A stretch of DNA of 64,000 nt from a bacterium (GTDB taxonomy: Bacteria > Myxococcota_A > UBA9160 > UBA4427). A program made the position numbers and the translations under genes. The notes under the pieces were generated by a model. That model was given only the letters and a program-made list of their open reading frames with translations. It was not told where the DNA came from and ran no database searches. The DNA is taken from contig JANSYR010000014.1 in the NCBI GenBank assembly GCA_024742285.1, forward strand, positions 124,001 through 188,000, given 5' to 3'. This document shows, one piece after another, positions 1 to 64,000 of this stretch; within the stretch, counting starts at the first letter, position 1, and every line of letters begins with the position of its first letter.

Positions 1-1
1 C

Positions 2-742
2 GGCGCCGTCGACGAAGCGGATTGGCGCGGGCACGTCTCTCTCGAGGCGACGCCCCAGGAACGTCTCTCGCCTGGCCTCCTGACCAGCGGGATCGACGGC
101 AACCCGGGTGGGCTCGCCGGCGTCTGGGCCGTCGAGAACTCCCGCGACGCGATCTTCGAAGCCATGCTGCGGCGCGAGACCTTCGGGACCTCCGGGCCGC
201 GGATCGTTCCGCGCTTCTTCGGCGGTTGGGACTACGAGGCCGACCTCTGCGATCGTGCGGACATGGTCGAGGTCGGATACGCCGGAGGTGTGCCCATGGG
301 CGGAGATCTACCGGCGCCGACGTCGCCGGAGGCGAAGCCCGTCTTCGTGGCGGCGGCGACCCGCGACGCCTCGCGAATGGGGGCACCGCTCCAGCAGCTC
401 CAGCTCGTCAAGGGTTGGATCGACGCCGAGGGCCGTCGACGGACCGAGGTGATCGTCCTCGCCGGCGGACCGAACGACGCGACGGTCGATCTCGCCACCG
501 GGGAACGGAAGGGCGACGGCCACGACAGTCTCTGCGCGGTCTATCGCGACGACGATTTCGATCCGGGCCAGTCGACCTACTACTACGTGCGCGCCGTCGA
601 GAACCCCTCGGCGCGTTGGAGCGTCTTCGACTGCCTGCGCCTGCCCGAAGCAGAACGCCCGGCGGTCTGCGGTGATGGATCGTATCCGCAGACCACCCAG
701 GAGATGGCCTGGACGTCGCCCATCTGGCACGAGGCCCCCTAG
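2..742 (+). CDS. DUF3604 family protein, C-terminal part (5' truncated)
   Basis: The frame is open from the window edge to a TAG at 740-742, giving about 246 residues of the C-terminal part of a DUF3604 protein. The visible segment has the run NPGGLAGVWAVENSRDAIFE, then RRETFGTSGPRI and RFFGGW. It ends with the YYYVRAVENP and WTSPIW blocks, all typical of the last third of the family. DUF3604 proteins are usually 600-700 residues, secreted or lipoprotein, and distantly PHP-like. Their biochemical function is not established. The start and any signal peptide lie outside the window. The gene converges on the porin gene across a strong hairpin. Confidence 0.85.
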   Translation, partial: GAVDEADWRGHVSLEATPQERLSPGLLTSGIDGNPGGLAGVWAVENSRDAIFEAMLRRETFGTSGPRIVPRFFGGWDYEADLCDRADMVEVGYAGGVPMGGDLPAPTSPEAKPVFVAAATRDASRMGAPLQQLQLVKGWIDAEGRRRTEVIVLAGGPNDATVDLATGERKGDGHDSLCAVYRDDDFDPGQSTYYYVRAVENPSARWSVFDCLRLPEAERPAVCGDGSYPQTTQEMAWTSPIWHEAP

Positions 743-770
743 ACGAGGAAGCGTGATCCGGAACGCGAAG

Positions 771-800
771 CGGCTCGCCGGGCCTGGACCCGGCGAGCCG
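771..800. terminator. 12-bp perfect hairpin between convergent genes
   Basis: CGGCTCGCCGGG (771-782), a 6-nt loop and CCCGGCGAGCCG (789-800) form a perfect 12-bp stem. It lies between the stop of the DUF3604 gene (742) and the stop of the porin gene (849). No T-tract follows on either strand, so this would be a non-canonical or bidirectional terminator. Confidence 0.55.
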
Positions 801-848
801 CGCGTGGCTGCCGACGGTGGATGGGGCGGGTCGGGTGCCCGCGCCGTC

Positions 849-2345
849 CTAGAAGGAGATGTCCCACTGCAGGCGGACGCGGTGGTCCTCCGTGTTGCCG
901 AAGACGACGGTGGTGGCGTTGTCGTTGTCGAGGGTCAGGTAGGAGTAGTCGAGCGTGACCTTGTTGTTGTGGCCGCTGAAGAACCAGTTGGCCGCGCCCG
1001 TGAATTCCTGGCGCGTCTGGGACTTGAGCAGGTTCGCCGTGGCGTTCTGCTCGGGCTCCCGAACCATCGCGTAGCGGAAGGCGAGCTCGAGCTCCTCGGG
1101 GACGCAGTCGAAGAGCTCGTTGAAGAAGTACCCCGTCTGCGCGTAGCCACCCCAGTAGTGGGTGTCGCGTGCGGCGCTGGACGCGGCCTGCGACCGGTCG
1201 GTGACGCGCTTCCAGTGGAATTCCTGCTGGATCGAGAGACCCTGGTACTTGAAGGCGAATCCCTGGGTGGCCTGGGTGACCGTGAACTGGCCGTCGGAGG
1301 CCGCGGCCGGCGACGCGTAGGCCTGGAGATTGCCGCAGCCACTCGAGGACCAGCGCGTGCAGCGACCGGTGTGTTCGGCGAAGCCGAAGGAGAGGGAGCC
1401 CGTGGGCTTCTCGGTCCGCTCGACGTCGGTCTGGCGCAGCGCGAGGTCCCGGCCGAGGAAATTCCACTGGAGCCGGGCGGCGTACATCACGTCGTTGTCG
1501 TCGTTCGCGACGCCGCGACCTTCGCCGGTGAAGACGCCGAAGTAGTAGCGGAGCTCGCCGGGCGTACCTTCGAAGAGGTGACCGCGAAGGCTGACGCCGA
1601 CCTGGCGATCGATCGTGAACACGCGATTCACGATCGAGCGCTCGACGAACTGCTGACGCCCGGAGGAGTCCACGCGCTCGCGGTTGTAGTCGATCTTCCA
1701 CTGACCGACGCGGAGGGCGATCTTCTTGTACTTCGCGATGTCGATGCGCCAATCGATCACGCGGGTGTCGGAGCTGCCGCTGTCGTTGGTGCGCGTGGGC
1801 TCGAGGTCGACCTCGAAGTAGTACTTGAGCCAGGGGCGATAGCCGTGGCCTCCGATCTTCATGCGCAGACGTCGCGCCTGGAAGGTGAGCTCTTCGGTTC
1901 CGCCGAAGCTCGAGACGTTGCGCGGATCGCTCCGGGTGGGCCAGGTCAGGCGGAACTGGGCGCGCCACTGGAGGTTGGTCTGGAAGTTCCCGTCCTTGGT
2001 CTCGAGTCGGAAGCCCTTGCTCGTATAGCTGGCCTTGACGCCGAACCGCTCGTCGATCGCCGCCTCGACGGCTTCGTTGATCCGCGCGGTCAGGTCGGCG
2101 TCTTCGTCCTCTCCGTGTCCCGCGGACACGGGGGGGAGGGGCTCGCCCGACTCGCCGGGCTCATCCGCGGCGTCCGGTGTCGCATCGGCGCCGGAGAGCG
2201 CGTCGTACTGCTCCTGGTTGATCGAGCCGTTCTCGAGCAGGACGTCGAGCAGCTGCGGGACGCCGTCGTCGGCGTGGCCCGGAGCGGCGAAGAGCGCGAA
2301 CGAGAGCGCGTAGGCCGCGAACCGTCGCGGCGACAAGGGAATCAC
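849..2345 (-). CDS. Phosphate-selective porin O/P-type outer membrane protein
   Basis: A predicted 498-residue outer-membrane beta-barrel of the OprO/OprP (Porin_O_P) type, likely a diffusion channel for anions or small hydrophilic solutes. I chose the GTG at 2345 because GGAGG lies 7 nt upstream and translation then starts directly on a signal peptide (basic MIPLSPRRF, hydrophobic core, cleavage near GHA-DD). A Gly/Asp/Glu-rich linker at about residues 25-85 precedes the barrel, which alternates aromatic strands and Asp/Asn turns (WLKYYFEVDLEP, VGQWKIDYNRE). The last residues are WDISF; a terminal Phe is the usual BAM recognition signal. The longer in-frame ATG 42 nt upstream would bury the Shine-Dalgarno. 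The substrate cannot be read from sequence. Confidence 0.85.
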   Translation of the reverse strand: MIPLSPRRFAAYALSFALFAAPGHADDGVPQLLDVLLENGSINQEQYDALSGADATPDAADEPGESGEPLPPVSAGHGEDEDADLTARINEAVEAAIDERFGVKASYTSKGFRLETKDGNFQTNLQWRAQFRLTWPTRSDPRNVSSFGGTEELTFQARRLRMKIGGHGYRPWLKYYFEVDLEPTRTNDSGSSDTRVIDWRIDIAKYKKIALRVGQWKIDYNRERVDSSGRQQFVERSIVNRVFTIDRQVGVSLRGHLFEGTPGELRYYFGVFTGEGRGVANDDNDVMYAARLQWNFLGRDLALRQTDVERTEKPTGSLSFGFAEHTGRCTRWSSSGCGNLQAYASPAAASDGQFTVTQATQGFAFKYQGLSIQQEFHWKRVTDRSQAASSAARDTHYWGGYAQTGYFFNELFDCVPEELELAFRYAMVREPEQNATANLLKSQTRQEFTGAANWFFSGHNNKVTLDYSYLTLDNDNATTVVFGNTEDHRVRLQWDISF

Positions 2346-2731
2346 GATTCCACCTCCTTTGGGATTCGGTTGTGCTGTCGGGAACACGATGGGGGGTTCG
2401 TGTCCGGCGCGGGCGGAATCCTGCCTGGGTCATGTGGCATGAGCGTGACAACACGATGAAGCTGTTACGGCAGGGTGAACGAACCAGGGAGGAGCGGTCG
2501 CGCCGGCGTGAAGCTCGGCCTCGCTGGTCCTGGCCTTCCCCGGCTCGTGCGGCCCTACCCAGGGGGAGGCGGGGGTGCTCGCCGCCGGCGATCGGTGCGC
2601 GGTCGCGCCGGCGACCCACTGGAGACCGGTCGGAGACGACCTCGTGGACGGATCCGGATGCGGGGAAGCCCGAGCGAATCGGCTTCCTCCTCGTCGATTG
2701 CACGAGCCGGCGAATCGACGGGCCGGAAGGC
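2346..2731. other. Intergenic region upstream of the porin gene
   Basis: 386 nt between the end of the DUF2889 gene and the porin start, both on the minus strand. Apart from the porin Shine-Dalgarno (AAAGGAGGT, about 2352-2360 on the minus strand) I see no convincing gene. Reading frames here have shadow-type Arg/Pro-rich composition. A porin promoter is expected, but I cannot identify -35/-10 boxes with confidence. Confidence 0.5.
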
Positions 2732-3520
2732 CTAGCGTGCTGCGGCTCCCGCGTTCGGCGGCTTCGAGAGGACCTCGTCCGCGCTCTCCGAGAAGTCGTG
2801 GGTGTTGCCGAGCACGCGGAGCCCCTGGTCGAGGCGTTCCGGCGCGAAGGCGTGGCAGCCGCCGCCGACCTCGTCCGCGAACTCGCGGGCCGTCTGCATG
2901 GCGTCGAAGTCGTGTTGACGGCCGAGGCCGATGAAGACGGCGCGCTGCAGGATCCAGGCGGCCTCGATCGCGTCGGGGGTGGGGCGGTCGCGGAGGATCT
3001 CCCGGAAGGGCCTGGAGCCGATCGCGAGTCCCTCGAACGACGGGTCCGAGGCAGCGGTCACGCGCATCCCCTCGAGCGACCAGTGGAGCGCTTCTTCCCC
3101 GTCGACCTCGACACGGCACTCCGCGCGCCGCTCCACGCGGTCGGGGACGGTCACGTCGTACCGCCGCTCGCACGATCCGCCCGAAGCGACGCGGCCGGCG
3201 TGCGCGATCGTCAGACACGTGACGTCGTGGAGATGCGTGCACTGCGCCTTCGCCGGCGTGTGGCGGACCAGGTCGAGGATGGCGGTGTCGAGCGCCGCGC
3301 CCTTCATCGCCTGGAGCGGAACGAGCGCCCCCGGGCAGGTCGTCCACGGAATCCGGCGCGGCTCGCCCGCGACGGCTGTGACGAACCCTCCGTCGTGCGT
3401 GATCTCCACCGCGAAGTGGTGGAAGTCGTCCCCCAGCTCTCCGCGCGCGCCGGCTTCCGTCGCGCGCAGCTCGATGCGTCGGCGGTAGCAGCCCGTGCCG
3501 TAGGTCCTTCGTTCGCTCAT
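2732..3520 (-). CDS. DUF2889 domain-containing protein
   Basis: A 262-residue soluble protein recognisable as DUF2889 by the N-terminal YRRRIELRAT and DDFHHFAVEITHDGG segments. These are followed by a conserved Cys/Pro region (IPWTTCPGAL) and CTHLHDVTCLTIAHA. The family has no proven activity; it recurs in steroid, terpenoid or fatty-acid catabolic neighbourhoods of actinobacteria and proteobacteria, which fits here. It is the last gene of a probable minus-strand set (carotenoid oxygenase, GST, this gene), 114 nt after the GST. The final 20 residues (KPPNAGAAAR) look disordered. Confidence 0.8.
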   Translation of the reverse strand: MSERRTYGTGCYRRRIELRATEAGARGELGDDFHHFAVEITHDGGFVTAVAGEPRRIPWTTCPGALVPLQAMKGAALDTAILDLVRHTPAKAQCTHLHDVTCLTIAHAGRVASGGSCERRYDVTVPDRVERRAECRVEVDGEEALHWSLEGMRVTAASDPSFEGLAIGSRPFREILRDRPTPDAIEAAWILQRAVFIGLGRQHDFDAMQTAREFADEVGGGCHAFAPERLDQGLRVLGNTHDFSESADEVLSKPPNAGAAAR

Positions 3521-3634
3521 CGACGCTCGCTCGCCCCGCGATGTCTCCGCCGCTCCTGCCGCGGGTGACCCGTCTGGCGCACCGGGCAGGCGCCAACGAC
3601 GCGCGTCGCCTCCGGGACGAGCGGAAGCGGCACC

Positions 3635-4462
3635 TCAGCGGACCGACGTCAGGCCGAGGGTCTCCTCGGCGCTCGTGAGGGCGATCCCGAAGGCGGGAAA
3701 GGGGATCCAGGTCGTGGGTTCCTGGTGGTTCCGGATGTAGTCGGACACTGCGGGGATCGTCGCGATGCGCTCGATGTACGCGTCGAGATCCGGGAACTCG
3801 TTCGAGAAGAGCGAACGGTCGAAGGCCTTGTACCAGTTGGCCAGGACGTTGAAGGCGTGCAGGTCCGCGACGGACAGGCGATCGCCGACCATGAATCCGC
3901 CGTCCTTCGGGTTCGCCTGCAGGTAGTGAAGGAAGCCGTTCAGGTGGTTTCGATAGCCGTTGCCCGAAACGCCCCAGGCGCCGTCGCCGAGAAAGGCGGC
4001 GAGGCGGTCTCGTACGACGTCGTCGGGGACGTTCACCTTTGCGTTGACGGTCAGCATCCCGTTCCAGTGGAAGAGCGCGTCGTAGGCGTGCGCCATCACC
4101 TCCATCGCCGCGAGGCGCTCTTCCGGCGCATCGCCGAAGAGGTCGTGCTGCTCGGCCAGGTGGGCGAGGATCACGTTGCTCTGGTTCAGGCGGAGGTCGC
4201 CGTCCACGAAGAGCGGCAGGTGCCCGTTGCGCACCCGCGGCTTGAGCAAGAAGTCGCCGTCCGGGGTTCGCGCCGACCACTCGAGCAGGCTCATCCGGAC
4301 GAAGTCGTAGTCGACCCCCGCGACTCGGAGCAGACAATGGATGGGCCAGCCGATGCCCATCACGTCCAGATAGACGAGGGTCGGCTTCGCGCTCGACTGC
4401 GTCATCAGTCGGTCGAGCTGATCCGCGAGATCCTGTAGGCGCGGCGGGATCGAATCGGTCAT
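3635..4462 (-). CDS. Glutathione S-transferase family protein
   Basis: 275 residues with a thioredoxin-fold N-terminal domain (about 25-105) and an all-helical C-terminal domain (about 125-250). The cis-Pro/SNVI element appears as NGHLPLFVDGDLRLNQSNVI. The C-terminal domain carries the N-capping/hydrophobic staple region DRLSVADLHAFNVL (S-x-A-D). Such enzymes conjugate glutathione or isomerise/peroxidise hydrophobic electrophiles in the cytosol. Compared with typical 200-230 residue GSTs there is an extra N-terminal segment of about 25 residues. The start lies 41 nt downstream of the carotenoid oxygenase stop, so co-transcription is likely. The substrate is unknown. Confidence 0.85.
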   Translation of the reverse strand: MTDSIPPRLQDLADQLDRLMTQSSAKPTLVYLDVMGIGWPIHCLLRVAGVDYDFVRMSLLEWSARTPDGDFLLKPRVRNGHLPLFVDGDLRLNQSNVILAHLAEQHDLFGDAPEERLAAMEVMAHAYDALFHWNGMLTVNAKVNVPDDVVRDRLAAFLGDGAWGVSGNGYRNHLNGFLHYLQANPKDGGFMVGDRLSVADLHAFNVLANWYKAFDRSLFSNEFPDLDAYIERIATIPAVSDYIRNHQEPTTWIPFPAFGIALTSAEETLGLTSVR

Positions 4463-4503
4463 TCAGCGCAAGCCCTCGCTCCCAAAGCGCGCGTGCCGAT
4501 CGA

Positions 4504-5910
4504 TCAGGCCGGGATCCAGTTGCCGTGGAATCCGTTGGGCACGCGGAGATCGAGCCTGGCCCGAGCGCGTGGACCCGACTCGATCGAGGTCGCGTCGAAG
4601 AGCACGAGGTCGCTTCGGTTCTCGGGGCCGAGATAGACGATCGACAGGAGGAAACCGTCGCCTTCGTCGGCGTCCGCGGCTCGCGGCACGAAGATCGGTT
4701 CGCCGACGAGGCAGCCCTCGCCCGCGTGCCAGCGCGCGACCTCGCCCGTCTCGAAATCGACGTGGGCGATCTGGTCGAAGATCGCGTTCCGGCCCTCCGG
4801 GCTCTCGGTCGAGGTCATGAAGCCGTGTCGATAGGGCAGGCCGGCGAAGCGTTCGTCGAGACGGGGGAACTCGGAGATGAGGTCGTCGATCACCTCGATG
4901 GTCGGATCGTCGGTCGATCCCGACAGATCGAAGGTCCAGCGTTCGAGCCGCCCCTCCGCGTCCTTCGGCGCGGGCCGGCCGCCGTCGGGCGTCGGGAAGC
5001 CCGGTGCCCCGTCGTAGCGGACCATGTCCGCGACGAGGCGGTCCCCGTCCTCGAAGGCGTTCATCGGGTGGTAGACGTAGCAGGCCTCCGTCTCGACCCA
5101 GCGGATCGCGTCGATCGGGTCGCTTCGGCGCAGGAAGCCGAAACGGCTCGATTGCGAGGCGTCCCAGGCGATCGGCGGTCCGCCCTTCATGGCGCGTTCG
5201 AGGCTCGTCGTCGCGGGGAAGACCGGGAAGACGACGAAGTTCCGGGTCGCGATGAAGTCGTGGACCATCGAGGCATAGGGGGCTTCGAATCGATCGCTGC
5301 GCGTGAGGCGCCCGTCCTTCGCGACGACCTGATAGCTCATGGTCGGGCTGCCGAGTCCGCCGACGCTGTATCCGAAGAAGAGCATCTCGCCGGTCTCGGG
5401 GTCGATCTTCGGATGCGCGGTCATCGGCCCTTCGAGTCCGCCGTCGAAGTCGTAGGGGCCGATCGAAGCGAGGGACCCGCGCTCGAGCTCGAAGGGCGGG
5501 TTGCCCTCTTCGAGGGCGAGCAGCCGGCCGCCGTGGAAGAGGACGTTCGTGTTGGCCACGTTGAAGGGCTTGCCGGCGGCGAGCGGATCGCTCGTCATCG
5601 GGTTTCCGAGGGTCCCGAAGAGCGCGCGTCCGTGCTCCTGCTCGAGCTTCCATTTCTCGGTGCGGATCCAGCGGTTCCTGTAGGCGACCCGACCGCCCTC
5701 GATGTCGAAGGCATGGATCATCCCGTCGCCGGAGAAGAGGTGGTACTTGTCGCGCGGAGGAAAGAGGGGGGTCGACCCGTTGCGGACGAAGGTGCCCGCC
5801 AGCTCTTCCGGCCAGTCGCCTTCGACCTCGAGATCGGGCGCGTCGCATTCCGCCCGGACCGGGGCGAAGTTGCCGCTCAGGAAACGTTCATTCGGGAATC
5901 GCTGGGTCAT
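4504..5910 (-). CDS. Carotenoid cleavage oxygenase family protein
   Basis: 468-residue member of the RPE65/carotenoid oxygenase family, non-heme iron dioxygenases that cleave C=C bonds in apocarotenoids, stilbenes or lignin-type phenylpropanoids. The start is ATG 5910, preceded by GGAGA; the open frame upstream is GC-rich noise. The family landmarks are present: the N-terminal GTFVRNGSTP and KYHLFSGDGMIHAF blocks, and four candidate iron-ligand His contexts (TAHPKIDPETGE, MVHDFIATRNF, the mid-C-terminal RHGFMTSTES region and the C-terminal GFHGNWIPA). It is the first gene of the minus-strand set with the GST and DUF2889 genes. Bacterial homologues are often lignostilbene or apocarotenoid oxygenases; the substrate is undetermined. 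Confidence 0.9.
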   Translation of the reverse strand: MTQRFPNERFLSGNFAPVRAECDAPDLEVEGDWPEELAGTFVRNGSTPLFPPRDKYHLFSGDGMIHAFDIEGGRVAYRNRWIRTEKWKLEQEHGRALFGTLGNPMTSDPLAAGKPFNVANTNVLFHGGRLLALEEGNPPFELERGSLASIGPYDFDGGLEGPMTAHPKIDPETGEMLFFGYSVGGLGSPTMSYQVVAKDGRLTRSDRFEAPYASMVHDFIATRNFVVFPVFPATTSLERAMKGGPPIAWDASQSSRFGFLRRSDPIDAIRWVETEACYVYHPMNAFEDGDRLVADMVRYDGAPGFPTPDGGRPAPKDAEGRLERWTFDLSGSTDDPTIEVIDDLISEFPRLDERFAGLPYRHGFMTSTESPEGRNAIFDQIAHVDFETGEVARWHAGEGCLVGEPIFVPRAADADEGDGFLLSIVYLGPENRSDLVLFDATSIESGPRARARLDLRVPNGFHGNWIPA

Positions 5911-6079
5911 CGCTTCTCCGGGCCGGACGCGAGCATAGCGGCCGCAGCAGGCCGTCGTCGGGCGCCCCGGGCGCGTACTCGCGGTTCCCCCACGGCGGGT
6001 TGCCGCGGCGCGCGATCCCGCCGAGACTCTTCGCCACCCGGCGTCGCGTGCCCGCGCCCGGACGACAAGCAAGACAGTC

Positions 6080-7006
6080 ATGGAAGACCTCCAACGCCTC
6101 CACGAGAGCGTCGTCCTCGATTCCGAGATCGACGCCCTGGGACACATGAACGTGCGCCACTACGGCGAGCGCGCCCTCGCAGCGACGGCGTGCCTGCTCG
6201 AGCGCATCGACCTCGCCGGCCTCGGCGTCGAAGGCGTGACGCCCGGCGTCCACGACCTCCCGCGGCTCTACACGCGCTACCAGCGCGAACAGCTCGCCGG
6301 CGCGCCCCTCGAAGTCCATGGCGGTCTCGTCGACGTGACCGAGCGCGGTCTCCGCTTCTACCACGAGCTGCGCAACCCGGTCCGCGAGGAGATCGCGGCG
6401 ACCTTCATGCACGACGTCCGCTTCCCCGACGCAGACCTCGAAGAGCCGCCGATCATCGACCACGCGATCGTCGCGGCCCTCCAGGCCCGCCGGATCGTGA
6501 TCCCCGAGCACGGCCGCCCGCGCTCGATCGATCTCGACGCGAGCGCGAAGGCTCCGAGCCTCGAAGACGCGCTCGAGCATGGGATGGCGGTGCGCAAGCC
6601 GCGGGTGATCGACGCGGAGATCTGCGACGCGACCGGTCGCGTCTCCGCCGACCACCGTCCCTTCGTCATGTGGGGCGGCGAGCCCCTCGACGGGAGCGAG
6701 GCAGGGCCCCCGGTCTATCCCCTCGAGGGCGGCGGTCGGATGGGCTGGGCCTCCCTCGAGATGCGGTCGGTCCGGCTGGCCCCGCTTCGCGAAGGGACGC
6801 GGATCCAGAGCTTCGGGGCGCCGGTCGAGCTCAACAAGAAGACGAGCCTGCGCCGCTACTGGGTCTTCGACCTCGATTCGGGTCGGCCGCTCCTCGCGAA
6901 CGACGTCGTCGACATCGCCCTCCATCTCGACGAGCGCCGCGCGATCGAGATCCCGGAGAAGATGCGCGCCGAGCTCGAGCGGACGCTCCGCACGGATCTG
7001 CGTTAG
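6080..7006 (+). CDS. Double-hotdog acyl-CoA thioesterase-like protein
   Basis: 308 residues containing two hotdog modules. The first carries the 4HBT-type signature DALGHMNVRHYGERA (about 19-33), in which the Asp and the GHMN turn are the catalytic/CoA-binding element. The second (about 150-305) starts near a RPRVID-like motif and includes DATGRVSADHRPF and WASLEMRSVRL. Probably a cytosolic acyl-CoA thioesterase or acyl-ACP/acyl-CoA binding protein that releases or traps acyl groups. Divergent from the carotenoid oxygenase across 169 nt. The Shine-Dalgarno is weak, so the start is less certain; an in-frame ATG at 6146 (Met23) would cut through the first motif. Confidence 0.75.
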   Translation: MEDLQRLHESVVLDSEIDALGHMNVRHYGERALAATACLLERIDLAGLGVEGVTPGVHDLPRLYTRYQREQLAGAPLEVHGGLVDVTERGLRFYHELRNPVREEIAATFMHDVRFPDADLEEPPIIDHAIVAALQARRIVIPEHGRPRSIDLDASAKAPSLEDALEHGMAVRKPRVIDAEICDATGRVSADHRPFVMWGGEPLDGSEAGPPVYPLEGGGRMGWASLEMRSVRLAPLREGTRIQSFGAPVELNKKTSLRRYWVFDLDSGRPLLANDVVDIALHLDERRAIEIPEKMRAELERTLRTDLR

Positions 7007-7030
7007 GCCCCGTCTCGGGCCGGGGTGACG

Positions 7031-8239
7031 CTACTGCTCGCCCACCGAGACCAGCAGCTCCACGGTCGCGGCGTCCACCCCGGCTTCCTCGAGCACCTCG
7101 CGCGTGTGCGCGTTCAGGTCCGGCGCCGGGAAGGTGCCGTGCATGTCGTGCTCGGAGAGGCGAAAGGGGGGCGCGACGGTCTGGAACGAGCCGTGTTCCG
7201 GGTGTTCGATCGTCGAGAAGACACCGTTGGCCCGGGTCTTCTCGTCGGAGACCGCTTCGAGGACGGTCTTCGCCGGCGCCCAGATCACCTTCTGGCCTTC
7301 GAGGGCTGCCGTCCACCCGGCGAGCGACTTCGTCCGGAACGTCTCGTCGAGGGTCGCGACGAGCTCGCGGTTGTGCTGGAAACGCGCCTTCGGGTCCTTG
7401 AAACGGTCGTCCTCGAGGAGGTCGGGGCGTCCGATCGCCTGACAGAAGGACTTCCAGTAGATCGTCGAGTCGATCATGACGAGCAGGAGCCAGCGATCGT
7501 CCGACGTCGGATAGTGGTTCCAGAGGGGATTGCGCGGTGCGCGTCGGTCGTGGCGCGGCGGCGGCTTGCCCGTCGCGAGCGCCTGCCCGCTGTCGTTGCC
7601 GCCGATGTAGAACCCGACCTGCTGGAGGTTCACGTCGACGATCTGCCCCTCGCCGGTCTGGTCGCGGTGGCGCAGGGCAGCGAGGATCCCCGTCGTCATC
7701 GAGAGCGCTGCGCAGTGGTCGCCCACGCCGGGTCGGAAGAATGCGGGGGGTGAATCGGGATCGCGCTGCTGGTCCATCATGCCCGACAGCGCCCAGAACG
7801 AGGTCTGGTCGAAACCCGGATCATCGGCCTGCGACCCTTCGGGCGAGAAGCCGCCCAGGCGCGCGACGATCAGCTCCGGGTGTTCGGCGCGGAGGGCGTC
7901 GACGTCGAGGCCGACCTTCGCGAGACGGCCGGGGAGGGTGTTGGTGATCAGGATGTCCGCTCGGGCGATCAGGTGCTCTAGCGCCTCGACGGACTGCGGC
8001 AGGGCCAGGTCGAGGGCGAGGGAACGCTTGCCGCGATTGTCCATCTGATAGTTGGCGCTGAGCGGGAAGTCGCTGTCGTAGCCGTTCCGTTTCGGGGTCG
8101 CGAAGCGATAGAAGTCGCCCCACGGCACTTCGACCTTCACGACGTCGGCGCCGAGATCGACGAGCAGCGTTCCCGCCGCCGGGACGGCGACGTAGTTGGC
8201 GACCTCGACCACGCGGATGCCGTCGAGCGGTCCGGGCAT
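7031..8239 (-). CDS. CaiB/BaiF family CoA-transferase
   Basis: 402-residue class III CoA-transferase, which moves CoA between an acyl-CoA donor and a carboxylic acid. It opens with the family signature (PLDGIRVVEVANYVAVPAAG) and LLVDLGADVVKVE. The catalytic Asp is in DPGFDQTSFWALSGMM (about residue 154). The C-terminal part carries WAPAKTVLEAVSDEKTRANG, which sits over the active site in this family. It converges with the thioesterase gene with only 24 nt between stops, and is divergent from the acyl-CoA ligase gene over 160 nt. With that ligase it gives two alternative ways to make an acyl-CoA. The start is supported by GAGGAG just upstream. Confidence 0.9.
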   Translation of the reverse strand: MPGPLDGIRVVEVANYVAVPAAGTLLVDLGADVVKVEVPWGDFYRFATPKRNGYDSDFPLSANYQMDNRGKRSLALDLALPQSVEALEHLIARADILITNTLPGRLAKVGLDVDALRAEHPELIVARLGGFSPEGSQADDPGFDQTSFWALSGMMDQQRDPDSPPAFFRPGVGDHCAALSMTTGILAALRHRDQTGEGQIVDVNLQQVGFYIGGNDSGQALATGKPPPRHDRRAPRNPLWNHYPTSDDRWLLLVMIDSTIYWKSFCQAIGRPDLLEDDRFKDPKARFQHNRELVATLDETFRTKSLAGWTAALEGQKVIWAPAKTVLEAVSDEKTRANGVFSTIEHPEHGSFQTVAPPFRLSEHDMHGTFPAPDLNAHTREVLEEAGVDAATVELLVSVGEQ

Positions 8240-8399
8240 GGGGCTTCTCCTCGGGTTCCGGAAACGAGGCCGGGAGTCTAGGCGACCGGGCGTCTCGCCA
8301 CGAAGACGGCGAGTACGGAGATCGCCCCTTCGGCGATTGGCGCTCCTCCCGCGGACGGACCAATCTCTTCAGGCTGAAGCCAGCCGGAGGACGAGGGCC

Positions 8400-9968
8400 A
8401 TGGCGACGACCGATCTGCACCGACCGATCACCCACAGCGAGCTGATCGTGAACTCGCTCCGGCGCTGGCCTTCGCGGGAGGCGTTCCGGCAGGACGGCGT
8501 GTCCTGGACCTATCGGGAGACCGAGGCGCGTCTCGCGCGGGTCGTCCGCGTGCTCCAGGAGAAGGGACTCGGTCGTGGGGAGGGGGTCGGTGTCCTCTCG
8601 CCGAACCGACCGGAGGTCTGGCTCGGTCAAGCCGGCGCCGGGCTCGCCGGGGGTCGCTACACGGCGCTCCACCCGCTCGGCTCCTTCGACGATCATGAGT
8701 ACGCCTGCAACGAGGCTGAGCTGAAGATCCTGATGATCGATCCGAGCTTTGCCGAGCGGGCCGGCGAGCTCCTCGAAAAGTCCGCGGCCGTCGAGACGGT
8801 GCTGACCTTCGGCCCTTCGGAAGTCGGCGAAGACCTGAACGCGCTCGTCGATGCGGTGGGAGCCGCGACCCTCGAGCCGGGACCGAACGGGCCCGAGGAC
8901 ACGTCCTGGCTTCTCTATACCGGCGGGACGACGGGCGTCCCCAAGGCCGCGGAGCTGCCCGAGGCGGCGGTGGCGCACATGGCCCTCTCGGTCTCGAGCG
9001 GGTGGGACCTGCCGAAGGCGCGTCGCTATCTGGCCTGCGCGCCGATCACCCACGCAGCGGGAATGCTGATCTCGCCGACGCTGATGGCCGGGGGCACGGT
9101 GGTCCTGCAGAAGGGATTCGATCCCTCGCGCTGGCTCGACGAGGTCGTCCGGGAAGAGGCGACGCTCGCGCTGCTCGTGCCGACGATGATCTATGCCGTG
9201 CTCGATCATCCGGAGCTCGACGCCACCGACTTCCGCCGGCTCGAGACGATCATGTACGGCGCTTCGCCGATGTCGCCGTCGCGCCTCGTCGAAGGGATCG
9301 AGCGGATCGGGCCCGTCTTCGCCCAGCTCTACGGGCAGACCGAGTGCGGCGGGGTCGCGACGAGTCTCTGGCGGGAACACCACGACGTCTCGCGGATGGA
9401 TCGTCTCTCGAGCTGTGGGATCGAGATGCCGGGCGCGCGGGTCGCCGTCCTCGACGAGGAGGGGCACGCGGTCCCGGACGGCGAGGCCGGGGAGATCTGC
9501 GTGCAGGGCCCCGCGGTCATGCGGCGGTACTTCAAGCAGCCCGAGTTGACCGAGGGCACCCTCGTGGGCGGCTGGCTCCGGACCGGGGACATGGCGGTCC
9601 GCGACGAGGAGGGCTTCTTCACGATCGTCGATCGCAAGAAGGACATGATCGTGTCCGGCGGCTTCAACGTCTTTCCGCGCGAGATCGAGGACGTGCTGTC
9701 GACCCACCCGAGCGTCTCCGCGGCAGCCGTCATCGGCGTCCCGGACGAGAAGTGGGGGGAGGCCGTGAAGGCGATCGTGGTGGCACGTCCCGGCGAGACG
9801 GTCGACGGGGAGACGCTGATCGGGCTCGTCAAGGAGCGCAAGGGTCCCGTCTACGCGCCCAAGACCGTCGACGTGGTCGACGCGCTGCCGCTCACGGCGG
9901 TCGGGAAGCCCGACAAGAAGGTGCTCCGGGCGCAGTACTGGGGCGACGCCTCTCGCGGCGTGAACTAG
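8400..9968 (+). CDS. AMP-forming acyl-CoA synthetase (fatty-acid/aromatic-acid CoA ligase)
   Basis: 522-residue ANL-superfamily adenylating enzyme that activates a carboxylic acid with ATP and CoA. ATG 8400 is chosen because GGAGGACGAGG lies upstream and homology begins at once (HSELIVNSLRRWPSREAF). Core motifs are the P-loop YTGGTTGVPK (about 173-182), QLYGQTECGG (A5), GWLRTGDMA (A7), DRKKDMIVSGGFNVFPREIE (A8) and the terminal PLTAVGKPDKK with the catalytic Lys (A10). The P-loop is followed by AAELPEAA rather than the usual G-V. The clean A8/A10 set argues for an active fatty-acid or alicyclic-acid ligase. Divergent from the CaiB-type gene. Confidence 0.9.
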   Translation: MATTDLHRPITHSELIVNSLRRWPSREAFRQDGVSWTYRETEARLARVVRVLQEKGLGRGEGVGVLSPNRPEVWLGQAGAGLAGGRYTALHPLGSFDDHEYACNEAELKILMIDPSFAERAGELLEKSAAVETVLTFGPSEVGEDLNALVDAVGAATLEPGPNGPEDTSWLLYTGGTTGVPKAAELPEAAVAHMALSVSSGWDLPKARRYLACAPITHAAGMLISPTLMAGGTVVLQKGFDPSRWLDEVVREEATLALLVPTMIYAVLDHPELDATDFRRLETIMYGASPMSPSRLVEGIERIGPVFAQLYGQTECGGVATSLWREHHDVSRMDRLSSCGIEMPGARVAVLDEEGHAVPDGEAGEICVQGPAVMRRYFKQPELTEGTLVGGWLRTGDMAVRDEEGFFTIVDRKKDMIVSGGFNVFPREIEDVLSTHPSVSAAAVIGVPDEKWGEAVKAIVVARPGETVDGETLIGLVKERKGPVYAPKTVDVVDALPLTAVGKPDKKVLRAQYWGDASRGVN

Positions 9969-10009
9969 CCGGCAGGAAACCCCCGCGCCCGACGGTTTCT
10001 ACGACCGAA

Positions 10010-10031
10010 ATACACGGTCGTTCGCGTGTAT
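10010..10031. promoter_or_regulatory. Interrupted palindrome ATACACG-N8-CGTGTAT
   Basis: A 7-bp inverted repeat, ATACACG (10010-10016) and CGTGTAT (10025-10031), separated by 8 nt. The size and AT content relative to its surroundings suit a dimeric regulator site. It lies between the 3' ends of the ligase gene and the ABM gene, an odd place for an operator, so it may be a processing or termination element or a relic. Confidence 0.25.
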
Positions 10032-10059
10032 CGACGACGAAAGTCGAGGCGCGGGGCGA

Positions 10060-10416
10060 TCAACGCTCGAGCCGGACCGAGGGGCGGAAGACCGGCGGCG
10101 ACATGGCCTCGAGGGCGGTCCGTAGCGCTTCGCTCGGCTCTCCCAGGAGCGTCAACTTCTTCATCTTCCTGCAGGCCGCGAGCGCTTCGCCGAAGCGGGC
10201 GTAGTTCTGGAAGTGGAAGAGGAGGGCGTCGGAGTCGGCATAGCGCTCGACGACGCGGGCCTCGGACGCGGCTTCGTCGACGTACCACTCGTAGGCGAGC
10301 AGTCCCGGTTCGGTCGCGCCGCAGTGCTCGATCACCCGCCCCACGACTTCGCGCAGCGCGTCCGCCCGGCCGGGAAGGATCTCGGATTCCACGAAGACGG
10401 TGATCTCTTTGCTCAT
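10060..10416 (-). CDS. Antibiotic biosynthesis monooxygenase (ABM) domain protein
   Basis: 118-residue single-domain ABM/quinol-monooxygenase-like protein with a dimeric alpha-beta ferredoxin-type fold. The pattern SKEITVFVESEILPGRADAL, then LLAYEWYVDEA, RVVERYADSDALLFH and the late GEPSEAL segment match family members that oxidise quinols or act on acyl or aromatic substrates without a cofactor. Its ATG overlaps the TGA of the upstream HxlR-type gene (ATGA, 10413-10416), so the two are translationally coupled. This suggests it is the regulator's main target. The substrate is unknown. Confidence 0.75.
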   Translation of the reverse strand: MSKEITVFVESEILPGRADALREVVGRVIEHCGATEPGLLAYEWYVDEAASEARVVERYADSDALLFHFQNYARFGEALAACRKMKKLTLLGEPSEALRTALEAMSPPVFRPSVRLER

Positions 10417-10898
10417 GTCCGGAGGCTAGCGCGCCGCTTCTTTCGTTTTCGGCCCGCTGGTCCCGGCGCCCACTCGAGCTTGCCGGGCTCGATCGGCCGG
10501 CCCTCGTGGTCCACGGCGAGGAGCGCGGCGACCTCGCGATGGCTGTCCTGCTCGCGCGCGACCAGCGGCACGTCGTCCTCCCCGAAGACCCAGCGATCGG
10601 ACCAGAGGCGCATGGCCGTCAGGACGAGCCAGAGATCACGACCCTTCTTCGTGAGCCGGTACGCATAGCGCTCGCCGGGCTCGGGCAGTCGTTCCTTCTC
10701 GAGCACGCCGCTCTCGACGAGCTTGCGGAGACGGTCGCTCAGGATGTTCTTCGCGATGCCCAGGCTCTCCTGGAACTCGGAGAAGCGCGTCTTGTCGAAG
10801 AACGCATCGCGGACGATCAGGAGCGTCCACCAGTCTCCGACCTGCTCGAGCGCCTGAGCGACGCCACAGTTCATCTCCTCGAAGCGCTTGCGGGACAT
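10413..10898 (-). CDS. HxlR-type winged helix-turn-helix transcriptional regulator
   Basis: 161 residues with a typical HxlR/DUF24 wHTH. CGVAQALEQVGDWWTLLIVR carries the redox-sensitive N-terminal Cys (residue 11) and the WTLLIVRDA helix. FSEFQESLGIAKNILSDRLR is the recognition helix region and YRLTKKGRDL the wing. Such regulators often sense electrophiles or quinones through that Cys. The extended basic C-terminus (RKRKKRRASLRT) is unusual. Good Shine-Dalgarno (GGAG 7 nt upstream). First gene of the pair with the ABM gene; a candidate operator lies 32 nt upstream and the isomerase-SDR-LLM-VOC operon is divergent. Confidence 0.9.
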   Translation of the reverse strand: MSRKRFEEMNCGVAQALEQVGDWWTLLIVRDAFFDKTRFSEFQESLGIAKNILSDRLRKLVESGVLEKERLPEPGERYAYRLTKKGRDLWLVLTAMRLWSDRWVFGEDDVPLVAREQDSHREVAALLAVDHEGRPIEPGKLEWAPGPAGRKRKKRRASLRT

Positions 10899-10929
10899 CG
10901 GCCGCTCCTCGTGATCGGGTCGGCAATAC

Positions 10930-10948
10930 AGGTTGCGTTACAAAACCT
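10930..10948. promoter_or_regulatory. Candidate HxlR operator AGGTT-N9-AACCT
   Basis: Inverted repeat AGGTT (10930-10934) and AACCT (10944-10948) in the divergent 149-nt region between the HxlR-type gene and the isomerase gene, within an unusually AT-rich patch that includes GTTACAAAACC. HxlR proteins usually bind such spaced inverted repeats next to their own promoter. Here the site is well placed to control both directions. Confidence 0.4.
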
Positions 10949-11047
10949 TATCGTCTAGCGTCTCGATCCACAAGCCCGGCCGATCCCTTCGTTCGCGGCG
11001 GGCGCCGCGTGTGAAGAAGCCCAGCGAACCCAGGGAAGAGCGCATCC

Positions 11048-11665
11048 ATGGCCGAGCCCTCCGTCGAGTTCCATTTCGACTTCGGAAGTCCGAATGCCTA
11101 CCTGAGCCACGTCGTGATCCCTGCGGTCGAAGAGCGGACCGGCGTGAAGTTCCGCTACGTCCCCGTCCTGCTGGGTGGCCTCTTCAAGGCGACGGGCAAC
11201 GCGTCACCGGCGGTCACCCTCGCCGGGATCAAGAACAAGGGCGAGTACCAGCGGATCGAGATGCAGCGCTTCCTCACGAAGCACGGGATCACGAGCTTCC
11301 ACTCCAATCCGCATTTCCCCGTCAACACGCTCCAGATCATGCGCGGAGCGATCGCGGCGGAATCCCTCGGCTGCTTCGAGCGCTACGTCGACGAGGTCTA
11401 CCGGCACATGTGGTCCGATCCGAGGAAGATGGACGACCCCGAAGTGATCCGGTCGGCGTTCGACGAGTCCGGCCTTCCGACCGAGGCGCTCTTCGAGGGC
11501 ATGCAGGACCCCGAGGTCAAGGCGAAGCTGATCGCCAACACGGACGCGTCGGTCGCGCGTGGCAACTTCGGGTCGCCGACCTTCTTCGTCGACGACGAGA
11601 TCTTCTTCGGGAAGGACAAGCTCCGTGACGCCGAGGAGGAGATCCTGGCGCGCAAGAACGCCTGA
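11048..11665 (+). CDS. DsbA-family 2-hydroxychromene-2-carboxylate isomerase-like protein
   Basis: 205-residue kappa-class GST/DsbA-fold protein. The N-terminal FHFDFGSPNAYLS replaces the CxxC of DsbA with Ser, as in glutathione-dependent HCCA isomerases. The C-terminal GNFGSPTFFVDDEIFFGKD contains the cis-Pro loop and the family ending. Family members isomerise 2-hydroxychromene-2-carboxylate in naphthalene catabolism or act as GST-kappa enzymes; many genomic homologues have other ring substrates. There is no signal peptide, so it is cytosolic. First gene of a plus-strand run (this, SDR, LLM, VOC) with a 50-nt gap to the next gene. Confidence 0.85.
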   Translation: MAEPSVEFHFDFGSPNAYLSHVVIPAVEERTGVKFRYVPVLLGGLFKATGNASPAVTLAGIKNKGEYQRIEMQRFLTKHGITSFHSNPHFPVNTLQIMRGAIAAESLGCFERYVDEVYRHMWSDPRKMDDPEVIRSAFDESGLPTEALFEGMQDPEVKAKLIANTDASVARGNFGSPTFFVDDEIFFGKDKLRDAEEEILARKNA

Positions 11666-11715
11666 TCTCCCGTCGCTCCAACCCATCCGATCGTGCCCCA
11701 TCAGGAGGATTTCCC

Positions 11716-12486
11716 ATGAGCAAACCCGTCTGTCTCGTGATCGGCGCCGGCGCCGGTATCGGCGGAAACGTCGGCAAGCGCTTCGCCCGCGACGGCTATC
11801 ACGCCGTTCTCTGTCGTCGAAGCGACGAGGAAGGCCTCCAGCGACTCGTCGGGGAGATCGAAGCCGAGGGCGGAACGGCGACCGGCTACCTCCTCGACGC
11901 TTCGAAGCCCGACACGATCGAAGACCGCGTCGCAGCAGTCGAGGCCGAGATCGGCCCGATCGAGGTCGTCCTCTTCAATCTGGGCGCACAGATCGGGAGC
12001 CGGCCGCTCGCCGCGACGAGCTACAAGGCATTCGAACTCGGCTGGCGGCTCGCGACCTTCGCGCTCTTCCGGGTGGCGAGCGCGGTCTGCCCGGCGATGG
12101 AAGAGCGCGGGAAGGGCACGATCCTCGTGACCTCCGCGACGGCCGCGGTCCGCGGCAACGCGGGCCAGCATTCCCACGCCGCGGCGATGGGCGGCCGGCG
12201 AATGCTCTGCCAGACCCTGAACGCCGAGTTCGCCTCGAAGGGAATCCACGTCGCGCACATTCTGATCGACGGGGCCGTCGATGCGCCGGACACGCTCGGC
12301 AAGCTCCTCGGTCCGGAGCGCTTCGAGCAGCTGCGGGACGCGATGGGGCGTGAGAAGGACGGGTTGATGCTCCCGTCCGAGATGGCGGAGACCTATCTTC
12401 ACGTCGCCAAGCAGCATCGCTCGTGCTGGACCCACGAGATCGACCTGCGCGCCTACTCCGACACCGCCTGGTGGAACCACGAATGA
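11716..12486 (+). CDS. SDR-fold protein with degenerate catalytic motif
   Basis: 256 residues with a Rossmann N-terminus, VIGAGAGIGGNVGKRFAR (G-x-G-x-G-I-G variant), and the typical SDR secondary pattern. The Ser-containing strand is present as TILVTSATAAVRG. The YxxxK position, however, reads HAAAM in HSHAAAMGGRRML, so both the catalytic Tyr and Lys appear lost. Some related SDRs have Phe instead of Tyr and keep Lys; here neither remains. It may be a binding or regulatory partner or use another chemistry. Very strong Shine-Dalgarno (AGGAGG). The last codon overlaps the start of the LLM gene (ATGA), so it is tightly coupled to that flavoenzyme. Confidence 0.8.
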   Translation: MSKPVCLVIGAGAGIGGNVGKRFARDGYHAVLCRRSDEEGLQRLVGEIEAEGGTATGYLLDASKPDTIEDRVAAVEAEIGPIEVVLFNLGAQIGSRPLAATSYKAFELGWRLATFALFRVASAVCPAMEERGKGTILVTSATAAVRGNAGQHSHAAAMGGRRMLCQTLNAEFASKGIHVAHILIDGAVDAPDTLGKLLGPERFEQLRDAMGREKDGLMLPSEMAETYLHVAKQHRSCWTHEIDLRAYSDTAWWNHE

Positions 12487-13526
12487 AGATCGCGATCTCG
12501 ATCGGCAGCGCCTACTACGACGGGCACGACTGGGAGGAGATGCTCGAGTTCGTCGAAGCCGCCGACGCGATGGGCATCGATTCGGTCTGGTCCGCCGAGG
12601 CCTGGGGGATGGACGCGGTCGTCGCGCTCGGCGTGCTCGCCGGGCGTACCAAGCAGATCCGTCTCGGCACGGGGATCATGCAGATCAGCGCGCGGACGCC
12701 GGCCTCGACGGCGATGACCGCGATGTCCCTCGATCGCGTCTCGAACGGGCGATTCCTGCTGGGCCTCGGCGCGAGCGGTCCGCAGGTCGTCGAGGGCCTC
12801 CACGGGCTGCCCTTCGCGAAGCCGATGTCCCGGATGCGCGAGTACGTCGAAATCGTGCGGATGGCGACGGCGGGGGAGCGCCTCCGGATCGACGGCGAGC
12901 ATCTCGTGCTGCCGCGCCCCGGTGGAGAGGGGAAGGCGCTCCGCCTGTCGATGCCGCCGAAGCGGATCCCGATCTACCTGGCGACGCTCGGGGTGAAGTC
13001 GCTCGAGATGACCGGGGAGATCGCCGACGGTTGGCTCGGGACGTCGTTCATTCCCGAGCAAGCCGACGCCCATCTCGCACATATTGCAAAGGGTGCCGAG
13101 CGCGCCGGACGCTCGCTCGACGACATCGAGATCGAGGTGAACTCGATGGTCGCGGTCTCCGACGACGTCGAGGGCCTGCTCGATCGTACCCGGCAGGGGA
13201 TGGCCTTCACGCTGGGTGCGATGGGCTCGGCGAGGACGAACTTCTACAACGACGCCTACTGCCGGAGCGGGTGGGAAGAGGTGTCGAAGGAAGTGCAGCG
13301 GCTCTGGATCGGTGGTGACAAGAAGGCGGCGATCGCTGCGGTTCCCGACGAGATGCTCCTGCAGGCGTACCTGATCGGGACCGAGGACCGCGTGCGCGAA
13401 CGGATCCGAGCGTTCCGGGACGCGGGGGTGGACGTCTTCCGCCTCGCGCCGCAGGGCCGGACGGTGAAGGAGCGCATCGCCAACCTCGAGTACCAGGCAG
13501 ATCTGATCCGATCGGAGACGAGCTGA
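12483..13526 (+). CDS. LLM class flavin/F420-dependent oxidoreductase
   Basis: 347-residue luciferase-like monooxygenase-fold enzyme (TIM barrel). It begins at ATG 12483, overlapping the SDR stop by 4 nt. Landmarks are MKIAISIGSAYYDG, GIDSVWSAEAWGMDA, IRLGTGIMQISARTP (cofactor region), FLLGLGASGPQVVEG and ADGWLGTSFIPEQ. Members of this subgroup use coenzyme F420 or FMN; the SAEAWG block resembles F420-dependent enzymes, but I cannot decide. Likely redox step of the isomerase-SDR-LLM-VOC operon, acting on a hydrophobic cyclic compound. Confidence 0.9.
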   Translation: MKIAISIGSAYYDGHDWEEMLEFVEAADAMGIDSVWSAEAWGMDAVVALGVLAGRTKQIRLGTGIMQISARTPASTAMTAMSLDRVSNGRFLLGLGASGPQVVEGLHGLPFAKPMSRMREYVEIVRMATAGERLRIDGEHLVLPRPGGEGKALRLSMPPKRIPIYLATLGVKSLEMTGEIADGWLGTSFIPEQADAHLAHIAKGAERAGRSLDDIEIEVNSMVAVSDDVEGLLDRTRQGMAFTLGAMGSARTNFYNDAYCRSGWEEVSKEVQRLWIGGDKKAAIAAVPDEMLLQAYLIGTEDRVRERIRAFRDAGVDVFRLAPQGRTVKERIANLEYQADLIRSETS

Positions 13527-13566
13527 GCGGCGCGCTCGATCCGAGCTCGTCCCAGGAGGCGCGAAG

Positions 13567-14094
13567 ATGAGTCGACGATTCGGAGAGATCCGGCAGAACG
13601 GCTACGTGGTCCGAGACATCGAGGCGGCGATGCGCCACTGGGTCGACGTGATCGGCGTCGGGCCCTGGTTCTATCTCGAACGGGCGCCGATCGACCACTT
13701 CACCTATCGCGGCGAACCGTCGGATCTCGAGGTGAGCATCGCGCTCACGAACTCGGGGCCGCTCCAGATCGAGCTGATCGAGCAGCGGAACGACGCGCCG
13801 TCGGGGTATCGCGATTTCCTGGCGGCGGGTCATGAAGGGCTCCAACACGTGGCCTACTGGACCGAGGACTTCGACGCCGAGCTCGCCCGGGCGAAGGGGA
13901 TGGGCCTCGAGGAGCTCCAGGCCGGTCAGGTGAACGGCTCCGACGGGCGCTTCGTTTACTTCGAGACCGGCGGACATCCGGGGACGGTGGTCGAGATCTC
14001 CGAAGTGAGCGGGCCGAAGGGGAAGCTCTTCCAGCGCATCCGGGAGATCGCAGGCGGGTGGGACGGAAGCGATCCGATCCGCCGCATCGGTTAG
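13567..14094 (+). CDS. VOC superfamily (glyoxalase-like) protein
   Basis: 175-residue vicinal-oxygen-chelate protein with two beta-alpha-beta-beta-beta modules. The first is GYVVRDIEAAMRHWVDVIGV to QIELIEQRND; the second starts at GLQHVAYWTEDFDAELARA and ends TVVEISEVSG. Candidate metal ligands are the His in GLQHVAYW and the Glu in VEISE; the first module lacks an obvious His. Family roles include dioxygenases, epimerases and isomerases. Good Shine-Dalgarno (AGGAGG, 13554-13559). Fourth gene of the operon, 40 nt after the LLM stop. Confidence 0.85.
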   Translation: MSRRFGEIRQNGYVVRDIEAAMRHWVDVIGVGPWFYLERAPIDHFTYRGEPSDLEVSIALTNSGPLQIELIEQRNDAPSGYRDFLAAGHEGLQHVAYWTEDFDAELARAKGMGLEELQAGQVNGSDGRFVYFETGGHPGTVVEISEVSGPKGKLFQRIREIAGGWDGSDPIRRIG

Positions 14095-14132
14095 TCGTCG
14101 TCTCCGCCTGACGCGTCCAGTGGCCCGCGCGT

Positions 14133-14903
14133 TCAGCGCGGCATCTGTCCGTCGTCGACGATGACGACGGTGCCCGTGACCATCTCCGAGGCCGGGGACA
14201 GCAGATAGAGCATCGTGCTGTCGAGCTGCTCCGGCTTTCCGATCCGCTTGCGTGGGAACGCCTGCGCCAGGTCGCCCATGCGCTCGAGCATGCCGTCCAT
14301 CATCTCCGACTCGAAGGAGCCGGGCGCGATGCCGGTCACGTTGATCTCGTAGCGCGCCCACTCGACGCCCAGGACCTCCGTCATGCGAATGACCGCCGAC
14401 TTCGTGACGGAGTAGAGCGCGGCGCCGATGCCCGAGTACGAGGTGGCGCCGACCGACGAGATGTTGACGATCCGCCCCGGCCTCTTCAGCTCGATCAGGC
14501 GTCGACCGACCTCGCAGGCGAGGATCCAGGGGCCACGAAGATTGGTGTCGAAGACCGTGTTGATCAGGTCGAGGGACATCTTGTGCGCGCGCTGGGCGTC
14601 CGGAACGCCCGCGTTGTTGACCAGGACCTGCACCGGCGCGCCGAGCAGCTCCTCCACCCGCCCGGGCGCGGCCTTCACCGCCTCGGCGTCGGTCATGTCG
14701 AGCGGAAACGGCACGGCCGTCCCGCCCCGTGCCTCGATCTCCTTGGCGACCTCTTCGAGGCGCTCGACCCGGCGGCCGGCCAGGGCCACCTTGGCGCCGC
14801 AGTCGGCGATCAGGTTGGCGAAGCGGCGGCCGAGGCCCGAGGTCGCGCCGGTGACGAGGGCGACCTGTCCGTCGAGGTTGGCCGTGATGCTGGGTTCGCT
14901 CAT
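14133..14903 (-). CDS. Short-chain dehydrogenase/reductase (classical SDR)
   Basis: 256-residue NAD(P)-dependent oxidoreductase with all classical motifs: TGATSGLG (cofactor), NNAG, NISSVGATSY with the catalytic Ser, and YSVTK (Tyr and Lys). The C-terminal TGTVVIVDDGQMPR matches the usual SDR ending. Unlike the SDR of the preceding plus-strand operon, the active site is intact. It lies 37 nt downstream of the LLM gene on the same strand, giving a second LLM-SDR pair in this window and implying alternating flavin- and nicotinamide-dependent steps on a ketone or alcohol substrate. Converges with the VOC gene. Confidence 0.92.
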   Translation of the reverse strand: MSEPSITANLDGQVALVTGATSGLGRRFANLIADCGAKVALAGRRVERLEEVAKEIEARGGTAVPFPLDMTDAEAVKAAPGRVEELLGAPVQVLVNNAGVPDAQRAHKMSLDLINTVFDTNLRGPWILACEVGRRLIELKRPGRIVNISSVGATSYSGIGAALYSVTKSAVIRMTEVLGVEWARYEINVTGIAPGSFESEMMDGMLERMGDLAQAFPRKRIGKPEQLDSTMLYLLSPASEMVTGTVVIVDDGQMPR

Positions 14904-14940
14904 CGAGAGGGTCTCCTTGGGGAAGGGGGATGCGGCACGC

Positions 14941-15948
14941 TCAGCGGAGCTTCTCGATCAGCTCGCTGATCGCCAGGATGGACTGCGCTGCGACGGCAGG
15001 CTGGATGTCCCGCGAGCCGGGGACGATCCGGAGGTAGTCGAGGCCGGTGGCGCAGACCTCTTCGAGCCGGGCGAGCGCCGCGTCGGGCGGCTCGGCGATC
15101 CCGAACTGGTGGATGAACTCGTTCTCGAGGGCCTGGGCGTGGGCCCCCGCGGAGACCGCGTGATTCTTCATGTCGTACGACTCGCGCAGGTGGCGGGCGG
15201 CGCCGCGGACTTCTTCGGGGAGGGAGTCGATGTCCATGCCGGCGAACCCGGAGAAGTGGGCGAAGACCGAGAGGCTTCCTCGGATCGACTCGCGCGCGAC
15301 CTCACGGTCGTCGTTCACGACGCAGTTCACGTAGGCACCGAAGCGGAGCGCGCCGGGGTCGCGGCCCGCCTCCTCGGCCGCCGCGCGGGCGCGGGCGATG
15401 CAGTCCCGGAGGCGCGCCGGGTTCGCACCGACCGCGAAGCAGATCCGGTCCGCCCTCCGCGCCGCGAGCTCGATGACCTTCGGACCGGTCGCGGCGACCT
15501 CGATCGGTACGTAGGGGACGTCGATTCCGTCCAGCCACTCGATCCGGCTCTCGGTGCCTTCACGGTCGACGGTCTCGCCGTCGAGATAGGCGCGCAGTCG
15601 CGTGACGTAGGTCTCGAAGTCGCCGGGAGGCGCGGGCTTGCGGCCGATCTTCGCCATCGAGGAGTCGCCGCGGCCGATCCCGAGGACGACCCGCCCGCCG
15701 CTCTCGACCTGCAGGCCGAGGGCCGCGCTCGCGGTCACCGCCGCGTCGCGGCTCACCGGATTCGTCACGCCCGTGCCGAGCTCGATCCGTTCGGTCGCGC
15801 CGGCCGCGAGCATGAGTTGGCTCCAGACCTCGGGGGTGAGGTTCTGCGTGTCCGCGTAGACCATGCTGTCGAAGCGGCGCTCCTCGGCGTTGCGAGCCAT
15901 CGCGGCGGTGCCACCCGGGCTGGTGAAGGTCAGGAGTCCGATCTGCAT
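14941..15948 (-). CDS. LLM class flavin/F420-dependent oxidoreductase
   Basis: 335-residue TIM-barrel luciferase-like enzyme resembling F420-dependent methylenetetrahydromethanopterin-reductase-type members. Evidence: QIGLLTFTSPGGTAAMARNA, SMVYADTQNLTPEVWSQL, RIELGTGVTNPVSRDA, VVLGIGRGDSSMAKIG and EVAATGPKVIELAARRADRI. The GxGRGDSS loop and the TGP element line the cofactor pocket. Probably cytosolic and co-transcribed with the downstream SDR. It starts 32 nt after the stop of the TolB/TPR lipoprotein gene on the same strand. Only distantly similar to the LLM protein at 12.5 kb. Confidence 0.9.
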   Translation of the reverse strand: MQIGLLTFTSPGGTAAMARNAEERRFDSMVYADTQNLTPEVWSQLMLAAGATERIELGTGVTNPVSRDAAVTASAALGLQVESGGRVVLGIGRGDSSMAKIGRKPAPPGDFETYVTRLRAYLDGETVDREGTESRIEWLDGIDVPYVPIEVAATGPKVIELAARRADRICFAVGANPARLRDCIARARAAAEEAGRDPGALRFGAYVNCVVNDDREVARESIRGSLSVFAHFSGFAGMDIDSLPEEVRGAARHLRESYDMKNHAVSAGAHAQALENEFIHQFGIAEPPDAALARLEEVCATGLDYLRIVPGSRDIQPAVAAQSILAISELIEKLR

Positions 15949-15980
15949 CGTGCGGCCTCTCTTTCGATCGCGAGGGCGTT

Positions 15981-18344
15981 TCAGCGCGTCGCCGGCGCTC
16001 CGGCGCGGGCGGACTCGAGCTCGGCTGCCACCCGCTCCGCTTGTCGGGCTTCATCGCCGCGTCCGAGTCGGGTCAGCACCTGCGCGACCTCGCGGTGGGC
16101 TGCCGGGCTCGGGCGTCGCTCCGCCAGGCGACGATAGGTCGCGAGCGCCTCGTCGAGCTCGCCCTGCTGGACCTGGATCGTCCCGAGATGGTCGTAGGCC
16201 GCCGCGTTGGTCGGATCCGCCTCGATCGCCCGGGTGAGGAAGCCTTTCGCTTCGCCCGGGCGTCCCTGTTGCCAGACGACGACGCCGAGGCCGGTGAGCG
16301 TCTCGGTGTTGGGCTGCGTCGCGAGGGCCGCGCGAAGGTGACCCTCCGCCTCGGCGAAGCGGCCGGATCGTGCGAGGGACCCGCCGAGATTGAAGTTCGC
16401 GCTCGCCGATCCCGGGTCGAGCGCGAGGGCCTCGCGGTAGAGCTCCTCCGCGTCCTCGGGGAGGCCCTGGCTCTCGAGAACGAAGCCCAGGTCGTTGTAG
16501 ATCGCGGGGTGGGGCTCGATCGCGAGGGACTCGCGGTAGTAGGCCTCGGCCAGCTCGAGTTCGCCGAGATCGACGGACGCGAGGGCCAGGTTGTTGTGGG
16601 CCTTCGCGTGCTTCGGGTCCGCGGCGATCGCCTTCTCGAGGGCGACCACCGCTTCCTCGCTCTTGCCCTGCTGGAAGAGCGAGAAGCCGAGCGCATTCAG
16701 CAGCTCCACGTTCTCGGGCTCCACGGAGAGCCCGCGCTCGTAGAGCCGGACCGCGCCGGGATAGTTGCCGGTCCGCTCGTTGGCCATGCCGGCGCGGAGG
16801 AACGAGTAGGCGTCGAGGAACTTCTCGTCGATCGAAGCCATCGCATCGGACGGGAGCGGGACGAATTCGGGGATGTTCGCCGCGCGATCGCGGCCCGTGA
16901 ATCGCTCGAGGACGACGGGCGGCGTGGAGTTCCCGTCCTCGTCGATGTGGGTGAGGAAGAGCTGGGTGTAGGGCGTGTTGGCCTTCGAGGAGAAGACGAG
17001 CCAGCGGCCGTTGCTCGAGAAGCTGTGCCAGGAGTTCATGTTCTTCGTGTTCGCGCGCAGCCGCCTCGCTTCGCCGCCCTCGGCCGGGATGATGAAGAGC
17101 TCGCTGTCCGGCATGAGCAGCATGTAGTTCTCGGCCTTGCAGAAGACGATCCACTTCCCATCGGGCGAGTACTTGGCGAAGAAGTTGCTCTTCCCGTCGT
17201 GGGACGCGCCGGCGAGGGGCTCGGCCGTCCCGCCCCTGCCGCCGTTCCAGGGCACGCGATAGAGATCGAACTTGAAGGGCTCGTCGTCTTCGATGAACTC
17301 GGGGACGTCCTTCTCGTCGAGCAGGATGCTCGTCGCGTTCGTGACCGCAGGCTTGTCGTAGACCTTCGAGCGCGCGAAGACGATCCACTCGCCGTCGGGG
17401 CTCCAGGTGGGGTTGCTCTGGACGTAGTCGGGATCGTCGGCGCCGGGGAGCGGCGTGTACTCGCCGGTCTCGCGGTCGTAGACGACGAGGATCCCCTTGA
17501 TCGGGAAGAAGAGCTGGGAGTATTCGATCCCGGGCGTCGCGACGAAGACCGCCCGGTCCTTGACCGTGCTGATCACATAGCGCCCGTCGGGCGAAACCTG
17601 GGAGAGGAGCCCGAAGGTCCCCTCGCCATCGTCCCGGCGGTAGTCGCTCCAGGTGATGATCTTCTCGTCGTCGAGGGACATCTGCTTCGACACGGGGAGG
17701 ATCGCATAGCCGCCCTTGTCGTTGCCGTAGTCGACGTCGAGGCCGAGGGTCGAGCCGTCGCCGGAGAAGGAGTGGCAGTTGCCACAGACCGGCAGGTCTT
17801 CCAGCACGATCGGCGGGCGTTCCTCCGAGTCCACGGAGCCGAAGCGCCAGCGGATCCGGGACGGATCCTGGACCGCGTCGATGAACGGAAGCGGGACTTC
17901 CCGGTAGAAGAGGGCGTCGCCCACGGGATCGGTCGAGGTCTGCAAGGAGACGAGCGCGGCGGAGGCCGTCGTCCGGTCCGCGTCGTTTCCGACGACGGCG
18001 AGTTGGGCCGCGTCAGCGATCGAACGACGTTTTATTTCTGACCAGTCCTCTTCGGAAGGGCGCCAGCTCGAGGCGGACACCGGGAAGCGGAGGGGTTCGC
18101 CCTCGCCGGAAAAGCGGACGAGCACCGTCCAGGTCTCGGCGCCCGGCGTCTCGTCGACCCAGGTCACGGTCGGCGCGACGATGTCGGGCGGGAAGAGCGC
18201 GCCTTCGAGCGGGTAGGTGATGGTCAGCTGGCCCGAAGGGGTGTCCGGGAAGTCCACCGGGCCGGCCGGCGAGCAGCTCGACAGGACGATCAGGGTCGCG
18301 CCTAGCATGCCCAGGCGCGCGATCAGGGGGTAGGGAGACGTCAT
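15981..18344 (-). CDS. TolB-like beta-propeller/TPR lipoprotein with a CxxCH motif
   Basis: 787-residue predicted lipoprotein. ATG 18344 begins MTSPYPLIARLGMLGATLI and runs into a lipobox LSSC (Cys24). Order of domains: an Ig-like or carbohydrate-binding-like region with YPLEGALFPPDIVAPTVTW; a single heme-c type motif CGNCH near residue 188; PD40/WD40-like repeats (LSQVSPDGRYVISTV, TWSPDGEWIVFARS, KYSPDGKWIVFCKA, SFSSNGRWLVFSS) at about 235-450; and at least six TPR units from about 530 to the end. It is probably an envelope-anchored scaffold; a lone CGNCH in a propeller protein suggests electron transfer or metal binding. The open frame continues upstream to 19631, but that part lies antisense to the beta-helix gene and is not coding. 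Confidence 0.8.
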   Translation of the reverse strand: MTSPYPLIARLGMLGATLIVLSSCSPAGPVDFPDTPSGQLTITYPLEGALFPPDIVAPTVTWVDETPGAETWTVLVRFSGEGEPLRFPVSASSWRPSEEDWSEIKRRSIADAAQLAVVGNDADRTTASAALVSLQTSTDPVGDALFYREVPLPFIDAVQDPSRIRWRFGSVDSEERPPIVLEDLPVCGNCHSFSGDGSTLGLDVDYGNDKGGYAILPVSKQMSLDDEKIITWSDYRRDDGEGTFGLLSQVSPDGRYVISTVKDRAVFVATPGIEYSQLFFPIKGILVVYDRETGEYTPLPGADDPDYVQSNPTWSPDGEWIVFARSKVYDKPAVTNATSILLDEKDVPEFIEDDEPFKFDLYRVPWNGGRGGTAEPLAGASHDGKSNFFAKYSPDGKWIVFCKAENYMLLMPDSELFIIPAEGGEARRLRANTKNMNSWHSFSSNGRWLVFSSKANTPYTQLFLTHIDEDGNSTPPVVLERFTGRDRAANIPEFVPLPSDAMASIDEKFLDAYSFLRAGMANERTGNYPGAVRLYERGLSVEPENVELLNALGFSLFQQGKSEEAVVALEKAIAADPKHAKAHNNLALASVDLGELELAEAYYRESLAIEPHPAIYNDLGFVLESQGLPEDAEELYREALALDPGSASANFNLGGSLARSGRFAEAEGHLRAALATQPNTETLTGLGVVVWQQGRPGEAKGFLTRAIEADPTNAAAYDHLGTIQVQQGELDEALATYRRLAERRPSPAAHREVAQVLTRLGRGDEARQAERVAAELESARAGAPATR

Positions 18345-18453
18345 GGGGGTCGGTGTCTTCCGGGCATGGGCCCCGCGGGCCGCGTCGAAGGTCGACACGA
18401 TAGCGAGCCGGTGCCCGACCGACGTGGCCCCGAGGCGCGGACCGCGAACCCGC

Positions 18454-18508
18454 GGTCGGTTTTCGACCAAGTTCGAAATTGACTTCGGAAAGCCATTCGG
18501 GGTAGAAG
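18454..18508 (+). promoter_or_regulatory. Divergent regulatory region: inverted repeat and sigma70-like promoter
   Basis: Between the lipoprotein gene (minus) and the beta-helix gene (plus) there is an inverted repeat GGTCG-GTTTT-CGACC (18454-18468). It is followed by TTGACT (18479-18484), an 18-nt spacer and TAGAAG (18503-18508), reading toward the beta-helix gene. The -35 box is good (5 of 6); the -10 box is weak (4 of 6). Confidence 0.4.
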
Positions 18509-18584
18509 GAATGGGCGGGGAAGCTGCGTCTTCTCCCGTGCCCTTCCGTCTGGATCCCGGGATCGCCCGGGATGGAGAATGCCG

Positions 18585-19781
18585 ATGCTCCTGCGCCGCG
18601 CCCCGTCGATCCTCGCGATCGCCCTCCTTCTGATCGCTGCCGCGTCCGTTTCGGTCGCCGCGGTCCACCGCGTCCGCGCGGGCGAGTCGATCCAGGCCGC
18701 CCTCGACGCGGCCGATTCGGGCGACACGATCCTCGTCGATCCGGGGACCTATCAGGAGGACCCGACCAGCCTCTACGGCCTCCACGTGACCAAGAGCAAC
18801 ATCCGCCTGATCGGCCGCGTGAACAAGGGCATCGGCGAGGCCGGCAAGGTCCGGCTGCTCGCGACCGGCGACCAGGAAACCGGGATCTACGCGGCGCCTC
18901 CCGGCTGCGAGTACACCGACGACGCGTGCCCCGATCAGATCGAGGACTTCCACGTCCGCGGCTTCACCGTCGAGGGCTTCCCGCGCAACGGCATCCAGAC
19001 GCGTTGGGTCGACGGCTTCCGGTTCATCCACAACGAATCGGTGAACAACCTCAACAACGGCATCTACCCGACGCTCTCCGCCAACGGGCTCGTTCGCGCG
19101 AACGTGTCCTACGGCTCGCTCGACACCGCCATGTGGGTCGCCGGCTCGGAGAACGTCCGGGTCGTCAAGAACGAGGTCTTCGGCAGCCCGATCGGTCTGG
19201 AGATCACCGTTTCGAACAACGTCGTCGTGTCCCGGAACGACATCCACGACAACACCGTGGGCGTCGGCCTCTTCCACCCGAACGCCGCGGGCAATCCGCC
19301 GCTGCCGGTGATGGAGAACTGGGTGATCCGCAACAACCGGATCTACGACAACAACCTGCCGAACCCCGCGCCCGTCGGTTCTTTCCAGGCGGGGCTGCCC
19401 CTCGGCGGCGGTGTGCTGCTGCTGGGCGTGAGCGATCACGTCATCAAGAACAACTGGATCGTCGACAACGACTTCTACGGCGTCGGTGTGCTCGGTTGGT
19501 GTACGGCCCTTAGCTTCGACCCGACCCGGAACTGCGAGGCTCGGCCGCCGATCGCGAACCCGTCCGCGAACGACAACAAGGTCGCCAGGAACGTGATCAA
19601 GAACAACGGTCAGGCGCCGCCCGCGGAGCATCCCCTCGCACCCTTGGCGAGCGACGTGATCTACCTGCAGACGCCGCCCTTCGAGCCGGGAACGGGCAAT
19701 TGCTTCCGGAACAATCGGCCCTCGGACCTGACCTTCTTCTCGAGCGAGCCGGACGGTCTGCTGCCTACGGACGGTTGCTAG
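18585..19781 (+). CDS. Secreted right-handed parallel beta-helix protein
   Basis: About 398 residues with an N-terminal Sec signal (LLRRAPSILAIALLLIAAAS, cleavage near VAA-VH), then the NosD/DUF1565-type opening RAGESIQAALDAADSGDTIL. Asn-rich beta-helix coils follow: NGIQTRWVDGFRFIHNESVN, ENVRVVKNEVFG, NNVVVSRNDIHDNTVGVGLF and NNWIVDNDFYGVGVLGW. Such pectate-lyase-like helices bind or cleave polysaccharides, or serve structural roles. No catalytic residues can be assigned. Two in-frame ATGs (18579 and 18585) compete; GGAG lies 7 nt before the second, so I prefer it. Several Cys in the mature part (PGCEYTDDACPD, the final DGC) could form disulfides outside the cytoplasm. Confidence 0.82.
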   Translation: MLLRRAPSILAIALLLIAAASVSVAAVHRVRAGESIQAALDAADSGDTILVDPGTYQEDPTSLYGLHVTKSNIRLIGRVNKGIGEAGKVRLLATGDQETGIYAAPPGCEYTDDACPDQIEDFHVRGFTVEGFPRNGIQTRWVDGFRFIHNESVNNLNNGIYPTLSANGLVRANVSYGSLDTAMWVAGSENVRVVKNEVFGSPIGLEITVSNNVVVSRNDIHDNTVGVGLFHPNAAGNPPLPVMENWVIRNNRIYDNNLPNPAPVGSFQAGLPLGGGVLLLGVSDHVIKNNWIVDNDFYGVGVLGWCTALSFDPTRNCEARPPIANPSANDNKVARNVIKNNGQAPPAEHPLAPLASDVIYLQTPPFEPGTGNCFRNNRPSDLTFFSSEPDGLLPTDGC

Positions 19782-19904
19782 CGCGGGACGGCGGCCAGCG
19801 CGCTCGCCGCGCAGCCCTTCGTTCCGGGTGAGGCGTTCTGCGCTGGCGCGCGCCTTGCGCTAACGATCGGGTGCGCACCGCCGATCGCGTGCCCGAGGAA
19901 CGAC

Positions 19905-21101
19905 GTGCCCTCCGAAGCCTCCGCCGAGACCATCGCCTCCCGAGGGTGTCGCGTCGTCGTGCGGCGCGTCGAAGGCGCGATCGCGCGTGAGTTCTTCCTC
20001 TTGGCGGAGCCCACGGAAGTCGGTGCGGACGCCGGCGTTCAGGCCGGAGGCGTCTATCGGGCGATCGACGCGTTCCTCGCGAACGAGGGGGCTTCCTGGG
20101 CGGATGTGCTTCGCGAGACCGTCTTTTTCGCCTCCCACACCCGCGACCTCGACGACGTTCGCGCGGCGCGCCAGCGCGTCGTCGGCGCCGCCGGGCTGCC
20201 GCCGCTCGAGATCGAGCAGCCACCGCTCGAAGTGGGCGCGCGGCTCCTCACGGCGATCCATTTCCGTGTTCCGCAGCCGGGTGCGAAGGGCGCCTCGGCG
20301 GAGGTCGTTCGGATCGCCGATGTGGGCCCGCCGGACGACGGCCCCGCGGCCGTCGCGGTCCGGCGGGCGACGGAAGATGGGTGCCGTCTCGATTGCGCGG
20401 CGGTTTTCGGTGCCGGTGGGGACGCGCTCGTGCAGACGCGGAGTGCCTTCGCGCAGGCGGCGGCGCTCCTCGAATGCGCGGGGCTCGACTTCGGCGACGT
20501 CGTACGGACGTGGATCCATCTGCGCGACATCGATCGCGACTACGATGCGCTGAACGAGGGACGGCGCGCCTTCTTCGCGGAGCGGGGCATCACGTCGCCG
20601 CCCGCGAGCACGGGGATCGGTGGCGGTCCTTCCGCACCGGCGCACGATCTCTGCCTCGGCTTCGAAGCCATTCGTCGCGATGGCGGTCGCGCGACCTCGG
20701 TGATGCATGCGGCGACGCTGAACGAGGCGCCCGAATACGGTGCGGACTTCGTTCGTGGGCTCCGCGTCGTCGGGGAGAATGGCACGTTCCTCCACGTCTC
20801 CGGCACGGCGAGCGTCGACGAGGCCGGAAGGACGGCGCATCCGGGCGACTTCGATGCCCAGGCCGATCGGATGCTCCTGAACGTCCGAACGCTCCTCGAC
20901 GGACAGGGCGCGGGCTTCGGGCACATCGTCTCCGCGATCACCTACGTGAAGCGCCGCGCGGACGCGGATCGCCTCGGCGAGGCCCTCGCGCGGGCGGGCT
21001 TCTCCGGCTTCCCGCATGCGCTCGTCGAAGCGCCGGTCTGCCGACCGGATCTCCTCTGTGAGACCGAGGCGATCGCGTACCTTCCGAACGACGCGGCCTG
21101 A
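19905..21101 (+). CDS. Triple RidA/YjgF-like (chorismatase-like) protein
   Basis: 398 residues starting at GTG 19905 (GAGGAA 4 nt upstream). Three successive Rid-type modules can be seen. Module 1 (about 1-120) has AGGVYRAIDAFLANEGASWA and VLRETVFFASH. Module 2 (about 150-260) has LLECAGLDFGDVVRTWIHLR, DIDRDYDALNEGRRAFF and a STGIGG loop. Module 3 (about 265-398) ends with FPHALVEAPVCRPDLLCETE, closest to the catalytic Arg/Glu region of true RidA imine deaminases. FkbO/Hyg5-type chorismatases share a multi-Rid architecture, but I cannot confirm chorismate-binding residues. It may be a Rid-family hydrolase of imines or enol ethers. Oddly isolated, with no biosynthetic cluster around it. Confidence 0.65.
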   Translation: MPSEASAETIASRGCRVVVRRVEGAIAREFFLLAEPTEVGADAGVQAGGVYRAIDAFLANEGASWADVLRETVFFASHTRDLDDVRAARQRVVGAAGLPPLEIEQPPLEVGARLLTAIHFRVPQPGAKGASAEVVRIADVGPPDDGPAAVAVRRATEDGCRLDCAAVFGAGGDALVQTRSAFAQAAALLECAGLDFGDVVRTWIHLRDIDRDYDALNEGRRAFFAERGITSPPASTGIGGGPSAPAHDLCLGFEAIRRDGGRATSVMHAATLNEAPEYGADFVRGLRVVGENGTFLHVSGTASVDEAGRTAHPGDFDAQADRMLLNVRTLLDGQGAGFGHIVSAITYVKRRADADRLGEALARAGFSGFPHALVEAPVCRPDLLCETEAIAYLPNDAA

Positions 21102-21110
21102 CGGGCTTCG

Positions 21111-21192
21111 ACGGAGAGAGCCCTCGGCCCTGACGGTAGAGTGCCCTCAGCCCCGACCGAGAGAGCCCTCAGCCTCGACCGAGATAGGGCTG
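21111..21192. repeat. Three and a half imperfect 22-23 bp tandem repeats
   Basis: Units beginning GACGGAGAGAGCCCTCGGCC (21111), GACGGTAGAGTGCCCTCAGC (21133), GACCGAGAGAGCCCTCAGCC (21156) and a partial GACCGAGATAGGGCT (21178-21192). The array lies between convergent genes and covers the last codons and stop of the SDR gene, so its final 5-6 residues are encoded by repeat units. AGCCCT and AGGGCT in units 3-4 can also pair as a hairpin. Confidence 0.7.
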
Positions 21193-21891
21193 CGTCAGCG
21201 GCAGGATGATCGACGAGAGCACGTTCGTCTCGGGCGCCATCGTGACCATCGACAGCGCCGCGCGACCGATGTCCTCGAGCGGGACCATGCCCTCGGTGTC
21301 CCGGACCTGATCGACGAAGTCGCCCCAGATGTTGGTCGGGACGTTGCCCGGGTGGAGGGCGCTCACCGCGATGCCGTGCTCCCGGGCGTCGAGCGCGAGG
21401 GAGCGGGTCATGCCGTCGAGGGCGAACTTGCTCGTCGTGTAGGCGACCGAGTGGGGACGCGACATCTGGCCCGAGATGCTGCCGATGTTGAGGATCCGAC
21501 CGGACTTGCGCGGAATCATCTGCTGGAGCGCCTTCCGGGCACAAAGGAAGCAGCCGGTGACGTTCACGCCGATGACCTGCCGGAAATCGTCCGGGGGGAG
21601 CTCGTGGGTCGGGCAGGGCTTGGCCATGCCGGCGTTGTTCACCAGGATGTCGACCGGGCCGAACTCGCTCGCGACGCGATCGAAGAGCGCGTCGACCTGC
21701 GCGTCCTCGAGCACGTCCGTCGGGATCGCGACGGCGTTCGGGATCTCCTTCGCGGCGGCTTCGAGGCGCTCGACGCCCCGGGCGGCGAGGATGCAGGTCG
21801 CGTCCTCGGCGGCGAAGGCTTCGGCGATCGCGCGGCCGATGCCGCTGCCACCGCCGGTGATCACGGCGATCTTTCCGTCCAGCTGTCCCAT
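21169..21891 (-). CDS. Short-chain dehydrogenase/reductase
   Basis: 240-residue classical SDR with TGGGSGIG, NNAG, catalytic Ser in NIGSISGQ and YTTSK. It most resembles 3-oxoacyl-ACP/alcohol dehydrogenase-type members of the FabG group. The C-terminus (IILPLTQPYLGRG) departs from the usual GxxxxVDGG ending, and its last codons lie inside the tandem-repeat patch, so the original end may have been rewritten by repeat growth. Divergent from the DUF1214 gene across 130 nt; the start at 21891 has no strong Shine-Dalgarno, but the homology begins immediately (QLDGKIAVITGG). Confidence 0.9.
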   Translation of the reverse strand: MGQLDGKIAVITGGGSGIGRAIAEAFAAEDATCILAARGVERLEAAAKEIPNAVAIPTDVLEDAQVDALFDRVASEFGPVDILVNNAGMAKPCPTHELPPDDFRQVIGVNVTGCFLCARKALQQMIPRKSGRILNIGSISGQMSRPHSVAYTTSKFALDGMTRSLALDAREHGIAVSALHPGNVPTNIWGDFVDQVRDTEGMVPLEDIGRAALSMVTMAPETNVLSSIILPLTQPYLGRG

Positions 21892-22021
21892 GGTTGGTTT
21901 GCTCCGGTTGGGGTCGAGGGTCGTTTCGAGTCTGGTTTCGGGCTCCGCCGGAGTCTATTGCGCGCGGGACGCATTCGGCCACCATCGAACGGCGACGTCG
22001 AGTCGCGCGAAAGGAATCCCG

Positions 22022-23146
22022 ATGACGCCCCTCGAGACCGCGAGCCGAAAGAAGCTGCACGAGCTTCTCGACCTGATCCGTGAGGTCGACGAGCGACGCT
22101 ACGGACCCGAGTGGGGGATCGAGAGCCAGGGCGACGTCGCCGATGGCCACCGGAATCTGATGCACGTGCTCGAGGGCGGGCTCTTCTCGCACTTCGACGC
22201 GGATCCGGAGCGTCCCGTCTTCCGCCGGATCGTGTCGCCGACCCGCAAGTTCCGGGGCGACAACGGGGACGCGATCTACTTCGACGCGGCCATCCGCCCC
22301 GATCGCGAATACGTCGTGAAGGGCAACATGGCGGGGGCGGTCTACGTCTCGATCACGATCGAGGAAGGGCCCGGCGAGGGCGCCTACGCGACCGGGACGG
22401 CGGCGGGCCTGCACGACGGCGAGTTCGACGTCGACGCCAACGGGAACTTCGAGATCGTGCTCTCCGCGAAGAAGCACGACCGGAACTGGCTGGAGCTCAC
22501 GCCGACCGCGAGCCGGATCACCACGCGGCACTATTTCGAGGAGGAACGCTGCGTCGCTGCGGACCCATCGAGACACGTCCCGCTCTCGATCGAACCCGTC
22601 GTCGACCCTGGACCGCCGCCCGCCTGGACGCCGGAAGGCCAGGACGAGCGCGTCGCCGCGAGCATTCAGCGCGTCATCAACTTCGTTCGCGGAGACACGC
22701 TCGACCAGCCGCCGCGGAAGCCGCAAGAGCAGCCGAGCTGGGTCTCGACCACGCCAAACGTCTTCAACGCGCCCGAGAAGCCGGGCGACCTGGCGTTCTC
22801 GGCGATGGACATCGCGTACACGATGGCGCCCTACGTGATCGGTCCGGATCAGGCCCTGGTGATCACGGGGCGCTTTCCCGAATGCCGCTTCGCGAACGTC
22901 TGCCTCTGGAACCGGTACATCCAGAGCTACGACTTCAACAACCGCCGGATCTCCCTCAACCGGAAGCAGACGGCCCTCGAGCCCGACGGTTCCTTCCGGA
23001 TGGTGATCGCGCACGAGGACCCGGGGACGCCCAACTGGCTCGACACGGAAGGTCGGCCCTTCGGGATGGTCTATTGGCGCTTCCTGCTGCCCGAGGGCGA
23101 GGTCGAGACGCCCCAGGCGCAAGTGGTGGACTTCGCCTCGCTCTGA
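22022..23146 (+). CDS. DUF1214 domain-containing protein
   Basis: 374 residues. The start is ATG 22022 because AAGGA lies 7 nt upstream and the long open extension to 21476 is antisense to the SDR gene. The N-terminal half (ASRKKLHELLDLIREVDERR, then FRRIVSPTRKFRGDNGDAIY) and the C-terminal DUF1214 module (LVITGRFPECRFANVCLWNR and FNNRRISLNRKQ) match a class found with steroid and hydrocarbon genes. No catalytic mechanism is established for DUF1214; it is often paired with DUF1254. No signal peptide is visible, unlike many DUF1214 proteins. Confidence 0.75.
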   Translation: MTPLETASRKKLHELLDLIREVDERRYGPEWGIESQGDVADGHRNLMHVLEGGLFSHFDADPERPVFRRIVSPTRKFRGDNGDAIYFDAAIRPDREYVVKGNMAGAVYVSITIEEGPGEGAYATGTAAGLHDGEFDVDANGNFEIVLSAKKHDRNWLELTPTASRITTRHYFEEERCVAADPSRHVPLSIEPVVDPGPPPAWTPEGQDERVAASIQRVINFVRGDTLDQPPRKPQEQPSWVSTTPNVFNAPEKPGDLAFSAMDIAYTMAPYVIGPDQALVITGRFPECRFANVCLWNRYIQSYDFNNRRISLNRKQTALEPDGSFRMVIAHEDPGTPNWLDTEGRPFGMVYWRFLLPEGEVETPQAQVVDFASL

Positions 23147-23194
23147 GAGAGGATCGGTCCGGTCGAGGAGGTGCAGGACGCGGGCTTCGGGCCG

Positions 23195-23240
23195 TGCAGC
23201 GCGCGCGCTGCATTTCGCTCGGGGCGGAGCTGTCTATCCT
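23195..23240 (+). promoter_or_regulatory. 18-bp perfect palindrome followed by a -10-like box
   Basis: TGCAGCGCGCGCGCTGCA (23195-23212) is a perfect 18-bp palindrome. TATCCT (23235-23240) follows 22 nt later and 36 nt before the methyltransferase start, and could be its -10 box. The palindrome could be an operator for that promoter or a compact hairpin ending the DUF1214 transcript; nothing here decides. Confidence 0.35.
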
Positions 23241-23276
23241 GTGGGGGCGTCCCGACCGCGCCCGCGGAGGTCCCCG

Positions 23277-23894
23277 ATGAGTACCGCTACCGCCTTCTGG
23301 AACTGGCTCGCGCCACGTTATGCGAGACAGCCGATCGCCGACGAGGCCGCCTACGAGAAGAAGCTCGCGATGACGCAGGCGCACTTCACCCCCGAGATGC
23401 GGGTCGTGGAGTTCGGGTGTGGAACGGGATCGACGGCGGTCCGGCACGCGCCCCACGTGGGCGCCTATGTCGGAATCGACGTCGCCGAACGGATGGTCGC
23501 GATCGGGCGGGAAAAGGCGGAGCTCGCCGGCTTGCGTCACCTCGACTTCGTCGTGGGGACGCTCGAGGAAGCAGGCCTCGAGGCGGAGAGCTTCGACGCG
23601 GCGATCGGCCTCAACATCCTCCACCTTCTGCCCGATCTCGACGCGACCCTCGAAACGGTCGCGCGGGTGCTGAAGCCCGGCGGTCTCTTCGTGTCGTCGA
23701 CGGTCTGTCTCGATGAGGTGGCGGGGCGGCTCGCCCGGATCGGGCGGCTCGTGCGCTTCGTGCCCTTCATGCCGACCGTCGTGCCGCTCACGGCCGACGG
23801 GCTCGTCGCGAAGCTCGAACGCGTCGGCTTCGCGGTCGAGGAACGCTGGGATCAGGCGGCGGGCATCGTCTTCGTGATCGCGCGCCGCTCGTAG
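23277..23894 (+). CDS. Class I SAM-dependent methyltransferase
   Basis: 205 residues from ATG 23277 (GGAGG 6 nt upstream). The SAM-binding motif I is VVEFGCGTGSTA (about 42-53), the acidic end of strand 2 is YVGIDVAERM, motif post I/IV is SFDAAIGLNILHLL, and LKPGGLFVSSTV is the motif VI strand. This is the UbiE/Methyltransf_11 type, acting on a small lipophilic or quinone-like acceptor in the cytosol. Two hydrophobic stretches in the C-terminal half (LVRFVPFMPTVVPLTADGL) suggest a lipid-facing acceptor site. Single gene; the acceptor is unknown. Confidence 0.88.
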   Translation: MSTATAFWNWLAPRYARQPIADEAAYEKKLAMTQAHFTPEMRVVEFGCGTGSTAVRHAPHVGAYVGIDVAERMVAIGREKAELAGLRHLDFVVGTLEEAGLEAESFDAAIGLNILHLLPDLDATLETVARVLKPGGLFVSSTVCLDEVAGRLARIGRLVRFVPFMPTVVPLTADGLVAKLERVGFAVEERWDQAAGIVFVIARRS

Positions 23895-23954
23895 GTTCGG
23901 CGCGTCCGGGAGCGAGCCGGTCGCGCCGCACGGAGGCTTCGCCTCGATCCTTCG

Positions 23955-24686
23955 TCACGAAGGGGCCGGGTCGTCTCTCGTCGCGTAGGTCCGATAGAGG
24001 GCGTAGCCGACCGCCGCCGGCCAGCAGAAGACCATCAGCACGAGGAAGACGGGGATCGAGAACGGAACGCCGCCCAGGCTCTCCGGCTTCGGCGCGGACT
24101 CGTTACGAAGCCGATCGAGGACGGCCCGCCGTCGCTCGTCGAGCGTGTCGATGCAGACCGGATCCCCGCAATACGGGCAGGTGGGGATGCGCGTGAATCC
24201 GATCGGCACCTCGATCGAGATCTCCCCGAGGCAGGCGTCGCACTTCTCCACGTGGAATCGCACGTCGCGGAGTCGGCCGTCCTGGATGACGCCGTTCGAC
24301 CGGTCGTGGACGTAGTGGGCCAGGGCGCGGGTGTTGAGCAGCTTGACGGCGTCGTCGAGCTCCTCGCGCGTGTAGTGCGAGTTCGCGACGAACTCGTCGA
24401 CGCGGAGCTGGGCGTGACTTCGCAGGACCTTCCAGATCGAGAGGATGCGTCGCTCCCGCGCGCGGATCCGACGACCGGCCCAGAGACACGCGATGGGCGG
24501 ACACACCGCCATCGTGAAATGGAAGCCGTGATCCCACGCGAGTCGGACGACCGCTTCCTCGCCTCCGTCTCCGAGCGCGACCATCGCCACCGCCGCCGAG
24601 ACGACGAACACGCCCGCGAGTCCGATCCCACCCACGCGGATCAGGACGTCGTCCAGCTTGTACAGGTTCGTCGACTCGGGCGTCAT
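23955..24686 (-). CDS. Membrane protein with a CxxC zinc-ribbon-like domain
   Basis: 243 residues that I do not recognise as a named family. Predicted layout: TM1 (about 16-38, LIRVGGIGLAGVFVVSAAVA), TM2 (about 57-70, TMAVCPPIACLWAG), a helical cytosolic region resembling a winged helix (VLRSHAQLRVDEFVANSHYT then REELDDAVKLLNTRALAHYV), a four-Cys knuckle (CDAC at about 149-152 and CPYC at about 170-173) and TM3 (about 213-233). The pattern suggests a membrane-anchored metal-binding or redox-sensing protein. Minus strand, 85 nt after the DUF3237 gene, possibly the last gene of the MaoC-to-DUF3237 operon. Confidence 0.7.
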   Translation of the reverse strand: MTPESTNLYKLDDVLIRVGGIGLAGVFVVSAAVAMVALGDGGEEAVVRLAWDHGFHFTMAVCPPIACLWAGRRIRARERRILSIWKVLRSHAQLRVDEFVANSHYTREELDDAVKLLNTRALAHYVHDRSNGVIQDGRLRDVRFHVEKCDACLGEISIEVPIGFTRIPTCPYCGDPVCIDTLDERRRAVLDRLRNESAPKPESLGGVPFSIPVFLVLMVFCWPAAVGYALYRTYATRDDPAPS

Positions 24687-24771
24687 GCCCGGCTCATCGG
24701 CCGAGCGGCGAGACCGCCTGAGCCAACGCCCGAGACGACGTTGCGCGGATCTTGCGTCTCGGCGGCAAGCG

Positions 24772-25224
24772 CTACCTGAGCGCGTAGATCTCGTAGCTCA
24801 GCACGAGCCGCGCCGCGTCGAAGCCACCCTTGCCGACGACCTGCGTGGCGTTCAGCCAGGCGTAGCGGTCGTCGTCGGTCTCGATCCTTCCCGCCAGGTA
24901 CACGGGATTCTCGCCGGGGGTCGGCTGGCCGGTGGCTTCTCGGGCGACGGAATCGATCTGGAATCGCGCCCGGTACTCGAGGAAGAGCTGGGCGGGCTCG
25001 TCGTCCGTGGTCTCGAAGAACGCGCGAATCTGCGGCTCCGCGACGTGCTCGGTCGCGAGATAGCTCCCGTTCGCCCAGCGGGACTCCGCCTCGACGACCG
25101 GTCCGGTCCAGACGACCTTCTCGAAGTGGGTGACCGAACGCGTGCCGCGGGGCCCCCGCCCGATCGACCAGGACGCGGTCGCATGGATGTCGAGGCGACC
25201 GAGCGGCTCGAGCGCCAGGGCCAT
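24772..25224 (-). CDS. DUF3237 family protein
   Basis: 150 residues of the DUF3237 (UPF0311) fold, a compact beta-barrel-like domain. The recognisable parts are RSVTHFEKVVWTGPVVEAES, FLEYRARFQIDS, and the terminal DRYAWLNATQVVGKGGFDAA plus VLSYEIYAL. Family function is unknown, but it occurs repeatedly beside dehydrogenases and monooxygenases in catabolic clusters. The ATG overlaps the SDR stop (TGATG), so it is translationally coupled to that SDR and probably acts on the same substrate or supports that enzyme. Confidence 0.8.
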   Translation of the reverse strand: MALALEPLGRLDIHATASWSIGRGPRGTRSVTHFEKVVWTGPVVEAESRWANGSYLATEHVAEPQIRAFFETTDDEPAQLFLEYRARFQIDSVAREATGQPTPGENPVYLAGRIETDDDRYAWLNATQVVGKGGFDAARLVLSYEIYALR

Positions 25225-26003
25225 CAGCGGCCTCCGCCGGCGCCGTAGCCGCAGGTCATGCCGCCGTCGATCACGAGCTCGGCGCCGGTGATGTAGGCGG
25301 CCTCCTCACTCGCCAGGAAGAGGGAGGTCGGGGCGATGTCCTCGGAACGACCGATGCGCGGGACCGGCAGGTGGGCGTGCCCCGCATCGAGCATCTCCTG
25401 GGTGACGTCGGTGCCGTCGGGAACCGCGTCCCGGATCAGCGGCGTGTCGACGCCGCCGGGATGGATCGAGTTGACGCGGACGCCGAGCGCTCCCAGCTCG
25501 AGCGCCGCCGTCTTGGTCAAGCCCCGCAGGCCGAACTTGCTGGCGGTGTAGCCCGGGGTGCCCGCGCGACCCATGATCCCCTGGATCGAGGAGACGTTGA
25601 CGATCGCGCCGCCTCCCGTTTCGCCCATGACGGGCGCTGCGACCTTCATGCCCAGGAACGGCCCGACGAGATTGACGTCGAGGACGCCACGGAACTCGTC
25701 GACGCTGCAGTCGACGACGGGGGTGCTCTGCATGATCCCGGCGTTGTTGATCAACACGTCGAGGCGGCCGAACCGCTCGACCGCGAGCGCCACGATCCGT
25801 CCCCAATCGTCCTCGCTCGTGACGTCGTGGCGGGCGAAGCAGGCGGCGGCCCCCAGCTCCCCGGCCACGGCCTCCCCCTCGTCTTCGAGGAGGTCGGTCA
25901 GGACGACCTTCGCCCCCTCGGAAACGAAGAGGCGGGCCGTCGCGGCGCCCTGTCCGCGGGCCGCGCCCGTCACGATCGCGACCTTGCCGTCGAGTCGGCC
26001 CAT
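25224..26003 (-). CDS. Short-chain dehydrogenase (hydroxysteroid dehydrogenase-like)
   Basis: 259-residue classical SDR with TGAARGQG (the ARGQG variant is common in 3-alpha/20-beta-hydroxysteroid dehydrogenases), Asp at the end of strand 2 (LTDLLED, suggesting NAD preference), NNAGIMQ, VNVSSIQG and YTASK. The C-terminus has ITGAELVIDGGMTCGY. Context supports oxidation of a cyclic alcohol to the ketone used by the Baeyer-Villiger monooxygenase, whose stop is 27 nt upstream. Shine-Dalgarno GGAGG just before the ATG. The next gene (DUF3237) overlaps by 1 nt. Confidence 0.92.
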   Translation of the reverse strand: MGRLDGKVAIVTGAARGQGAATARLFVSEGAKVVLTDLLEDEGEAVAGELGAAACFARHDVTSEDDWGRIVALAVERFGRLDVLINNAGIMQSTPVVDCSVDEFRGVLDVNLVGPFLGMKVAAPVMGETGGGAIVNVSSIQGIMGRAGTPGYTASKFGLRGLTKTAALELGALGVRVNSIHPGGVDTPLIRDAVPDGTDVTQEMLDAGHAHLPVPRIGRSEDIAPTSLFLASEEAAYITGAELVIDGGMTCGYGAGGGR

Positions 26004-26030
26004 GGCGGGTTCCTCCTTCTTCGGCCGGCG

Positions 26031-27494
26031 TTATGCCGTGCGCTTTCCGGTTTCGAAGGAGGAGAGATCGTCCTTGTCGACCCGCTCCTTGTAGACGGCG
26101 AAGCCGTGGGGCCACTGGGTGACGATTCGACCGTCCGCGGCGCGGTAGTAGTCGTTCGCGCCAGACTGCCAGACGACGACCTGCTCGAGCTCCGACTGGA
26201 GCGTCGCGTTGTACGCGTCCATCACGTCGCGTCGGACGTCGATCCAGTCGACGCCCGCGCGATCGGCCTCGGCGATCATGCGGATCGTATAGTCGACCTG
26301 GAACTCGAGCATCAGGATGATCGAGTTGCCGCCGTTGGTGTTCGGCCCGTAGAGCTGGAAGAGATTCGGGAAGCCGCTGGTCGTGACCCCGAAGTAGGCT
26401 TCCGGCCCGTTCTGCCACGCCTCCTGGATGGTCCGCCCGTCGCGGCCCTCGACGTCGATCGCGCTCACGTACTTCTGGGTATCGAAGCCGGTCGCGAAGA
26501 TGATCGTGTCGACCTCGCGTTCGGTCCCGTCGCCGCTGACCACGCCCTTCGGCGTGATCTCCCGGACGCCGTCGGTCACGAGCTCGACGTGGTCCTCGTT
26601 GAAGGTCTTCAGGTACTTGTTCGAGGCGAGCGGCCGCTTCGCGCCGAAGGGATGGTCCGGGGTGAGCTTCGCGCGGAGCTCCGGATCCTCGACCATGAGC
26701 AGCGCCTCGCGGCCCATGTCCTCCGCCGCCTGGAAGAAGCCCGGCTCGAGATAGGTGAGAGACTGCTCGACCACGTTGAAGAGGTTCTGGCGACCCTCTT
26801 CGAGGACCTCGGGCTGGTCGCGGAAGGTGGCCTTCTGCTCCTCGGTGTAGGGATCGTTCTGCTTGGGCAGGACCCAGTTCGGTGTCCGCTGGAAGACGTG
26901 GAGCTTCGAAAGTCCCGAGGCGATCTCCGGAATGAACTGCACCGCGCTCGCCGCGCTGCCGATCACGGCGACGCGCTCGCCTTCGAGATCGTGGTCGTGG
27001 TTCCAGGCGGCCGAGTGGAAAGTCGTGCCTTCGAAGCGGTCCAGGCCCGGGATGTCGGGCCAGGAGAGGGGGCCGAACATGCCGACGGCACTGATCACGA
27101 ACTGGGAGACGACCTCGCTCCCGTCGTCGAAGCGGACCGTCCAGCGGGCGCTCGCTTCGTCCCAGGTCGCCGAGACGGCGCCGACGCCGAGGCGCAGGTG
27201 GGGCTCGAGGCCATGGTCCTTCGCCACGCCCTCGATGTACTCGCGGATCTCCGGCTGGGGCGGGAACGGGCCGGACCAGTCGGGATTCGGGGCGAACGAG
27301 AAGCAGTAGAGCGGCGAGGCGATGTCGCACTCGAGGCCCGGGTAGGTGTTGCGCTGCCAGGTGCCGCCGACCCGGGGCTCCTTGTCGAAGATCAGGAAGT
27401 CGTCCTGTCCGGATTCCTTCAGCTTGATGCCGGCGCAGAGGCCGCCGGCGCCGGCGCCGATGATCGTGAATCGCGTGGTCGTGGACTGGGACAT
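26031..27494 (-). CDS. Baeyer-Villiger-type flavin monooxygenase (BVMO 1)
   Basis: 487-residue class B FAD/NADPH monooxygenase. It has the FAD Rossmann motif GAGAGGLCA, then GGTWQRNTYPGLECD, the BVMO fingerprint FEGTTFHSAAWNHD, and a second Rossmann in altered form (VIGSAASAVQF rather than GxGxxG/A). ATG-like ATGFD in the C-terminal half is the usual linker motif. These enzymes insert oxygen next to a ketone to give an ester or lactone. Its place in the MaoC, double-CaiB, BVMO, SDR, DUF3237 operon suggests SDR oxidation of an alcohol followed by ester formation. The substrate could be a steroid, terpenoid or cyclic ketone. Confidence 0.9.
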   Translation of the reverse strand: MSQSTTTRFTIIGAGAGGLCAGIKLKESGQDDFLIFDKEPRVGGTWQRNTYPGLECDIASPLYCFSFAPNPDWSGPFPPQPEIREYIEGVAKDHGLEPHLRLGVGAVSATWDEASARWTVRFDDGSEVVSQFVISAVGMFGPLSWPDIPGLDRFEGTTFHSAAWNHDHDLEGERVAVIGSAASAVQFIPEIASGLSKLHVFQRTPNWVLPKQNDPYTEEQKATFRDQPEVLEEGRQNLFNVVEQSLTYLEPGFFQAAEDMGREALLMVEDPELRAKLTPDHPFGAKRPLASNKYLKTFNEDHVELVTDGVREITPKGVVSGDGTEREVDTIIFATGFDTQKYVSAIDVEGRDGRTIQEAWQNGPEAYFGVTTSGFPNLFQLYGPNTNGGNSIILMLEFQVDYTIRMIAEADRAGVDWIDVRRDVMDAYNATLQSELEQVVVWQSGANDYYRAADGRIVTQWPHGFAVYKERVDKDDLSSFETGKRTA

Positions 27495-27584
27495 GACGGG
27501 GTCGGACTCCTGGGCGAGGGGGGTGCGTTCGAGAGGTGATAGCCCTCTGATCGCACGTCTGCCGGTCCCGAAATCGGCGCGCCG

Positions 27585-29957
27585 CTACTGGAGGACGCCG
27601 CTCACGATCAGCTCCGTGAACGCCTCGTCGCTCCTGCCCAGGATCTCGCGCACGATGGCCTCGTTGTGCTCACCGACGCCCGGAGCGCGGGTCAGAACGT
27701 GGTCCCGGCCGACGTAGCGGGCACTCTCGCGATCGATCGGGATCGCGACGTCGGGCGCGCCCGGCTGGTGGACGATCTGGTAGTGGTCGCGGAGCAGGGG
27801 GTCGCGTTCGAACGTGTCGCGCAGGTCCTCGACGGGCCCGGCGGCGAGCCCCGCGCTCTGGAGTCGCGCAGCACCGGCCCACTTGTCCTGGGTCCGGGTC
27901 CATGCCTGCACGATCTCGTCCAGGGCATCCTCGTTCCGCTTGCGCGCGGTGTGGGTCGCGAAGCGCTCGTCGAGGACGAGCTCCGGGTGTTCGATCTCGC
28001 GGGCGAACGTCGCCCACGCGTCGTCCCCTTCGACCGCCAGTGCGAGCCATTGGTCGTCCCCCGCCGCAGGGTAGACGCCGTGGGGGCAGGCGTTCGAATC
28101 GCGATTCGCATTGCGCGGCGGAACCACGCCGCCCGCGCGGTACTGCATCCACTCCGCGCCGAGGAGCGCGACCGTCGCGGAGAGCTGGGCGAGGTCAATC
28201 TCCTGCCCACCCTGACCCCGGTCGCGCTTGCGGATCGCGGCGAGGATCGTCGCCGTCAGCAGATGAGGAGCGACGAAGTCGGGCAGGGGGATCCCGATCC
28301 CGCGCGGTTGCTCGCCGTCGAAGCCCGTCAGCATGTTGAATCCCGACGCCGCCATCAGGATGTTTCCCATGCTGGCGCGGCCGGCCCAGGGGCCCTGCTT
28401 GTGCGCGCCGGGCAGGTTGAGCAGGACGATGTCGGGCTTCGCTTCGCGCAGGACGTCGTAGCCGAGGCCCATCCGTTCGAGGGCGCCGGGGCGGAAGTTG
28501 TTGACGACCACGTCCGAGACGCGGACGAGGTCGAGCAGGAGGGCGAGGCCCGCTTCGGTTCCGAGGTCGAGGCAGAGCGACTTCTTGCCGGCGTTCACGG
28601 TGTTGAAGAGGCCGCCGAGATCCGGATGCGGCTCGCCGTCGGGACCGAGCTGGCTGCGCATCGAGTCGGGCTTCCGGCGATTCTCGATCCGGATCACCTC
28701 GGCGCCGAAGCTCGCGAGCAGGCGCGTTCCGATCGGCGCCGCGAGGACCCAGCCGAAGTCGACCACCCGCAGACCGCGAAGCTGCTCGCGGGGATCGGGT
28801 GAGGTCGCCGTTGCGGCGTCGGCCGGGGGCGCCGGGGGCGGAAGGTCGTCGAGGATCGTCTTCGTGTCTTCACCGAGGAGCGGCGCGCGACGGAGGGTGA
28901 CGCCGTCGGCCATGCCGTCGACGGTCGAGCGCACGAACCCGAGGGACCGGCCCAGGCCCTCGTGCTCGACCTCGAGGAATTGCTCGTTCACGCGGTACTG
29001 CTCGGTCTCCTCCAGGTCGTCGAGTCCGAGGACCGGGAGGCAGACGATGTCCGCTTCGAGGGCGCCGGCGGCGAACTCGTCCCGGGTGAGCGTCCGCGCG
29101 AGCGCGAGCGTGCCCTCCGACACCGGGTTGTCCTTGCGCGGGGCATCGAGCCGCGACCAGGGCCAGTCGTCCTCGGTCATCGAATGCGGAATGCCCACCC
29201 GGTCGAGCCAGCGGAGATAGTCCGAGAACCGATCGGGCCGTACGAGGAGCCCGACGTAGCCACCGTCGCGGCACGCGAGCGCCGCCGAGAGTCCGGGCCG
29301 CGCAGGGATCCGTTCGAACCAGGTCCATTGGGTCGCGTTCGAAGTCTGCATCAACGCGCTGAGCGTCACTTCCTGAAGCGAGAGGTCGACGTGCACCCCC
29401 TCGCCCTTCGTGAGCGCGATGGTCGCCGCGGACGCGGCGGACAAGCCGGCGAGGGTGTAGGAAGGCGAGGCCCCGCCCTGGACCGGCGTGCCCTTGCGTT
29501 CGCCGGAGATCGCGACGAGGCCGCCGGTGGCCCCCGCCACGAGATCGTTGGCCTTGCGACCGGCGGTGTCGGCGAGGCCGAAGGGCGTCACGGAGATCTG
29601 GATCAGGTCGGGGCGGAGCGCGCGCAGGCGGGAATGCTCGAGGCCCGAGCGGGTCCCCGGGCGGGCGGTGTCGATCAGCACGTGCGCGCTCGCCACGAGA
29701 CGTTCGAAGTCCCGCGACGAAGCGAGGTCGTCGTCGAGCACCACCGACGCCTTGTTGGCGCTCAGATAGAGGTGCTGGAAGCTGTGTTCGGGGCCCGGAG
29801 CGTCGTCGAGGAACGGCGCGAGCCTCCGGATGGCGTTGCCTTCCGGTGGCTCGACCAGGATCACTTCGGCACCGAGGTCCGCGAGGATCCGACCCGCGAG
29901 CGCCGCGGAACGGTCCGCGAGATCGAGGACGCGGACCCCCGCGAGTGCGTCGCTCAT
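27585..29957 (-). CDS. Double-domain CaiB/BaiF CoA-transferase
   Basis: 790 residues made of two fused class III CoA-transferase units, about 1-385 and 400-790. Unit 1 starts LAGVRVLDLADRSAALAGRI; unit 2 starts LRGLRVVDFGWVLAAPIGTR after an Ala/Pro-rich linker (LPPPAPPADAATATSPDP). By eye, unit 1 keeps an Asp in the active-site helix (ANDLVAGATGG). Unit 2 has SMGNILMAASGFN, where a Gly occupies the expected Asp. A single chain could therefore mimic the interlocked dimer with one working site. ATG 29957 overlaps the MaoC gene stop (ATGA), so the frame extending to 31706 is shadow. Second gene of the operon; presumed to load CoA onto the substrate or product. Confidence 0.88.
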   Translation of the reverse strand: MSDALAGVRVLDLADRSAALAGRILADLGAEVILVEPPEGNAIRRLAPFLDDAPGPEHSFQHLYLSANKASVVLDDDLASSRDFERLVASAHVLIDTARPGTRSGLEHSRLRALRPDLIQISVTPFGLADTAGRKANDLVAGATGGLVAISGERKGTPVQGGASPSYTLAGLSAASAATIALTKGEGVHVDLSLQEVTLSALMQTSNATQWTWFERIPARPGLSAALACRDGGYVGLLVRPDRFSDYLRWLDRVGIPHSMTEDDWPWSRLDAPRKDNPVSEGTLALARTLTRDEFAAGALEADIVCLPVLGLDDLEETEQYRVNEQFLEVEHEGLGRSLGFVRSTVDGMADGVTLRRAPLLGEDTKTILDDLPPPAPPADAATATSPDPREQLRGLRVVDFGWVLAAPIGTRLLASFGAEVIRIENRRKPDSMRSQLGPDGEPHPDLGGLFNTVNAGKKSLCLDLGTEAGLALLLDLVRVSDVVVNNFRPGALERMGLGYDVLREAKPDIVLLNLPGAHKQGPWAGRASMGNILMAASGFNMLTGFDGEQPRGIGIPLPDFVAPHLLTATILAAIRKRDRGQGGQEIDLAQLSATVALLGAEWMQYRAGGVVPPRNANRDSNACPHGVYPAAGDDQWLALAVEGDDAWATFAREIEHPELVLDERFATHTARKRNEDALDEIVQAWTRTQDKWAGAARLQSAGLAAGPVEDLRDTFERDPLLRDHYQIVHQPGAPDVAIPIDRESARYVGRDHVLTRAPGVGEHNEAIVREILGRSDEAFTELIVSGVLQ

Positions 29958-30892
29958 GCGGGCCTCGGAATCACGAGCGAACCCTTCATGGCCAGGGGGC
30001 CCGCCTCGAGCGCGACCTCGTAGTCGATCGCCACGCGATCGGAAACGACTTCGGTGATCGTCGCGCGCGGCACGATCCCCGCCTCGCACTCCGTCGGCGC
30101 CTTCCAGCGGGTGTCGAGGCAGGCCCCGTGCAGCAGGACCTCCGGACCGAAGCGCGCCATCACGAGCTCGAGGGCGAAGGACAGGACGTGGTCGCCGCCA
30201 GCGATCGGCTTCGCGAGGCCCGCGGCCTTGGCGGCCTCCGGGTCGCTGTGGATCGGATTGTTCGGGTCGGTGGTGTCCCGCGCCGCCATCATGGCGAGGG
30301 TCACGACGAGCGGATCTCCGCCGAGGACCTCGCCCTCCTCGGCCGTGGCCAGCGCGTCGAGATGGGGGTTGCGTTCGGCCGCTTCGAAATCGGGGAGGGG
30401 GCTCGCACGCTTGGCCGGGTCGAGGCCTTGGAAGCCGTCGACACGATCCGGGTCCGGTCGGTAGGACAGGAGCCCCGTCGTGGCGTTCGTCGCGGCGTGC
30501 CGCCCCTGGGCGTCGAAGGTCTCGGCCTCGGTCGTCCCGTAGCGGCGGCCGCGGCGGACGTGACGGCCGCTGCTCGAGCCCTCGACGGTGAACGCCTCGC
30601 CGATCCGAAGCGGGCGGCGGATCGTCTGCTGCTCGCGGGCCCAGATCCGCCCCGAGACGCCGGGGGCCCCCTTCTTCTTCGGGGCGCCCTCGGTCCGCGG
30701 CCTGCGCGGCTGCCCCGAGAGGAGGAAGAGCGTGAGCCCGGTCATCAGCTCCGGTGGGAGCGTGCCCGCCGCCATCAGCGCGCCGATCGTCGGGCCGTGG
30801 TCGCCCATGCTGGCCGCGACACCCCGGATCTTGGCCTCGGGATGGGGGCCCGTGACGCGCTCGAGCGCCCGGGGCCAGGTCGAATCCGTCAT
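29954..30892 (-). CDS. MaoC-like hotdog dehydratase/hydratase
   Basis: 312 residues. ATG 30892 starts MTDSTWPRALERVTG; the longer frame to 31057 runs into the divergent promoter area. An N-terminal hotdog-like half (to about 175) precedes a C-terminal MaoC half with the hydratase-2 motif: DTTDPNNPIHSDPEAAKAAG contains the catalytic Asp and His (D-x4-H). KPIAGGDHVLSFALELVMAR follows. Such enzymes hydrate trans-2-enoyl-CoA to the R-3-hydroxyacyl-CoA. As first gene of the operon with the double CoA-transferase it suggests beta-oxidation of the side chain or opened ring after CoA activation. Confidence 0.85.
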   Translation of the reverse strand: MTDSTWPRALERVTGPHPEAKIRGVAASMGDHGPTIGALMAAGTLPPELMTGLTLFLLSGQPRRPRTEGAPKKKGAPGVSGRIWAREQQTIRRPLRIGEAFTVEGSSSGRHVRRGRRYGTTEAETFDAQGRHAATNATTGLLSYRPDPDRVDGFQGLDPAKRASPLPDFEAAERNPHLDALATAEEGEVLGGDPLVVTLAMMAARDTTDPNNPIHSDPEAAKAAGLAKPIAGGDHVLSFALELVMARFGPEVLLHGACLDTRWKAPTECEAGIVPRATITEVVSDRVAIDYEVALEAGPLAMKGSLVIPRPA

Positions 30893-31008
30893 GCGGCGCC
30901 TCCCTGCCGGAACGATAGGCAGAGGCCCGAAGGCGCCGCAACGAGGGAGACCGGGGTGCCACGCATCTCGAGGGACCGGGGGTGCCTCCCATCTCCAGTT
31001 CGCCGCGA

Positions 31009-31014
31009 TACACT
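31009..31014 (+). promoter_or_regulatory. -10-like box TACACT upstream of the PLP/rhodanese gene
   Basis: TACACT lies 27 nt before the ATG at 31041 in the divergent gap to the MaoC gene. A clear Shine-Dalgarno (GGAGG) sits 6 nt before that ATG. No good -35 box is visible, so the promoter call is tentative. Confidence 0.25.
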
Positions 31015-31040
31015 CCGGCCCCGATTCCCGGAGGTCCCCC

Positions 31041-32396
31041 ATGCCGAACCACGCCACCCGCGTCTACGACGACATGCTCGAGATGCTCTCGAACGCGGAC
31101 AACCCGACGCCGATGGTGCGTCTGAACCGTGTCCTGCCCGAGGGCATGAAGGCGAAGGTCTACGGCAAGCTCGAGTGGTACAACCCCTTCGGCTCCGTGA
31201 AGGACCGCGTCGCCGCGAACCTGATCAAGGATGCCGGCGAGAAGGGGCTCCTGGCGGAAGGCCAGCAGCTCGTCGAGCCGACCAGCGGCAACACCGGCAT
31301 GGGCCTGGCGATGATGGCGAACGCGAAGGGCTACTCGCTCACGACGCCGCTCTCGAACAAGATCCCCGCCGAGAAGCGGATCATGCTGAAGATGTTCGGG
31401 ACGAACGTCGAGGAGCTCGAGGACGATTTGTGACCGGCCCCTGGGTCCCCGGAGGGGGCCATCGCACGCGCCATGGAGCTCGGCGACAAGCCCGAGTTCT
31501 ACATGCCCAACCAGTACGAGAACGAGGCCAACCTCGAGGCCCACGTCCATTCGACCGGTCCTGAGATCTGGCGTCAGACCGAAGGCAAGGTGACCCACTT
31601 CGTCGCCGGGCTCGGCACCTGCGGCACGATCACCGGCAACGGTCGCTTCCTCAAGGCCAAGGACCCGAGCGTCCAGGTGATCGCGGTGCACCCCTCGGAA
31701 GGGCACGACATCCCGGGTGTCCGCTCGATCAAGCAGCTGGAGCTCACGAAGCTCTTCCTACCCCACGAGTACGACGCGCTCGTCGAGGTCTCCGACGAGG
31801 AGGCGTTCGACATGTGTCTCCGCCTGAACCAGGAGGAGAGCATCATCGCGGGGCCGAGCTCGGCGATGGCGCTCGTCGGCGCGCTCAAGGTGATCGAGGA
31901 CGATCCCGACGCCGTCGTCGTGGTCATCTTCCCGGACAATGCCTTCAAGTACGCGTCGACCTTCGAGCGGCACTTCCCCCAGTACCGCGCCGCCCGCGCG
32001 GACGAGGGCGTCGCGATCGGCGAGCCGTCGGCGAAGGAGCAGCTCTTCGGCACGATGATCGAGAACGCGCGGAGTCCGCACACGACCTGCGAGATCGCCG
32101 ATCTGAAGGCCGGGCTCGAGAGCGACCTGAGGCCGCTCGTGATCGACGTCCGGATGCCCGAGATCTTTGCGAACCAGCACGTGTCCGGGGCGGTCAACAT
32201 CCCGACCGCGGAGATGACCGATCGCCAGGCCGAGCTCCCGGAGGATCGCGACCATCCGATCGTCACGGTCTGCAATCGCGGCAACCTCTCGCTCCAGGGC
32301 ATGCTCGTCCTGCAGTCGCTCGGCTACCGGAACGTGCGCAGCCTGAACGGCGGGACGGTCGCCTGGGCCGAGGAAGGTCTCCCGACCGGCGACTAG
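31041..32396 (+). CDS. Cysteine synthase/CBS-like PLP enzyme fused to rhodanese, with in-frame UGA (candidate selenoprotein)
   Basis: One 452-codon frame interrupted only by TGA at 31431-31433 (codon 131). Before it lie the PLP lysine region GSVKDRVAANLI (Lys54) and TSGNTGMGL. After it, in the same frame, come AIARAMELGDKPEFYM, GPEIWRQTEGKVTHF, the phosphate-binding GLGTCGTITG and a C-terminal rhodanese domain with active-loop Cys411 (TVCNRGN). Neither half is a complete PLP enzyme, and the only ATG after the stop (31473) has no Shine-Dalgarno. From memory, homologues read D-D-L-C-P-A-P-G here, so the UGA stands at a Cys position. A 7-bp hairpin with a GGA loop starts 11 nt after the UGA. Expected role: PLP-dependent sulfur (or selenium) amino-acid chemistry linked to sulfur transfer. 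The alternative is a Cys-to-stop mutation or base error. Confidence 0.75.
31431..31460 (+). promoter_or_regulatory. UGA codon and bacterial SECIS-like hairpin
   Basis: TGA (31431-31433) is followed after 10 nt by GGTCCCC (31444-31450), loop GGA (31451-31453) and GGGGGCC (31454-31460). This is a 7-bp stem with one G-U pair. The apical loop begins 17 nt after the UGA and has G at its first two positions; published bacterial SECIS rules ask for a 16-37 nt distance and a G in the first two loop positions. Codons CCT, GGG and GGG inside the hairpin are uncommon in this gene, as if the RNA fold were under selection. Confidence 0.55.
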
Positions 32397-33197
32397 CTAT
32401 CCGATCCGCGCGCTCTGTCCGCCGTCGACGGGCAGCATCACGCCGGTGATGAAGCGGGCGTCGTCGGAGGCGAGGAAGAGGGCGGCGTGGGCGATGTCCC
32501 AGGCCGTGCCCATCTTCCGGCCGAGGGGGACCTGCGCGTCGCGCGCCCGGATGAGCTCTTGCTTGTCGATGCCGCGCGCCTCGGAAATCCCTTCGATCGC
32601 CATCGGCGTCTCCATCAGTCCAGGCATGATCACGTTCGCGCGGATCCCGTACTTCGCGTTGCCGATCGCGAGGGACTGGGTGTAGGCGTTCATGCCGGCC
32701 TTGGAGGTCTTGTAGGCGACGATCCCGGTGGAGCAGACGGCCGCGATCGACGAGATGTTCACGATCGAGCCGCTCTCCTGCGCACGCATCACGGGGAGCG
32801 CCGCCTTGCAGGGAAAGACGACGCTCTTGAGGTTCACGTCGAGGATCCGGTCCCAGGCCTCTTCGGTGACGTGCGCCGGCCCAGCGTCCCCACCGCCGAT
32901 CCCGACGTTGTTGTGGAGCACGTCGACGCGACCGAACTCCGAAGTGCAGGTATCGACGACGCGATCGCAGTCGGCCTCCCGAGTCGCATCGGCCTCGACG
33001 GCGATGGCCCGGCCGCCCTCCGCCTCGATCGTCGCCACGGTCTCCCGCGCGCTGTCGAGCCGTGTATCGACCACGACCACGCTCGCGCCTTCCCGCGCGA
33101 AGAGAAGGCTCGTCGCGCGACCGTTCCCGATCGTGTCACCCGGGGTCTGCCCCCCGCCCATCACGATCGCCGTCTTGTCCTTCAGTCGGTCCGTCAA
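32397..33197 (-). CDS. Short-chain dehydrogenase/reductase
   Basis: 266-residue SDR starting at TTG 33197 (GGAGGA 7 nt upstream; the next Met is inside the cofactor strand). The glycine loop is expanded, GGGQTPGDTIGNGRA, versus the usual TGxxxGxG. NNVG replaces NNAG. Catalytic elements NISSIAAV and YKTSK are intact, and the end is ITGVMLPVDGGQSARIG. The expanded loop is seen in a subgroup of SDRs near lipid and aromatic genes. Its stop abuts the stop of the PLP/rhodanese gene with no spacer. Likely downstream of the exported methyltransferase gene (54-nt gap). Confidence 0.9.
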   Translation of the reverse strand: MTDRLKDKTAIVMGGGQTPGDTIGNGRATSLLFAREGASVVVVDTRLDSARETVATIEAEGGRAIAVEADATREADCDRVVDTCTSEFGRVDVLHNNVGIGGGDAGPAHVTEEAWDRILDVNLKSVVFPCKAALPVMRAQESGSIVNISSIAAVCSTGIVAYKTSKAGMNAYTQSLAIGNAKYGIRANVIMPGLMETPMAIEGISEARGIDKQELIRARDAQVPLGRKMGTAWDIAHAALFLASDDARFITGVMLPVDGGQSARIG

Positions 33198-33251
33198 TGC
33201 GTCGTTCCTCCAGCGGTTCGTGGGGCGCGCCGCGTCGCGATCGCCCGCGCG

Positions 33252-33887
33252 TCAAGGGCGCTCGAAGACGACCGCGTAGGTTTTCGTCACGAAGTTCGAC
33301 GAGGGCCACGGGTCGATCACTTCGACCCGGCGAAAGCCGGCGGCCTCGAACTCGGAGATCAGGAGGCTCGCCTCGATTCCGTGGCCGCCGCGGCTCTCCG
33401 GGATGCCCTCGGGCGTCCAGAGCGCGAGCCAGAAGGTCGGTGGGAAGTCGACGACGACGATTCGCGCGCCCGGGCGGAGCGTTTCGTAGATGCTCCGCAC
33501 GAAGGGCTCGGGGGCGGTCACGTGGTGGTAGACGTCGCGGAGGAGCGCGCCGTCGACGCTCGACGGGGCGAGGGCGGTTCCGTCGAACGCGCCGGGTACG
33601 ATGTCGAGCTGTGTGAGGCCGGCTTCCTGCTTCTTCTCGCGAAGCGTCTCGAGTCGCTCGTCGTCGAGCTCGGTCGCGAAGACGCGGCCTTCGGCGCCGA
33701 CGCGTTCCACGAGGGCCACGGCGTACGCGCCCTTGCCGGCGCCGAGGTCGGCGACCGCCATGCCGGGCGTGAGCCGGAGCCGTTCCTCCAGGATCGCGAG
33801 CTCCTCTTCGAAGGTGTCCGCGAACGCGTTCGTTCCGAGCAGGGAGAGGAAGGTCAGGGAAAGGGCGAAGGCGAGCGTGCGGGGCAT
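33252..33887 (-). CDS. Exported SAM-dependent methyltransferase-like protein
   Basis: About 211 residues. The N-terminus MPRTLAFALSLTFLSLLG ending TNAFA-DT is a good Sec signal peptide. A class I SAM fold then follows: MAVADLGAGKGAYAVALVER (motif I), FATELDDERLETLREK, VDGALLRDVYHHVTAPEPF and RPGARIVVVDFPP. It belongs with the predicted periplasmic methyltransferases typified by COG4798. How such proteins obtain SAM in the periplasm is unknown; they may bind another ligand. Two close Met codons (33893 and 33887) are possible; GAGAG is best spaced for 33887. A second exported member lies at 55.9 kb. Confidence 0.75.
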   Translation of the reverse strand: MPRTLAFALSLTFLSLLGTNAFADTFEEELAILEERLRLTPGMAVADLGAGKGAYAVALVERVGAEGRVFATELDDERLETLREKKQEAGLTQLDIVPGAFDGTALAPSSVDGALLRDVYHHVTAPEPFVRSIYETLRPGARIVVVDFPPTFWLALWTPEGIPESRGGHGIEASLLISEFEAAGFRRVEVIDPWPSSNFVTKTYAVVFERP

Positions 33888-34037
33888 GGACATCTCTCTT
33901 CGGGCGCGGGGTCGGCGCGTCTCGAGAGTATGACACCCTTGCGGATGCTCGACCGTGCAGGGATCGGGCTGCACCCGGCGTCGGAGCCGCGTTGCTAGTT
34001 CCGTCGACCCTCGGTCGCGCTTCGCCGCAGCTCCGGA

Positions 34038-34400
34038 TCAGGCGGTCTTGGGCTCGTTCAACTCGAGCATGTTGCCGGCCGGGTCCTGCAGGAAGGCCTG
34101 GCGACCGTTCGGGAGCTCGAAGGCCTTCGAGACCTCGATGCCCTGGGCCTGCAGCGCTTCGAGCGTCCCGTCGAGATCGGTCACGCGGAAGGCGAAGTGC
34201 TGGCCCTTCGGTGCCACGTGGTCCTCGACCTGCATCAGGTGGACCTCCTGCCCGCCCGATCGCAGCCATGCGCCGGGGAAGCCGAAGTCGGGCCGTGGCA
34301 GGACCTCGAGACCGAGCTGGTCCACGTAGAAGGCGAGGCTCGCCTCCAGGTCGTCGACGTTGAGGGATACGTGGTGGACACCGAGTTCGAGCTTCGTCAT
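34038..34400 (-). CDS. VOC superfamily (glyoxalase/bleomycin-resistance-like) protein
   Basis: 120 residues with the two-module VOC fold. Module 1 has GVHHVSLNVDDLEASLAFYV and PGAWLRSGGQEVHLMQ; module 2 has HFAFRVTDLDGTLEALQA and AFLQDPAGNMLELNE. Candidate metal ligands are the His in HHVSLNV, His in QEVHLMQ, His in GQHFAF and Glu in MLELNE, a complete glyoxalase-like set. Start at 34400 has GGGAG 7 nt upstream. A -10-like TATATT (34450-34445, minus strand) lies 45 nt before the start. The substrate is unknown; many such proteins are hydratase/epimerase-type or dioxygenases. Confidence 0.85.
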   Translation of the reverse strand: MTKLELGVHHVSLNVDDLEASLAFYVDQLGLEVLPRPDFGFPGAWLRSGGQEVHLMQVEDHVAPKGQHFAFRVTDLDGTLEALQAQGIEVSKAFELPNGRQAFLQDPAGNMLELNEPKTA

Positions 34401-34575
34401 GGCGGGGCTCCCTGGGCTGTGCGTCGTGGTGGGCGACCCGGTCGAATATAGAGAAGGCCCGGGCGATCGCGCGAGGTGGGGCGACTCGCGTTCCGCGGCC
34501 CCTCGGCTTCGGGTCCGAGGGTCTGGGGTACCGTCGATCGACCCGCAGACGCGGCCATCGAAGGGACGAAGAAGC

Positions 34576-36684
34576 ATGCAGGAAGTCGCCACGTTCTGCC
34601 GGATCTGCGAGCCGAGCTGCGGCCTGGTCGCCGAGGTCGAGGACGGTGAGCTCGTCGGCGTTCGCCCCGACCGGGCGCATCCCGTCACGAAAGGCTTCGC
34701 GTGCAACAAGGGGCTGGCGGGTCTCGAGCTGCACCGTGACCCGGACCGGCTCGACCATCCGATGCGTCGACGACCCGACGGGACCTTCGAGGCGATCTCC
34801 TGGGACACGGCGATCACCGAGATCGCGGAGCGGATCCGGGAAGTCCAGTCGCGCCACGGCACGAAGTCCTTCGCTTCCTACATCGGCAACCCGAGCGCGT
34901 TCAACGCCCTCGCCGGTCCGGCCATGGGATCGTTCCTCGGGCAGCTCGGCGTGCGCAAGAACTTCAGCTCCGGGACCCAGGACTGTGCCAACAAGTTCGC
35001 GGGGGCGGAAGCGGTCTACGGCACATCGACGTGTCATCCGATCCCGGACTTCGACCACACGGACTTCCTGCTCGTACTCGGCTCGAATCCGCAGGTCTCG
35101 CGTATGAGCTTCGTATCGATCTCGGACCCGATGGCGGCGATGCGGGGGATCCGGGACCGCGGCGGGCGTCTCGTCTACGTCGGGCCGCGCACGATCGAGA
35201 GCGCCCGCGATGGCGAGATGTTCCTCGTGCAGCCCGACACGGACGTCTATCTCCTCGCCGCCCTGATCGGGGAAGTCCTCGCGAGCGGCCGCGTCGACGA
35301 AGCGGTCGTCGCCGAGCACGCCTCCGGCTTCGAAGGCCTGGCGGCGATCGTTCGCGACTATCCCGCCGAGCGGGTGGCTCCGGTCGTCGGGACGACCGCG
35401 GAGTCCATTCGCCAGCTCGCCCGGGACTTCGCGGATGCGCCGAGCGCGTCGGCCACGCTCTCGACCGGCGTCAACATGGGCCGTCAGGGGACGACCGCCT
35501 ACTGGCTGATGCAGATGCTCGTCTTCCTGACGGGCAACCTCGACCGACGCGGCGGCAACCTCTACGGCCGAGGCTTCTACCCCGCCGCGCCACGGAGCGG
35601 GCGCACGGATCCGGCGAAGCATTTCTTCGACAGCGAGTGGGGGCGGATCCGAAAGATTCGCGGCTCGCTGCCCGGCAACCTCATGGCCGACGCGATCCGC
35701 TCGGCGACGGATCCGATTCGCGCGATGTTCGTGATGTGCGGGAACCCGGTGCTCTCGGTCGGGGGCGAGGCAGCGATGGCCGCGGCCCTCGAGGAGCTCG
35801 AGCTGCTGGTGGTCGTGGATCTCTATCCGAACGCGACGGCGGAGCACGCGGACTACGTTCTGCCCGCTGCGGACGGCTTCGAGCGCGCCGACTTGAATCT
35901 CTGCGGCCTCGGACTCCAGGCGCGGCCCTTCGTCCAGGTCTGCGATCCCGCCGTCGAGCCGCGGGCGGAGCGGAAGCCGGAGTGGTGGATCTTCGGCCGC
36001 CTCGAGCAGGCGCTCGGCCTCGACAGCGTGCTCGACGCCGACGCGAGCCCGCCGCTCTTCGGGCGACTCGATCACATGCTGCGTTCGACGGGACATACCG
36101 CCGCCGAGATCGCGCAGGCCCCGAGCGGGACCTTCGTCCTGCCCTCCCTCGAGCCCGGCCGCTTCTACGACGACGTGATCCAGACCGACGACGGACGCGT
36201 CGCCTGCGCCCCGCCGGTCTTCCATGCGGAAGGCGCGATCGAACGGATGGCGGTGATCTTCGAATCGCTCGCCGCGGAGCCCGACGATCGGCTCAAGCTG
36301 ATCTCGAAGCGGGAGCCCTCGATGCACAACAGCTGGATGCAGAACCTGCCGAAGGTGCGCGGACGCCATCGGGAGCCGCGCCTCTGGCTCCATCCGGAAG
36401 ACGCATCGCGCCTCGGAATCGCCGAAGGAGACCGCGTGCGCGCGCGGAACGCATTCGGCGAGATCGACGTGGCGGCGGCCCTCGATGACGGGCTGGCGAA
36501 AGGCGTCGTGGCGATGCCCCACGGCGGCGGTTTCCAGGGCTCGCCGGCACTCCGTTTCGCCGCGGAGCGACCGGGCGAGAACGTGAACCGGCTCCTGCCC
36601 CACGGCCCGGGGAGCTTCGAGCCCCTGTCGGGGCAGGCGTTCATGACCGGGATCCCGGTCGAGGTCGAGCCGGCGGTCGGCTAG
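34576..36684 (+). CDS. Molybdopterin-dependent oxidoreductase (DMSO reductase family)
   Basis: 702 residues. An N-terminal [4Fe-4S] set Cys8, Cys11, Cys15 and Cys43 (CRICEPSC, then KGFACNKG) leads into the bis-MGD fold: AISWDTAITEIAERI, GSFLGQLGV, LLVLGSNPQ and YVLPAADGFERAD. A C-terminal domain IV follows (GIAEGDRVRARNAFGEIDVA). A Cys in SSGTQDCANK is a candidate metal ligand. No Tat signal is present, so it is probably cytosolic. No small subunit or membrane anchor is adjacent, which suggests a stand-alone enzyme. Start ATG 34576 is preceded by GAAGAAG; the frame upstream is noise. It converges on the BVMO 2 gene with 12 nt between stops. Confidence 0.88.
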   Translation: MQEVATFCRICEPSCGLVAEVEDGELVGVRPDRAHPVTKGFACNKGLAGLELHRDPDRLDHPMRRRPDGTFEAISWDTAITEIAERIREVQSRHGTKSFASYIGNPSAFNALAGPAMGSFLGQLGVRKNFSSGTQDCANKFAGAEAVYGTSTCHPIPDFDHTDFLLVLGSNPQVSRMSFVSISDPMAAMRGIRDRGGRLVYVGPRTIESARDGEMFLVQPDTDVYLLAALIGEVLASGRVDEAVVAEHASGFEGLAAIVRDYPAERVAPVVGTTAESIRQLARDFADAPSASATLSTGVNMGRQGTTAYWLMQMLVFLTGNLDRRGGNLYGRGFYPAAPRSGRTDPAKHFFDSEWGRIRKIRGSLPGNLMADAIRSATDPIRAMFVMCGNPVLSVGGEAAMAAALEELELLVVVDLYPNATAEHADYVLPAADGFERADLNLCGLGLQARPFVQVCDPAVEPRAERKPEWWIFGRLEQALGLDSVLDADASPPLFGRLDHMLRSTGHTAAEIAQAPSGTFVLPSLEPGRFYDDVIQTDDGRVACAPPVFHAEGAIERMAVIFESLAAEPDDRLKLISKREPSMHNSWMQNLPKVRGRHREPRLWLHPEDASRLGIAEGDRVRARNAFGEIDVAAALDDGLAKGVVAMPHGGGFQGSPALRFAAERPGENVNRLLPHGPGSFEPLSGQAFMTGIPVEVEPAVG

Positions 36685-36696
36685 CGAACGCCGGGG

Positions 36697-38529
36697 TCAG
36701 TCTTCGCCAAGCGCGTAGTCGAGCTCGAGCCCCTCGAATCCGCCCTTCTCGCGCCACTCCGCGAGGAGCACACGGTAACCGAAGAGATCCCCGGCGCGGC
36801 CGCCGTAGGAACCGTTCCGCGGGTTCGCCTGACTCGGGTCGCCCTCGAAGTTGAAGCGCGAGGGCGTGCAGGCGGCGTCGAAGGCGCCTCGGTCGACGGC
36901 GCAGGCGACGATTCCCTCGGTCCAGGCGGCCTCGGCGTCTTCCCGGACGTCGAAGCAGCGAATGCCCGCGTCGACCATCGCGCGGATCGTGCGGGCGAGG
37001 TGGTCGGCGCCTTCCACGGTGACGTGGGTGTGGGTGACCGTCACGACGGCCTGCTGGTACGGGGCCGGCATCGTGAAGAAGTTCGGGAAGCCGCGGGTCA
37101 TGAGACCGTGGAGGGACTGCACGCCGCCCTTCCATTTCGTCTCGATGTCGAGGCCGTCGCGGCCGACGATCGGGTGGCCGGCGCGACGATGGAAGGGCGT
37201 GGCCTCGCCTTCGAAGCCCGTCGCGTAGACGATGCAGTCCACGTCGTAGGCGGTCCCATTCGCGACGAGGCCGGTCGGTGTGATCCGTTCGATGCCGGCC
37301 GGGCAGTCGACCAGGGTCACGTTCTCCCGGTCCATCGCGGGCAGGTACTCGTCGTGGAAGCAGGGCCGCTTGCACATGTAGCGGTAGTAGGGCTTCATCG
37401 CCTCGGCCTTCTCGGGATCCGAGACGAAGGCGTCGACGCGGTCGCGGTGGGCGTCCATGACGGCGTGATCCGCCGCGGCGATTCGACCCACGATCTCCCC
37501 GGGCGGGAGCGTGGGGTCGATTCGCGGGCTGAGCAGCGGGGCGTAGTGGTGGGTCCAGCCGTCGTCGACGAGATCCTCTTCGGTCGGCAGCGCGAGCATG
37601 ATCTTCGCGAAGTTGTCCATCCGTTCCGCCTGCCACCCCGGCGCGAGCGAGGCGGCGAAGTCCGGGTCGGTCGGCCGATTGTCCCGCACGCCGATCGCCG
37701 AGGGCGTGCGTTGGAAGACGAGCAACTCTTCGGCGGATTCGGCGAGGGGCGGGATGCACTGGATACCGCTCGATCCGGTCCCGACCACCGCGACCCGCTT
37801 GCCCCGAAGTCCCGGGAGCGCGCTCCAGTCGTCCGGGGAGCCGCCGGTGTAGTCGAAGTCCCAGCGCGCGGTGTGGAAGGCGCGGCCCTCGAAGTCGTCC
37901 ATGCCGGGAATCACGGGCAGCTTCATCAGGTTGAGGATCCCGACGGCCATGATCACGAAGCGGGCGCGGATCGTGTCGCCGCGGTCCGTCGTGATCACCC
38001 AGTGCGCGTCGGGCTCGTCCCACTCGCTCCGAAGGACCCGGGTGTGGAAGAGCGCATCGGGGCCGAGCGCGTAGCGCTCGGCGATCGCCTCGAAATGCTC
38101 CCGGATCTCTTCGCCGAAGGCGTACCGGGTCGTCGGGACCGTCCCCATCTCCTCGAGCATCGGCATGTAGATGTACGACTCGATGTCGCACATCACGCCC
38201 GGGTAGCGGTTCCAGTACCAGGTCCCGCCGAAGCCCCCCGCTTCGTCGAGCAGGCAGAGATCCTCGAAGCCCTGTTCCCGAAGCCTCGCGGCGACCACGA
38301 TCCCGGCCATGCCCGCGCCGACGATCGCCACGTCGACCCGCCGGGTGACGGCTTCGCGCTCCTCGAAGGGCGTGAAGGGGTCGCGGCGATAGCGGGCGAA
38401 GCGGTCGTCGTGCTGGAGGTCGTGGATCGCGGAGCGGTCCACACCGGTCCGGCGATCGCGCTCGAGGCTGTACTTCGCCTCGAGCGCTTCGGGATCCTCT
38501 CCTCCGAACGATCGATCCGGCTCCGTCAC
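36697..38529 (-). CDS. Baeyer-Villiger monooxygenase with N-terminal extension (BVMO 2)
   Basis: 610 residues. An N-terminal extension of about 65 residues (YSLERDRRTGVDRSAIHDL) precedes the FAD site IVGAGMAGIVVAARL, as in cyclopentadecanone and steroid BVMOs. GGTWYWNRYPGVMCD follows. The fingerprint is FEGRAFHTARWDFD, and the NADPH Rossmann VVGTGSSGIQCIP is canonical. Later blocks YMCKRPCFHDEYLPAMDREN and VYATGFEG match large BVMOs. Likely substrates are bulky cyclic ketones, including steroids. It lies 39 nt downstream of the DUF3556 gene on the same strand, so the two are probably co-expressed. Confidence 0.92.
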   Translation of the reverse strand: MTEPDRSFGGEDPEALEAKYSLERDRRTGVDRSAIHDLQHDDRFARYRRDPFTPFEEREAVTRRVDVAIVGAGMAGIVVAARLREQGFEDLCLLDEAGGFGGTWYWNRYPGVMCDIESYIYMPMLEEMGTVPTTRYAFGEEIREHFEAIAERYALGPDALFHTRVLRSEWDEPDAHWVITTDRGDTIRARFVIMAVGILNLMKLPVIPGMDDFEGRAFHTARWDFDYTGGSPDDWSALPGLRGKRVAVVGTGSSGIQCIPPLAESAEELLVFQRTPSAIGVRDNRPTDPDFAASLAPGWQAERMDNFAKIMLALPTEEDLVDDGWTHHYAPLLSPRIDPTLPPGEIVGRIAAADHAVMDAHRDRVDAFVSDPEKAEAMKPYYRYMCKRPCFHDEYLPAMDRENVTLVDCPAGIERITPTGLVANGTAYDVDCIVYATGFEGEATPFHRRAGHPIVGRDGLDIETKWKGGVQSLHGLMTRGFPNFFTMPAPYQQAVVTVTHTHVTVEGADHLARTIRAMVDAGIRCFDVREDAEAAWTEGIVACAVDRGAFDAACTPSRFNFEGDPSQANPRNGSYGGRAGDLFGYRVLLAEWREKGGFEGLELDYALGED

Positions 38530-38568
38530 GTTCGCACCTCGCTGGCGCGCGCAGCCGCTCGGGCGGTT

Positions 38569-40284
38569 CTATCCGCGAGTGAGCGCTGCGGCGATCTCAC
38601 CCTCGGGCCACGGCTGGTTCAGCTTGTAGTCCTTCAGGTTGGTGATGCCCTCGGCGATCTTGCCCTCGACGGGGCAATAGACCCGCCAGTGCATCGTCGG
38701 GTTGAAGAGCGGCTGTGACTCGACGGAGATGAGCTTGAGCTCGCCCTTCTCGAAGCCACAGATGGGCTGCATCTTCTCGAGCAGCTCGTAGCCGTTCAGG
38801 TGCCCGTCACCGAAGTTCCAGCCCAGGATGGTCCCGCCGAAGGTCTCGCCTTCCTGGAACTCGTAGTCGTCGATGTCCTGACCGACGGCCGCCGACAGGG
38901 CCTCGAGAAGGGGACGTCCCTGCAGATGGAGCTGCCGGTTCGCGCTCATCGAGGCCTTGGCCGCGGCGAGCTCGGTCGGGTCCTCGATCATCTCCTCGAG
39001 CTGCTCGAGGACCGTCGTCGACGGCTTCTTGATCTTCGCGATCTTCTCCCGGTAGTTGCTGTCCTTCTTGAAGAGCCAGACGTTGTAGGCCCAGTTCCCC
39101 GCGTAGTACCGCATGGACAGGAGGAACGAGAGCCGCGACGGGAAGAAGTTGCCGAGCGTCGGGATCACGACGAGCGAGAAGAGCATCACCGCGAGCACGA
39201 CCGGGGCCTGCGTCATCTCGAAGATCGAGTCCGTCGGGTGGAACCAGAAGAGGTTCCAACCGCCGTAGATCATCAGGATGTTCCACTCGACGGGCATGCC
39301 GGCGGGGTTGTTGAGGCCGATGAAGCCGTGGAAGCCCGTGAAGAGGATGCAGCCGCCGAGCAGGATCAAGTCGTTGCCCGTCGCGAGGCCGGCGAAGAGG
39401 ATGAAGGGAATCGCGAACTCGGACAAATGACCGAAGGCGGCCATGAAATGGGCGAAGCGCGAGGGCGTGATGTCGTCGGGATAGTTCGCGAAGAGGTTCT
39501 TCTTGAGCGCCTTCGGGAAGAAGGGGCCGTTATTCATCATGACCATGATCACGGAGGGGAAGTGCATGTTCCACTTGGACACGGCGGCCCAGATCCAGAT
39601 GAACGACCAGGTGAGCTTCGCGCCGGAGACCCAGAGCTCGTCGTCGAAGGCGAAGATGACCGCGCCGATCACGACGAGGTAGTGCTCCGAGCGGGCCATG
39701 AGGTAGAGCGTCTTGTCGAGGATCCCGTTCACGATGACTAGGACGAAGCAGGGCAGCAGATGGGCCGGCGTCATCTCCGGCTGGATCAGCGCCCAGAGCA
39801 GCAGGATCTGGTTCAGGGAGTAGAGGCTCACGTCGAGCCAGTTGCGGGTATTCCCTCCGATCAGCGGAACGCCCGGAAAGAGCGGGAGCTTGATCGTGCC
39901 CGTCCGCGCGAAGTGGCGGTAGCCGCCGTACCACTTGTCGAAGCGTGCGTTCATCGGGCCCCAGCCACAGCCGAAGCCGAAGAGCTCCCAGCACATGGAC
40001 CAGACCATGGCCTTCTTGAAGGCCTCGCCGGTCATCGCCCAGCTACCGACGTCGAAGAAGCTCGTGTAGCCCGCGTTGAACGTGCACCAGAAGGCCCAGA
40101 TCGGGATCAGCACGCAGAGGTATTTGATCCAGTAGAGCGCCATGACGGATGGGCGATTGGGTGAGGCGTAGGCCCAGTTCTGGGCGACGAGCTTCGTCCG
40201 TTCGGGATAGCTGCTCGCGTTCGCGATGCGCTCGGGCGGGAAGGGCGGAACGTTCGTGCTGGAGTCGGGCTGGGCGGTCGTCAT
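38569..40284 (-). CDS. DUF3556 multispanning membrane protein
   Basis: 571 residues matching the DUF3556 family known mostly from mycobacteria. It opens with RTKLVAQNWAYASPNRPSVM, then about nine hydrophobic segments between residues 45 and 380 (for example ALYWIKYLCVLIPIWAFWCT and VMLFSLVVIPTLG). A soluble C-terminal region of about 190 residues follows (LHLQGRPLLEALSAAVGQDI, TMHWRVYCPVEGK). His and Asp/Glu within the membrane part recall lipid-modifying integral enzymes such as gamma-carboxylase-like proteins, but no mechanism is known. It precedes BVMO 2 by 39 nt. A 12-bp palindrome lies 28 nt upstream of its start. Confidence 0.85.
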   Translation of the reverse strand: MTTAQPDSSTNVPPFPPERIANASSYPERTKLVAQNWAYASPNRPSVMALYWIKYLCVLIPIWAFWCTFNAGYTSFFDVGSWAMTGEAFKKAMVWSMCWELFGFGCGWGPMNARFDKWYGGYRHFARTGTIKLPLFPGVPLIGGNTRNWLDVSLYSLNQILLLWALIQPEMTPAHLLPCFVLVIVNGILDKTLYLMARSEHYLVVIGAVIFAFDDELWVSGAKLTWSFIWIWAAVSKWNMHFPSVIMVMMNNGPFFPKALKKNLFANYPDDITPSRFAHFMAAFGHLSEFAIPFILFAGLATGNDLILLGGCILFTGFHGFIGLNNPAGMPVEWNILMIYGGWNLFWFHPTDSIFEMTQAPVVLAVMLFSLVVIPTLGNFFPSRLSFLLSMRYYAGNWAYNVWLFKKDSNYREKIAKIKKPSTTVLEQLEEMIEDPTELAAAKASMSANRQLHLQGRPLLEALSAAVGQDIDDYEFQEGETFGGTILGWNFGDGHLNGYELLEKMQPICGFEKGELKLISVESQPLFNPTMHWRVYCPVEGKIAEGITNLKDYKLNQPWPEGEIAAALTRG

Positions 40285-40311
40285 GGCGCGTCTCGGAAAC
40301 CTCGTGGTGGA

Positions 40312-40323
40312 CGTTCCGGAACG
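40312..40323. promoter_or_regulatory. 12-bp palindrome CGTTCCGGAACG
   Basis: Perfect palindrome in the 149-nt gap upstream of the DUF3556 gene, 28 nt before its ATG. It could be an operator for the DUF3556-BVMO 2 transcript. It is short enough to arise by chance in GC-rich DNA. Confidence 0.25.
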
Positions 40324-40433
40324 CTCGACGACGCGCCCGGAACACGGACAGGATGGTAGATCGGTTTCGGCGCGCGTCCGCCCCCTGGTGAAGGCCCGGG
40401 ATGGCGGATTCGAGAGCGCCCGCTATGCGGCGA

Positions 40434-41570
40434 TCAACCCTCGGCGCGCGCCTGGAGCGTGTTGAGATGTTCGATCGCTTCCAGGTAGCCGGTGACGAGT
40501 TCCTCGATCACTTCCCGGGACGACTGCACCTCGTTCATCATGCCGACCACCTGGCCGACCGGGTTGAAGGCGACCTCCTGGGATTGGGGCGAAGTCGCGT
40601 AGCGGCTGGTCCGGGTGATGCAGTCCATCGTCACCATGTTCTGGAGCGGCATGCCGAGGGGGTCCGGGGTGTCGTCCGCGGCCCAGGCCTCCGTCCAGTC
40701 GTTCTTCAGCATTCGGCACGGCTTGCCCGTGAACGAGCGCGAGCGGACCGTGTCCTGGCTCGTTGCGTTGAGGTACGAAGCCATCTGCGCCGGGGACGCC
40801 TCGGCTTCCTGGACCGTCAGCCAGATCGATCCCGTCCAGACGCCCTGCGCGCCCATCGCGAGGGCGGCGGCCATCTGCTGGCCCGTCGCGATTCCGCCTG
40901 CGGCGAGGACCGGGAGGGGCGCGACCGCCTGGATGATCTGGGGCCAGAGGACCATGCTGCCGATCTCCCCGGTGTGGCCTCCCCCTTCCGTGCCCTGAGC
41001 GATGATGAAGTCGAGGCCGGAGGCCTTGTGCTGCACGGCCTGGTGGACCTTGCCGCAGAGCGCCCCGATCACCCGGCCGGACGCCTTCACGCGGGTGACG
41101 ACCTCGGGCGGGGGCGTCCCGAGGGCGTTCGCGATCATCGCGACCTTCTCGTGCTGGAGCGCGACGTCGAGCTGGGGGGTGGCCGTGGCGAGGCTCATGC
41201 CGAGCAGCTCGTGGTGCTTCTCTTCTTCCGGGATCTCGGGGATGCCGTGGTCGGCGAGGAGCTTGGCGGCAAACTCGCGGTGCTGATCGGGGATCGCGGC
41301 GCGGAGCTGGGCCTCGAGCTTCTCGGCGTCGAGCTCGCCGATGCCCTCGTATTTCTGGGGGATCACCAGGTCGACGCCATAGGTGATGCCGTCGCCGACG
41401 TGCTCGTCGATTCACTTGCATTCGATCTCGAGCTGCTCGGGCGTAAAGCCGACGGCGCCGAGCACGCCGAAGCCGCCGGCGTTCGAGACCGCGGCGACGA
41501 CGTCGCGGCAATGGGTGAAGGCAAAGATGGGGAACTCGATGCCGAGCTTCTCGCAGAGGTCGGTGCGCAT
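40434..41570 (-). pseudogene. Nitronate monooxygenase family gene with in-frame UGA at codon 53
   Basis: A 378-residue 2-nitropropane dioxygenase/nitronate monooxygenase-type FMN enzyme if UGA is read through. Start ATG 41570 (AGGAG 5 nt upstream) gives RTDLCEKLGIEFPIF, the His-containing FAFTHCRDVVAAVSNAGG, then IECK, TGA (41414-41412) and IDEHVGDGITYGVDL. The frame then continues undisturbed to 40434 with GLDFIIAQGTEGGGHTGEI and VLAAGGIATGQQMAAALAMG. Homologues usually have Trp before IDEH, so TGA most simply replaces TGG. A GTG at 41366 could start a shortened protein lacking the first strand and helix of the barrel. No SECIS-like hairpin fits. Either a recent nonsense mutation, a base error, or readthrough. 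Confidence 0.7.
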
Positions 41571-41663
41571 GGGGGCTCCTTCCGGGTCCGCACCGCGTGG
41601 CCGAGCCGCGGGCGGCGTCGCCGAACTGAGTAGCGAATTCCGCGGGTCCCCGGACGGTCCGTC

Positions 41664-42725
41664 CTAGAGGGCGGCCCGCAGCGCCTCGAGCACCTCGAGA
41701 TCCTCGATCGCCGCGTTGGCGCGACGGAGCAATCCTTCGGCGAGGTCCATGCCGTCGCCGCTCGCGTAGCTGGGCATGAAGGCGAGGAAGGTCGCGATGA
41801 CGGTGTAGGACGCCTGCAGCCGATGGGCACGCCAGGCATCGTCGATCGACACCTCGACGCCGCCCGCGGCGCGGAGCGCGTCCAGGTAGGTCTGGAGCAG
41901 GGCGCGCTCGTTCTTGCGCCGCGCCTCGATGTCGACACTCATCGTCAGGAAGTAGCTCACGTCCCGGAGGTGCGTGCTCGTCTTCGAGAGGCCCCAGTCG
42001 AGGAAGCCGACCCGGTCGTCGTCGAGGAAGACGTTGCCGACGTGGAGGTCGCCGTGGATGTAGGTCCGCGGGCCCACGTCCCAGAGCGCGTGGAAGGCGG
42101 CGTGATGCTCCACGTACAGCTCGCCGATCGCCTTGTAGGTCTCCGGGAGCGCCTCTGCGTTCTGGTCGAGGACGAAGCGCATCAGGCCGGAGGTCGCTTC
42201 GCTTCCGGGGGTGCGGTCGGGCTGCCGCAGCCAGGGGGCGACCTCGTCGCGCGCGGCGTCGCGCTCGAAGCGCGCGTGGAATCGGGCCAGCTCTTCCAGG
42301 GCCTTCGCCGCGGCGTCTGCGGGGATCCCCCATTCCCCCTGCGAGAAGCGGCAGCCGCTCGTCGTGAGATCTTCGAGCAGGAGCGCGAAGTCGTCGCCTT
42401 CCGCGCCGGCGAAGTAGCAGCGGGGGACACGCAGGTCGATCGTTCCCGAGACGTCCGCGAAGAACTGTGCTTCGCGCTCGCCCATTCCGATGGCGCCGAT
42501 CATCGCGCGGTGTCCCTCGTCGAGCGGGGCGAGCTTCACGAAGAGCGACGCCGGTCCCGCGCCGTCCTGCTCGTAGGTGAGGCCGATGCGTGCGCGTTGA
42601 TTGGTCGAGAACGCGTGGTCGAGGAGCTCGACCGACGCCACGGGGGCGTCGAGGATCCCGCTCAGCCAGGCGGGCGTCAGGTCGTCGGGATGGGCGGGGA
42701 GGGCGGATCGTTTCGTTTCGGTCAT
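41664..42725 (-). CDS. Phosphotransferase family (APH-like) protein
   Basis: 353 residues with an intact aminoglycoside-phosphotransferase/choline-kinase fold. The Brenner motif IHGDLHVGNVFLDDDRVGFL contains the catalytic Asp and the metal-binding Asn, followed by DWGLS with the second Asp. The N-lobe LTYEQDGAGPASLFVKLAPL carries the ATP Lys. In this kind of neighbourhood (with acyl-CoA dehydrogenase/SDR genes) such kinases often act in lipid or steroid catabolism, for example as hydroxyacid or sterol-type kinases (ACAD10/11-like), rather than in antibiotic resistance. Start ATG 42725 has GGAA upstream. Upstream of the nitronate monooxygenase gene by 93 nt. Confidence 0.85.
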   Translation of the reverse strand: MTETKRSALPAHPDDLTPAWLSGILDAPVASVELLDHAFSTNQRARIGLTYEQDGAGPASLFVKLAPLDEGHRAMIGAIGMGEREAQFFADVSGTIDLRVPRCYFAGAEGDDFALLLEDLTTSGCRFSQGEWGIPADAAAKALEELARFHARFERDAARDEVAPWLRQPDRTPGSEATSGLMRFVLDQNAEALPETYKAIGELYVEHHAAFHALWDVGPRTYIHGDLHVGNVFLDDDRVGFLDWGLSKTSTHLRDVSYFLTMSVDIEARRKNERALLQTYLDALRAAGGVEVSIDDAWRAHRLQASYTVIATFLAFMPSYASGDGMDLAEGLLRRANAAIEDLEVLEALRAAL

Positions 42726-42864
42726 CGGAATTCCATCAATGGGAGGCGGTCCGCGAGTATCGCTGTCTCGACGGTTCCCGCCATCCGGGCGCCGAGGGCG
42801 CCCTGACCGGGCGTCCCTGCGCTTCGGAGCGAACGTCCGTCGAATGCGCGACGATCGCGTCGTC

Positions 42865-44481
42865 ATGAGCGAACCGAAGCACCACGAAGCCATCGTGATC
42901 GGCGCCGGCGTCTCCGGCATCTACCAGATCAAGCGCCTGACCGATCTCGGGCTCGATGCGATCCTGCTCGAGGCGGACGACGACCTCGGCGGGACCTGGT
43001 ACCGCAATCGCTACCCCGGCTGCCGCTTCGATTCAGAGAGCTACAGCTACGGCTACTCCTTCTCGAAGGAGCTGCTGGACGAGTGGCACTGGAAGGAGCG
43101 GTTCTCCCCCCAGCCGGAGAATCTCCGCTACCTGAACTTCGTCGCGGACAAGTTCGATCTGCGTCGGCACATGCGCTTCGGCGCGCGCGTCACCACGATG
43201 ACCTGGGACGACGACGCTCGCACCTGGCGGATCGATCTCGACGACGGCGAGGCCTTTACGGCGCGTTTCGTGATCACCGCCCTCGGCCCCCTGTCGGCCC
43301 CGACCCCGCCTCGCTACGCCGGGATGGACGACTACGCGGGCGACGCCTTCCATACCTACTACTGGCCGAAGGAGGAGGTTCCGCTCGCAGGACGCCGTGT
43401 CGGCGTGATCGGGACCGGGGCGACCGGGATCCAGGTGATCGCCGAGATCGCGGACAAGGTCGACGAGCTCTTCGTCTTCCAGCGGCGCCCGAACTGGAGC
43501 GCGCCGCTCGGCAATTCGCCGATCTCCGAGGAGGAGATGGCGGAGATCCGCGCCAGCTACGACGAGATCTTCGCGAACTGCAAGAAGACGGTCGGGGGCT
43601 TCGTCCATCTCCCGGATCGGCGCGGGTTCCACAACCTGACGCCGGAGGAGCGTCGGGCCCATTGGGACGAGCTCTACGACACGCCCGGCTTCGCGCTCCT
43701 GGCGGGCAACTTCGCCGAGGTCTTCCTCGAGGAGGAAGCCAACAAGGAGATGTCCGACTACATCGCCGATCGGATCCGCGAGCGCGTCGACGATCCCGAG
43801 GTCGCCGAGAAGCTGATTCCCAAGGACCACGGCTTCGGTATCCAGCGGCTGCCTCTCGAGACGAACTATTTCGAGGCATACAACCGCGACAACGTCCACC
43901 TGGTCGATCTCTCCGAGGCGCCGATCGAACGCTTCACGCGCACGGGGATCCAGACGGCGGCCGAGCACTACGACCTCGATCTGATCGTTCTGGCGACGGG
44001 GTTCAACGTCGTCGTCGGCTCCTTCGACAAGATCGAGATCCAGGGAGTCGGTGGCGTGCGCCTCCAGGACGTGTGGAGCGAGGGGCCGACGACGTCGTAC
44101 GGGTTCTTGACCCACGGCTTCCCGAACCTGCTCATGGTCGCGGGGCCCCAGAGCGTCTCGGGGTCGACGAATTTCCCGCGCGCGATCGAGGACGGCGTCG
44201 ACTGGGTGACCGGGCTCGTCGAATACATGGAACGCGAGGGGCTCACCCGGGTCGAGTCGCGGCGAGAGATCGAGAAGGCCTGGCACGAGGAGGTCGTCGC
44301 GTCCTACGAGCGGATGCTCGTTCGCAACAGCAAGGGCTGGTTCGGGGGCTACAACTCGAACGTGGAAGGGCACGGCGCCGGATCGTTCCACTACATCGCC
44401 TACTTCGGCGGCGCGCCTCGATACCGGAAGCTGGTGACGGCGATCGCCGAGGCGGGCTACCGCGAGTTCGACCTGGCCTAG
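42865..44481 (+). CDS. Baeyer-Villiger monooxygenase, cyclohexanone type (BVMO 3)
   Basis: 538 residues. FAD site VIGAGVSGIYQIKRL, then DDLGGTWYRNRYPGCRFDSE, fingerprint YAGDAFHTYYWPKE (Y-x-G-x-x-F-H-T-x-x-W-P, close to cyclohexanone and cyclopentanone monooxygenases), NADPH site VIGTGATGIQVI and LIVLATGFNVVVG. A typical CHMO C-terminus is present (GGAPRYRKLVTAIAEAGYRE). Start chosen at ATG 42865 where family homology begins; ATG 42844 is also in frame and neither has a clear Shine-Dalgarno. Divergent from the phosphotransferase gene. Together with the next gene it forms a pair of related but different BVMOs on the plus strand. Confidence 0.92.
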   Translation: MSEPKHHEAIVIGAGVSGIYQIKRLTDLGLDAILLEADDDLGGTWYRNRYPGCRFDSESYSYGYSFSKELLDEWHWKERFSPQPENLRYLNFVADKFDLRRHMRFGARVTTMTWDDDARTWRIDLDDGEAFTARFVITALGPLSAPTPPRYAGMDDYAGDAFHTYYWPKEEVPLAGRRVGVIGTGATGIQVIAEIADKVDELFVFQRRPNWSAPLGNSPISEEEMAEIRASYDEIFANCKKTVGGFVHLPDRRGFHNLTPEERRAHWDELYDTPGFALLAGNFAEVFLEEEANKEMSDYIADRIRERVDDPEVAEKLIPKDHGFGIQRLPLETNYFEAYNRDNVHLVDLSEAPIERFTRTGIQTAAEHYDLDLIVLATGFNVVVGSFDKIEIQGVGGVRLQDVWSEGPTTSYGFLTHGFPNLLMVAGPQSVSGSTNFPRAIEDGVDWVTGLVEYMEREGLTRVESRREIEKAWHEEVVASYERMLVRNSKGWFGGYNSNVEGHGAGSFHYIAYFGGAPRYRKLVTAIAEAGYREFDLA

Positions 44482-44741
44482 GCGAGTCCGGCGACCGGCG
44501 CGTCGGTTCCGGGCATCGAAGCCCTTCGTCGACCGGCTCGCGGTGCGAAACCGGATTCGGGGCGTCCGCGCGTGCGCCGAGCCCGTCTCGTGGCCGGCTG
44601 GAGGCGAGGCGGAATGCCTCTAGGCGGTGCATGTCGAGGCTCGGCCGCGCTGGTATCCTCGACCGTCCGCCGGGCGACCCGAACCGACGTCGATCAGAGG
44701 TCGCCGTCCGGCTCCAGAAAACGAATGTGCAGGAGTGAAGC
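44482..44741 (+). promoter_or_regulatory. Intergenic region with extended -10 promoter for BVMO 4
   Basis: 260 nt between BVMO 3 and BVMO 4 with no gene. TGGTATCCT (44651-44659) is an extended -10 box 82 nt before the ATG of BVMO 4. AGGAG (44729-44733) lies 8 nt before that ATG. The -35 region is not evident. The gap suggests that the two monooxygenases are transcribed separately. Confidence 0.35.
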
Positions 44742-46478
44742 ATGGCCAGCGGAAACGGAAGCAACGATTCGGTCGAGGAGTTCGACGTCCTGATCATCGG
44801 CGCCGGAGTCAGCGGGCTCTACGCGGTCCACCACTTCCGCGAGATGGGGCTCTCCGTGCGGGCCTACGACGGCGCCAAGGACGTGGGCGGGACCTGGTGG
44901 TACAACTGCTACCCGGGTGCGCGCGTCGACGGCCCCGGTAGCCCCTACTACTGCTACACGTTCTCCGACGAGCTGATGGAAGAGTGGGACTGGAAGGAGA
45001 CCCAGTCCGAAGGCTCCGACGTGCTCGAGTACATCGACCACGTCGCGAGCAAGTTCGATCTCCGTCGCGACATCCGGTTCGAGACCTGGGTCGAAGACGC
45101 GCGCTACGACGAAGCGACCCAGCGCTGGACGATCGAGACGAGTCGCGGAGAGCGTGCTTCCGGACGCTTTCTGATCTGTGCGAGCGGCGCGCTCTCGACG
45201 ACGAACATGCCCAACTACGAGGGCATCGACTCCTTCACCGGCGAGATCTACCACACCGGCAAGTGGCCCCACGAAGACGTCTCCTTCGAGGGGAAGCGCG
45301 TCGCGGTGATGGGGACCGGATCATCCGGCATCCAGGCGATCCCGGAGATCGCGAAGACCGCGGACCACGTGACCGTGCTCCAGCGGACGGCGCAGTTCGC
45401 CTTCCCGGCCGGCAATCGTCCGCTGACGGACGAGGATCGCGCGAATGCGCGCAAGGCCTGGGAAGAGACGAAGGCCATGATGGTCGCGCATCCCGGCGGC
45501 TTCCCGCACGAGGGCAACGAGCGTGCGGCCCTCGACTACACCGAGGAAGAGCGCCAGGCCCACTTCGAGAAGCTCTGGAAGATCGGCAGCTTCCACTTCT
45601 TCCTGAACGGATACAACGACGTCGCGACGAGCGAAGAGGCCAACGCTTCGCTCTCGAACTTCGTGCGCGGGAAGATCCGGGAGATCGTGAAGGATCCCGA
45701 GACGGCCGAGAAGCTGATGCCCGACCACTACGTGATGACCAAGCGGCCGATCCTCGAGGACGGGTACTGGCAGGCGTACAACAGGGACAACGTCGATCTC
45801 GTCGACCTGCGCGAGGACCCGATCGAGCGCTTCACCGAGAACAGCGTCGTGACCGCCGCGAGCGGCGAGCACCCGATCGACATGCTCGTCCTCGCGACGG
45901 GCTTCGACGCGATCAGCGGCACTCTGCTCAAGCTCAACCCGAAGGGCCGCGGCGGCGTCCCCCTGAAGGAGCGGTGGACCGAACGCTTCCACAACTACCT
46001 GGGTATGGTCGTCAAGGACTTCCCGAACCTGTTCATGATCCACGGCCCCGGCTCCCCCGGCGTCTTCTACAACATGCCCCTCGGCGCCGAGCGGCAGATG
46101 GGCTGGATCGGCGAGTTCATCCGCCATCAGGAGAAGCACGGCCTCGGCGCCGCGGAGCCCAAGCCGGAGAGCGAAGAGGCCTGGGGCAACGAGGTCCAGG
46201 GGATCGCGAACGCCACGCTCTTCCCCAAGACCGACTCCTGGTGGACCGGCGCGAACGTCGAAGGCAAGCCCCGGTACTTCTCCGCCTACCTGGGCGGCGG
46301 GATCTACTACATGCGTCTCGCGGACGTGGCCTCGAAGGGGTACGAGGGCTTCGACTTCGAAGAGGCGCGTTGTGAGCGATCGCCTGCCGGATCCGGGCTG
46401 AGCGGGGAGCGTGGGCCGAGTCGGCTCAATCGCCGATCGACGAGGCAGATTCTCCGCGTCGCCGCAGGCCGACCGTGA
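44742..46478 (+). CDS. Baeyer-Villiger monooxygenase, cyclohexanone type (BVMO 4)
   Basis: 578 residues. FAD site IIGAGVSGLYAVHHFREMGL, DVGGTWWYNCYPGARVDGPG, fingerprint FTGEIYHTGKWPHE, NADPH site VMGTGSSGIQAIPEI, the later RPILEDGYWQAYNRDN block and VLATGFDAI. It shares overall architecture with BVMO 3 but differs throughout. The family normally ends near YEGFDFE; here an extra basic, low-complexity tail of about 35 residues continues (GPSRLNRRSTRQILRVAAGR) and overlaps the 3' end of the opposite-strand PEP-CTERM gene by 53 nt. The tail may be dispensable, the result of loss of the original stop. Strong Shine-Dalgarno. Confidence 0.92.
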   Translation: MASGNGSNDSVEEFDVLIIGAGVSGLYAVHHFREMGLSVRAYDGAKDVGGTWWYNCYPGARVDGPGSPYYCYTFSDELMEEWDWKETQSEGSDVLEYIDHVASKFDLRRDIRFETWVEDARYDEATQRWTIETSRGERASGRFLICASGALSTTNMPNYEGIDSFTGEIYHTGKWPHEDVSFEGKRVAVMGTGSSGIQAIPEIAKTADHVTVLQRTAQFAFPAGNRPLTDEDRANARKAWEETKAMMVAHPGGFPHEGNERAALDYTEEERQAHFEKLWKIGSFHFFLNGYNDVATSEEANASLSNFVRGKIREIVKDPETAEKLMPDHYVMTKRPILEDGYWQAYNRDNVDLVDLREDPIERFTENSVVTAASGEHPIDMLVLATGFDAISGTLLKLNPKGRGGVPLKERWTERFHNYLGMVVKDFPNLFMIHGPGSPGVFYNMPLGAERQMGWIGEFIRHQEKHGLGAAEPKPESEEAWGNEVQGIANATLFPKTDSWWTGANVEGKPRYFSAYLGGGIYYMRLADVASKGYEGFDFEEARCERSPAGSGLSGERGPSRLNRRSTRQILRVAAGRP

Positions 46479-49254
46479 GGAGCGTCGTGACGACGGCGAC
46501 CGCACCGGCCGCCAGCGCCCCGGGCTCCGGGATCATCACGACTTCCGCCACGCAGTTGTTCGACTCGTCGCCTTCGCGCACGAGATCGAGCGAGTCGGCG
46601 CAGGTGATGAAGTGGAATTCGCCGGGTGCGCCGTCGACCTCGCTCGGAACGGCCGCGTTCTGCGGCGTGCAGTCATCGCTCCCGGCATTCCCGATCGCGT
46701 CGACGAAGCACTCGGCCAGCGTCGTGTCCTCCGCGTCGAGCACCGCATCCGCCGAGAGGTGGAAGCGGACCTGTGACGGGCCGGCGTCGAGCACGCCCGC
46801 GTTGGACACGCGGGTCGTGAGCGCGAGGGGCGCCCCGAGCTCCACCTGCGCCGGCGCCGTGAGCGCGGGGAGCAGGTCGGGCTGCTGATCCGGGTCGCAG
46901 ACGTCGCCGAGCGCGTCGCCGTCTGCGTTCTCCTGGCCGGGGTCCGGGATCGACGGGCAGAGATCGACCGCGTCGCCGATCCCGTCCTCGTCCGAGTCCA
47001 GCCGCGTGACGCCCCCGCTCGAATCGAAGAGCACGTCGTCGATCCAGCTGACGAGCAGGGCGTCCGCGTCGTCGTCGACGGCGAGCGTGCCTCGCGCCAT
47101 CCGGATCGTCTCGTCGGTCGACCCGACACGGAGCGAGAGGACACTGTTCGTGTGGTCACCCGGCTCGACCAGGAAGGGCGATGGGAGGCCGAGGTCGTTT
47201 CGAATCGGCGTCCGATCGATCAGGTTCATGTCCGCCAGGAGGAGGTCCCGTCGGAGATTCATGCTTGTCGTACCGATCCCGGGCTGATGGCACGTGGCGC
47301 AATTCACGTCGAGGTAGTCCCGCGCACGGGTCGCGATCGAGGCCGAGGCGTCGTGGATCGCGGCGAGGCGGTCGTAGAAGGCCGCCTGCCCGAGGTCCGT
47401 ATCGAAGAGACCGAGGCAGTTCCACGTCTCGAGCTGGTTGGCCGGGACGCCCTCGTGATCGAGGGGGCCGTTCAGCTGGACGGTGCGGACGCCGAGAACG
47501 CGTCCTGCCGGCGCCGAGTGGCATTCGAGGCAATTCGACGGGGACGGATGGATCCACGTCTGCGATCCGCCGCCGGCCAGCGAGATCTCCTCCCGCACCT
47601 CGTCCACGAGCAGGCTCGCTTCGGTGCCGCTCGCATTCCAGCGGTAGGTGAAACCGATCCAGCCGTCGTTCTGGCGGAGCATGATCCGCGTCTCGAGTCG
47701 ACGCGGCGTCGTGCCCGGCTGCTCGAGCTCGAAGTGCTTCACGAAGACGGTCCCGACCGGGAAGGTCCAGGGCGCATCGGGATCGAACTGGATGCGCTCG
47801 GTTCCGGGCAGCGCCATCCAGCGGATCTTCGCTGCGCCGTCGCTCCAGAGGGGCGTGTTCACTTCGTATTCGATCAGGCCCGGCGCGGGCGTGAGCGAGC
47901 CGACGTCGCTGAAGAGCCCGGTCTCGGAGAGTGTCTGTGGGTAGTCGCCGATCATCGTGGGATCGGAAGCGGCGGCCGTCCCGATGATCGAGTTGTAGTA
48001 GTTCCAGAAGAGGAGCTCGCCGGATTCGTCCTCGCCGAACGAGGAGATCCCGCCGACGTCGAAGAGCTCCTCGTACACGCCGAGACCCGTTCCCGGATCC
48101 CGGGTCGTGCGATCCCAGGCGAACACCTTGCCCGAGAAGTCGCCGAACACGTACTGGCCCTGGAGCGAAGCGATCGTTCCGCGATAGACGTAGCCGCCGA
48201 CGACGGCGAAGCCGACGTCGCGCGTGACGTACTCGAGGTCGGGACGATGCTGCTCGCCGTCGCATCCGCCGGGCGTCACCTCGCGCGTCCCCTCGCAGTC
48301 CGGCCAGCCGAAGTCGCGTCCGCCCGGCGTACCGGCCGGGACCCGGTTGACCTCTTCGACCTCTACGCCGCCGACGTCGCCGATCCAGAGGTCGCCGCCC
48401 CCCTCGAGATCGAACGAGAAGCGCCAGGGGTTGCGGAAGCCGATGAACCAGACGGGATTGCCGAAGGGGTTGTCGGCGGGGATTCCCGGAGAGAACTCGC
48501 TGCCCGAGTCGACGTCGATCCGGAGGAGCTTGCCGTTCAGCACGTTCGGGTCTCTCGAGAGCTCGCGCTGGCCGACGTCGCCGGTCGAGACGTAGAGGTA
48601 GCCATCCGGACCGAAGGCGAGCATGCCGCCGTTGTGGAACTGGTCCGAGCCGGGCCGAGGGATCTCGAGGACGACGTAGGCGGACTCGGGCAGGGCACGA
48701 TCGGGGTTCGTGGGGTCGATCTGGTAGCGGACGATTCGTGCGCAGCGGGCAGACTGGTCGCAGGTCGGAGACTCCGCGGTGTAGTGGACGAAGAACAGGC
48801 CGTTCTCCGCGAAGTCGGGATGGAACGCGAGCCCGAGCAGGCCCTCCTCGGTGTCCGAGCTGTCGATGCGTTCGGCGATCTCGAGCACCGTCGAGAGGTC
48901 GGAGACGGTCACGTCCGGCTGATTCGGGATCGACCAGAGCGTGCCGAAGTGACCGAGGAGGAAGAGGCGGTTCGTGCCGTCGGGCGGGGCGGCGACGAAG
49001 TCGAGTCGCTGCGTCCCCGCGCCGTTCCAGAGCGGGAACGAGCCCGAGAAGACGAGGTCCTCTTCGACCAACGCGCCGTCGAGGGGGAAGCTGTGCCCGG
49101 CGAAGGGAATTCGCGTCTCGGGGGAACAGACGGATTGCGCAAGCGCCTGCGGCGTCGCGAGCAGCAGCGTCGCGGCGAGGAGGACGAGCGTCGCGTGCAC
49201 CGCGAGGCGGAAGGAGGCGACGACGCTGGGAGGACGAGCCGGGCAGGGGGACAT
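46426..49254 (-). CDS. Secreted PQQ-type sugar dehydrogenase/di-heme cytochrome fusion with PEP-CTERM tail
   Basis: 942 residues. Sec signal (HATLVLLAATLLLATPQALA), then a GSDH/PQQ-type beta-propeller (about 65-430) with LAFHPDFAENGLFFVHYTAE, FHNGGMLAFGPDGYLYVSTG and GFRNPWRFSF. A second region (about 470-760) carries two heme-c motifs: CLECH near 576 and CATCH near 651. A thrombospondin type 3 calcium segment follows (DSDEDGIGDAVDLCP and NADGDALGDVCD), then a CARDB-like Ig domain. The end is a PEP-CTERM sorting signal: VMIPEPG, a hydrophobic span and RRRG. It would oxidise an extracellular alcohol or sugar-like group and pass electrons to its hemes while held at the cell surface. The exosortase is not in the window. 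Confidence 0.88.
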   Translation of the reverse strand: MSPCPARPPSVVASFRLAVHATLVLLAATLLLATPQALAQSVCSPETRIPFAGHSFPLDGALVEEDLVFSGSFPLWNGAGTQRLDFVAAPPDGTNRLFLLGHFGTLWSIPNQPDVTVSDLSTVLEIAERIDSSDTEEGLLGLAFHPDFAENGLFFVHYTAESPTCDQSARCARIVRYQIDPTNPDRALPESAYVVLEIPRPGSDQFHNGGMLAFGPDGYLYVSTGDVGQRELSRDPNVLNGKLLRIDVDSGSEFSPGIPADNPFGNPVWFIGFRNPWRFSFDLEGGGDLWIGDVGGVEVEEVNRVPAGTPGGRDFGWPDCEGTREVTPGGCDGEQHRPDLEYVTRDVGFAVVGGYVYRGTIASLQGQYVFGDFSGKVFAWDRTTRDPGTGLGVYEELFDVGGISSFGEDESGELLFWNYYNSIIGTAAASDPTMIGDYPQTLSETGLFSDVGSLTPAPGLIEYEVNTPLWSDGAAKIRWMALPGTERIQFDPDAPWTFPVGTVFVKHFELEQPGTTPRRLETRIMLRQNDGWIGFTYRWNASGTEASLLVDEVREEISLAGGGSQTWIHPSPSNCLECHSAPAGRVLGVRTVQLNGPLDHEGVPANQLETWNCLGLFDTDLGQAAFYDRLAAIHDASASIATRARDYLDVNCATCHQPGIGTTSMNLRRDLLLADMNLIDRTPIRNDLGLPSPFLVEPGDHTNSVLSLRVGSTDETIRMARGTLAVDDDADALLVSWIDDVLFDSSGGVTRLDSDEDGIGDAVDLCPSIPDPGQENADGDALGDVCDPDQQPDLLPALTAPAQVELGAPLALTTRVSNAGVLDAGPSQVRFHLSADAVLDAEDTTLAECFVDAIGNAGSDDCTPQNAAVPSEVDGAPGEFHFITCADSLDLVREGDESNNCVAEVVMIPEPGALAAGAVAVVTTLLTVGLRRRGESASSIGD

Positions 49255-49695
49255 GGTCGACGGGCCTCTTTCTCGGCCGTGCGGGGGGTGTCGAGGCTGG
49301 ACCGGGACCCACCCTGACGCGGTGCGACGGGTCAGCTCGTCTCGTCGCCCGGGAGAAGGTCCCGGATCGGACGATCGGCGAGCTCGTGGAGTGGGTCGCC
49401 GTCCATCGGTCGGACTGTATCTCCCGCGGCGGTCGAATTCGGTGGAGATGCGTCGAAGAACGTCGCTTCCGTACGGGGCACGCATCGCGTTTTCTCGAAG
49501 TGGAAGCGCACGGGGCGATCTGCGCAGTGGAGTGCCCGGACTGGCGGTGTCGTGTACTCCGCGAGGCCCCGAAGGTCTCCTTGCCCGGTCCGCCGGGGTC
49601 GGTCGCGTCGGCGGCCCCGCCTGCGTTCGCGCGCGTATCCGATCGGCTCGCGAAATTTATATACATCGATGTATGTATTATGATAGCCTCCCGCC
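49255..49695. other. Divergent intergenic region
   Basis: 441 nt between the PEP-CTERM gene (minus) and the TetR gene (plus). Reading frames here are not convincing as genes: a minus-strand frame covering 49332-50222 is mostly antisense to the TetR gene. The last 45 nt are strikingly AT-rich and contain a perfect palindrome listed separately. Confidence 0.5.
49661..49681 (+). promoter_or_regulatory. Perfect palindrome ATACATCGATGTAT overlapping a -10 box (TetR operator candidate)
   Basis: ATACATCGATGTAT (49661-49674) is an exact 14-bp palindrome in an AT-rich island, followed by TATTAT (49676-49681, 5 of 6 to the -10 consensus). It ends 15 nt before the ATG of the TetR gene. A TetR dimer bound here would block its own promoter and hence the coupled oxidoreductase gene. 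Confidence 0.6.
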
Positions 49696-50334
49696 ATGGC
49701 TCCCCGAACCCAGGCCGATCGATCCGCCGCAACGCGCGGCGCCTTGATCGACGCGACCCTCGCGCTCCTCGTCGAACGCGGCTGGGCCGGGATCACGTCC
49801 GTGGCCGTCTGCGAACGTGCGGGGCTGACGCGAGGCGCCTTCGTCCACCACTTCGAGGGCCTTCCGGACCTCTTCGCCGCCGCCCTCGAGCGCCGATACG
49901 CGGACCTCTCGGCGACTGCGCCCGGCGACTCGCCGGTCACGTCGATCGTCGAGCTGGTGGACGACATGTGGGCGCGCGTGGTCGCGACCGACTTCAAGGT
50001 CGTGATCGAGGCGTGGCTCGCGGCGGCGAACGATCCGTCGCTACGTGACGCGATCGGACCGGTCGTGGAGCGCTTCTCGAAGCTCGTCCAGCCGGAGGTC
50101 CGGTCCGACCTGCTGCCGGACGACGAGGCGCAGGCGTTCTTTCTCATGGTGCGCGAGACGCTGATCGGTCTGGCGGTCGGTCGCGCGACGAATCGCGGCC
50201 GTCCCGTGGCCCACGAAGCCACGGTCCTCGAACACCTGGCGCGGCTCGCGCGCGAACACGACGACCGCCGCGAGCGGCCGTCGCGCGATCACGTCGCCCC
50301 CGTCGAACGGGCGCGACCGGAGGACGAACGATGA
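49696..50334 (+). CDS. TetR/AcrR family transcriptional regulator
   Basis: 212 residues with an N-terminal TetR HTH: TRGALIDATLALLVERGWAG, then CERAGLTRGAFVHHFEGLPD (recognition helix with the usual HF). The ligand-binding part is helical (about 75-190), followed by a charged tail (HDDRRERPSRDHVAPVERAR). Its TGA overlaps the ATG of the acetylene-hydratase-like gene (ATGA), so it is translationally coupled and is most likely the specific regulator of that enzyme. It probably responds to the substrate or product. The palindrome just upstream is its likely operator. Confidence 0.92.
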   Translation: MAPRTQADRSAATRGALIDATLALLVERGWAGITSVAVCERAGLTRGAFVHHFEGLPDLFAAALERRYADLSATAPGDSPVTSIVELVDDMWARVVATDFKVVIEAWLAAANDPSLRDAIGPVVERFSKLVQPEVRSDLLPDDEAQAFFLMVRETLIGLAVGRATNRGRPVAHEATVLEHLARLAREHDDRRERPSRDHVAPVERARPEDER

Positions 50335-52562
50335 GCGCAGCCCACGCGCCCGTGGACGGATCCGAGACGAAGACCGGCTACTCGGTCTGCACCATCTGCG
50401 ACATCGGGTGCCAGCTCCGCTCCGAGTCCCGGGACGGCAAGCTCGTCCGGATCAAGGCGCACGACTCACCCGCCGTCGCCCGCAACATCTGTTACAAGGG
50501 AACCGCCGCACCCCACATCCACGATCACGCGGATCGCCTCCGGGTCCCGCTGAAGCGCGTCGGCGAGCGGGGCGAGGATCGCTGGGAGGAGATCTCCTAC
50601 GCGCAGGCCATGGACGAGATCGCCGAGCGACTCGGCTGCGTCGTCGACACCTACGGCCCGGAAGCCTTCGCGGTCTCGACCTCCGGCTGGAACACGCAGA
50701 CGACCCACGGTCTCGATCGTCGCTTCATGAACCTGCTCGGATCGCCGAACTGGACCTCCGGCGTGTCGCTCTGCGCCGGCAACACCGCGGCCGTGAACCG
50801 CCTCACCTACGGCTGGTTCCCCTTCCCGGACATCGGTAACGCCAGCTGCATCGTGCTCCTCGGCCACAACCCGCGAAAGCACTCCTGGACGCCGATCTTC
50901 AACCAGATCGAGTCCGCCCGAAAGCGTGGCGCGGAGACGATCGTCGTCGACCCGCGGGTCTCGAGTCAGGCCGAGCGCGCGACCCTCCATCTCCAGATCA
51001 AGGCCGGTACCGACGCCGCGCTCCTGCTCGGCTGGACGAAGGTCATCATCGACGAAGGGCTCTACGACAAGGACTTCGTCCGGGATTGGTGCGTCGGCTT
51101 CGACGAGCTGAGCGAGCGGGTCGACGAGTATCCCCTCGCCCGCGTGGCCGAGATCACCGGCGTCGACGCCGAGTCGATCGCGCGAGCGGCACGCATGTAC
51201 GCGGCGGCGGACGGCGCCGTGATCCCGTGGACGCCGATCACCGACCAGCAGATCGACTCGACCTCGAGCATCCGCCTCCAGGCGATCCTGCGCGCGATCA
51301 CCGGCAACCTCGACGTGGTCGGCGGCGAGACCCTCGGCGGCCTCCACCCCGGCTACCGGACCGAGGCCGATCTCCAGCTCCACGACGCGATCTCGCCTGC
51401 GCAGCGCGCCAAGCAGCTCGGCTACGAGAAGCATCCGGTCTACACGTACCGGACGGCCGAGATCCTGCGCCCCTACATGAAGAAGGTGTGGGGACGGGAG
51501 TGGGTGGATCAGGTCATGGGTTGCCACATGGCGAACCCGAGCGAGCTCTTCCGCGCGATGGCCGAGGGCGATCCCTATCCCGTGAAGGCGTTCTTCGCGC
51601 TCGGGAACAACGCGCTGCTCTCGTATCCCAATCAGCACCAGATCCACGAGGGCATGCTGAATCAGGACCTGATCGTCGCCCACGAGATCTTCATGACGCC
51701 GACGGCGATGCTGGCGGATTACGTGATGCCCGGCGACGTCTTCAGCGAGCGCAACCACGTCGCTGACAGCTGGTCCTGGAGCAACCGGCTGAGCCTCTCC
51801 GAAGCGGTCGCGAAGCCGCCCGAGGAAGCCAGCTCGACCTTCCGTTTCTGGACCGACCTCGCGCATCGAATGGGACTCGCGGAGCACTTCCCCTGGCAGA
51901 CGCTCGAGGACGTGATCGACCACCGACTCGAGCCGTCCGGGAAGACCTTCGAAGCGTTCCGCGCCACGACGGTCATGGACTTTCCCGTCCCTGCGTTCCG
52001 CAAGTACCGGAAGACGGGCTTCGCGACGCCGTCCGGCAAGGTCGAGCTCGCGTCGTCGATCCTCGAGGACCTGGGCTTCGACCCCGTGCCCTATCACCGC
52101 CCGGCGCCCTCGACGAGCGCCGAGTACCCGTACCTCGTCTTCTCGGGCGTACGCGAGGATCCCTTCTTCCAGACGGGCCAGCGCAACGTCGGCGTCCTGC
52201 GCCGTCGCTGTCCCGCGCCCCGCTTCTTCCTGCACCCCGAAGACGCCCTGCGCGACGGTTTCGTCGAGGGCGACTGGGCACGACTCGAGACCGCCCACGG
52301 CGCGGTCCACGCGAAGGTCAGCCTTCGGGAAGAGATGCGACGCGGACACCTCCGGGTCCCCCACGGCTGGTGGTATCCCGAGACGCGCGGTGGAGACGTC
52401 GCCCTCGCCGGGGCGTTCGTCTCCTCGGACGCGGTCCTGACCGCGGACACCGACGACCTGATCGACTACGAGCAGGGCATCCCGCACTTCCGCGGCTACC
52501 CGGGCCGGCTCGTCGCCTGCGATCCGCCGGCGGGGATGTCGAAGACGACGCTCGAAGGCTGA
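50331..52562 (+). CDS. Acetylene hydratase-like tungsto/molybdopterin enzyme
   Basis: 743-residue DMSO reductase family member. [4Fe-4S] ligands are Cys20, Cys23, Cys27 and Cys54. Asp24 follows Cys23 (CTICDIGC) and Lys56 follows Cys54 (NICYKGT), matching Asp13 and Lys48 of Pelobacter acetylene hydratase as I remember it. RFMNLLGSPNWTSGVSLCAG gives Cys148 as metal ligand (Cys141 there). Long stretches such as CVGFDELSERVDEYPLARVA and VKAFFALGNNALLSYPNQ also recall that enzyme. In the hydrophobic ring, Ile142 corresponds to Ala149 and Ile113 to Trp120, so the substrate probably differs. No Tat signal: cytosolic, probably a non-redox hydratase/lyase or an oxidoreductase of an unsaturated compound. 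No electron-transfer subunit is adjacent. Confidence 0.85.
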   Translation: MSAAHAPVDGSETKTGYSVCTICDIGCQLRSESRDGKLVRIKAHDSPAVARNICYKGTAAPHIHDHADRLRVPLKRVGERGEDRWEEISYAQAMDEIAERLGCVVDTYGPEAFAVSTSGWNTQTTHGLDRRFMNLLGSPNWTSGVSLCAGNTAAVNRLTYGWFPFPDIGNASCIVLLGHNPRKHSWTPIFNQIESARKRGAETIVVDPRVSSQAERATLHLQIKAGTDAALLLGWTKVIIDEGLYDKDFVRDWCVGFDELSERVDEYPLARVAEITGVDAESIARAARMYAAADGAVIPWTPITDQQIDSTSSIRLQAILRAITGNLDVVGGETLGGLHPGYRTEADLQLHDAISPAQRAKQLGYEKHPVYTYRTAEILRPYMKKVWGREWVDQVMGCHMANPSELFRAMAEGDPYPVKAFFALGNNALLSYPNQHQIHEGMLNQDLIVAHEIFMTPTAMLADYVMPGDVFSERNHVADSWSWSNRLSLSEAVAKPPEEASSTFRFWTDLAHRMGLAEHFPWQTLEDVIDHRLEPSGKTFEAFRATTVMDFPVPAFRKYRKTGFATPSGKVELASSILEDLGFDPVPYHRPAPSTSAEYPYLVFSGVREDPFFQTGQRNVGVLRRRCPAPRFFLHPEDALRDGFVEGDWARLETAHGAVHAKVSLREEMRRGHLRVPHGWWYPETRGGDVALAGAFVSSDAVLTADTDDLIDYEQGIPHFRGYPGRLVACDPPAGMSKTTLEG

Positions 52563-52575
52563 GGGGGCGCCGGCC

Positions 52576-52776
52576 ATGACGACCCGAAGCGCCTGGGATC
52601 AGAAGCTCCGCGAGCTCAAGTCGGGACTGATGGCCCGGATCGCGGGCCGGGCGATGACGAAGGGCGAGACCGGGCTCGACGGTCTGGCCAAGTCGCTCCT
52701 GAAGCGCGGTGGCGGCGAGGTCCCGCACGATCCCGAGCTCGACCACCCCGAGGACTGGGATCGTCCGATCGACTGA
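52576..52776 (+). CDS. Small hypothetical protein (66 aa) following the AH-like gene
   Basis: A 66-residue frame 13 nt after the stop of the AH-like gene with a GAGGGGG Shine-Dalgarno-like run. The N-terminal half is a basic amphipathic helix candidate (WDQKLRELKSGLMARIAGRA) and the C-terminus is acidic (HDPELDHPEDWDRPID). I recognise no family. Its spacing suggests co-translation with the enzyme, perhaps as an assembly or stability factor, but it could be non-coding. Confidence 0.5.
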   Translation: MTTRSAWDQKLRELKSGLMARIAGRAMTKGETGLDGLAKSLLKRGGGEVPHDPELDHPEDWDRPID

Positions 52777-52781
52777 ATGCG

Positions 52782-54425
52782 TCAGCCGGTCTGGAGATCC
52801 TTCGCGGGCTGCGCGGCCGCGTGTCGTCCCGCGAGATAGCCGAACACCACGCCGTTCCCGATCGTGCCGCCCCCGCTCGGATAGGCCCAGGCGAACGTGT
52901 TCGCGGCGGTGTTGCCGGCGGCATAGAGGCCCGGAACGACGCCCCCGCTCGCGCGGCGGACGCGCCCGTCGGGATCGATCCGGGGCCCGCCGTTCGTGCC
53001 GAGGGTCGCGGGATGGATCTGGACCGCGTAGTAGGGCGGGCGGTCGAGGGGACGGACGCGGCCGGGCGCCATGATGCCGGCGCGGTGGCGATCGAAGTCC
53101 GGGTCCTCGCCCTTCGCGGCATGCTCGTTGAAGCGCGCGATCGTCGCCTCGAAGCGTTCCGGGTCGACGCCCATCTGGCGAGCGAGCGCGCCGAATCCGT
53201 CCGCCTTCGGCATCCATTCCGGCGCGGGATCGTCGGGGCCGACGCCGACGACGGTGAGGCGCGACTTCACGCCGTGATCGAAGACCTGCCAGCCGGGCGC
53301 CTCGTTCGGGAAGCCGACCGCGGTCGGGTCGAAGCGGCCGAAGGCCTTGGGGAAATCGTTGTAGGGGAGCGACTCGTTGGCGAAGCGGTCGCCGTGACCG
53401 TTCACGATCAGACTCCCGGGCTCGCCGCGGCCCGACTCGAACTGCGCGATCGGGACCCCGTCCCGCGTGTCCTCGGGGTCGACCATCGCCGGCTGCCCCC
53501 AGTACGAGTTCATGTTGCCGAGAGCGGCGCCCGCCTCCATCGCCATCTGGAGCCCGTCCCCCGTGTTGTTGGGCGGCGAGAGCGCCATCAAGTCGTACCC
53601 GATGAAGGCGCGGACGAGCTCGCGATTCCATTCGAAGCCGCCGCAGGCGAGGACCACGCCTCTCCGCGCCCCGAAGTGGACGTCGCGCCCGTCCTGCTGG
53701 CAACGCAGGCCGATGACCTCGCCGCCCTCGCAGATCAGCTCCCGTGCCGGCGTGGACGACAGTGCCGCGACGCCGCGATCGAGGAGCCCCCGGAAGAGCC
53801 GGCCGATCAGGGCGGCCCCCTTGGCTCGTACGTCCGCCGCCTCGCGTCGCGCGATCTCGTCGCCCATCTGCAGCGCCTGGCCCGACATGTCCTCGCCGAG
53901 AGTGGTCACGCCCCCGAGATGGGGGTCGGCGACCCGACTGCTCAGCCGGTCCTTCCATTCTCCGAGCTCGCCCGGAGCATCGAAGAGCACCGGCTCGACC
54001 GAACGCGCCCCGGGCCGTCGGCCCGGTACCTCGTAGGGGAAGTAGTAGTCGGGGAAATTCGGCACGGTCTGCATCTCGACCGGCGTGTGGGCTTCGAGGT
54101 AGCGGAGCGCCTCGGGTGCGGCGTCGACCCAGGTCTCGATCAGATCGGGGTCGTAGGGTCGTCCCTTCGCGAGATGGCGGATGTAGGCGATCGCGTCCTC
54201 GCGCGAGTCGTCGACGCCGGCTGCGGCCATGTGGTGGTTCTGCGGGATCCACATGACGCCGCCCGAGATGCCGGTCGTGCCGCCGAACCGATCGGCCTTC
54301 TCGACGACGAGGACCTCGGCGCCGCCGTCATGGGCGAGCGTCGCGGCGGTGAGCGCAGCGCCGCCGCTCCCGACGACGATCACGTCCGCGATTCGGTCCC
54401 ATTGCTCGGGACGGCCTTCGATCAT
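52782..54425 (-). CDS. FAD-dependent 3-ketosteroid-delta1-dehydrogenase-like flavoprotein
   Basis: 547 residues of the fumarate reductase/KstD flavoprotein family. The FAD Rossmann VIVVGSGGAALTAATLA is followed by VEKADRFGGTTGISGGVMWI. Mid-protein GVVLACGGFEWN and the C-terminal YAAGNTAANTFAWAYPSGGG, TIGNGVVFGYLAG are close to the KstD pattern. KstDs introduce a C1-C2 double bond into 3-ketosteroid ring A; related enzymes act on delta4 or 5-alpha forms. Substrate assignment is an inference from family and neighbourhood. Last gene of a minus-strand run with the kinase-like gene 27 nt upstream. Converges with the 66-residue gene (5-nt gap). Confidence 0.87.
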   Translation of the reverse strand: MIEGRPEQWDRIADVIVVGSGGAALTAATLAHDGGAEVLVVEKADRFGGTTGISGGVMWIPQNHHMAAAGVDDSREDAIAYIRHLAKGRPYDPDLIETWVDAAPEALRYLEAHTPVEMQTVPNFPDYYFPYEVPGRRPGARSVEPVLFDAPGELGEWKDRLSSRVADPHLGGVTTLGEDMSGQALQMGDEIARREAADVRAKGAALIGRLFRGLLDRGVAALSSTPARELICEGGEVIGLRCQQDGRDVHFGARRGVVLACGGFEWNRELVRAFIGYDLMALSPPNNTGDGLQMAMEAGAALGNMNSYWGQPAMVDPEDTRDGVPIAQFESGRGEPGSLIVNGHGDRFANESLPYNDFPKAFGRFDPTAVGFPNEAPGWQVFDHGVKSRLTVVGVGPDDPAPEWMPKADGFGALARQMGVDPERFEATIARFNEHAAKGEDPDFDRHRAGIMAPGRVRPLDRPPYYAVQIHPATLGTNGGPRIDPDGRVRRASGGVVPGLYAAGNTAANTFAWAYPSGGGTIGNGVVFGYLAGRHAAAQPAKDLQTG

Positions 54426-54452
54426 GGTCGGGCTCCAGGGTTCGTGCCGGTC

Positions 54453-55871
54453 TCAGGCGAGGATCGGGTCCAGCCTGTGGAAGAGCGGGTTCTCGTCGTC
54501 CGGGTCGGTTCCGGCGACGATCATCGAGAGCCGGAGGACCTTCCGGTGGAGCAGGCGCACCAGCGCCTCGTCGCGGTCCGGGTCGCCCGCCTGGATGAAC
54601 GCCATCAGCGCCGCGTCGGCATCGCCGGGGCTCGAGAAGCGACCTCCCGTGAGCCGCTCGATGTCGGCGATCGTCTCCGCTTCGTGCCAGCTCCGGTAGC
54701 GCGAGTAGTTGCGCAGGAAGTTCGGAATCGCCGCGAGCAGGTCGCGCTCCCATTCCTGGAAGGCGCTCGAGGTCGGGAGCTGGGCGATGTCGACGAGCAT
54801 CTTCTCGAAGCCCGACGCCTCCCAGGGCTGCACGGTGGGCTCCGGGAGATGCAGGTCGTCGTCGAGGGGAAAGCCCTGGAGCTCTGCGATCGCCTCGAAG
54901 GCGCGGCGGGAGATGCTCGCGTACTCGAGCACGCCCTCGATCCAGTTCGCGCCCCGGGCCTGCGGGTTCATGAACGTGGTCGCGGCGATCGCGGAGAGCT
55001 GGAGGAAGTTGACCGTGTGGTAGGAGACGACGGGGAGATCGACTTCCTGACCGGTCACCTTCGCGTACTCCCGGTAGAGCGCGGGGATGTCGCCCATGTT
55101 CTCGTAGGGATGACGGCCACGGAAGCACGCCAGGTCCCAGTGGGTGTCGCCGATCGCCGCGATCTCGAAGTCCATGAGTGCGAGGACTTCCGGACCGCGC
55201 GACATGAACTGTCCGGCGTCCCCGGCGAGGAAGCGGGCTTCGGTCCGGTGCTGCGGGACGTTTCGGCGCAGCCAGAGCTGGAGGAACTCGAGGCTCGAGT
55301 CGATGCCCTTTGTGAACTGGCCGATCCGATACATCCGCTCGGTCTGGCGGAGGGCGATCTCCTCGGCGGTCTCGAGCGCCTTCATCCCCTTGATGTGGGT
55401 GAACTCGGCGACGGGGACCTCGTGGATCTTCGCGAGATGACCCATGTACGCGAGCATCGCCTGCCAGCGGTCGTCGGTCATGACGGTCGGGTCTTCGATC
55501 GCCGTGTGGAGCATCCCGGGCGCCCGATCCTCCGTGTCGACCCAGTCCATCACGAAGGCCTTGGGCTCGTCCATCCAGCCGTAGATGTGCGGCACCAGCA
55601 TCCCGTTCTTCTCGAGGACCTGCATGACTTCCATCTCGAAGCGGAGGTCGTCCTCCCCGGCGATCGGTCGGTTGCCGCGGACGAAGACCACGTCCTCCGC
55701 GCCGTCCTTCGTGAAGTCGACCTTCCACTGCGGGCGCCATCGCGCGAGCCGTTCGACCCCCGTGACCTCGCCGCCGAGGTGTTCGGCGACCCAGGCGGTG
55801 ATCCCCGCACGCTGTTTCGCTTCGAAGGCGTCGTGGTCGATGGACGTGTCGTGTTCGGTCGTCTCGGTCAT
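54453..55871 (-). CDS. Phosphotransferase-like protein with degenerate Brenner motif
   Basis: 472 residues with an APH/choline-kinase-like fold (GVERLARWRPQWKVDF, FVMDWVDTEDRAPGML, MDFEIAAIGDTHWDLACFRG). The catalytic loop reads FLAGDAGQFMS instead of H-G-D-x-x-x-x-N: His became Ala and the metal-binding Asn became Met, though the Asp remains. The second Asp (MDFEIA) is present. It could be a weak kinase or a pseudo-kinase. The C-terminal 130 residues are an additional helical domain not seen in short APH proteins. Middle gene of the methyltransferase-lipoprotein, kinase-like, KstD-like run. The contrast with the intact relative at 41.7 kb is notable. Confidence 0.8.
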   Translation of the reverse strand: MTETTEHDTSIDHDAFEAKQRAGITAWVAEHLGGEVTGVERLARWRPQWKVDFTKDGAEDVVFVRGNRPIAGEDDLRFEMEVMQVLEKNGMLVPHIYGWMDEPKAFVMDWVDTEDRAPGMLHTAIEDPTVMTDDRWQAMLAYMGHLAKIHEVPVAEFTHIKGMKALETAEEIALRQTERMYRIGQFTKGIDSSLEFLQLWLRRNVPQHRTEARFLAGDAGQFMSRGPEVLALMDFEIAAIGDTHWDLACFRGRHPYENMGDIPALYREYAKVTGQEVDLPVVSYHTVNFLQLSAIAATTFMNPQARGANWIEGVLEYASISRRAFEAIAELQGFPLDDDLHLPEPTVQPWEASGFEKMLVDIAQLPTSSAFQEWERDLLAAIPNFLRNYSRYRSWHEAETIADIERLTGGRFSSPGDADAALMAFIQAGDPDRDEALVRLLHRKVLRLSMIVAGTDPDDENPLFHRLDPILA

Positions 55872-55906
55872 CGGGTCTCTCTCGAAAGCGGGTCTGCTTC
55901 GCCTTC

Positions 55907-56821
55907 CTATTTCGCCTTCGCGAAGAGAAGGGTCGCGCGGTCGCTCTCGCCGATCGCAACGTACTTGTCACGGTCGACGTCTCCGAGCCGGAGCGAAGGG
56001 GGCAGCGTCCAGACGCCCTTCTCGTAGTCCGCAGTGTCGTTCGGGTTGGCGTTGACCTCGCTCTTTCCGACGAGCACGAAGCCGTGGACCGACATCAGCG
56101 CGATCACGTCCGCTTCGCGCAGGTAGCCCTTGTTGCCGTCGCCGTAGGCCCAGGGCGAGTCGGGCTTCGCGCGGTGCTGCACGATCCCGACGAGGCCATC
56201 GTCCTTGAGGAGCGTGCGGAGGCCGCGCAGCTCCCCGTCGGCGATGTTCCAGCGCAGCAGGTTGTGGACCATGCGCGGGATCACGATCCGGTCGACGGTT
56301 CCTCGGGCGTCTTCCGGGATGTCGGTGGTGTAGTAGGCGGCGACGCGATCGGCGGGAACGCCCGTCATCTGCTCGACCTGTGCGGGGAAGCCCGTGTCCC
56401 AGCCGGCGAGGGCCTGCTCGAGTCGCTCGATGCCCGTCTGCTCGCCACGGAAGGACACCCCGACGTAGCGACCTTCCGAGGCCACGTAGGGAGCGAGGAT
56501 CTTCATGTACCAGCCGCCGGCCGGGGCGTACTCGGCGACGGTGTGGTTCGGCTGGACGTCGAAGAAGCGGAGCGTGGCCTCGGGGTGGCGATAGCGATCC
56601 CGCTCCGTGTCGTCGCCGCGCCGTTCGTCGGCGATCGCCGCGGCGAGCCCGTCGAAGTCGCCACTCGGTGCGAGAACCGGCGGAGCGTCGAAGTCGCCAC
56701 TCGGTGCGAGAACCGGCGGAGCGTCGAAGTCGCCACTCGGTTCGACAGCCGGCGGATCGTGGGTGGCGCAGCTCGCGAGGACGAGCAGACTGGTGGAGAG
56801 GGAGAGAGCGGCGAGTTTCAT
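55907..56821 (-). CDS. Methyltransferase-like lipoprotein (COG4798 type) with 12-residue repeats
   Basis: 304 residues from ATG 56821. Lipobox LASC at Cys18 of MKLAALSLSTSLLVLASCAT, then a linker of 12-residue repeats PSGDFDAPPVLA (about 27-56). The predicted methyltransferase core follows: FDVQPNHTVAEYAPAGGWYM (motif I), GRYVGVSFRGEQTGIE and VDRIVIPRMVHNLLRWN. The SAM loop is APAGGWY, as in COG4798 proteins, which carry signal peptides. Anchored to the outer or inner membrane and facing the periplasm, its source of SAM is unclear. First gene of a run with the kinase-like (35-nt gap) and KstD-like genes. Confidence 0.82.
   Translation of the reverse strand: MKLAALSLSTSLLVLASCATHDPPAVEPSGDFDAPPVLAPSGDFDAPPVLAPSGDFDGLAAAIADERRGDDTERDRYRHPEATLRFFDVQPNHTVAEYAPAGGWYMKILAPYVASEGRYVGVSFRGEQTGIERLEQALAGWDTGFPAQVEQMTGVPADRVAAYYTTDIPEDARGTVDRIVIPRMVHNLLRWNIADGELRGLRTLLKDDGLVGIVQHRAKPDSPWAYGDGNKGYLREADVIALMSVHGFVLVGKSEVNANPNDTADYEKGVWTLPPSLRLGDVDRDKYVAIGESDRATLLFAKAK
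56652..56759. repeat. Three tandem 36-bp repeats within the lipoprotein gene
   Basis: Units start at 56652, 56688 and 56724, each 36 bp. The first two are identical; the third differs at several positions. They encode the Pro/Ala/Asp-rich linker right after the lipidated Cys. The identity of two units implies recent expansion and likely copy-number variation between strains. Confidence 0.9.
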
Positions 56822-56935
56822 CGACGGCGGCCTTTCCTTGTGGGGCGAGCCGGATCGTCGCATAGCGCGCGCCCTCGGACCATCGCGTCGTACGACGCAA
56901 TCGGAGGGGAGGGCTCGGCGCCGGACGTGGACGGT

Positions 56936-58408
56936 TCAAATCCGCCGGACGGGGGCCTCCGCACCGTCGGCCAGGGCGAGGACCTCGCTGAAACCGTCGA
57001 CGAGGCACTGGGCGAAGAACTCCGGATCCGTCACCGCCGCCCGGTCGACGTTCACGCCGACACAGCAGAGCGGGCCGTGGCTCACCATCGAGATCATCGT
57101 GGCGCAGCCCGGAAGCGGACCGAAGCCGTAGACCCGCTCGAGCTTCGCGCCGGCGACGTAGAAGTCCTCGCGAAAGCCCGGGACGTTGCTCGCCTGAAGA
57201 TCGTTCGAAGCGGTGAGCGTTCCGGAGAGCGCGCCGAGCGCCGCCGCCGGCAGACGCGACACGATCGGCGCGATCAGTCCCATGGCGTCCATCGCCGGCT
57301 CGCCCCGGGCGTTGCGCACCATCGCGCCGATCTCGCGCATGCGCTCGGCAGGATCGGGGATGGCGACCGGTCCGGCGAAACGCGCGCCGGTGAACTGGTT
57401 TCCGCCCTCGGGATCATCGGCCTTCCGGATCGAGATCGGGATCGCCATCGGGATCGAGTCGATCTCCATGCCGAACTTGGCGTGGTAGAGACGGAAGGCG
57501 CCGAGCAACGACGCCAGGAACGCATCGTTCAGCGTGCCGCCGACGGTCTTCGCTGCGGCGCGCAGGTCCGCGAAGCGGAGATCGAGCGCGATGAACTTCC
57601 AGGCCATGCTGCGCTCCTTGAGGAGCGGAGACCCTTCGACGCCGCCGTCGCTCATGACGCGCCCGGCGCTCTCGATCAGCTCGCGCGCCTCCTTGACCCG
57701 CGCCGCCGGGTCGCGCATCAGCCCGAAGAGGTTCTCGGCGCCCCGGAACAGACCGGCCGCGCTGGAGGCCGCGTCGTCGCGGAGCTGTTGACGGAGCAGA
57801 TCCGCGGGGCGCACCCATTCGGGCGCCGGGGCCGCGGGCTGGGGCTTGTCCGGGTTGTGCTCGCGTTGGCTCGAGTAGAGCTCGGAGAAGAGCTGCGTCG
57901 CCCCCATGCCGTCGGTGGTCGAGTGGTGGAGCTTGACGACGATCGCGGCGCGCCCTTCGGGCAGCCCCTCGATCAGCAGGACCTCCCAGGGCGCCCGCGA
58001 CCGATCGAAGGGGGTCATCGCGAACTGCTCCGCGCACTCGAAGGCGTCGCGCCAGGTCGCGTCGCCGCCCGGACGGATCCGCCGGACGTGGTAGTGGAGG
58101 TCGAAGTCGGGATCCGTGACCCAGCGCGGGGTCCCGAGCCCGAAAGAGGGCTCGACGACCTTCTGCCGGAAGCGAGGTGCCATCCGGGTGGCCCACTCGC
58201 AGGCGGCGACGAAACGATCCCAATCCGGTGCGCAGTCGAGCACGCCGAAGCTCGTGATCGTCGACCGCAGGCGTGGATCCGCTTCGCCGCGCCACATCAT
58301 GGCCTCGATCGCGTTCATCTCCCGCGACTTCCCCCAGCCGAGAGGACGGTCGTGGTGGGTCGGGCGCGGATCCTGCCGGGGCGGGGTTCGGTCGTTCTCT
58401 TCGGTCAT
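56936..58408 (-). CDS. Wax ester synthase/diacylglycerol acyltransferase (WS/DGAT)
   Basis: 490 residues of the bifunctional WS/DGAT family, which ester-links acyl-CoA to fatty alcohols or diacylglycerol for storage lipid. The catalytic motif is KLHHSTTDGMG (HHxxxDG, about residue 161). PFDRSRAPWEVLLIEGL is the PLW-like block, GGTLNDAFLASLLGAFR the ND motif, and LQASNVPGFREDFYVAGA the C-terminal SNVPG region. Bacterial family members are usually 450-500 residues and peripherally membrane-associated. Located 28 nt after the glycerol-3-phosphate acyltransferase gene, so the pair probably forms an operon. Confidence 0.93.
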   Translation of the reverse strand: MTEENDRTPPRQDPRPTHHDRPLGWGKSREMNAIEAMMWRGEADPRLRSTITSFGVLDCAPDWDRFVAACEWATRMAPRFRQKVVEPSFGLGTPRWVTDPDFDLHYHVRRIRPGGDATWRDAFECAEQFAMTPFDRSRAPWEVLLIEGLPEGRAAIVVKLHHSTTDGMGATQLFSELYSSQREHNPDKPQPAAPAPEWVRPADLLRQQLRDDAASSAAGLFRGAENLFGLMRDPAARVKEARELIESAGRVMSDGGVEGSPLLKERSMAWKFIALDLRFADLRAAAKTVGGTLNDAFLASLLGAFRLYHAKFGMEIDSIPMAIPISIRKADDPEGGNQFTGARFAGPVAIPDPAERMREIGAMVRNARGEPAMDAMGLIAPIVSRLPAAALGALSGTLTASNDLQASNVPGFREDFYVAGAKLERVYGFGPLPGCATMISMVSHGPLCCVGVNVDRAAVTDPEFFAQCLVDGFSEVLALADGAEAPVRRI

Positions 58409-58436
58409 GAGTGCTTCCCTCCCGGACGGCGTCGAA

Positions 58437-60812
58437 TCAATCGAGCGCGCCCGCCATGCGCTGCTGCGCGAGCGCGTTCACGACGCGGATGCGCCGGATC
58501 GTGTCGCGCACCTCCTCGACGAAGAGGGCGCGGTCGGCCTCGACCGCCGTGCCTTCGCCGGCCATCAGCCCGCGGTTCTCGGCCAGCTTGATGCCGTTGT
58601 CGAGCAGGACCTTGGAGACGGACTCCGGGCTGCGGATCCGGCGCTGGAGCGTGTACTGCTTGCCCCAGGACAGGCAGTCGGAAAGGAGGTCCGCGCGGTC
58701 CTCGACGGCCTCGCCGCCGGACATGTAGAGCCGGTCGGCGACGATCTGATAGGCATCGACGAACGCGCGAAGCGTGCGGTGTGCGTGATAGGGGCGGATC
58801 CGTTCGAGCAGGTCCCGGGCACCGCCGGGCCGGATGATCTCTTCCTTCCAGGCGGGTGAAGTGAAGCCGATCTCGGACTCGATCTCCTGCGCGAAGACCT
58901 CCTTGTCCGAGAAGAAGAACTCGAACTTGAGGAGGTCGCGCAGGCGCATCGCCTCCTCCCAGAACGCCTCGAGTCGCCGGCCGTCGTCCTGCTCGCTGGC
59001 ACTGACCAGCGCCACTTCGACGATGGCGCCGTTCAGCAGGAAGTGGATCAGCGTGTTGCGGTAGTAGGCCGCCGCGAGGTGCTGTCCGTCCTTGATCGAG
59101 TAGAGCAGCTCCGGTCCCTCGTCGAAGCGCTGCAGGACGCCGGTCCGGACGAGGGGGTCGAGGGTCGTCTGGACGTCCTCCTCGGTCTCGAAGTCGAGCT
59201 TGGCCGTCGTCGGGAGCCCTCGCCGTGAGACGAAGCTCGCCAGGTTGCGGAGCGCGAAGAGGATCTCGCTCACGCTCATCGCGCGGTCGCCGCGCCCGAG
59301 GAGGGCGAGCATGCCGAGGGCGATCGGTGTGATCGGCGTGACCCGGTTCATGCGCGCGCAGACCTCGAACGCGAGCTTCGGGACCGCGAGATCGTCGAGG
59401 GGAAGCGCGTCGCCCTGCGGCGCGCCGAGGGCCTCGCGAAGGGAGAGCGGGTCACCGAAGGAGATCTCGATGCTGCCGTATTCGCCGCCGAGGCGCGCGA
59501 GGTACTTCGCGAACCAGACGGCGTTCTCCGCCTGCTTCGTGCCGCCGCGATCCTCGTAGGAATAGTCGGTGACCTCCGAGATCTGATCGTACGCGATCGA
59601 GATGGGGAGCAGGATCACGTCGTCGCTCTTGCCCCGCCAGAACGAGTCGACCACGTACGAGAGCATCCCGTAGCGCGGGGGCAGCAGCTTGCCGGATCGC
59701 GAGCGTCCTCCCTCGATGTACCACTCGAGCGGGAAGCGTTTCTCGACCAGAAAGTCGATGTAGGCGCGCAGCACGAACTTGTAGACCGGGTTGTCCGCGA
59801 AGGTGCGGCGGATGAAGAAGATCCCGGCCCGGCGGGCGAGGGGGCCCAGCGGGAAGAAGTTCATGTTGATGCCGCCCGCCGTGTGGGGCGGCGGGAGACC
59901 GTCTTCGTGGAGCAGATGGAACACGACCATGTGGTCGACGTTCGATTTGTGGGTCGGGAGGAAGACGACCGGGTGCTGCTGTGCGAGCGCGCGGATCTCG
60001 GCGAGGCGACCCCGGTCGTAGCGGACCGCGTCGTAACCTCGGGTCGCCATCGAGCGCGAGAGACCGGCGAAGACGTCGATCATCCGCGGGCTGTGCTTGG
60101 CCGCGATCTCCTTCAGGTAGCGCTGGGCGGCCCGTCGAACGCTCGCCGAGGACTGGCCCGTCTCTCTCGCCAGCTTCTCGAGACCGCCCTGGAAGGCCGG
60201 CGTCGCGAGGATCTGTTCGTGGAGGAAGCGCGCCACCTTGTAGCGCGCGTCGCGGGATCTGCGTTCGGCACGGTCGAGGGCGAGCGCGGCCTGCCGGCTG
60301 ACGAAGCGCGACAGCCCGACGGTCTCGCCGAGGTCCGTGCCCGCCGCTGCGCGCCAGCGTTCCCGAAGCGCAGCGACCGTCGCCGGCTCCGCGGCGACCA
60401 CCTGGCAACGCTCCGGCCGGAAGCGCCGGATGAATCGTTCGCGCAGCCGTCCCGGATCGCGGTCGTCCCCGAGTCGGAGCAGATCCCAGAGGCTGGCCTC
60501 GTGCTCGGTCGGGTCGACCTTCGGGAGCCACAACACGCGGAGCGGAGCGAGGTAGGCATCGTCGCGAGTCGCCAGGATCGGATCGAGACCGCTGCTGTCG
60601 CGGTTGCGTTCGGGGCGGCGGGTCGAGGCGATCGCGACGACGTCGCTCTCCGCGAAGGGCGTGCCCTCCGGACGGTGCGCATCGATCCACTCGTGGAGGA
60701 TCCGCTCTTCGAGGGCGGACGCCGCGTCGAGGAGGAAGACGACCTCCCGCCCGGGGCCGACCGGCCAGTCGCCGAAACGCTCCTGCGTGCTCACGCTGTC
60801 CCGGTCCGTCAT
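58437..60812 (-). CDS. plsB: Glycerol-3-phosphate 1-O-acyltransferase (mycobacterial PlsB type)
   Basis: 791 residues of the PlsB/GPAT family. The acyltransferase core has block I FLPTHKSNVDHMVVFHLLHE (HX4D, about residues 287-292), block II RRAGIFFIRRTFADNPVYKF, block III FPLEWYIEGGRSRSGKLLPP and block IV DDVILLPISIAYDQ. The C-terminal half (VSEILFALRNLASFVSRRG, FVDAYQIVADRLYMSGGEA) is typical of the long actinobacterial/proteobacterial forms. It makes lysophosphatidate from glycerol-3-phosphate and acyl-CoA, the first step toward phospholipid or triacylglycerol. Feeds the WS/DGAT encoded 28 nt downstream. A 245-nt gap separates it from the patatin gene on the same strand. Confidence 0.93.
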   Translation of the reverse strand: MTDRDSVSTQERFGDWPVGPGREVVFLLDAASALEERILHEWIDAHRPEGTPFAESDVVAIASTRRPERNRDSSGLDPILATRDDAYLAPLRVLWLPKVDPTEHEASLWDLLRLGDDRDPGRLRERFIRRFRPERCQVVAAEPATVAALRERWRAAAGTDLGETVGLSRFVSRQAALALDRAERRSRDARYKVARFLHEQILATPAFQGGLEKLARETGQSSASVRRAAQRYLKEIAAKHSPRMIDVFAGLSRSMATRGYDAVRYDRGRLAEIRALAQQHPVVFLPTHKSNVDHMVVFHLLHEDGLPPPHTAGGINMNFFPLGPLARRAGIFFIRRTFADNPVYKFVLRAYIDFLVEKRFPLEWYIEGGRSRSGKLLPPRYGMLSYVVDSFWRGKSDDVILLPISIAYDQISEVTDYSYEDRGGTKQAENAVWFAKYLARLGGEYGSIEISFGDPLSLREALGAPQGDALPLDDLAVPKLAFEVCARMNRVTPITPIALGMLALLGRGDRAMSVSEILFALRNLASFVSRRGLPTTAKLDFETEEDVQTTLDPLVRTGVLQRFDEGPELLYSIKDGQHLAAAYYRNTLIHFLLNGAIVEVALVSASEQDDGRRLEAFWEEAMRLRDLLKFEFFFSDKEVFAQEIESEIGFTSPAWKEEIIRPGGARDLLERIRPYHAHRTLRAFVDAYQIVADRLYMSGGEAVEDRADLLSDCLSWGKQYTLQRRIRSPESVSKVLLDNGIKLAENRGLMAGEGTAVEADRALFVEEVRDTIRRIRVVNALAQQRMAGALD

Positions 60813-61057
60813 GCTCGGCTCCGAAGGGCGGGCCTCGCCCGCTCGAGCCTCGCATTCGAGGGGCGTCTGGGGGGCGACGACGCGCTTGGTCCATTCTACA
60901 CCGAGCAGTGACTCCGACGAGCATCCTCGAGCCGTGTGGGAGCGACGAACGTTCGTTCAGCGCGGCGATCGAACCGCCCGACCGGCATCGCGTAGGCAGC
61001 GGGCAGCCCGTCGAACGATCCCCGCGGAGCCAGGTACGCTGATTCTCCGACGACCTG

Positions 61058-62539
61058 CTAGGCCGCGACCCAGCGCACGCGCTCGAAGAACTTCTGGATC
61101 CGGGGGAGCTCGGCGGCCATCTGGCGCCGCCCCCAGGCGAAGGCGCGGTCGAGGCGTTCGGACGGGGGGATGAGGTCGATCGGCGAGAGGGTGGGGGCGA
61201 ACTCGATTCGGCGATGCGCATAGCGATCGTTCGGAGCGACCTGGAGAGCGAGCACGCGCGTGAGGGGCTGCATCCACACGTGACCCGGCGAGAATTGGGG
61301 GTGGAGGCTGTCGAAGGCCAGGTAGTAGGCGTTGCGCGTGCCGATTCGCCCGTCGCGAACCTGCCGCCACGCGGGGCCGCTCGGAACGTTGTTGGCGACG
61401 CCTCCGTCGACCAGGGCGACGACGTTCTCCCGCTCCAGGAGGGACGTGAGGGCCGCGTCCATCGTCGGATCGTCGCGGGTCATGTCGTAGTGGAGCATCC
61501 CCGGGATCGCCGCCGAGAACCCCACGCAGTCGATCGCATCGAAGAGCACGGTCTCCTCGTCCGCCCCGAGCACGATCTCCTTCGCGACGCGCGGGTTCAC
61601 GAACTGCACCAGGCGGACGAGCTGAACGGCGATCTGCGCGCGCATCTGGAGGGGCGCCGGACGTTGGTCCTCGTGCAGGTGATGGGACGCGGCGTACTGC
61701 TCCGGCGTCTCGCCGAGGGCATCCGGGCGGATCCCCGCGACGACGGCGTCGAAGGGGATGGCGAGATCGCAGAGCCGGAGCGCCGTCCCGTCGGGCCGGC
61801 CCGCCATCGCCCGGAGCGGGTCGCCGATCGCGCCGGAGAGGTAGAGCCGGGCCATGCCCGGGAAGCCGAAGCGGGTCTTGAGGCTCACGAACCGGAAGAT
61901 CTCTTCCGTCGCGATCGACTTGGCGATCCGCGAGTACGTGTCGAAGTCGACGTCCTTCGCCGCCGCGCGGAAGAGGCCGAGGACCGCGCCCATCGAGGAG
62001 CCGACGAGATAGCCCGGGACGATGCCCGCGCGCTGCAACACGTCCCATGCGCCGAGATAGACCCACGCCGAACCGCCTCCGCCGCCGGCCACGTTGACGA
62101 GGGTCTTGATGCCGATCTCCTGATCCAGGTGACGGGCCGAGAAATCGTCGGCATGGGTCTCGAGGACCTCGCTCCGCGCCCGGTCGACGAGCGCGCGCTG
62201 CCGGGCGAGGGCCGCGGAGGCCGCTTCGACGGCGCGCAGGCTCTTCCGCTCGCGGAAGAGTGCATCGGCGATCTCGCCGAGAACGGCCGCGCGAAGCCGC
62301 TTCAGGGCACGGGACCGGACGCGGACCTCGGGATGGCGGGAGCGCCCGTGCTTGACCGCGGCGCCGGGCTGGAAACGGTCGAGGCCCGCCAGCACGACGG
62401 CGTAGCGGAGGCGGTGCTCCTCCGGGCGCGAGAGCACGCCCGGGTGCTCGAAGAGGCCCTCGACGACGCGCGTCTCGATCCGCTGGAGCCGGAGCTGCTC
62501 GTCCTCGTGGACGTCCGGAGTCCGTTCCTTGTTCGCCAT
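61058..62539 (-). CDS. Patatin-like phospholipase/lipid acyl hydrolase
   Basis: 493 residues. The N-terminal 150 residues (RLQRIETRVVEGLFEHPGVL and an Arg-rich helix region) precede the patatin domain: oxyanion loop NVAGGGGGSAWVYLG, nucleophile GYLVGSSMGAVLG (G-x-S-x-G, about 179-183) and the Asp of the dyad in VDGGVANNVPSG (about 380). It hydrolyses acyl esters in phospholipids or neutral lipids. The extended N-terminus is shared with larger proteobacterial patatins. Divergent from the monoacylglycerol lipase gene with only 68 nt between starts. ATG 62539 fits; the frame reaching 62584 adds little. Confidence 0.88.
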   Translation of the reverse strand: MANKERTPDVHEDEQLRLQRIETRVVEGLFEHPGVLSRPEEHRLRYAVVLAGLDRFQPGAAVKHGRSRHPEVRVRSRALKRLRAAVLGEIADALFRERKSLRAVEAASAALARQRALVDRARSEVLETHADDFSARHLDQEIGIKTLVNVAGGGGGSAWVYLGAWDVLQRAGIVPGYLVGSSMGAVLGLFRAAAKDVDFDTYSRIAKSIATEEIFRFVSLKTRFGFPGMARLYLSGAIGDPLRAMAGRPDGTALRLCDLAIPFDAVVAGIRPDALGETPEQYAASHHLHEDQRPAPLQMRAQIAVQLVRLVQFVNPRVAKEIVLGADEETVLFDAIDCVGFSAAIPGMLHYDMTRDDPTMDAALTSLLERENVVALVDGGVANNVPSGPAWRQVRDGRIGTRNAYYLAFDSLHPQFSPGHVWMQPLTRVLALQVAPNDRYAHRRIEFAPTLSPIDLIPPSERLDRAFAWGRRQMAAELPRIQKFFERVRWVAA

Positions 62540-62607
62540 GCGGCCCGCGAGACTAGCAGGATCCCGACGCGCGCCTCCGCGCACGCGATCGGCGGTATGC
62601 TGGCGCC
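62540..62607 (+). promoter_or_regulatory. 68-nt divergent promoter region
   Basis: Short gap between the patatin gene (minus) and the monoacylglycerol lipase gene (plus). TATGCT (62596-62601) is a -10-like box only 6 nt before the plus-strand ATG, which would give a leaderless or very short transcript. Two lipases sharing this gap could be co-regulated. Confidence 0.3.
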
Positions 62608-63483
62608 ATGACGTACTCGCTCTCTTCGATGTCGCGCGGAGACAAGGGGCAGTGCCCCGCGATCCACTGCTGGGAGCCCGCGTCGTCGCCCGAGGGTGTC
62701 CTCGTCGTGGCGCACGGCATGGGCGAGCACGCCCTTCGTTACGCGCGTTTCGCCGAGGCCGCGAACGACGAGGGCTTCGTGGTCTACGCGATCGACCATC
62801 GGGGCCACGGCGGGACCGTGCGTTCCGAAGAGCAGCTCGGGGACTTCGGCCCCGACGGATGGCGCGGTGTCGTCGACGATCTCTCCGCGCTCGTGGATCG
62901 CGTCGGGGAGGCGCACGCGGCGCTCGACGTCGTGTTGCTGGGCCACTCGATGGGCTCCTTCGTCGTGCAGCACTATCTGACCGAGTCGAGCGACCGGATC
63001 GCCGCCGCGGCCCTGTCGGGGACGACCGCCGTCGACCTGATCACCGCGTCCCCGCCCGACCCCGGGGTCGACACCTTTACGGCGATGAACGCGGCCTTCG
63101 CGCCGAACCGAACCGCCTTCGATTGGCTGAGCCGGGATCCGGACGAGGTCGATCGCTACGTCGAGGACCCGCTCTGCGGCTTCATGGTCGAGGGCGCGTC
63201 CGTCGCTTCGATGGGGGAGGCGGCGCAGGTCTTCTCGCGTGCGGAGGCGATCGCGGGCGTTCGTCCCGATCTGCCGATCTACCTGTTCGCCGGGGATCGC
63301 GATCCGGTCGGGGCCAACGGGCAGGGCGTGGAGCTCGTCGGGTCCCGCTACCGCGAGGCCGGCGTCGAGGACGTCGTGGTTCGGCTCTACCCGGAGGCGC
63401 GGCACGAGCTCTTGAACGAGACGAATCGCGAGGAGGTGACGAGCGACTTCCTGGCGTGGGCTCGTCGCTTCCTGCGGAGCTGA
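62608..63483 (+). CDS. Alpha/beta hydrolase, monoacylglycerol lipase-like
   Basis: 291 residues of the alpha/beta hydrolase fold. VVAHGMGEHALRYARFAEA is the HGxGEH oxyanion region typical of monoglyceride lipases, GHSMGSFVVQHYL carries the nucleophile Ser, LFAGDRDPVGANG the catalytic Asp and ARHELLNETNRE the catalytic His. No signal peptide, so it acts in the cytosol or at its membrane. It completes a hydrolytic counterpart to the acyltransferase genes of this block. Divergent from the patatin gene; no Shine-Dalgarno is evident. Confidence 0.92.
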   Translation: MTYSLSSMSRGDKGQCPAIHCWEPASSPEGVLVVAHGMGEHALRYARFAEAANDEGFVVYAIDHRGHGGTVRSEEQLGDFGPDGWRGVVDDLSALVDRVGEAHAALDVVLLGHSMGSFVVQHYLTESSDRIAAAALSGTTAVDLITASPPDPGVDTFTAMNAAFAPNRTAFDWLSRDPDEVDRYVEDPLCGFMVEGASVASMGEAAQVFSRAEAIAGVRPDLPIYLFAGDRDPVGANGQGVELVGSRYREAGVEDVVVRLYPEARHELLNETNREEVTSDFLAWARRFLRS

Positions 63484-63572
63484 ACACCGGGGCGACGCAC
63501 GGTCGAGGGCCTGGCGCCCGTCGGGGGCGATCCCCTCTTGTGTCGGGACGTGCGGACGGGCATGCTGACTTC

Positions 63573-64000
63573 ATGCCCCCCCTCCACGAACGCCTCACCC
63601 GCGAGATTCGCGAAGGACCGAGCGGCTCGAAGGTCGGCGCGTTCTTCGACCTCGACCAGACCCTGCTCGCAGGCTTCTCGGCTGGCGCGTTCATGCGCGA
63701 GCGGATGCTGTCGGGACGAACGACGCCGCGCGAGGTGATCGACGGGCTCTACGGGACGCTCTCCTTCGCCGCCGGGCGGACCGGATTCTCGGGCCTCATG
63801 TCCGCGACGACCGCCGCCTATCGTGGTCTCGCGGAGAGTGTCCTCGAGGAGATCGGAGAAGAGGTGTTCGTGAAGCACCTCGCGACGAAGATCTATCCGG
63901 AGTCACGGGCGCTCGTCGAAGCCCACCAGCAGGCGGGACACACCGTCGCGATCATCTCGTCCGCGACCCGCTATCAGGCGGCTCCCCTCGCACGCGACAT
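63573..64000 (+). CDS. HAD-IB family phosphatase-like protein, N-terminal part (3' truncated)
   Basis: Open from ATG 63573 to the window edge (142 complete codons). Motif I is FFDLDQTLLAG (D-x-D-x-T), motif II IISSATRYQ (S/T); the Lys and DD motifs would lie further on. The cap-like helical region FMRERMLSGRTTPREVIDGL and the KIYPESRALVEAHQQAGHTV block match HAD-IB/SerB-like proteins, which in actinobacteria and deltaproteobacteria are often fused to a C-terminal 1-acylglycerol-3-phosphate acyltransferase domain. Such a fusion would suit the neighbouring lipid genes but cannot be seen here. Confidence 0.8.
   Translation, partial: MPPLHERLTREIREGPSGSKVGAFFDLDQTLLAGFSAGAFMRERMLSGRTTPREVIDGLYGTLSFAAGRTGFSGLMSATTAAYRGLAESVLEEIGEEVFVKHLATKIYPESRALVEAHQQAGHTVAIISSATRYQAAPLARD

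Follow-up and report, generated by a model that had tools for sequence, protein, structure and literature searches.

The gene considered here lies within a 64,000-nucleotide stretch of contig JANSYR010000014.1 (hereafter the window), which belongs to a bacterial genome of 6.5 Mb in 56 contigs that is 95% complete. Its main features are collected in Table 1. The reading frame from 31041 to 32396 is open except for one TGA, which corresponds to residue 131 of 451, and it is intact on either side of this codon, as stated in the initial annotation. The domain layout given there is also correct: the PLP lysine K54, in the context NPFGSVKDR, is encoded before the TGA, and the GTCGT loop (residues 192–196) and the rhodanese domain with Cys411 are encoded after it. 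The Pfam PALP match extends over both sides of the TGA. The gene stands alone, flanked by a MaoC-like gene and an SDR gene on the other strand. In the same region a molybdopterin oxidoreductase gene (34582–36681, + strand) has an open frame without an in-frame TGA.

Table 1. Features of the cysteine-synthase-like gene, in coordinates of the window
Feature	Position	Strand	Basis
Likely ribosome-binding site, GGAGG	31030..31034	+	6 nt 5' of the ATG at 31041, seen in the sequence
Probable selenoprotein coding sequence, 451 aa with U131, stop TAG	31041..32396	+	Open frame, Pfam domains, downstream dN/dS 0.06–0.29
PLP-dependent cysteine-synthase-like domain, residues 18–299, PLP lysine K54	31092..31937	+	Pfam PF00291, E 5.9e-63; Foldseek TMt 0.92 to 2bhs
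TGA, probable selenocysteine 131	31431..31433	+	TGA in 10 genes; Cys in other readable members
Putative SECIS hairpin GGUCCCC-GGA-GGGGGCC, 7-bp stem, 3-nt loop	31444..31460	+	Invariant in 10 genes; -11.8 kcal/mol; lowest silent-site variation of the gene
Phosphate-binding loop GTCGT, residues 192–196, Cys194 codon TGC at 31620–31622	31614..31628	+	C194 invariant in A2; found only with Cys/Sec131
Rhodanese domain, residues 354–444, Cys411 codon at 32271–32273	32100..32372	+	Pfam PF00581, E 1.5e-16; C411 invariant

The encoded protein combines a fold-type II PLP domain, with its PLP lysine and TSGNTG loop, and a rhodanese domain with the catalytic cysteine C411. When solved structures were searched with a profile, CysM of Salmonella and E. 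coli ranked first, over residues 22–306. CysM (O-acetylserine sulfhydrylase B; PDB 2bhs and 2jc3) has the same fold (36% identity to 2bhs; TMt in Table 1) and shares the PLP lysine, the TSGNTG loop and a PG(I/V)R motif. However, it lacks the short insertion that bears residue 131 (DDLC/U-P-A-P), carries GTTGT in place of GTCGT, and has neither a rhodanese domain nor selenocysteine (Sec). The curated NCBIfam cut-offs for CysK and CysM are not reached, the best score being 271 bits for cysKM against a cut-off of 344; among the best 25 of 41 NCBIfam matches, none exceeds its cut-off and none is a selenoprotein model. Judged by these scores, the protein is a CysK/CysM relative in a subfamily of its own, outside the curated sets. 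An AlphaFold model built from 52 rows reached a mean pLDDT of 88.4, against 72 for a poor first model from nine rows; Foldseek matches to the 52-row model are cysteine synthases and cystathionine beta-synthases. Relative to CysM, a strand and the helix after it are separated by a short insertion, and residue 131 is part of it; with a mean pLDDT of 65, residues 131–140 belong to the less certain portions of the model. From CysK structures, the loop that contains residue 131 presumably borders the mouth of the active site.

The distribution of codon 131 was surveyed at two scales. A search tolerant of stop codons among 118 relatives of the source genome recovered the one-TGA gene in six further genomes of the same genus and in one of a second genus. 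A family scan of 84,980 species' genomes returned 80 members, spread over eight phyla according to their deposited titles: codon 131 is TGC in 47, TGT in 25, TGA in seven and an unreadable TGN in one, so that 72 of the 80 encode cysteine. Ten distinct TGA genes, each from a different genome, are thus available (the window gene, G001–G006, G010, L065 and L120); the G010 copy is a fragment at a contig end, and every full-length copy has kept its length and frame. All readable homologues without TGA have cysteine at residue 131, and the D-D-L-C-P-A-P-G segment named in the initial annotation turned out to be their exact motif. The rhodanese-fused Cys131 proteins, whose hosts include Acidobacteriota, Planctomycetota, Gemmatimonadota, Verrucomicrobiota, Actinomycetota and others, are full-length orthologues (54–65% identical) with the same motif DDxLCPAPGAPEGAI; Cys194 and Cys411 are common to both forms, the difference being a cysteine codon instead of UGA.

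In a maximum-likelihood tree the ten TGA genes form a single clade (support 100/99) inside 74 Cys genes, and a single change from Cys to Sec therefore suffices. The tree indicates that Sec replaced an otherwise invariant cysteine once, in one clade. The nearest Cys forms are L066 and L067, and both genomes carry selA. In the class to which the window belongs the gene is present in eight of 91 genomes, always as the Sec type and confined to two genera: this patchy presence suggests that it was acquired from outside the class. No match to the gene was found in the plasmid collection searched. Two Sec copies, L120 and L065, sit in metagenome-assembled genomes (MAGs) titled Acidobacteriota and Planctomycetota, and L120 is placed within the clade of the window's genus; either the MAGs are mislabelled or a selenoprotein gene has passed from one phylum to another. 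In sampled pairs dN/dS 3' of the TGA is 0.06–0.29, which shows that the part after the TGA is translated and useful.

The hairpin downstream of the TGA is at the place given in the initial annotation. Its loop begins 17 nt after the UGA, and stem, loop and spacing all satisfy the limits given for bacterial SECIS elements, namely a loop of 3–9 nt, a stem of 4–16 bp, a G in the first two loop positions and a spacing of 16–37 nt (PMC13188914). Of the off-preference codons to which attention had been drawn, both GGG codons are conserved, whereas CCT is not. Silent variation in the Sec genes drops to 0.083 over codons +1 to +10 after the TGA, against 0.378 for the whole gene; of 400 windows along the gene these codons have the smallest value, and only two of 20,000 random codon sets were equally low. 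The Cys genes have no such dip at the same codons (0.64 against 0.54). A 20-nt block, GGGTCCCCGGAGGGGGCCAT, closely encloses the hairpin and is identical in all ten Sec genes, with variable sites flanking it on both sides. The block is conserved in TGA genes only, and the Cys relatives have no conserved SECIS block. Recurrence of the TGA in ten genes and the silent-site minimum behind it place the signal beyond chance.

The stem is invariant in the ten genes and paired in 100% of cells, so that it shows neither covariation nor compensatory changes. The structural evidence consists instead of the silent-site suppression and the breakage of a competing fold: in a longer stretch bases just 3' of the TGA can pair with the same 3' arm, but this pairing is disrupted in some rows, whereas the 31444–31460 hairpin is disrupted in none. 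Fold energy was rejected as evidence, as a 33-nt stretch is no more stable than its shuffles (z 0.33). A search of the region with Rfam gave chance matches only and no SECIS family.

The host genome possesses the complete machinery on which the proposal of a selenoprotein depends. Matches were obtained for SelA (522.9 bits), SelB (283.9, over the cut-off) and SelD (259.4), together with a tRNA-Sec whose anticodon is UCA (67.8 bits). A SelW-like (Rdx) gene of the same genome (L193, G000:C9:213887-214096) serves as positive control: it has a TGA at the CxxU position, which recurs in two sister genomes (L194 and L195), the motifs being CGRU and CASU. The cell thus has the means to make and insert Sec, and it carries a standard selenoprotein gene. 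With selA in 96 of the 118 genomes related to the window, Sec is generally used in this order; selA is also retained in G007 and G008, two genomes of the window's genus without the Sec enzyme.

These observations make it highly probable that the UGA is read as Sec and that the product is a CysM-like PLP enzyme fused to a rhodanese. SelB and tRNA-Sec(UCA) would decode the codon, directed by the hairpin. The initial annotation holds on nearly every point, and each refutation check run on it turned out in its favour. A conventional reading, by contrast, would make the UGA a true stop and the locus a pseudogene or the source of a 130-aa fragment, with a fresh start at 31473 for a 307-aa ORF that covers the remainder. 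Mechanical ORF calling yields exactly these two ORFs, and without Sec decoding the frame does close at 31433, but ten genes retain the TGA and purifying selection is strong in what follows it, frame and length are retained in all full-length copies, the codons directly after the TGA are under extra silent constraint, and the 307-aa product would have neither the PLP lysine nor the substrate-binding TSGNTG loop. Because selection acts downstream of the TGA, a stop or pseudogene is excluded for practical purposes. A base error, raised as part of the competing view in the initial annotation, would mean that sequencing or assembly turned a TGC or TGT into TGA; this is less credible still. The window does come from a draft assembly, but a base error is excluded, since nine further genomes, assembled independently and in different projects, have the same TGA, which makes ten genes in all, and the SECIS block is conserved solely where the TGA is present.

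Two further possibilities concern how the UGA is decoded and to what end. In some bacteria tRNA-Cys species with anticodon UCA occur, and such a tRNA, acting with SelB, or another unusual tRNA could insert cysteine or some other residue in place of Sec; cysteine would be functional too, given that relatives have it at column 131. The genome, however, encodes a canonical tRNA-Sec(UCA), selA and selD and has an ordinary CGRU SelW-like gene, and since the standard Sec system is complete, decoding by an odd tRNA is improbable, if slightly less so than a true stop. The other possibility accepts Sec and sees in it a selenium switch: the full enzyme would be made when selenium is available, and termination at the UGA would follow when it is not, so that the cysteine route tracks selenium supply. 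Such behaviour follows from any in-frame Sec-UGA, and two more cysteine-synthase-like genes without TGA (L002 and L003) are present in the genome. Nothing, on the other hand, favours regulation over catalysis as the driver of the Cys-to-Sec change, and as an explanation in its own right the switch is unlikely. Selenium-dependent shut-off may be a consequence of Sec decoding, and it sits beside the main explanation rather than competing with it.

If the UGA is indeed read as Sec, the role of the residue may be approached through its partner. All 23 rows from two subfamilies have both Cys or Sec at position 131 and cysteine at 194, and 38 other PALP rows have neither; the phosphate loop elsewhere in the family reads GTGGT, GTTGT or GTSGT as opposed to GTCGT. 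As the two subfamilies may share an ancestor, the pairing is a strong hint and not a record of many independent events, and one ancestral event may account for it. The second cysteine-synthase-like subfamily (L018, L160, L161 and L162) is apparently uncharacterised; it has DDLCP-DHPKDGAI and GTCGT and no rhodanese. The presence of Cys131 in these proteins implies that the role of residue 131 needs no rhodanese in the same chain.

The full 451-aa product would act as a CysM-like PLP enzyme of cysteine synthesis and catalyse beta-replacement on an activated serine; it probably makes cysteine or an S-substituted cysteine. Whether Sec131 and Cys194 form a reversible selenenylsulfide at the mouth of the active site is an evenly balanced matter. 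A more tentative proposal is that the pair relays sulfur to the PLP-aminoacrylate, with the persulfide of rhodanese Cys411 as donor; the main alternative use of the pair would be a pure redox on/off switch. Taken as a whole, the idea of a Sec-dependent cysteine synthase, the first known PLP enzyme with Sec, in which Sec131 takes sulfane sulfur (or selenium) from the rhodanese and with Cys194 passes it to the aminoacrylate, is similarly speculative.

Operon evidence for sulfur assimilation comes from the Cys relatives only. At 20 Cys-form loci, which in the tree belong to Planctomycetes and Verrucomicrobia/Opitutae (L070, L073, L082, L097, L112 and about 15 others), a conserved divergent gene lies upstream; at L073, the one member checked, Pfam identifies it as a sulfite/nitrite reductase. 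About 2.5 kb further, a conserved 186-aa protein (L082:2948-3508) has no Pfam match. At 16 Acidobacterial Cys-form loci (L071, L079, L096, L107 and 12 others) a JAB peptidase gene is directly downstream, and the operons inspected continue with genes for a ThiS-like protein, a ThiF-rhodanese, an Rrf2 regulator and a cysteine-desulfurase-like enzyme. Pfam analysis of one such operon gave these same identities, the last gene being a class-V aminotransferase. The tails of the Ubl proteins at the JAB operons, for example ...VAGGSGR, run past GG. Both neighbourhoods suggest a link of the Cys forms with sulfur assimilation. The sections of Iyer et al. (2006, PMC1779556) on ThiS/JAB/E1/cysteine-synthase operons describe a subtype 4c, Acidobacteria included, and the Acidobacterial Cys forms sit in operons of this kind; in those sections the rhodanese domain is listed on the E1 protein. 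The Sec-form gene of the window differs from these operons in being solitary. When the Acidobacterial ThiS-like protein was sought in the genus, the window genome gave no match and the others weak matches only, and a thiocarboxylate route is therefore not supported for the Sec form.

The bacterial selenoproteins known so far are mostly thiol-type redox proteins. A 2026 review lists 119 prokaryotic selenoprotein families, which include no cysteine synthase and none named as a PLP enzyme (PMC13188914), in agreement with the suggestion that this is a candidate new selenoprotein. The rhodanese selenoproteins of that catalogue, forms 1–5, also combine a rhodanese domain with Sec, but their Sec motifs are different (UxxS, UxxG, CxU and UxxxxU): in the window enzyme it is the PLP domain that has Sec, and the cysteine of the rhodanese is retained. 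The part of the deep-Sep study covered here (PMC12013277) makes no mention of a Sec cysteine synthase. A literature search on Sec in cysteine synthase or sulfhydrylase returned nothing relevant. The Sec form of the cysteine-synthase-like subfamily would thus be a new selenoprotein family, with prior mention possible in supplementary candidate lists (PMC8318568; the groundwater study, ref. 66 of PMC13188914).

Automated annotation would cut the product short at residue 130. Because the replacement was a single change and close Cys sisters, L066 and L067, exist in Sec-using genomes, a swap of one residue would directly test what Sec offers over Cys. If the proposal is true, selenium would have a new chemical setting here, namely a PLP enzyme that takes part in sulfur assimilation. 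Selenium supply would then be tied to cysteine synthesis, and the cell's own cysteine route would be selenium-dependent.
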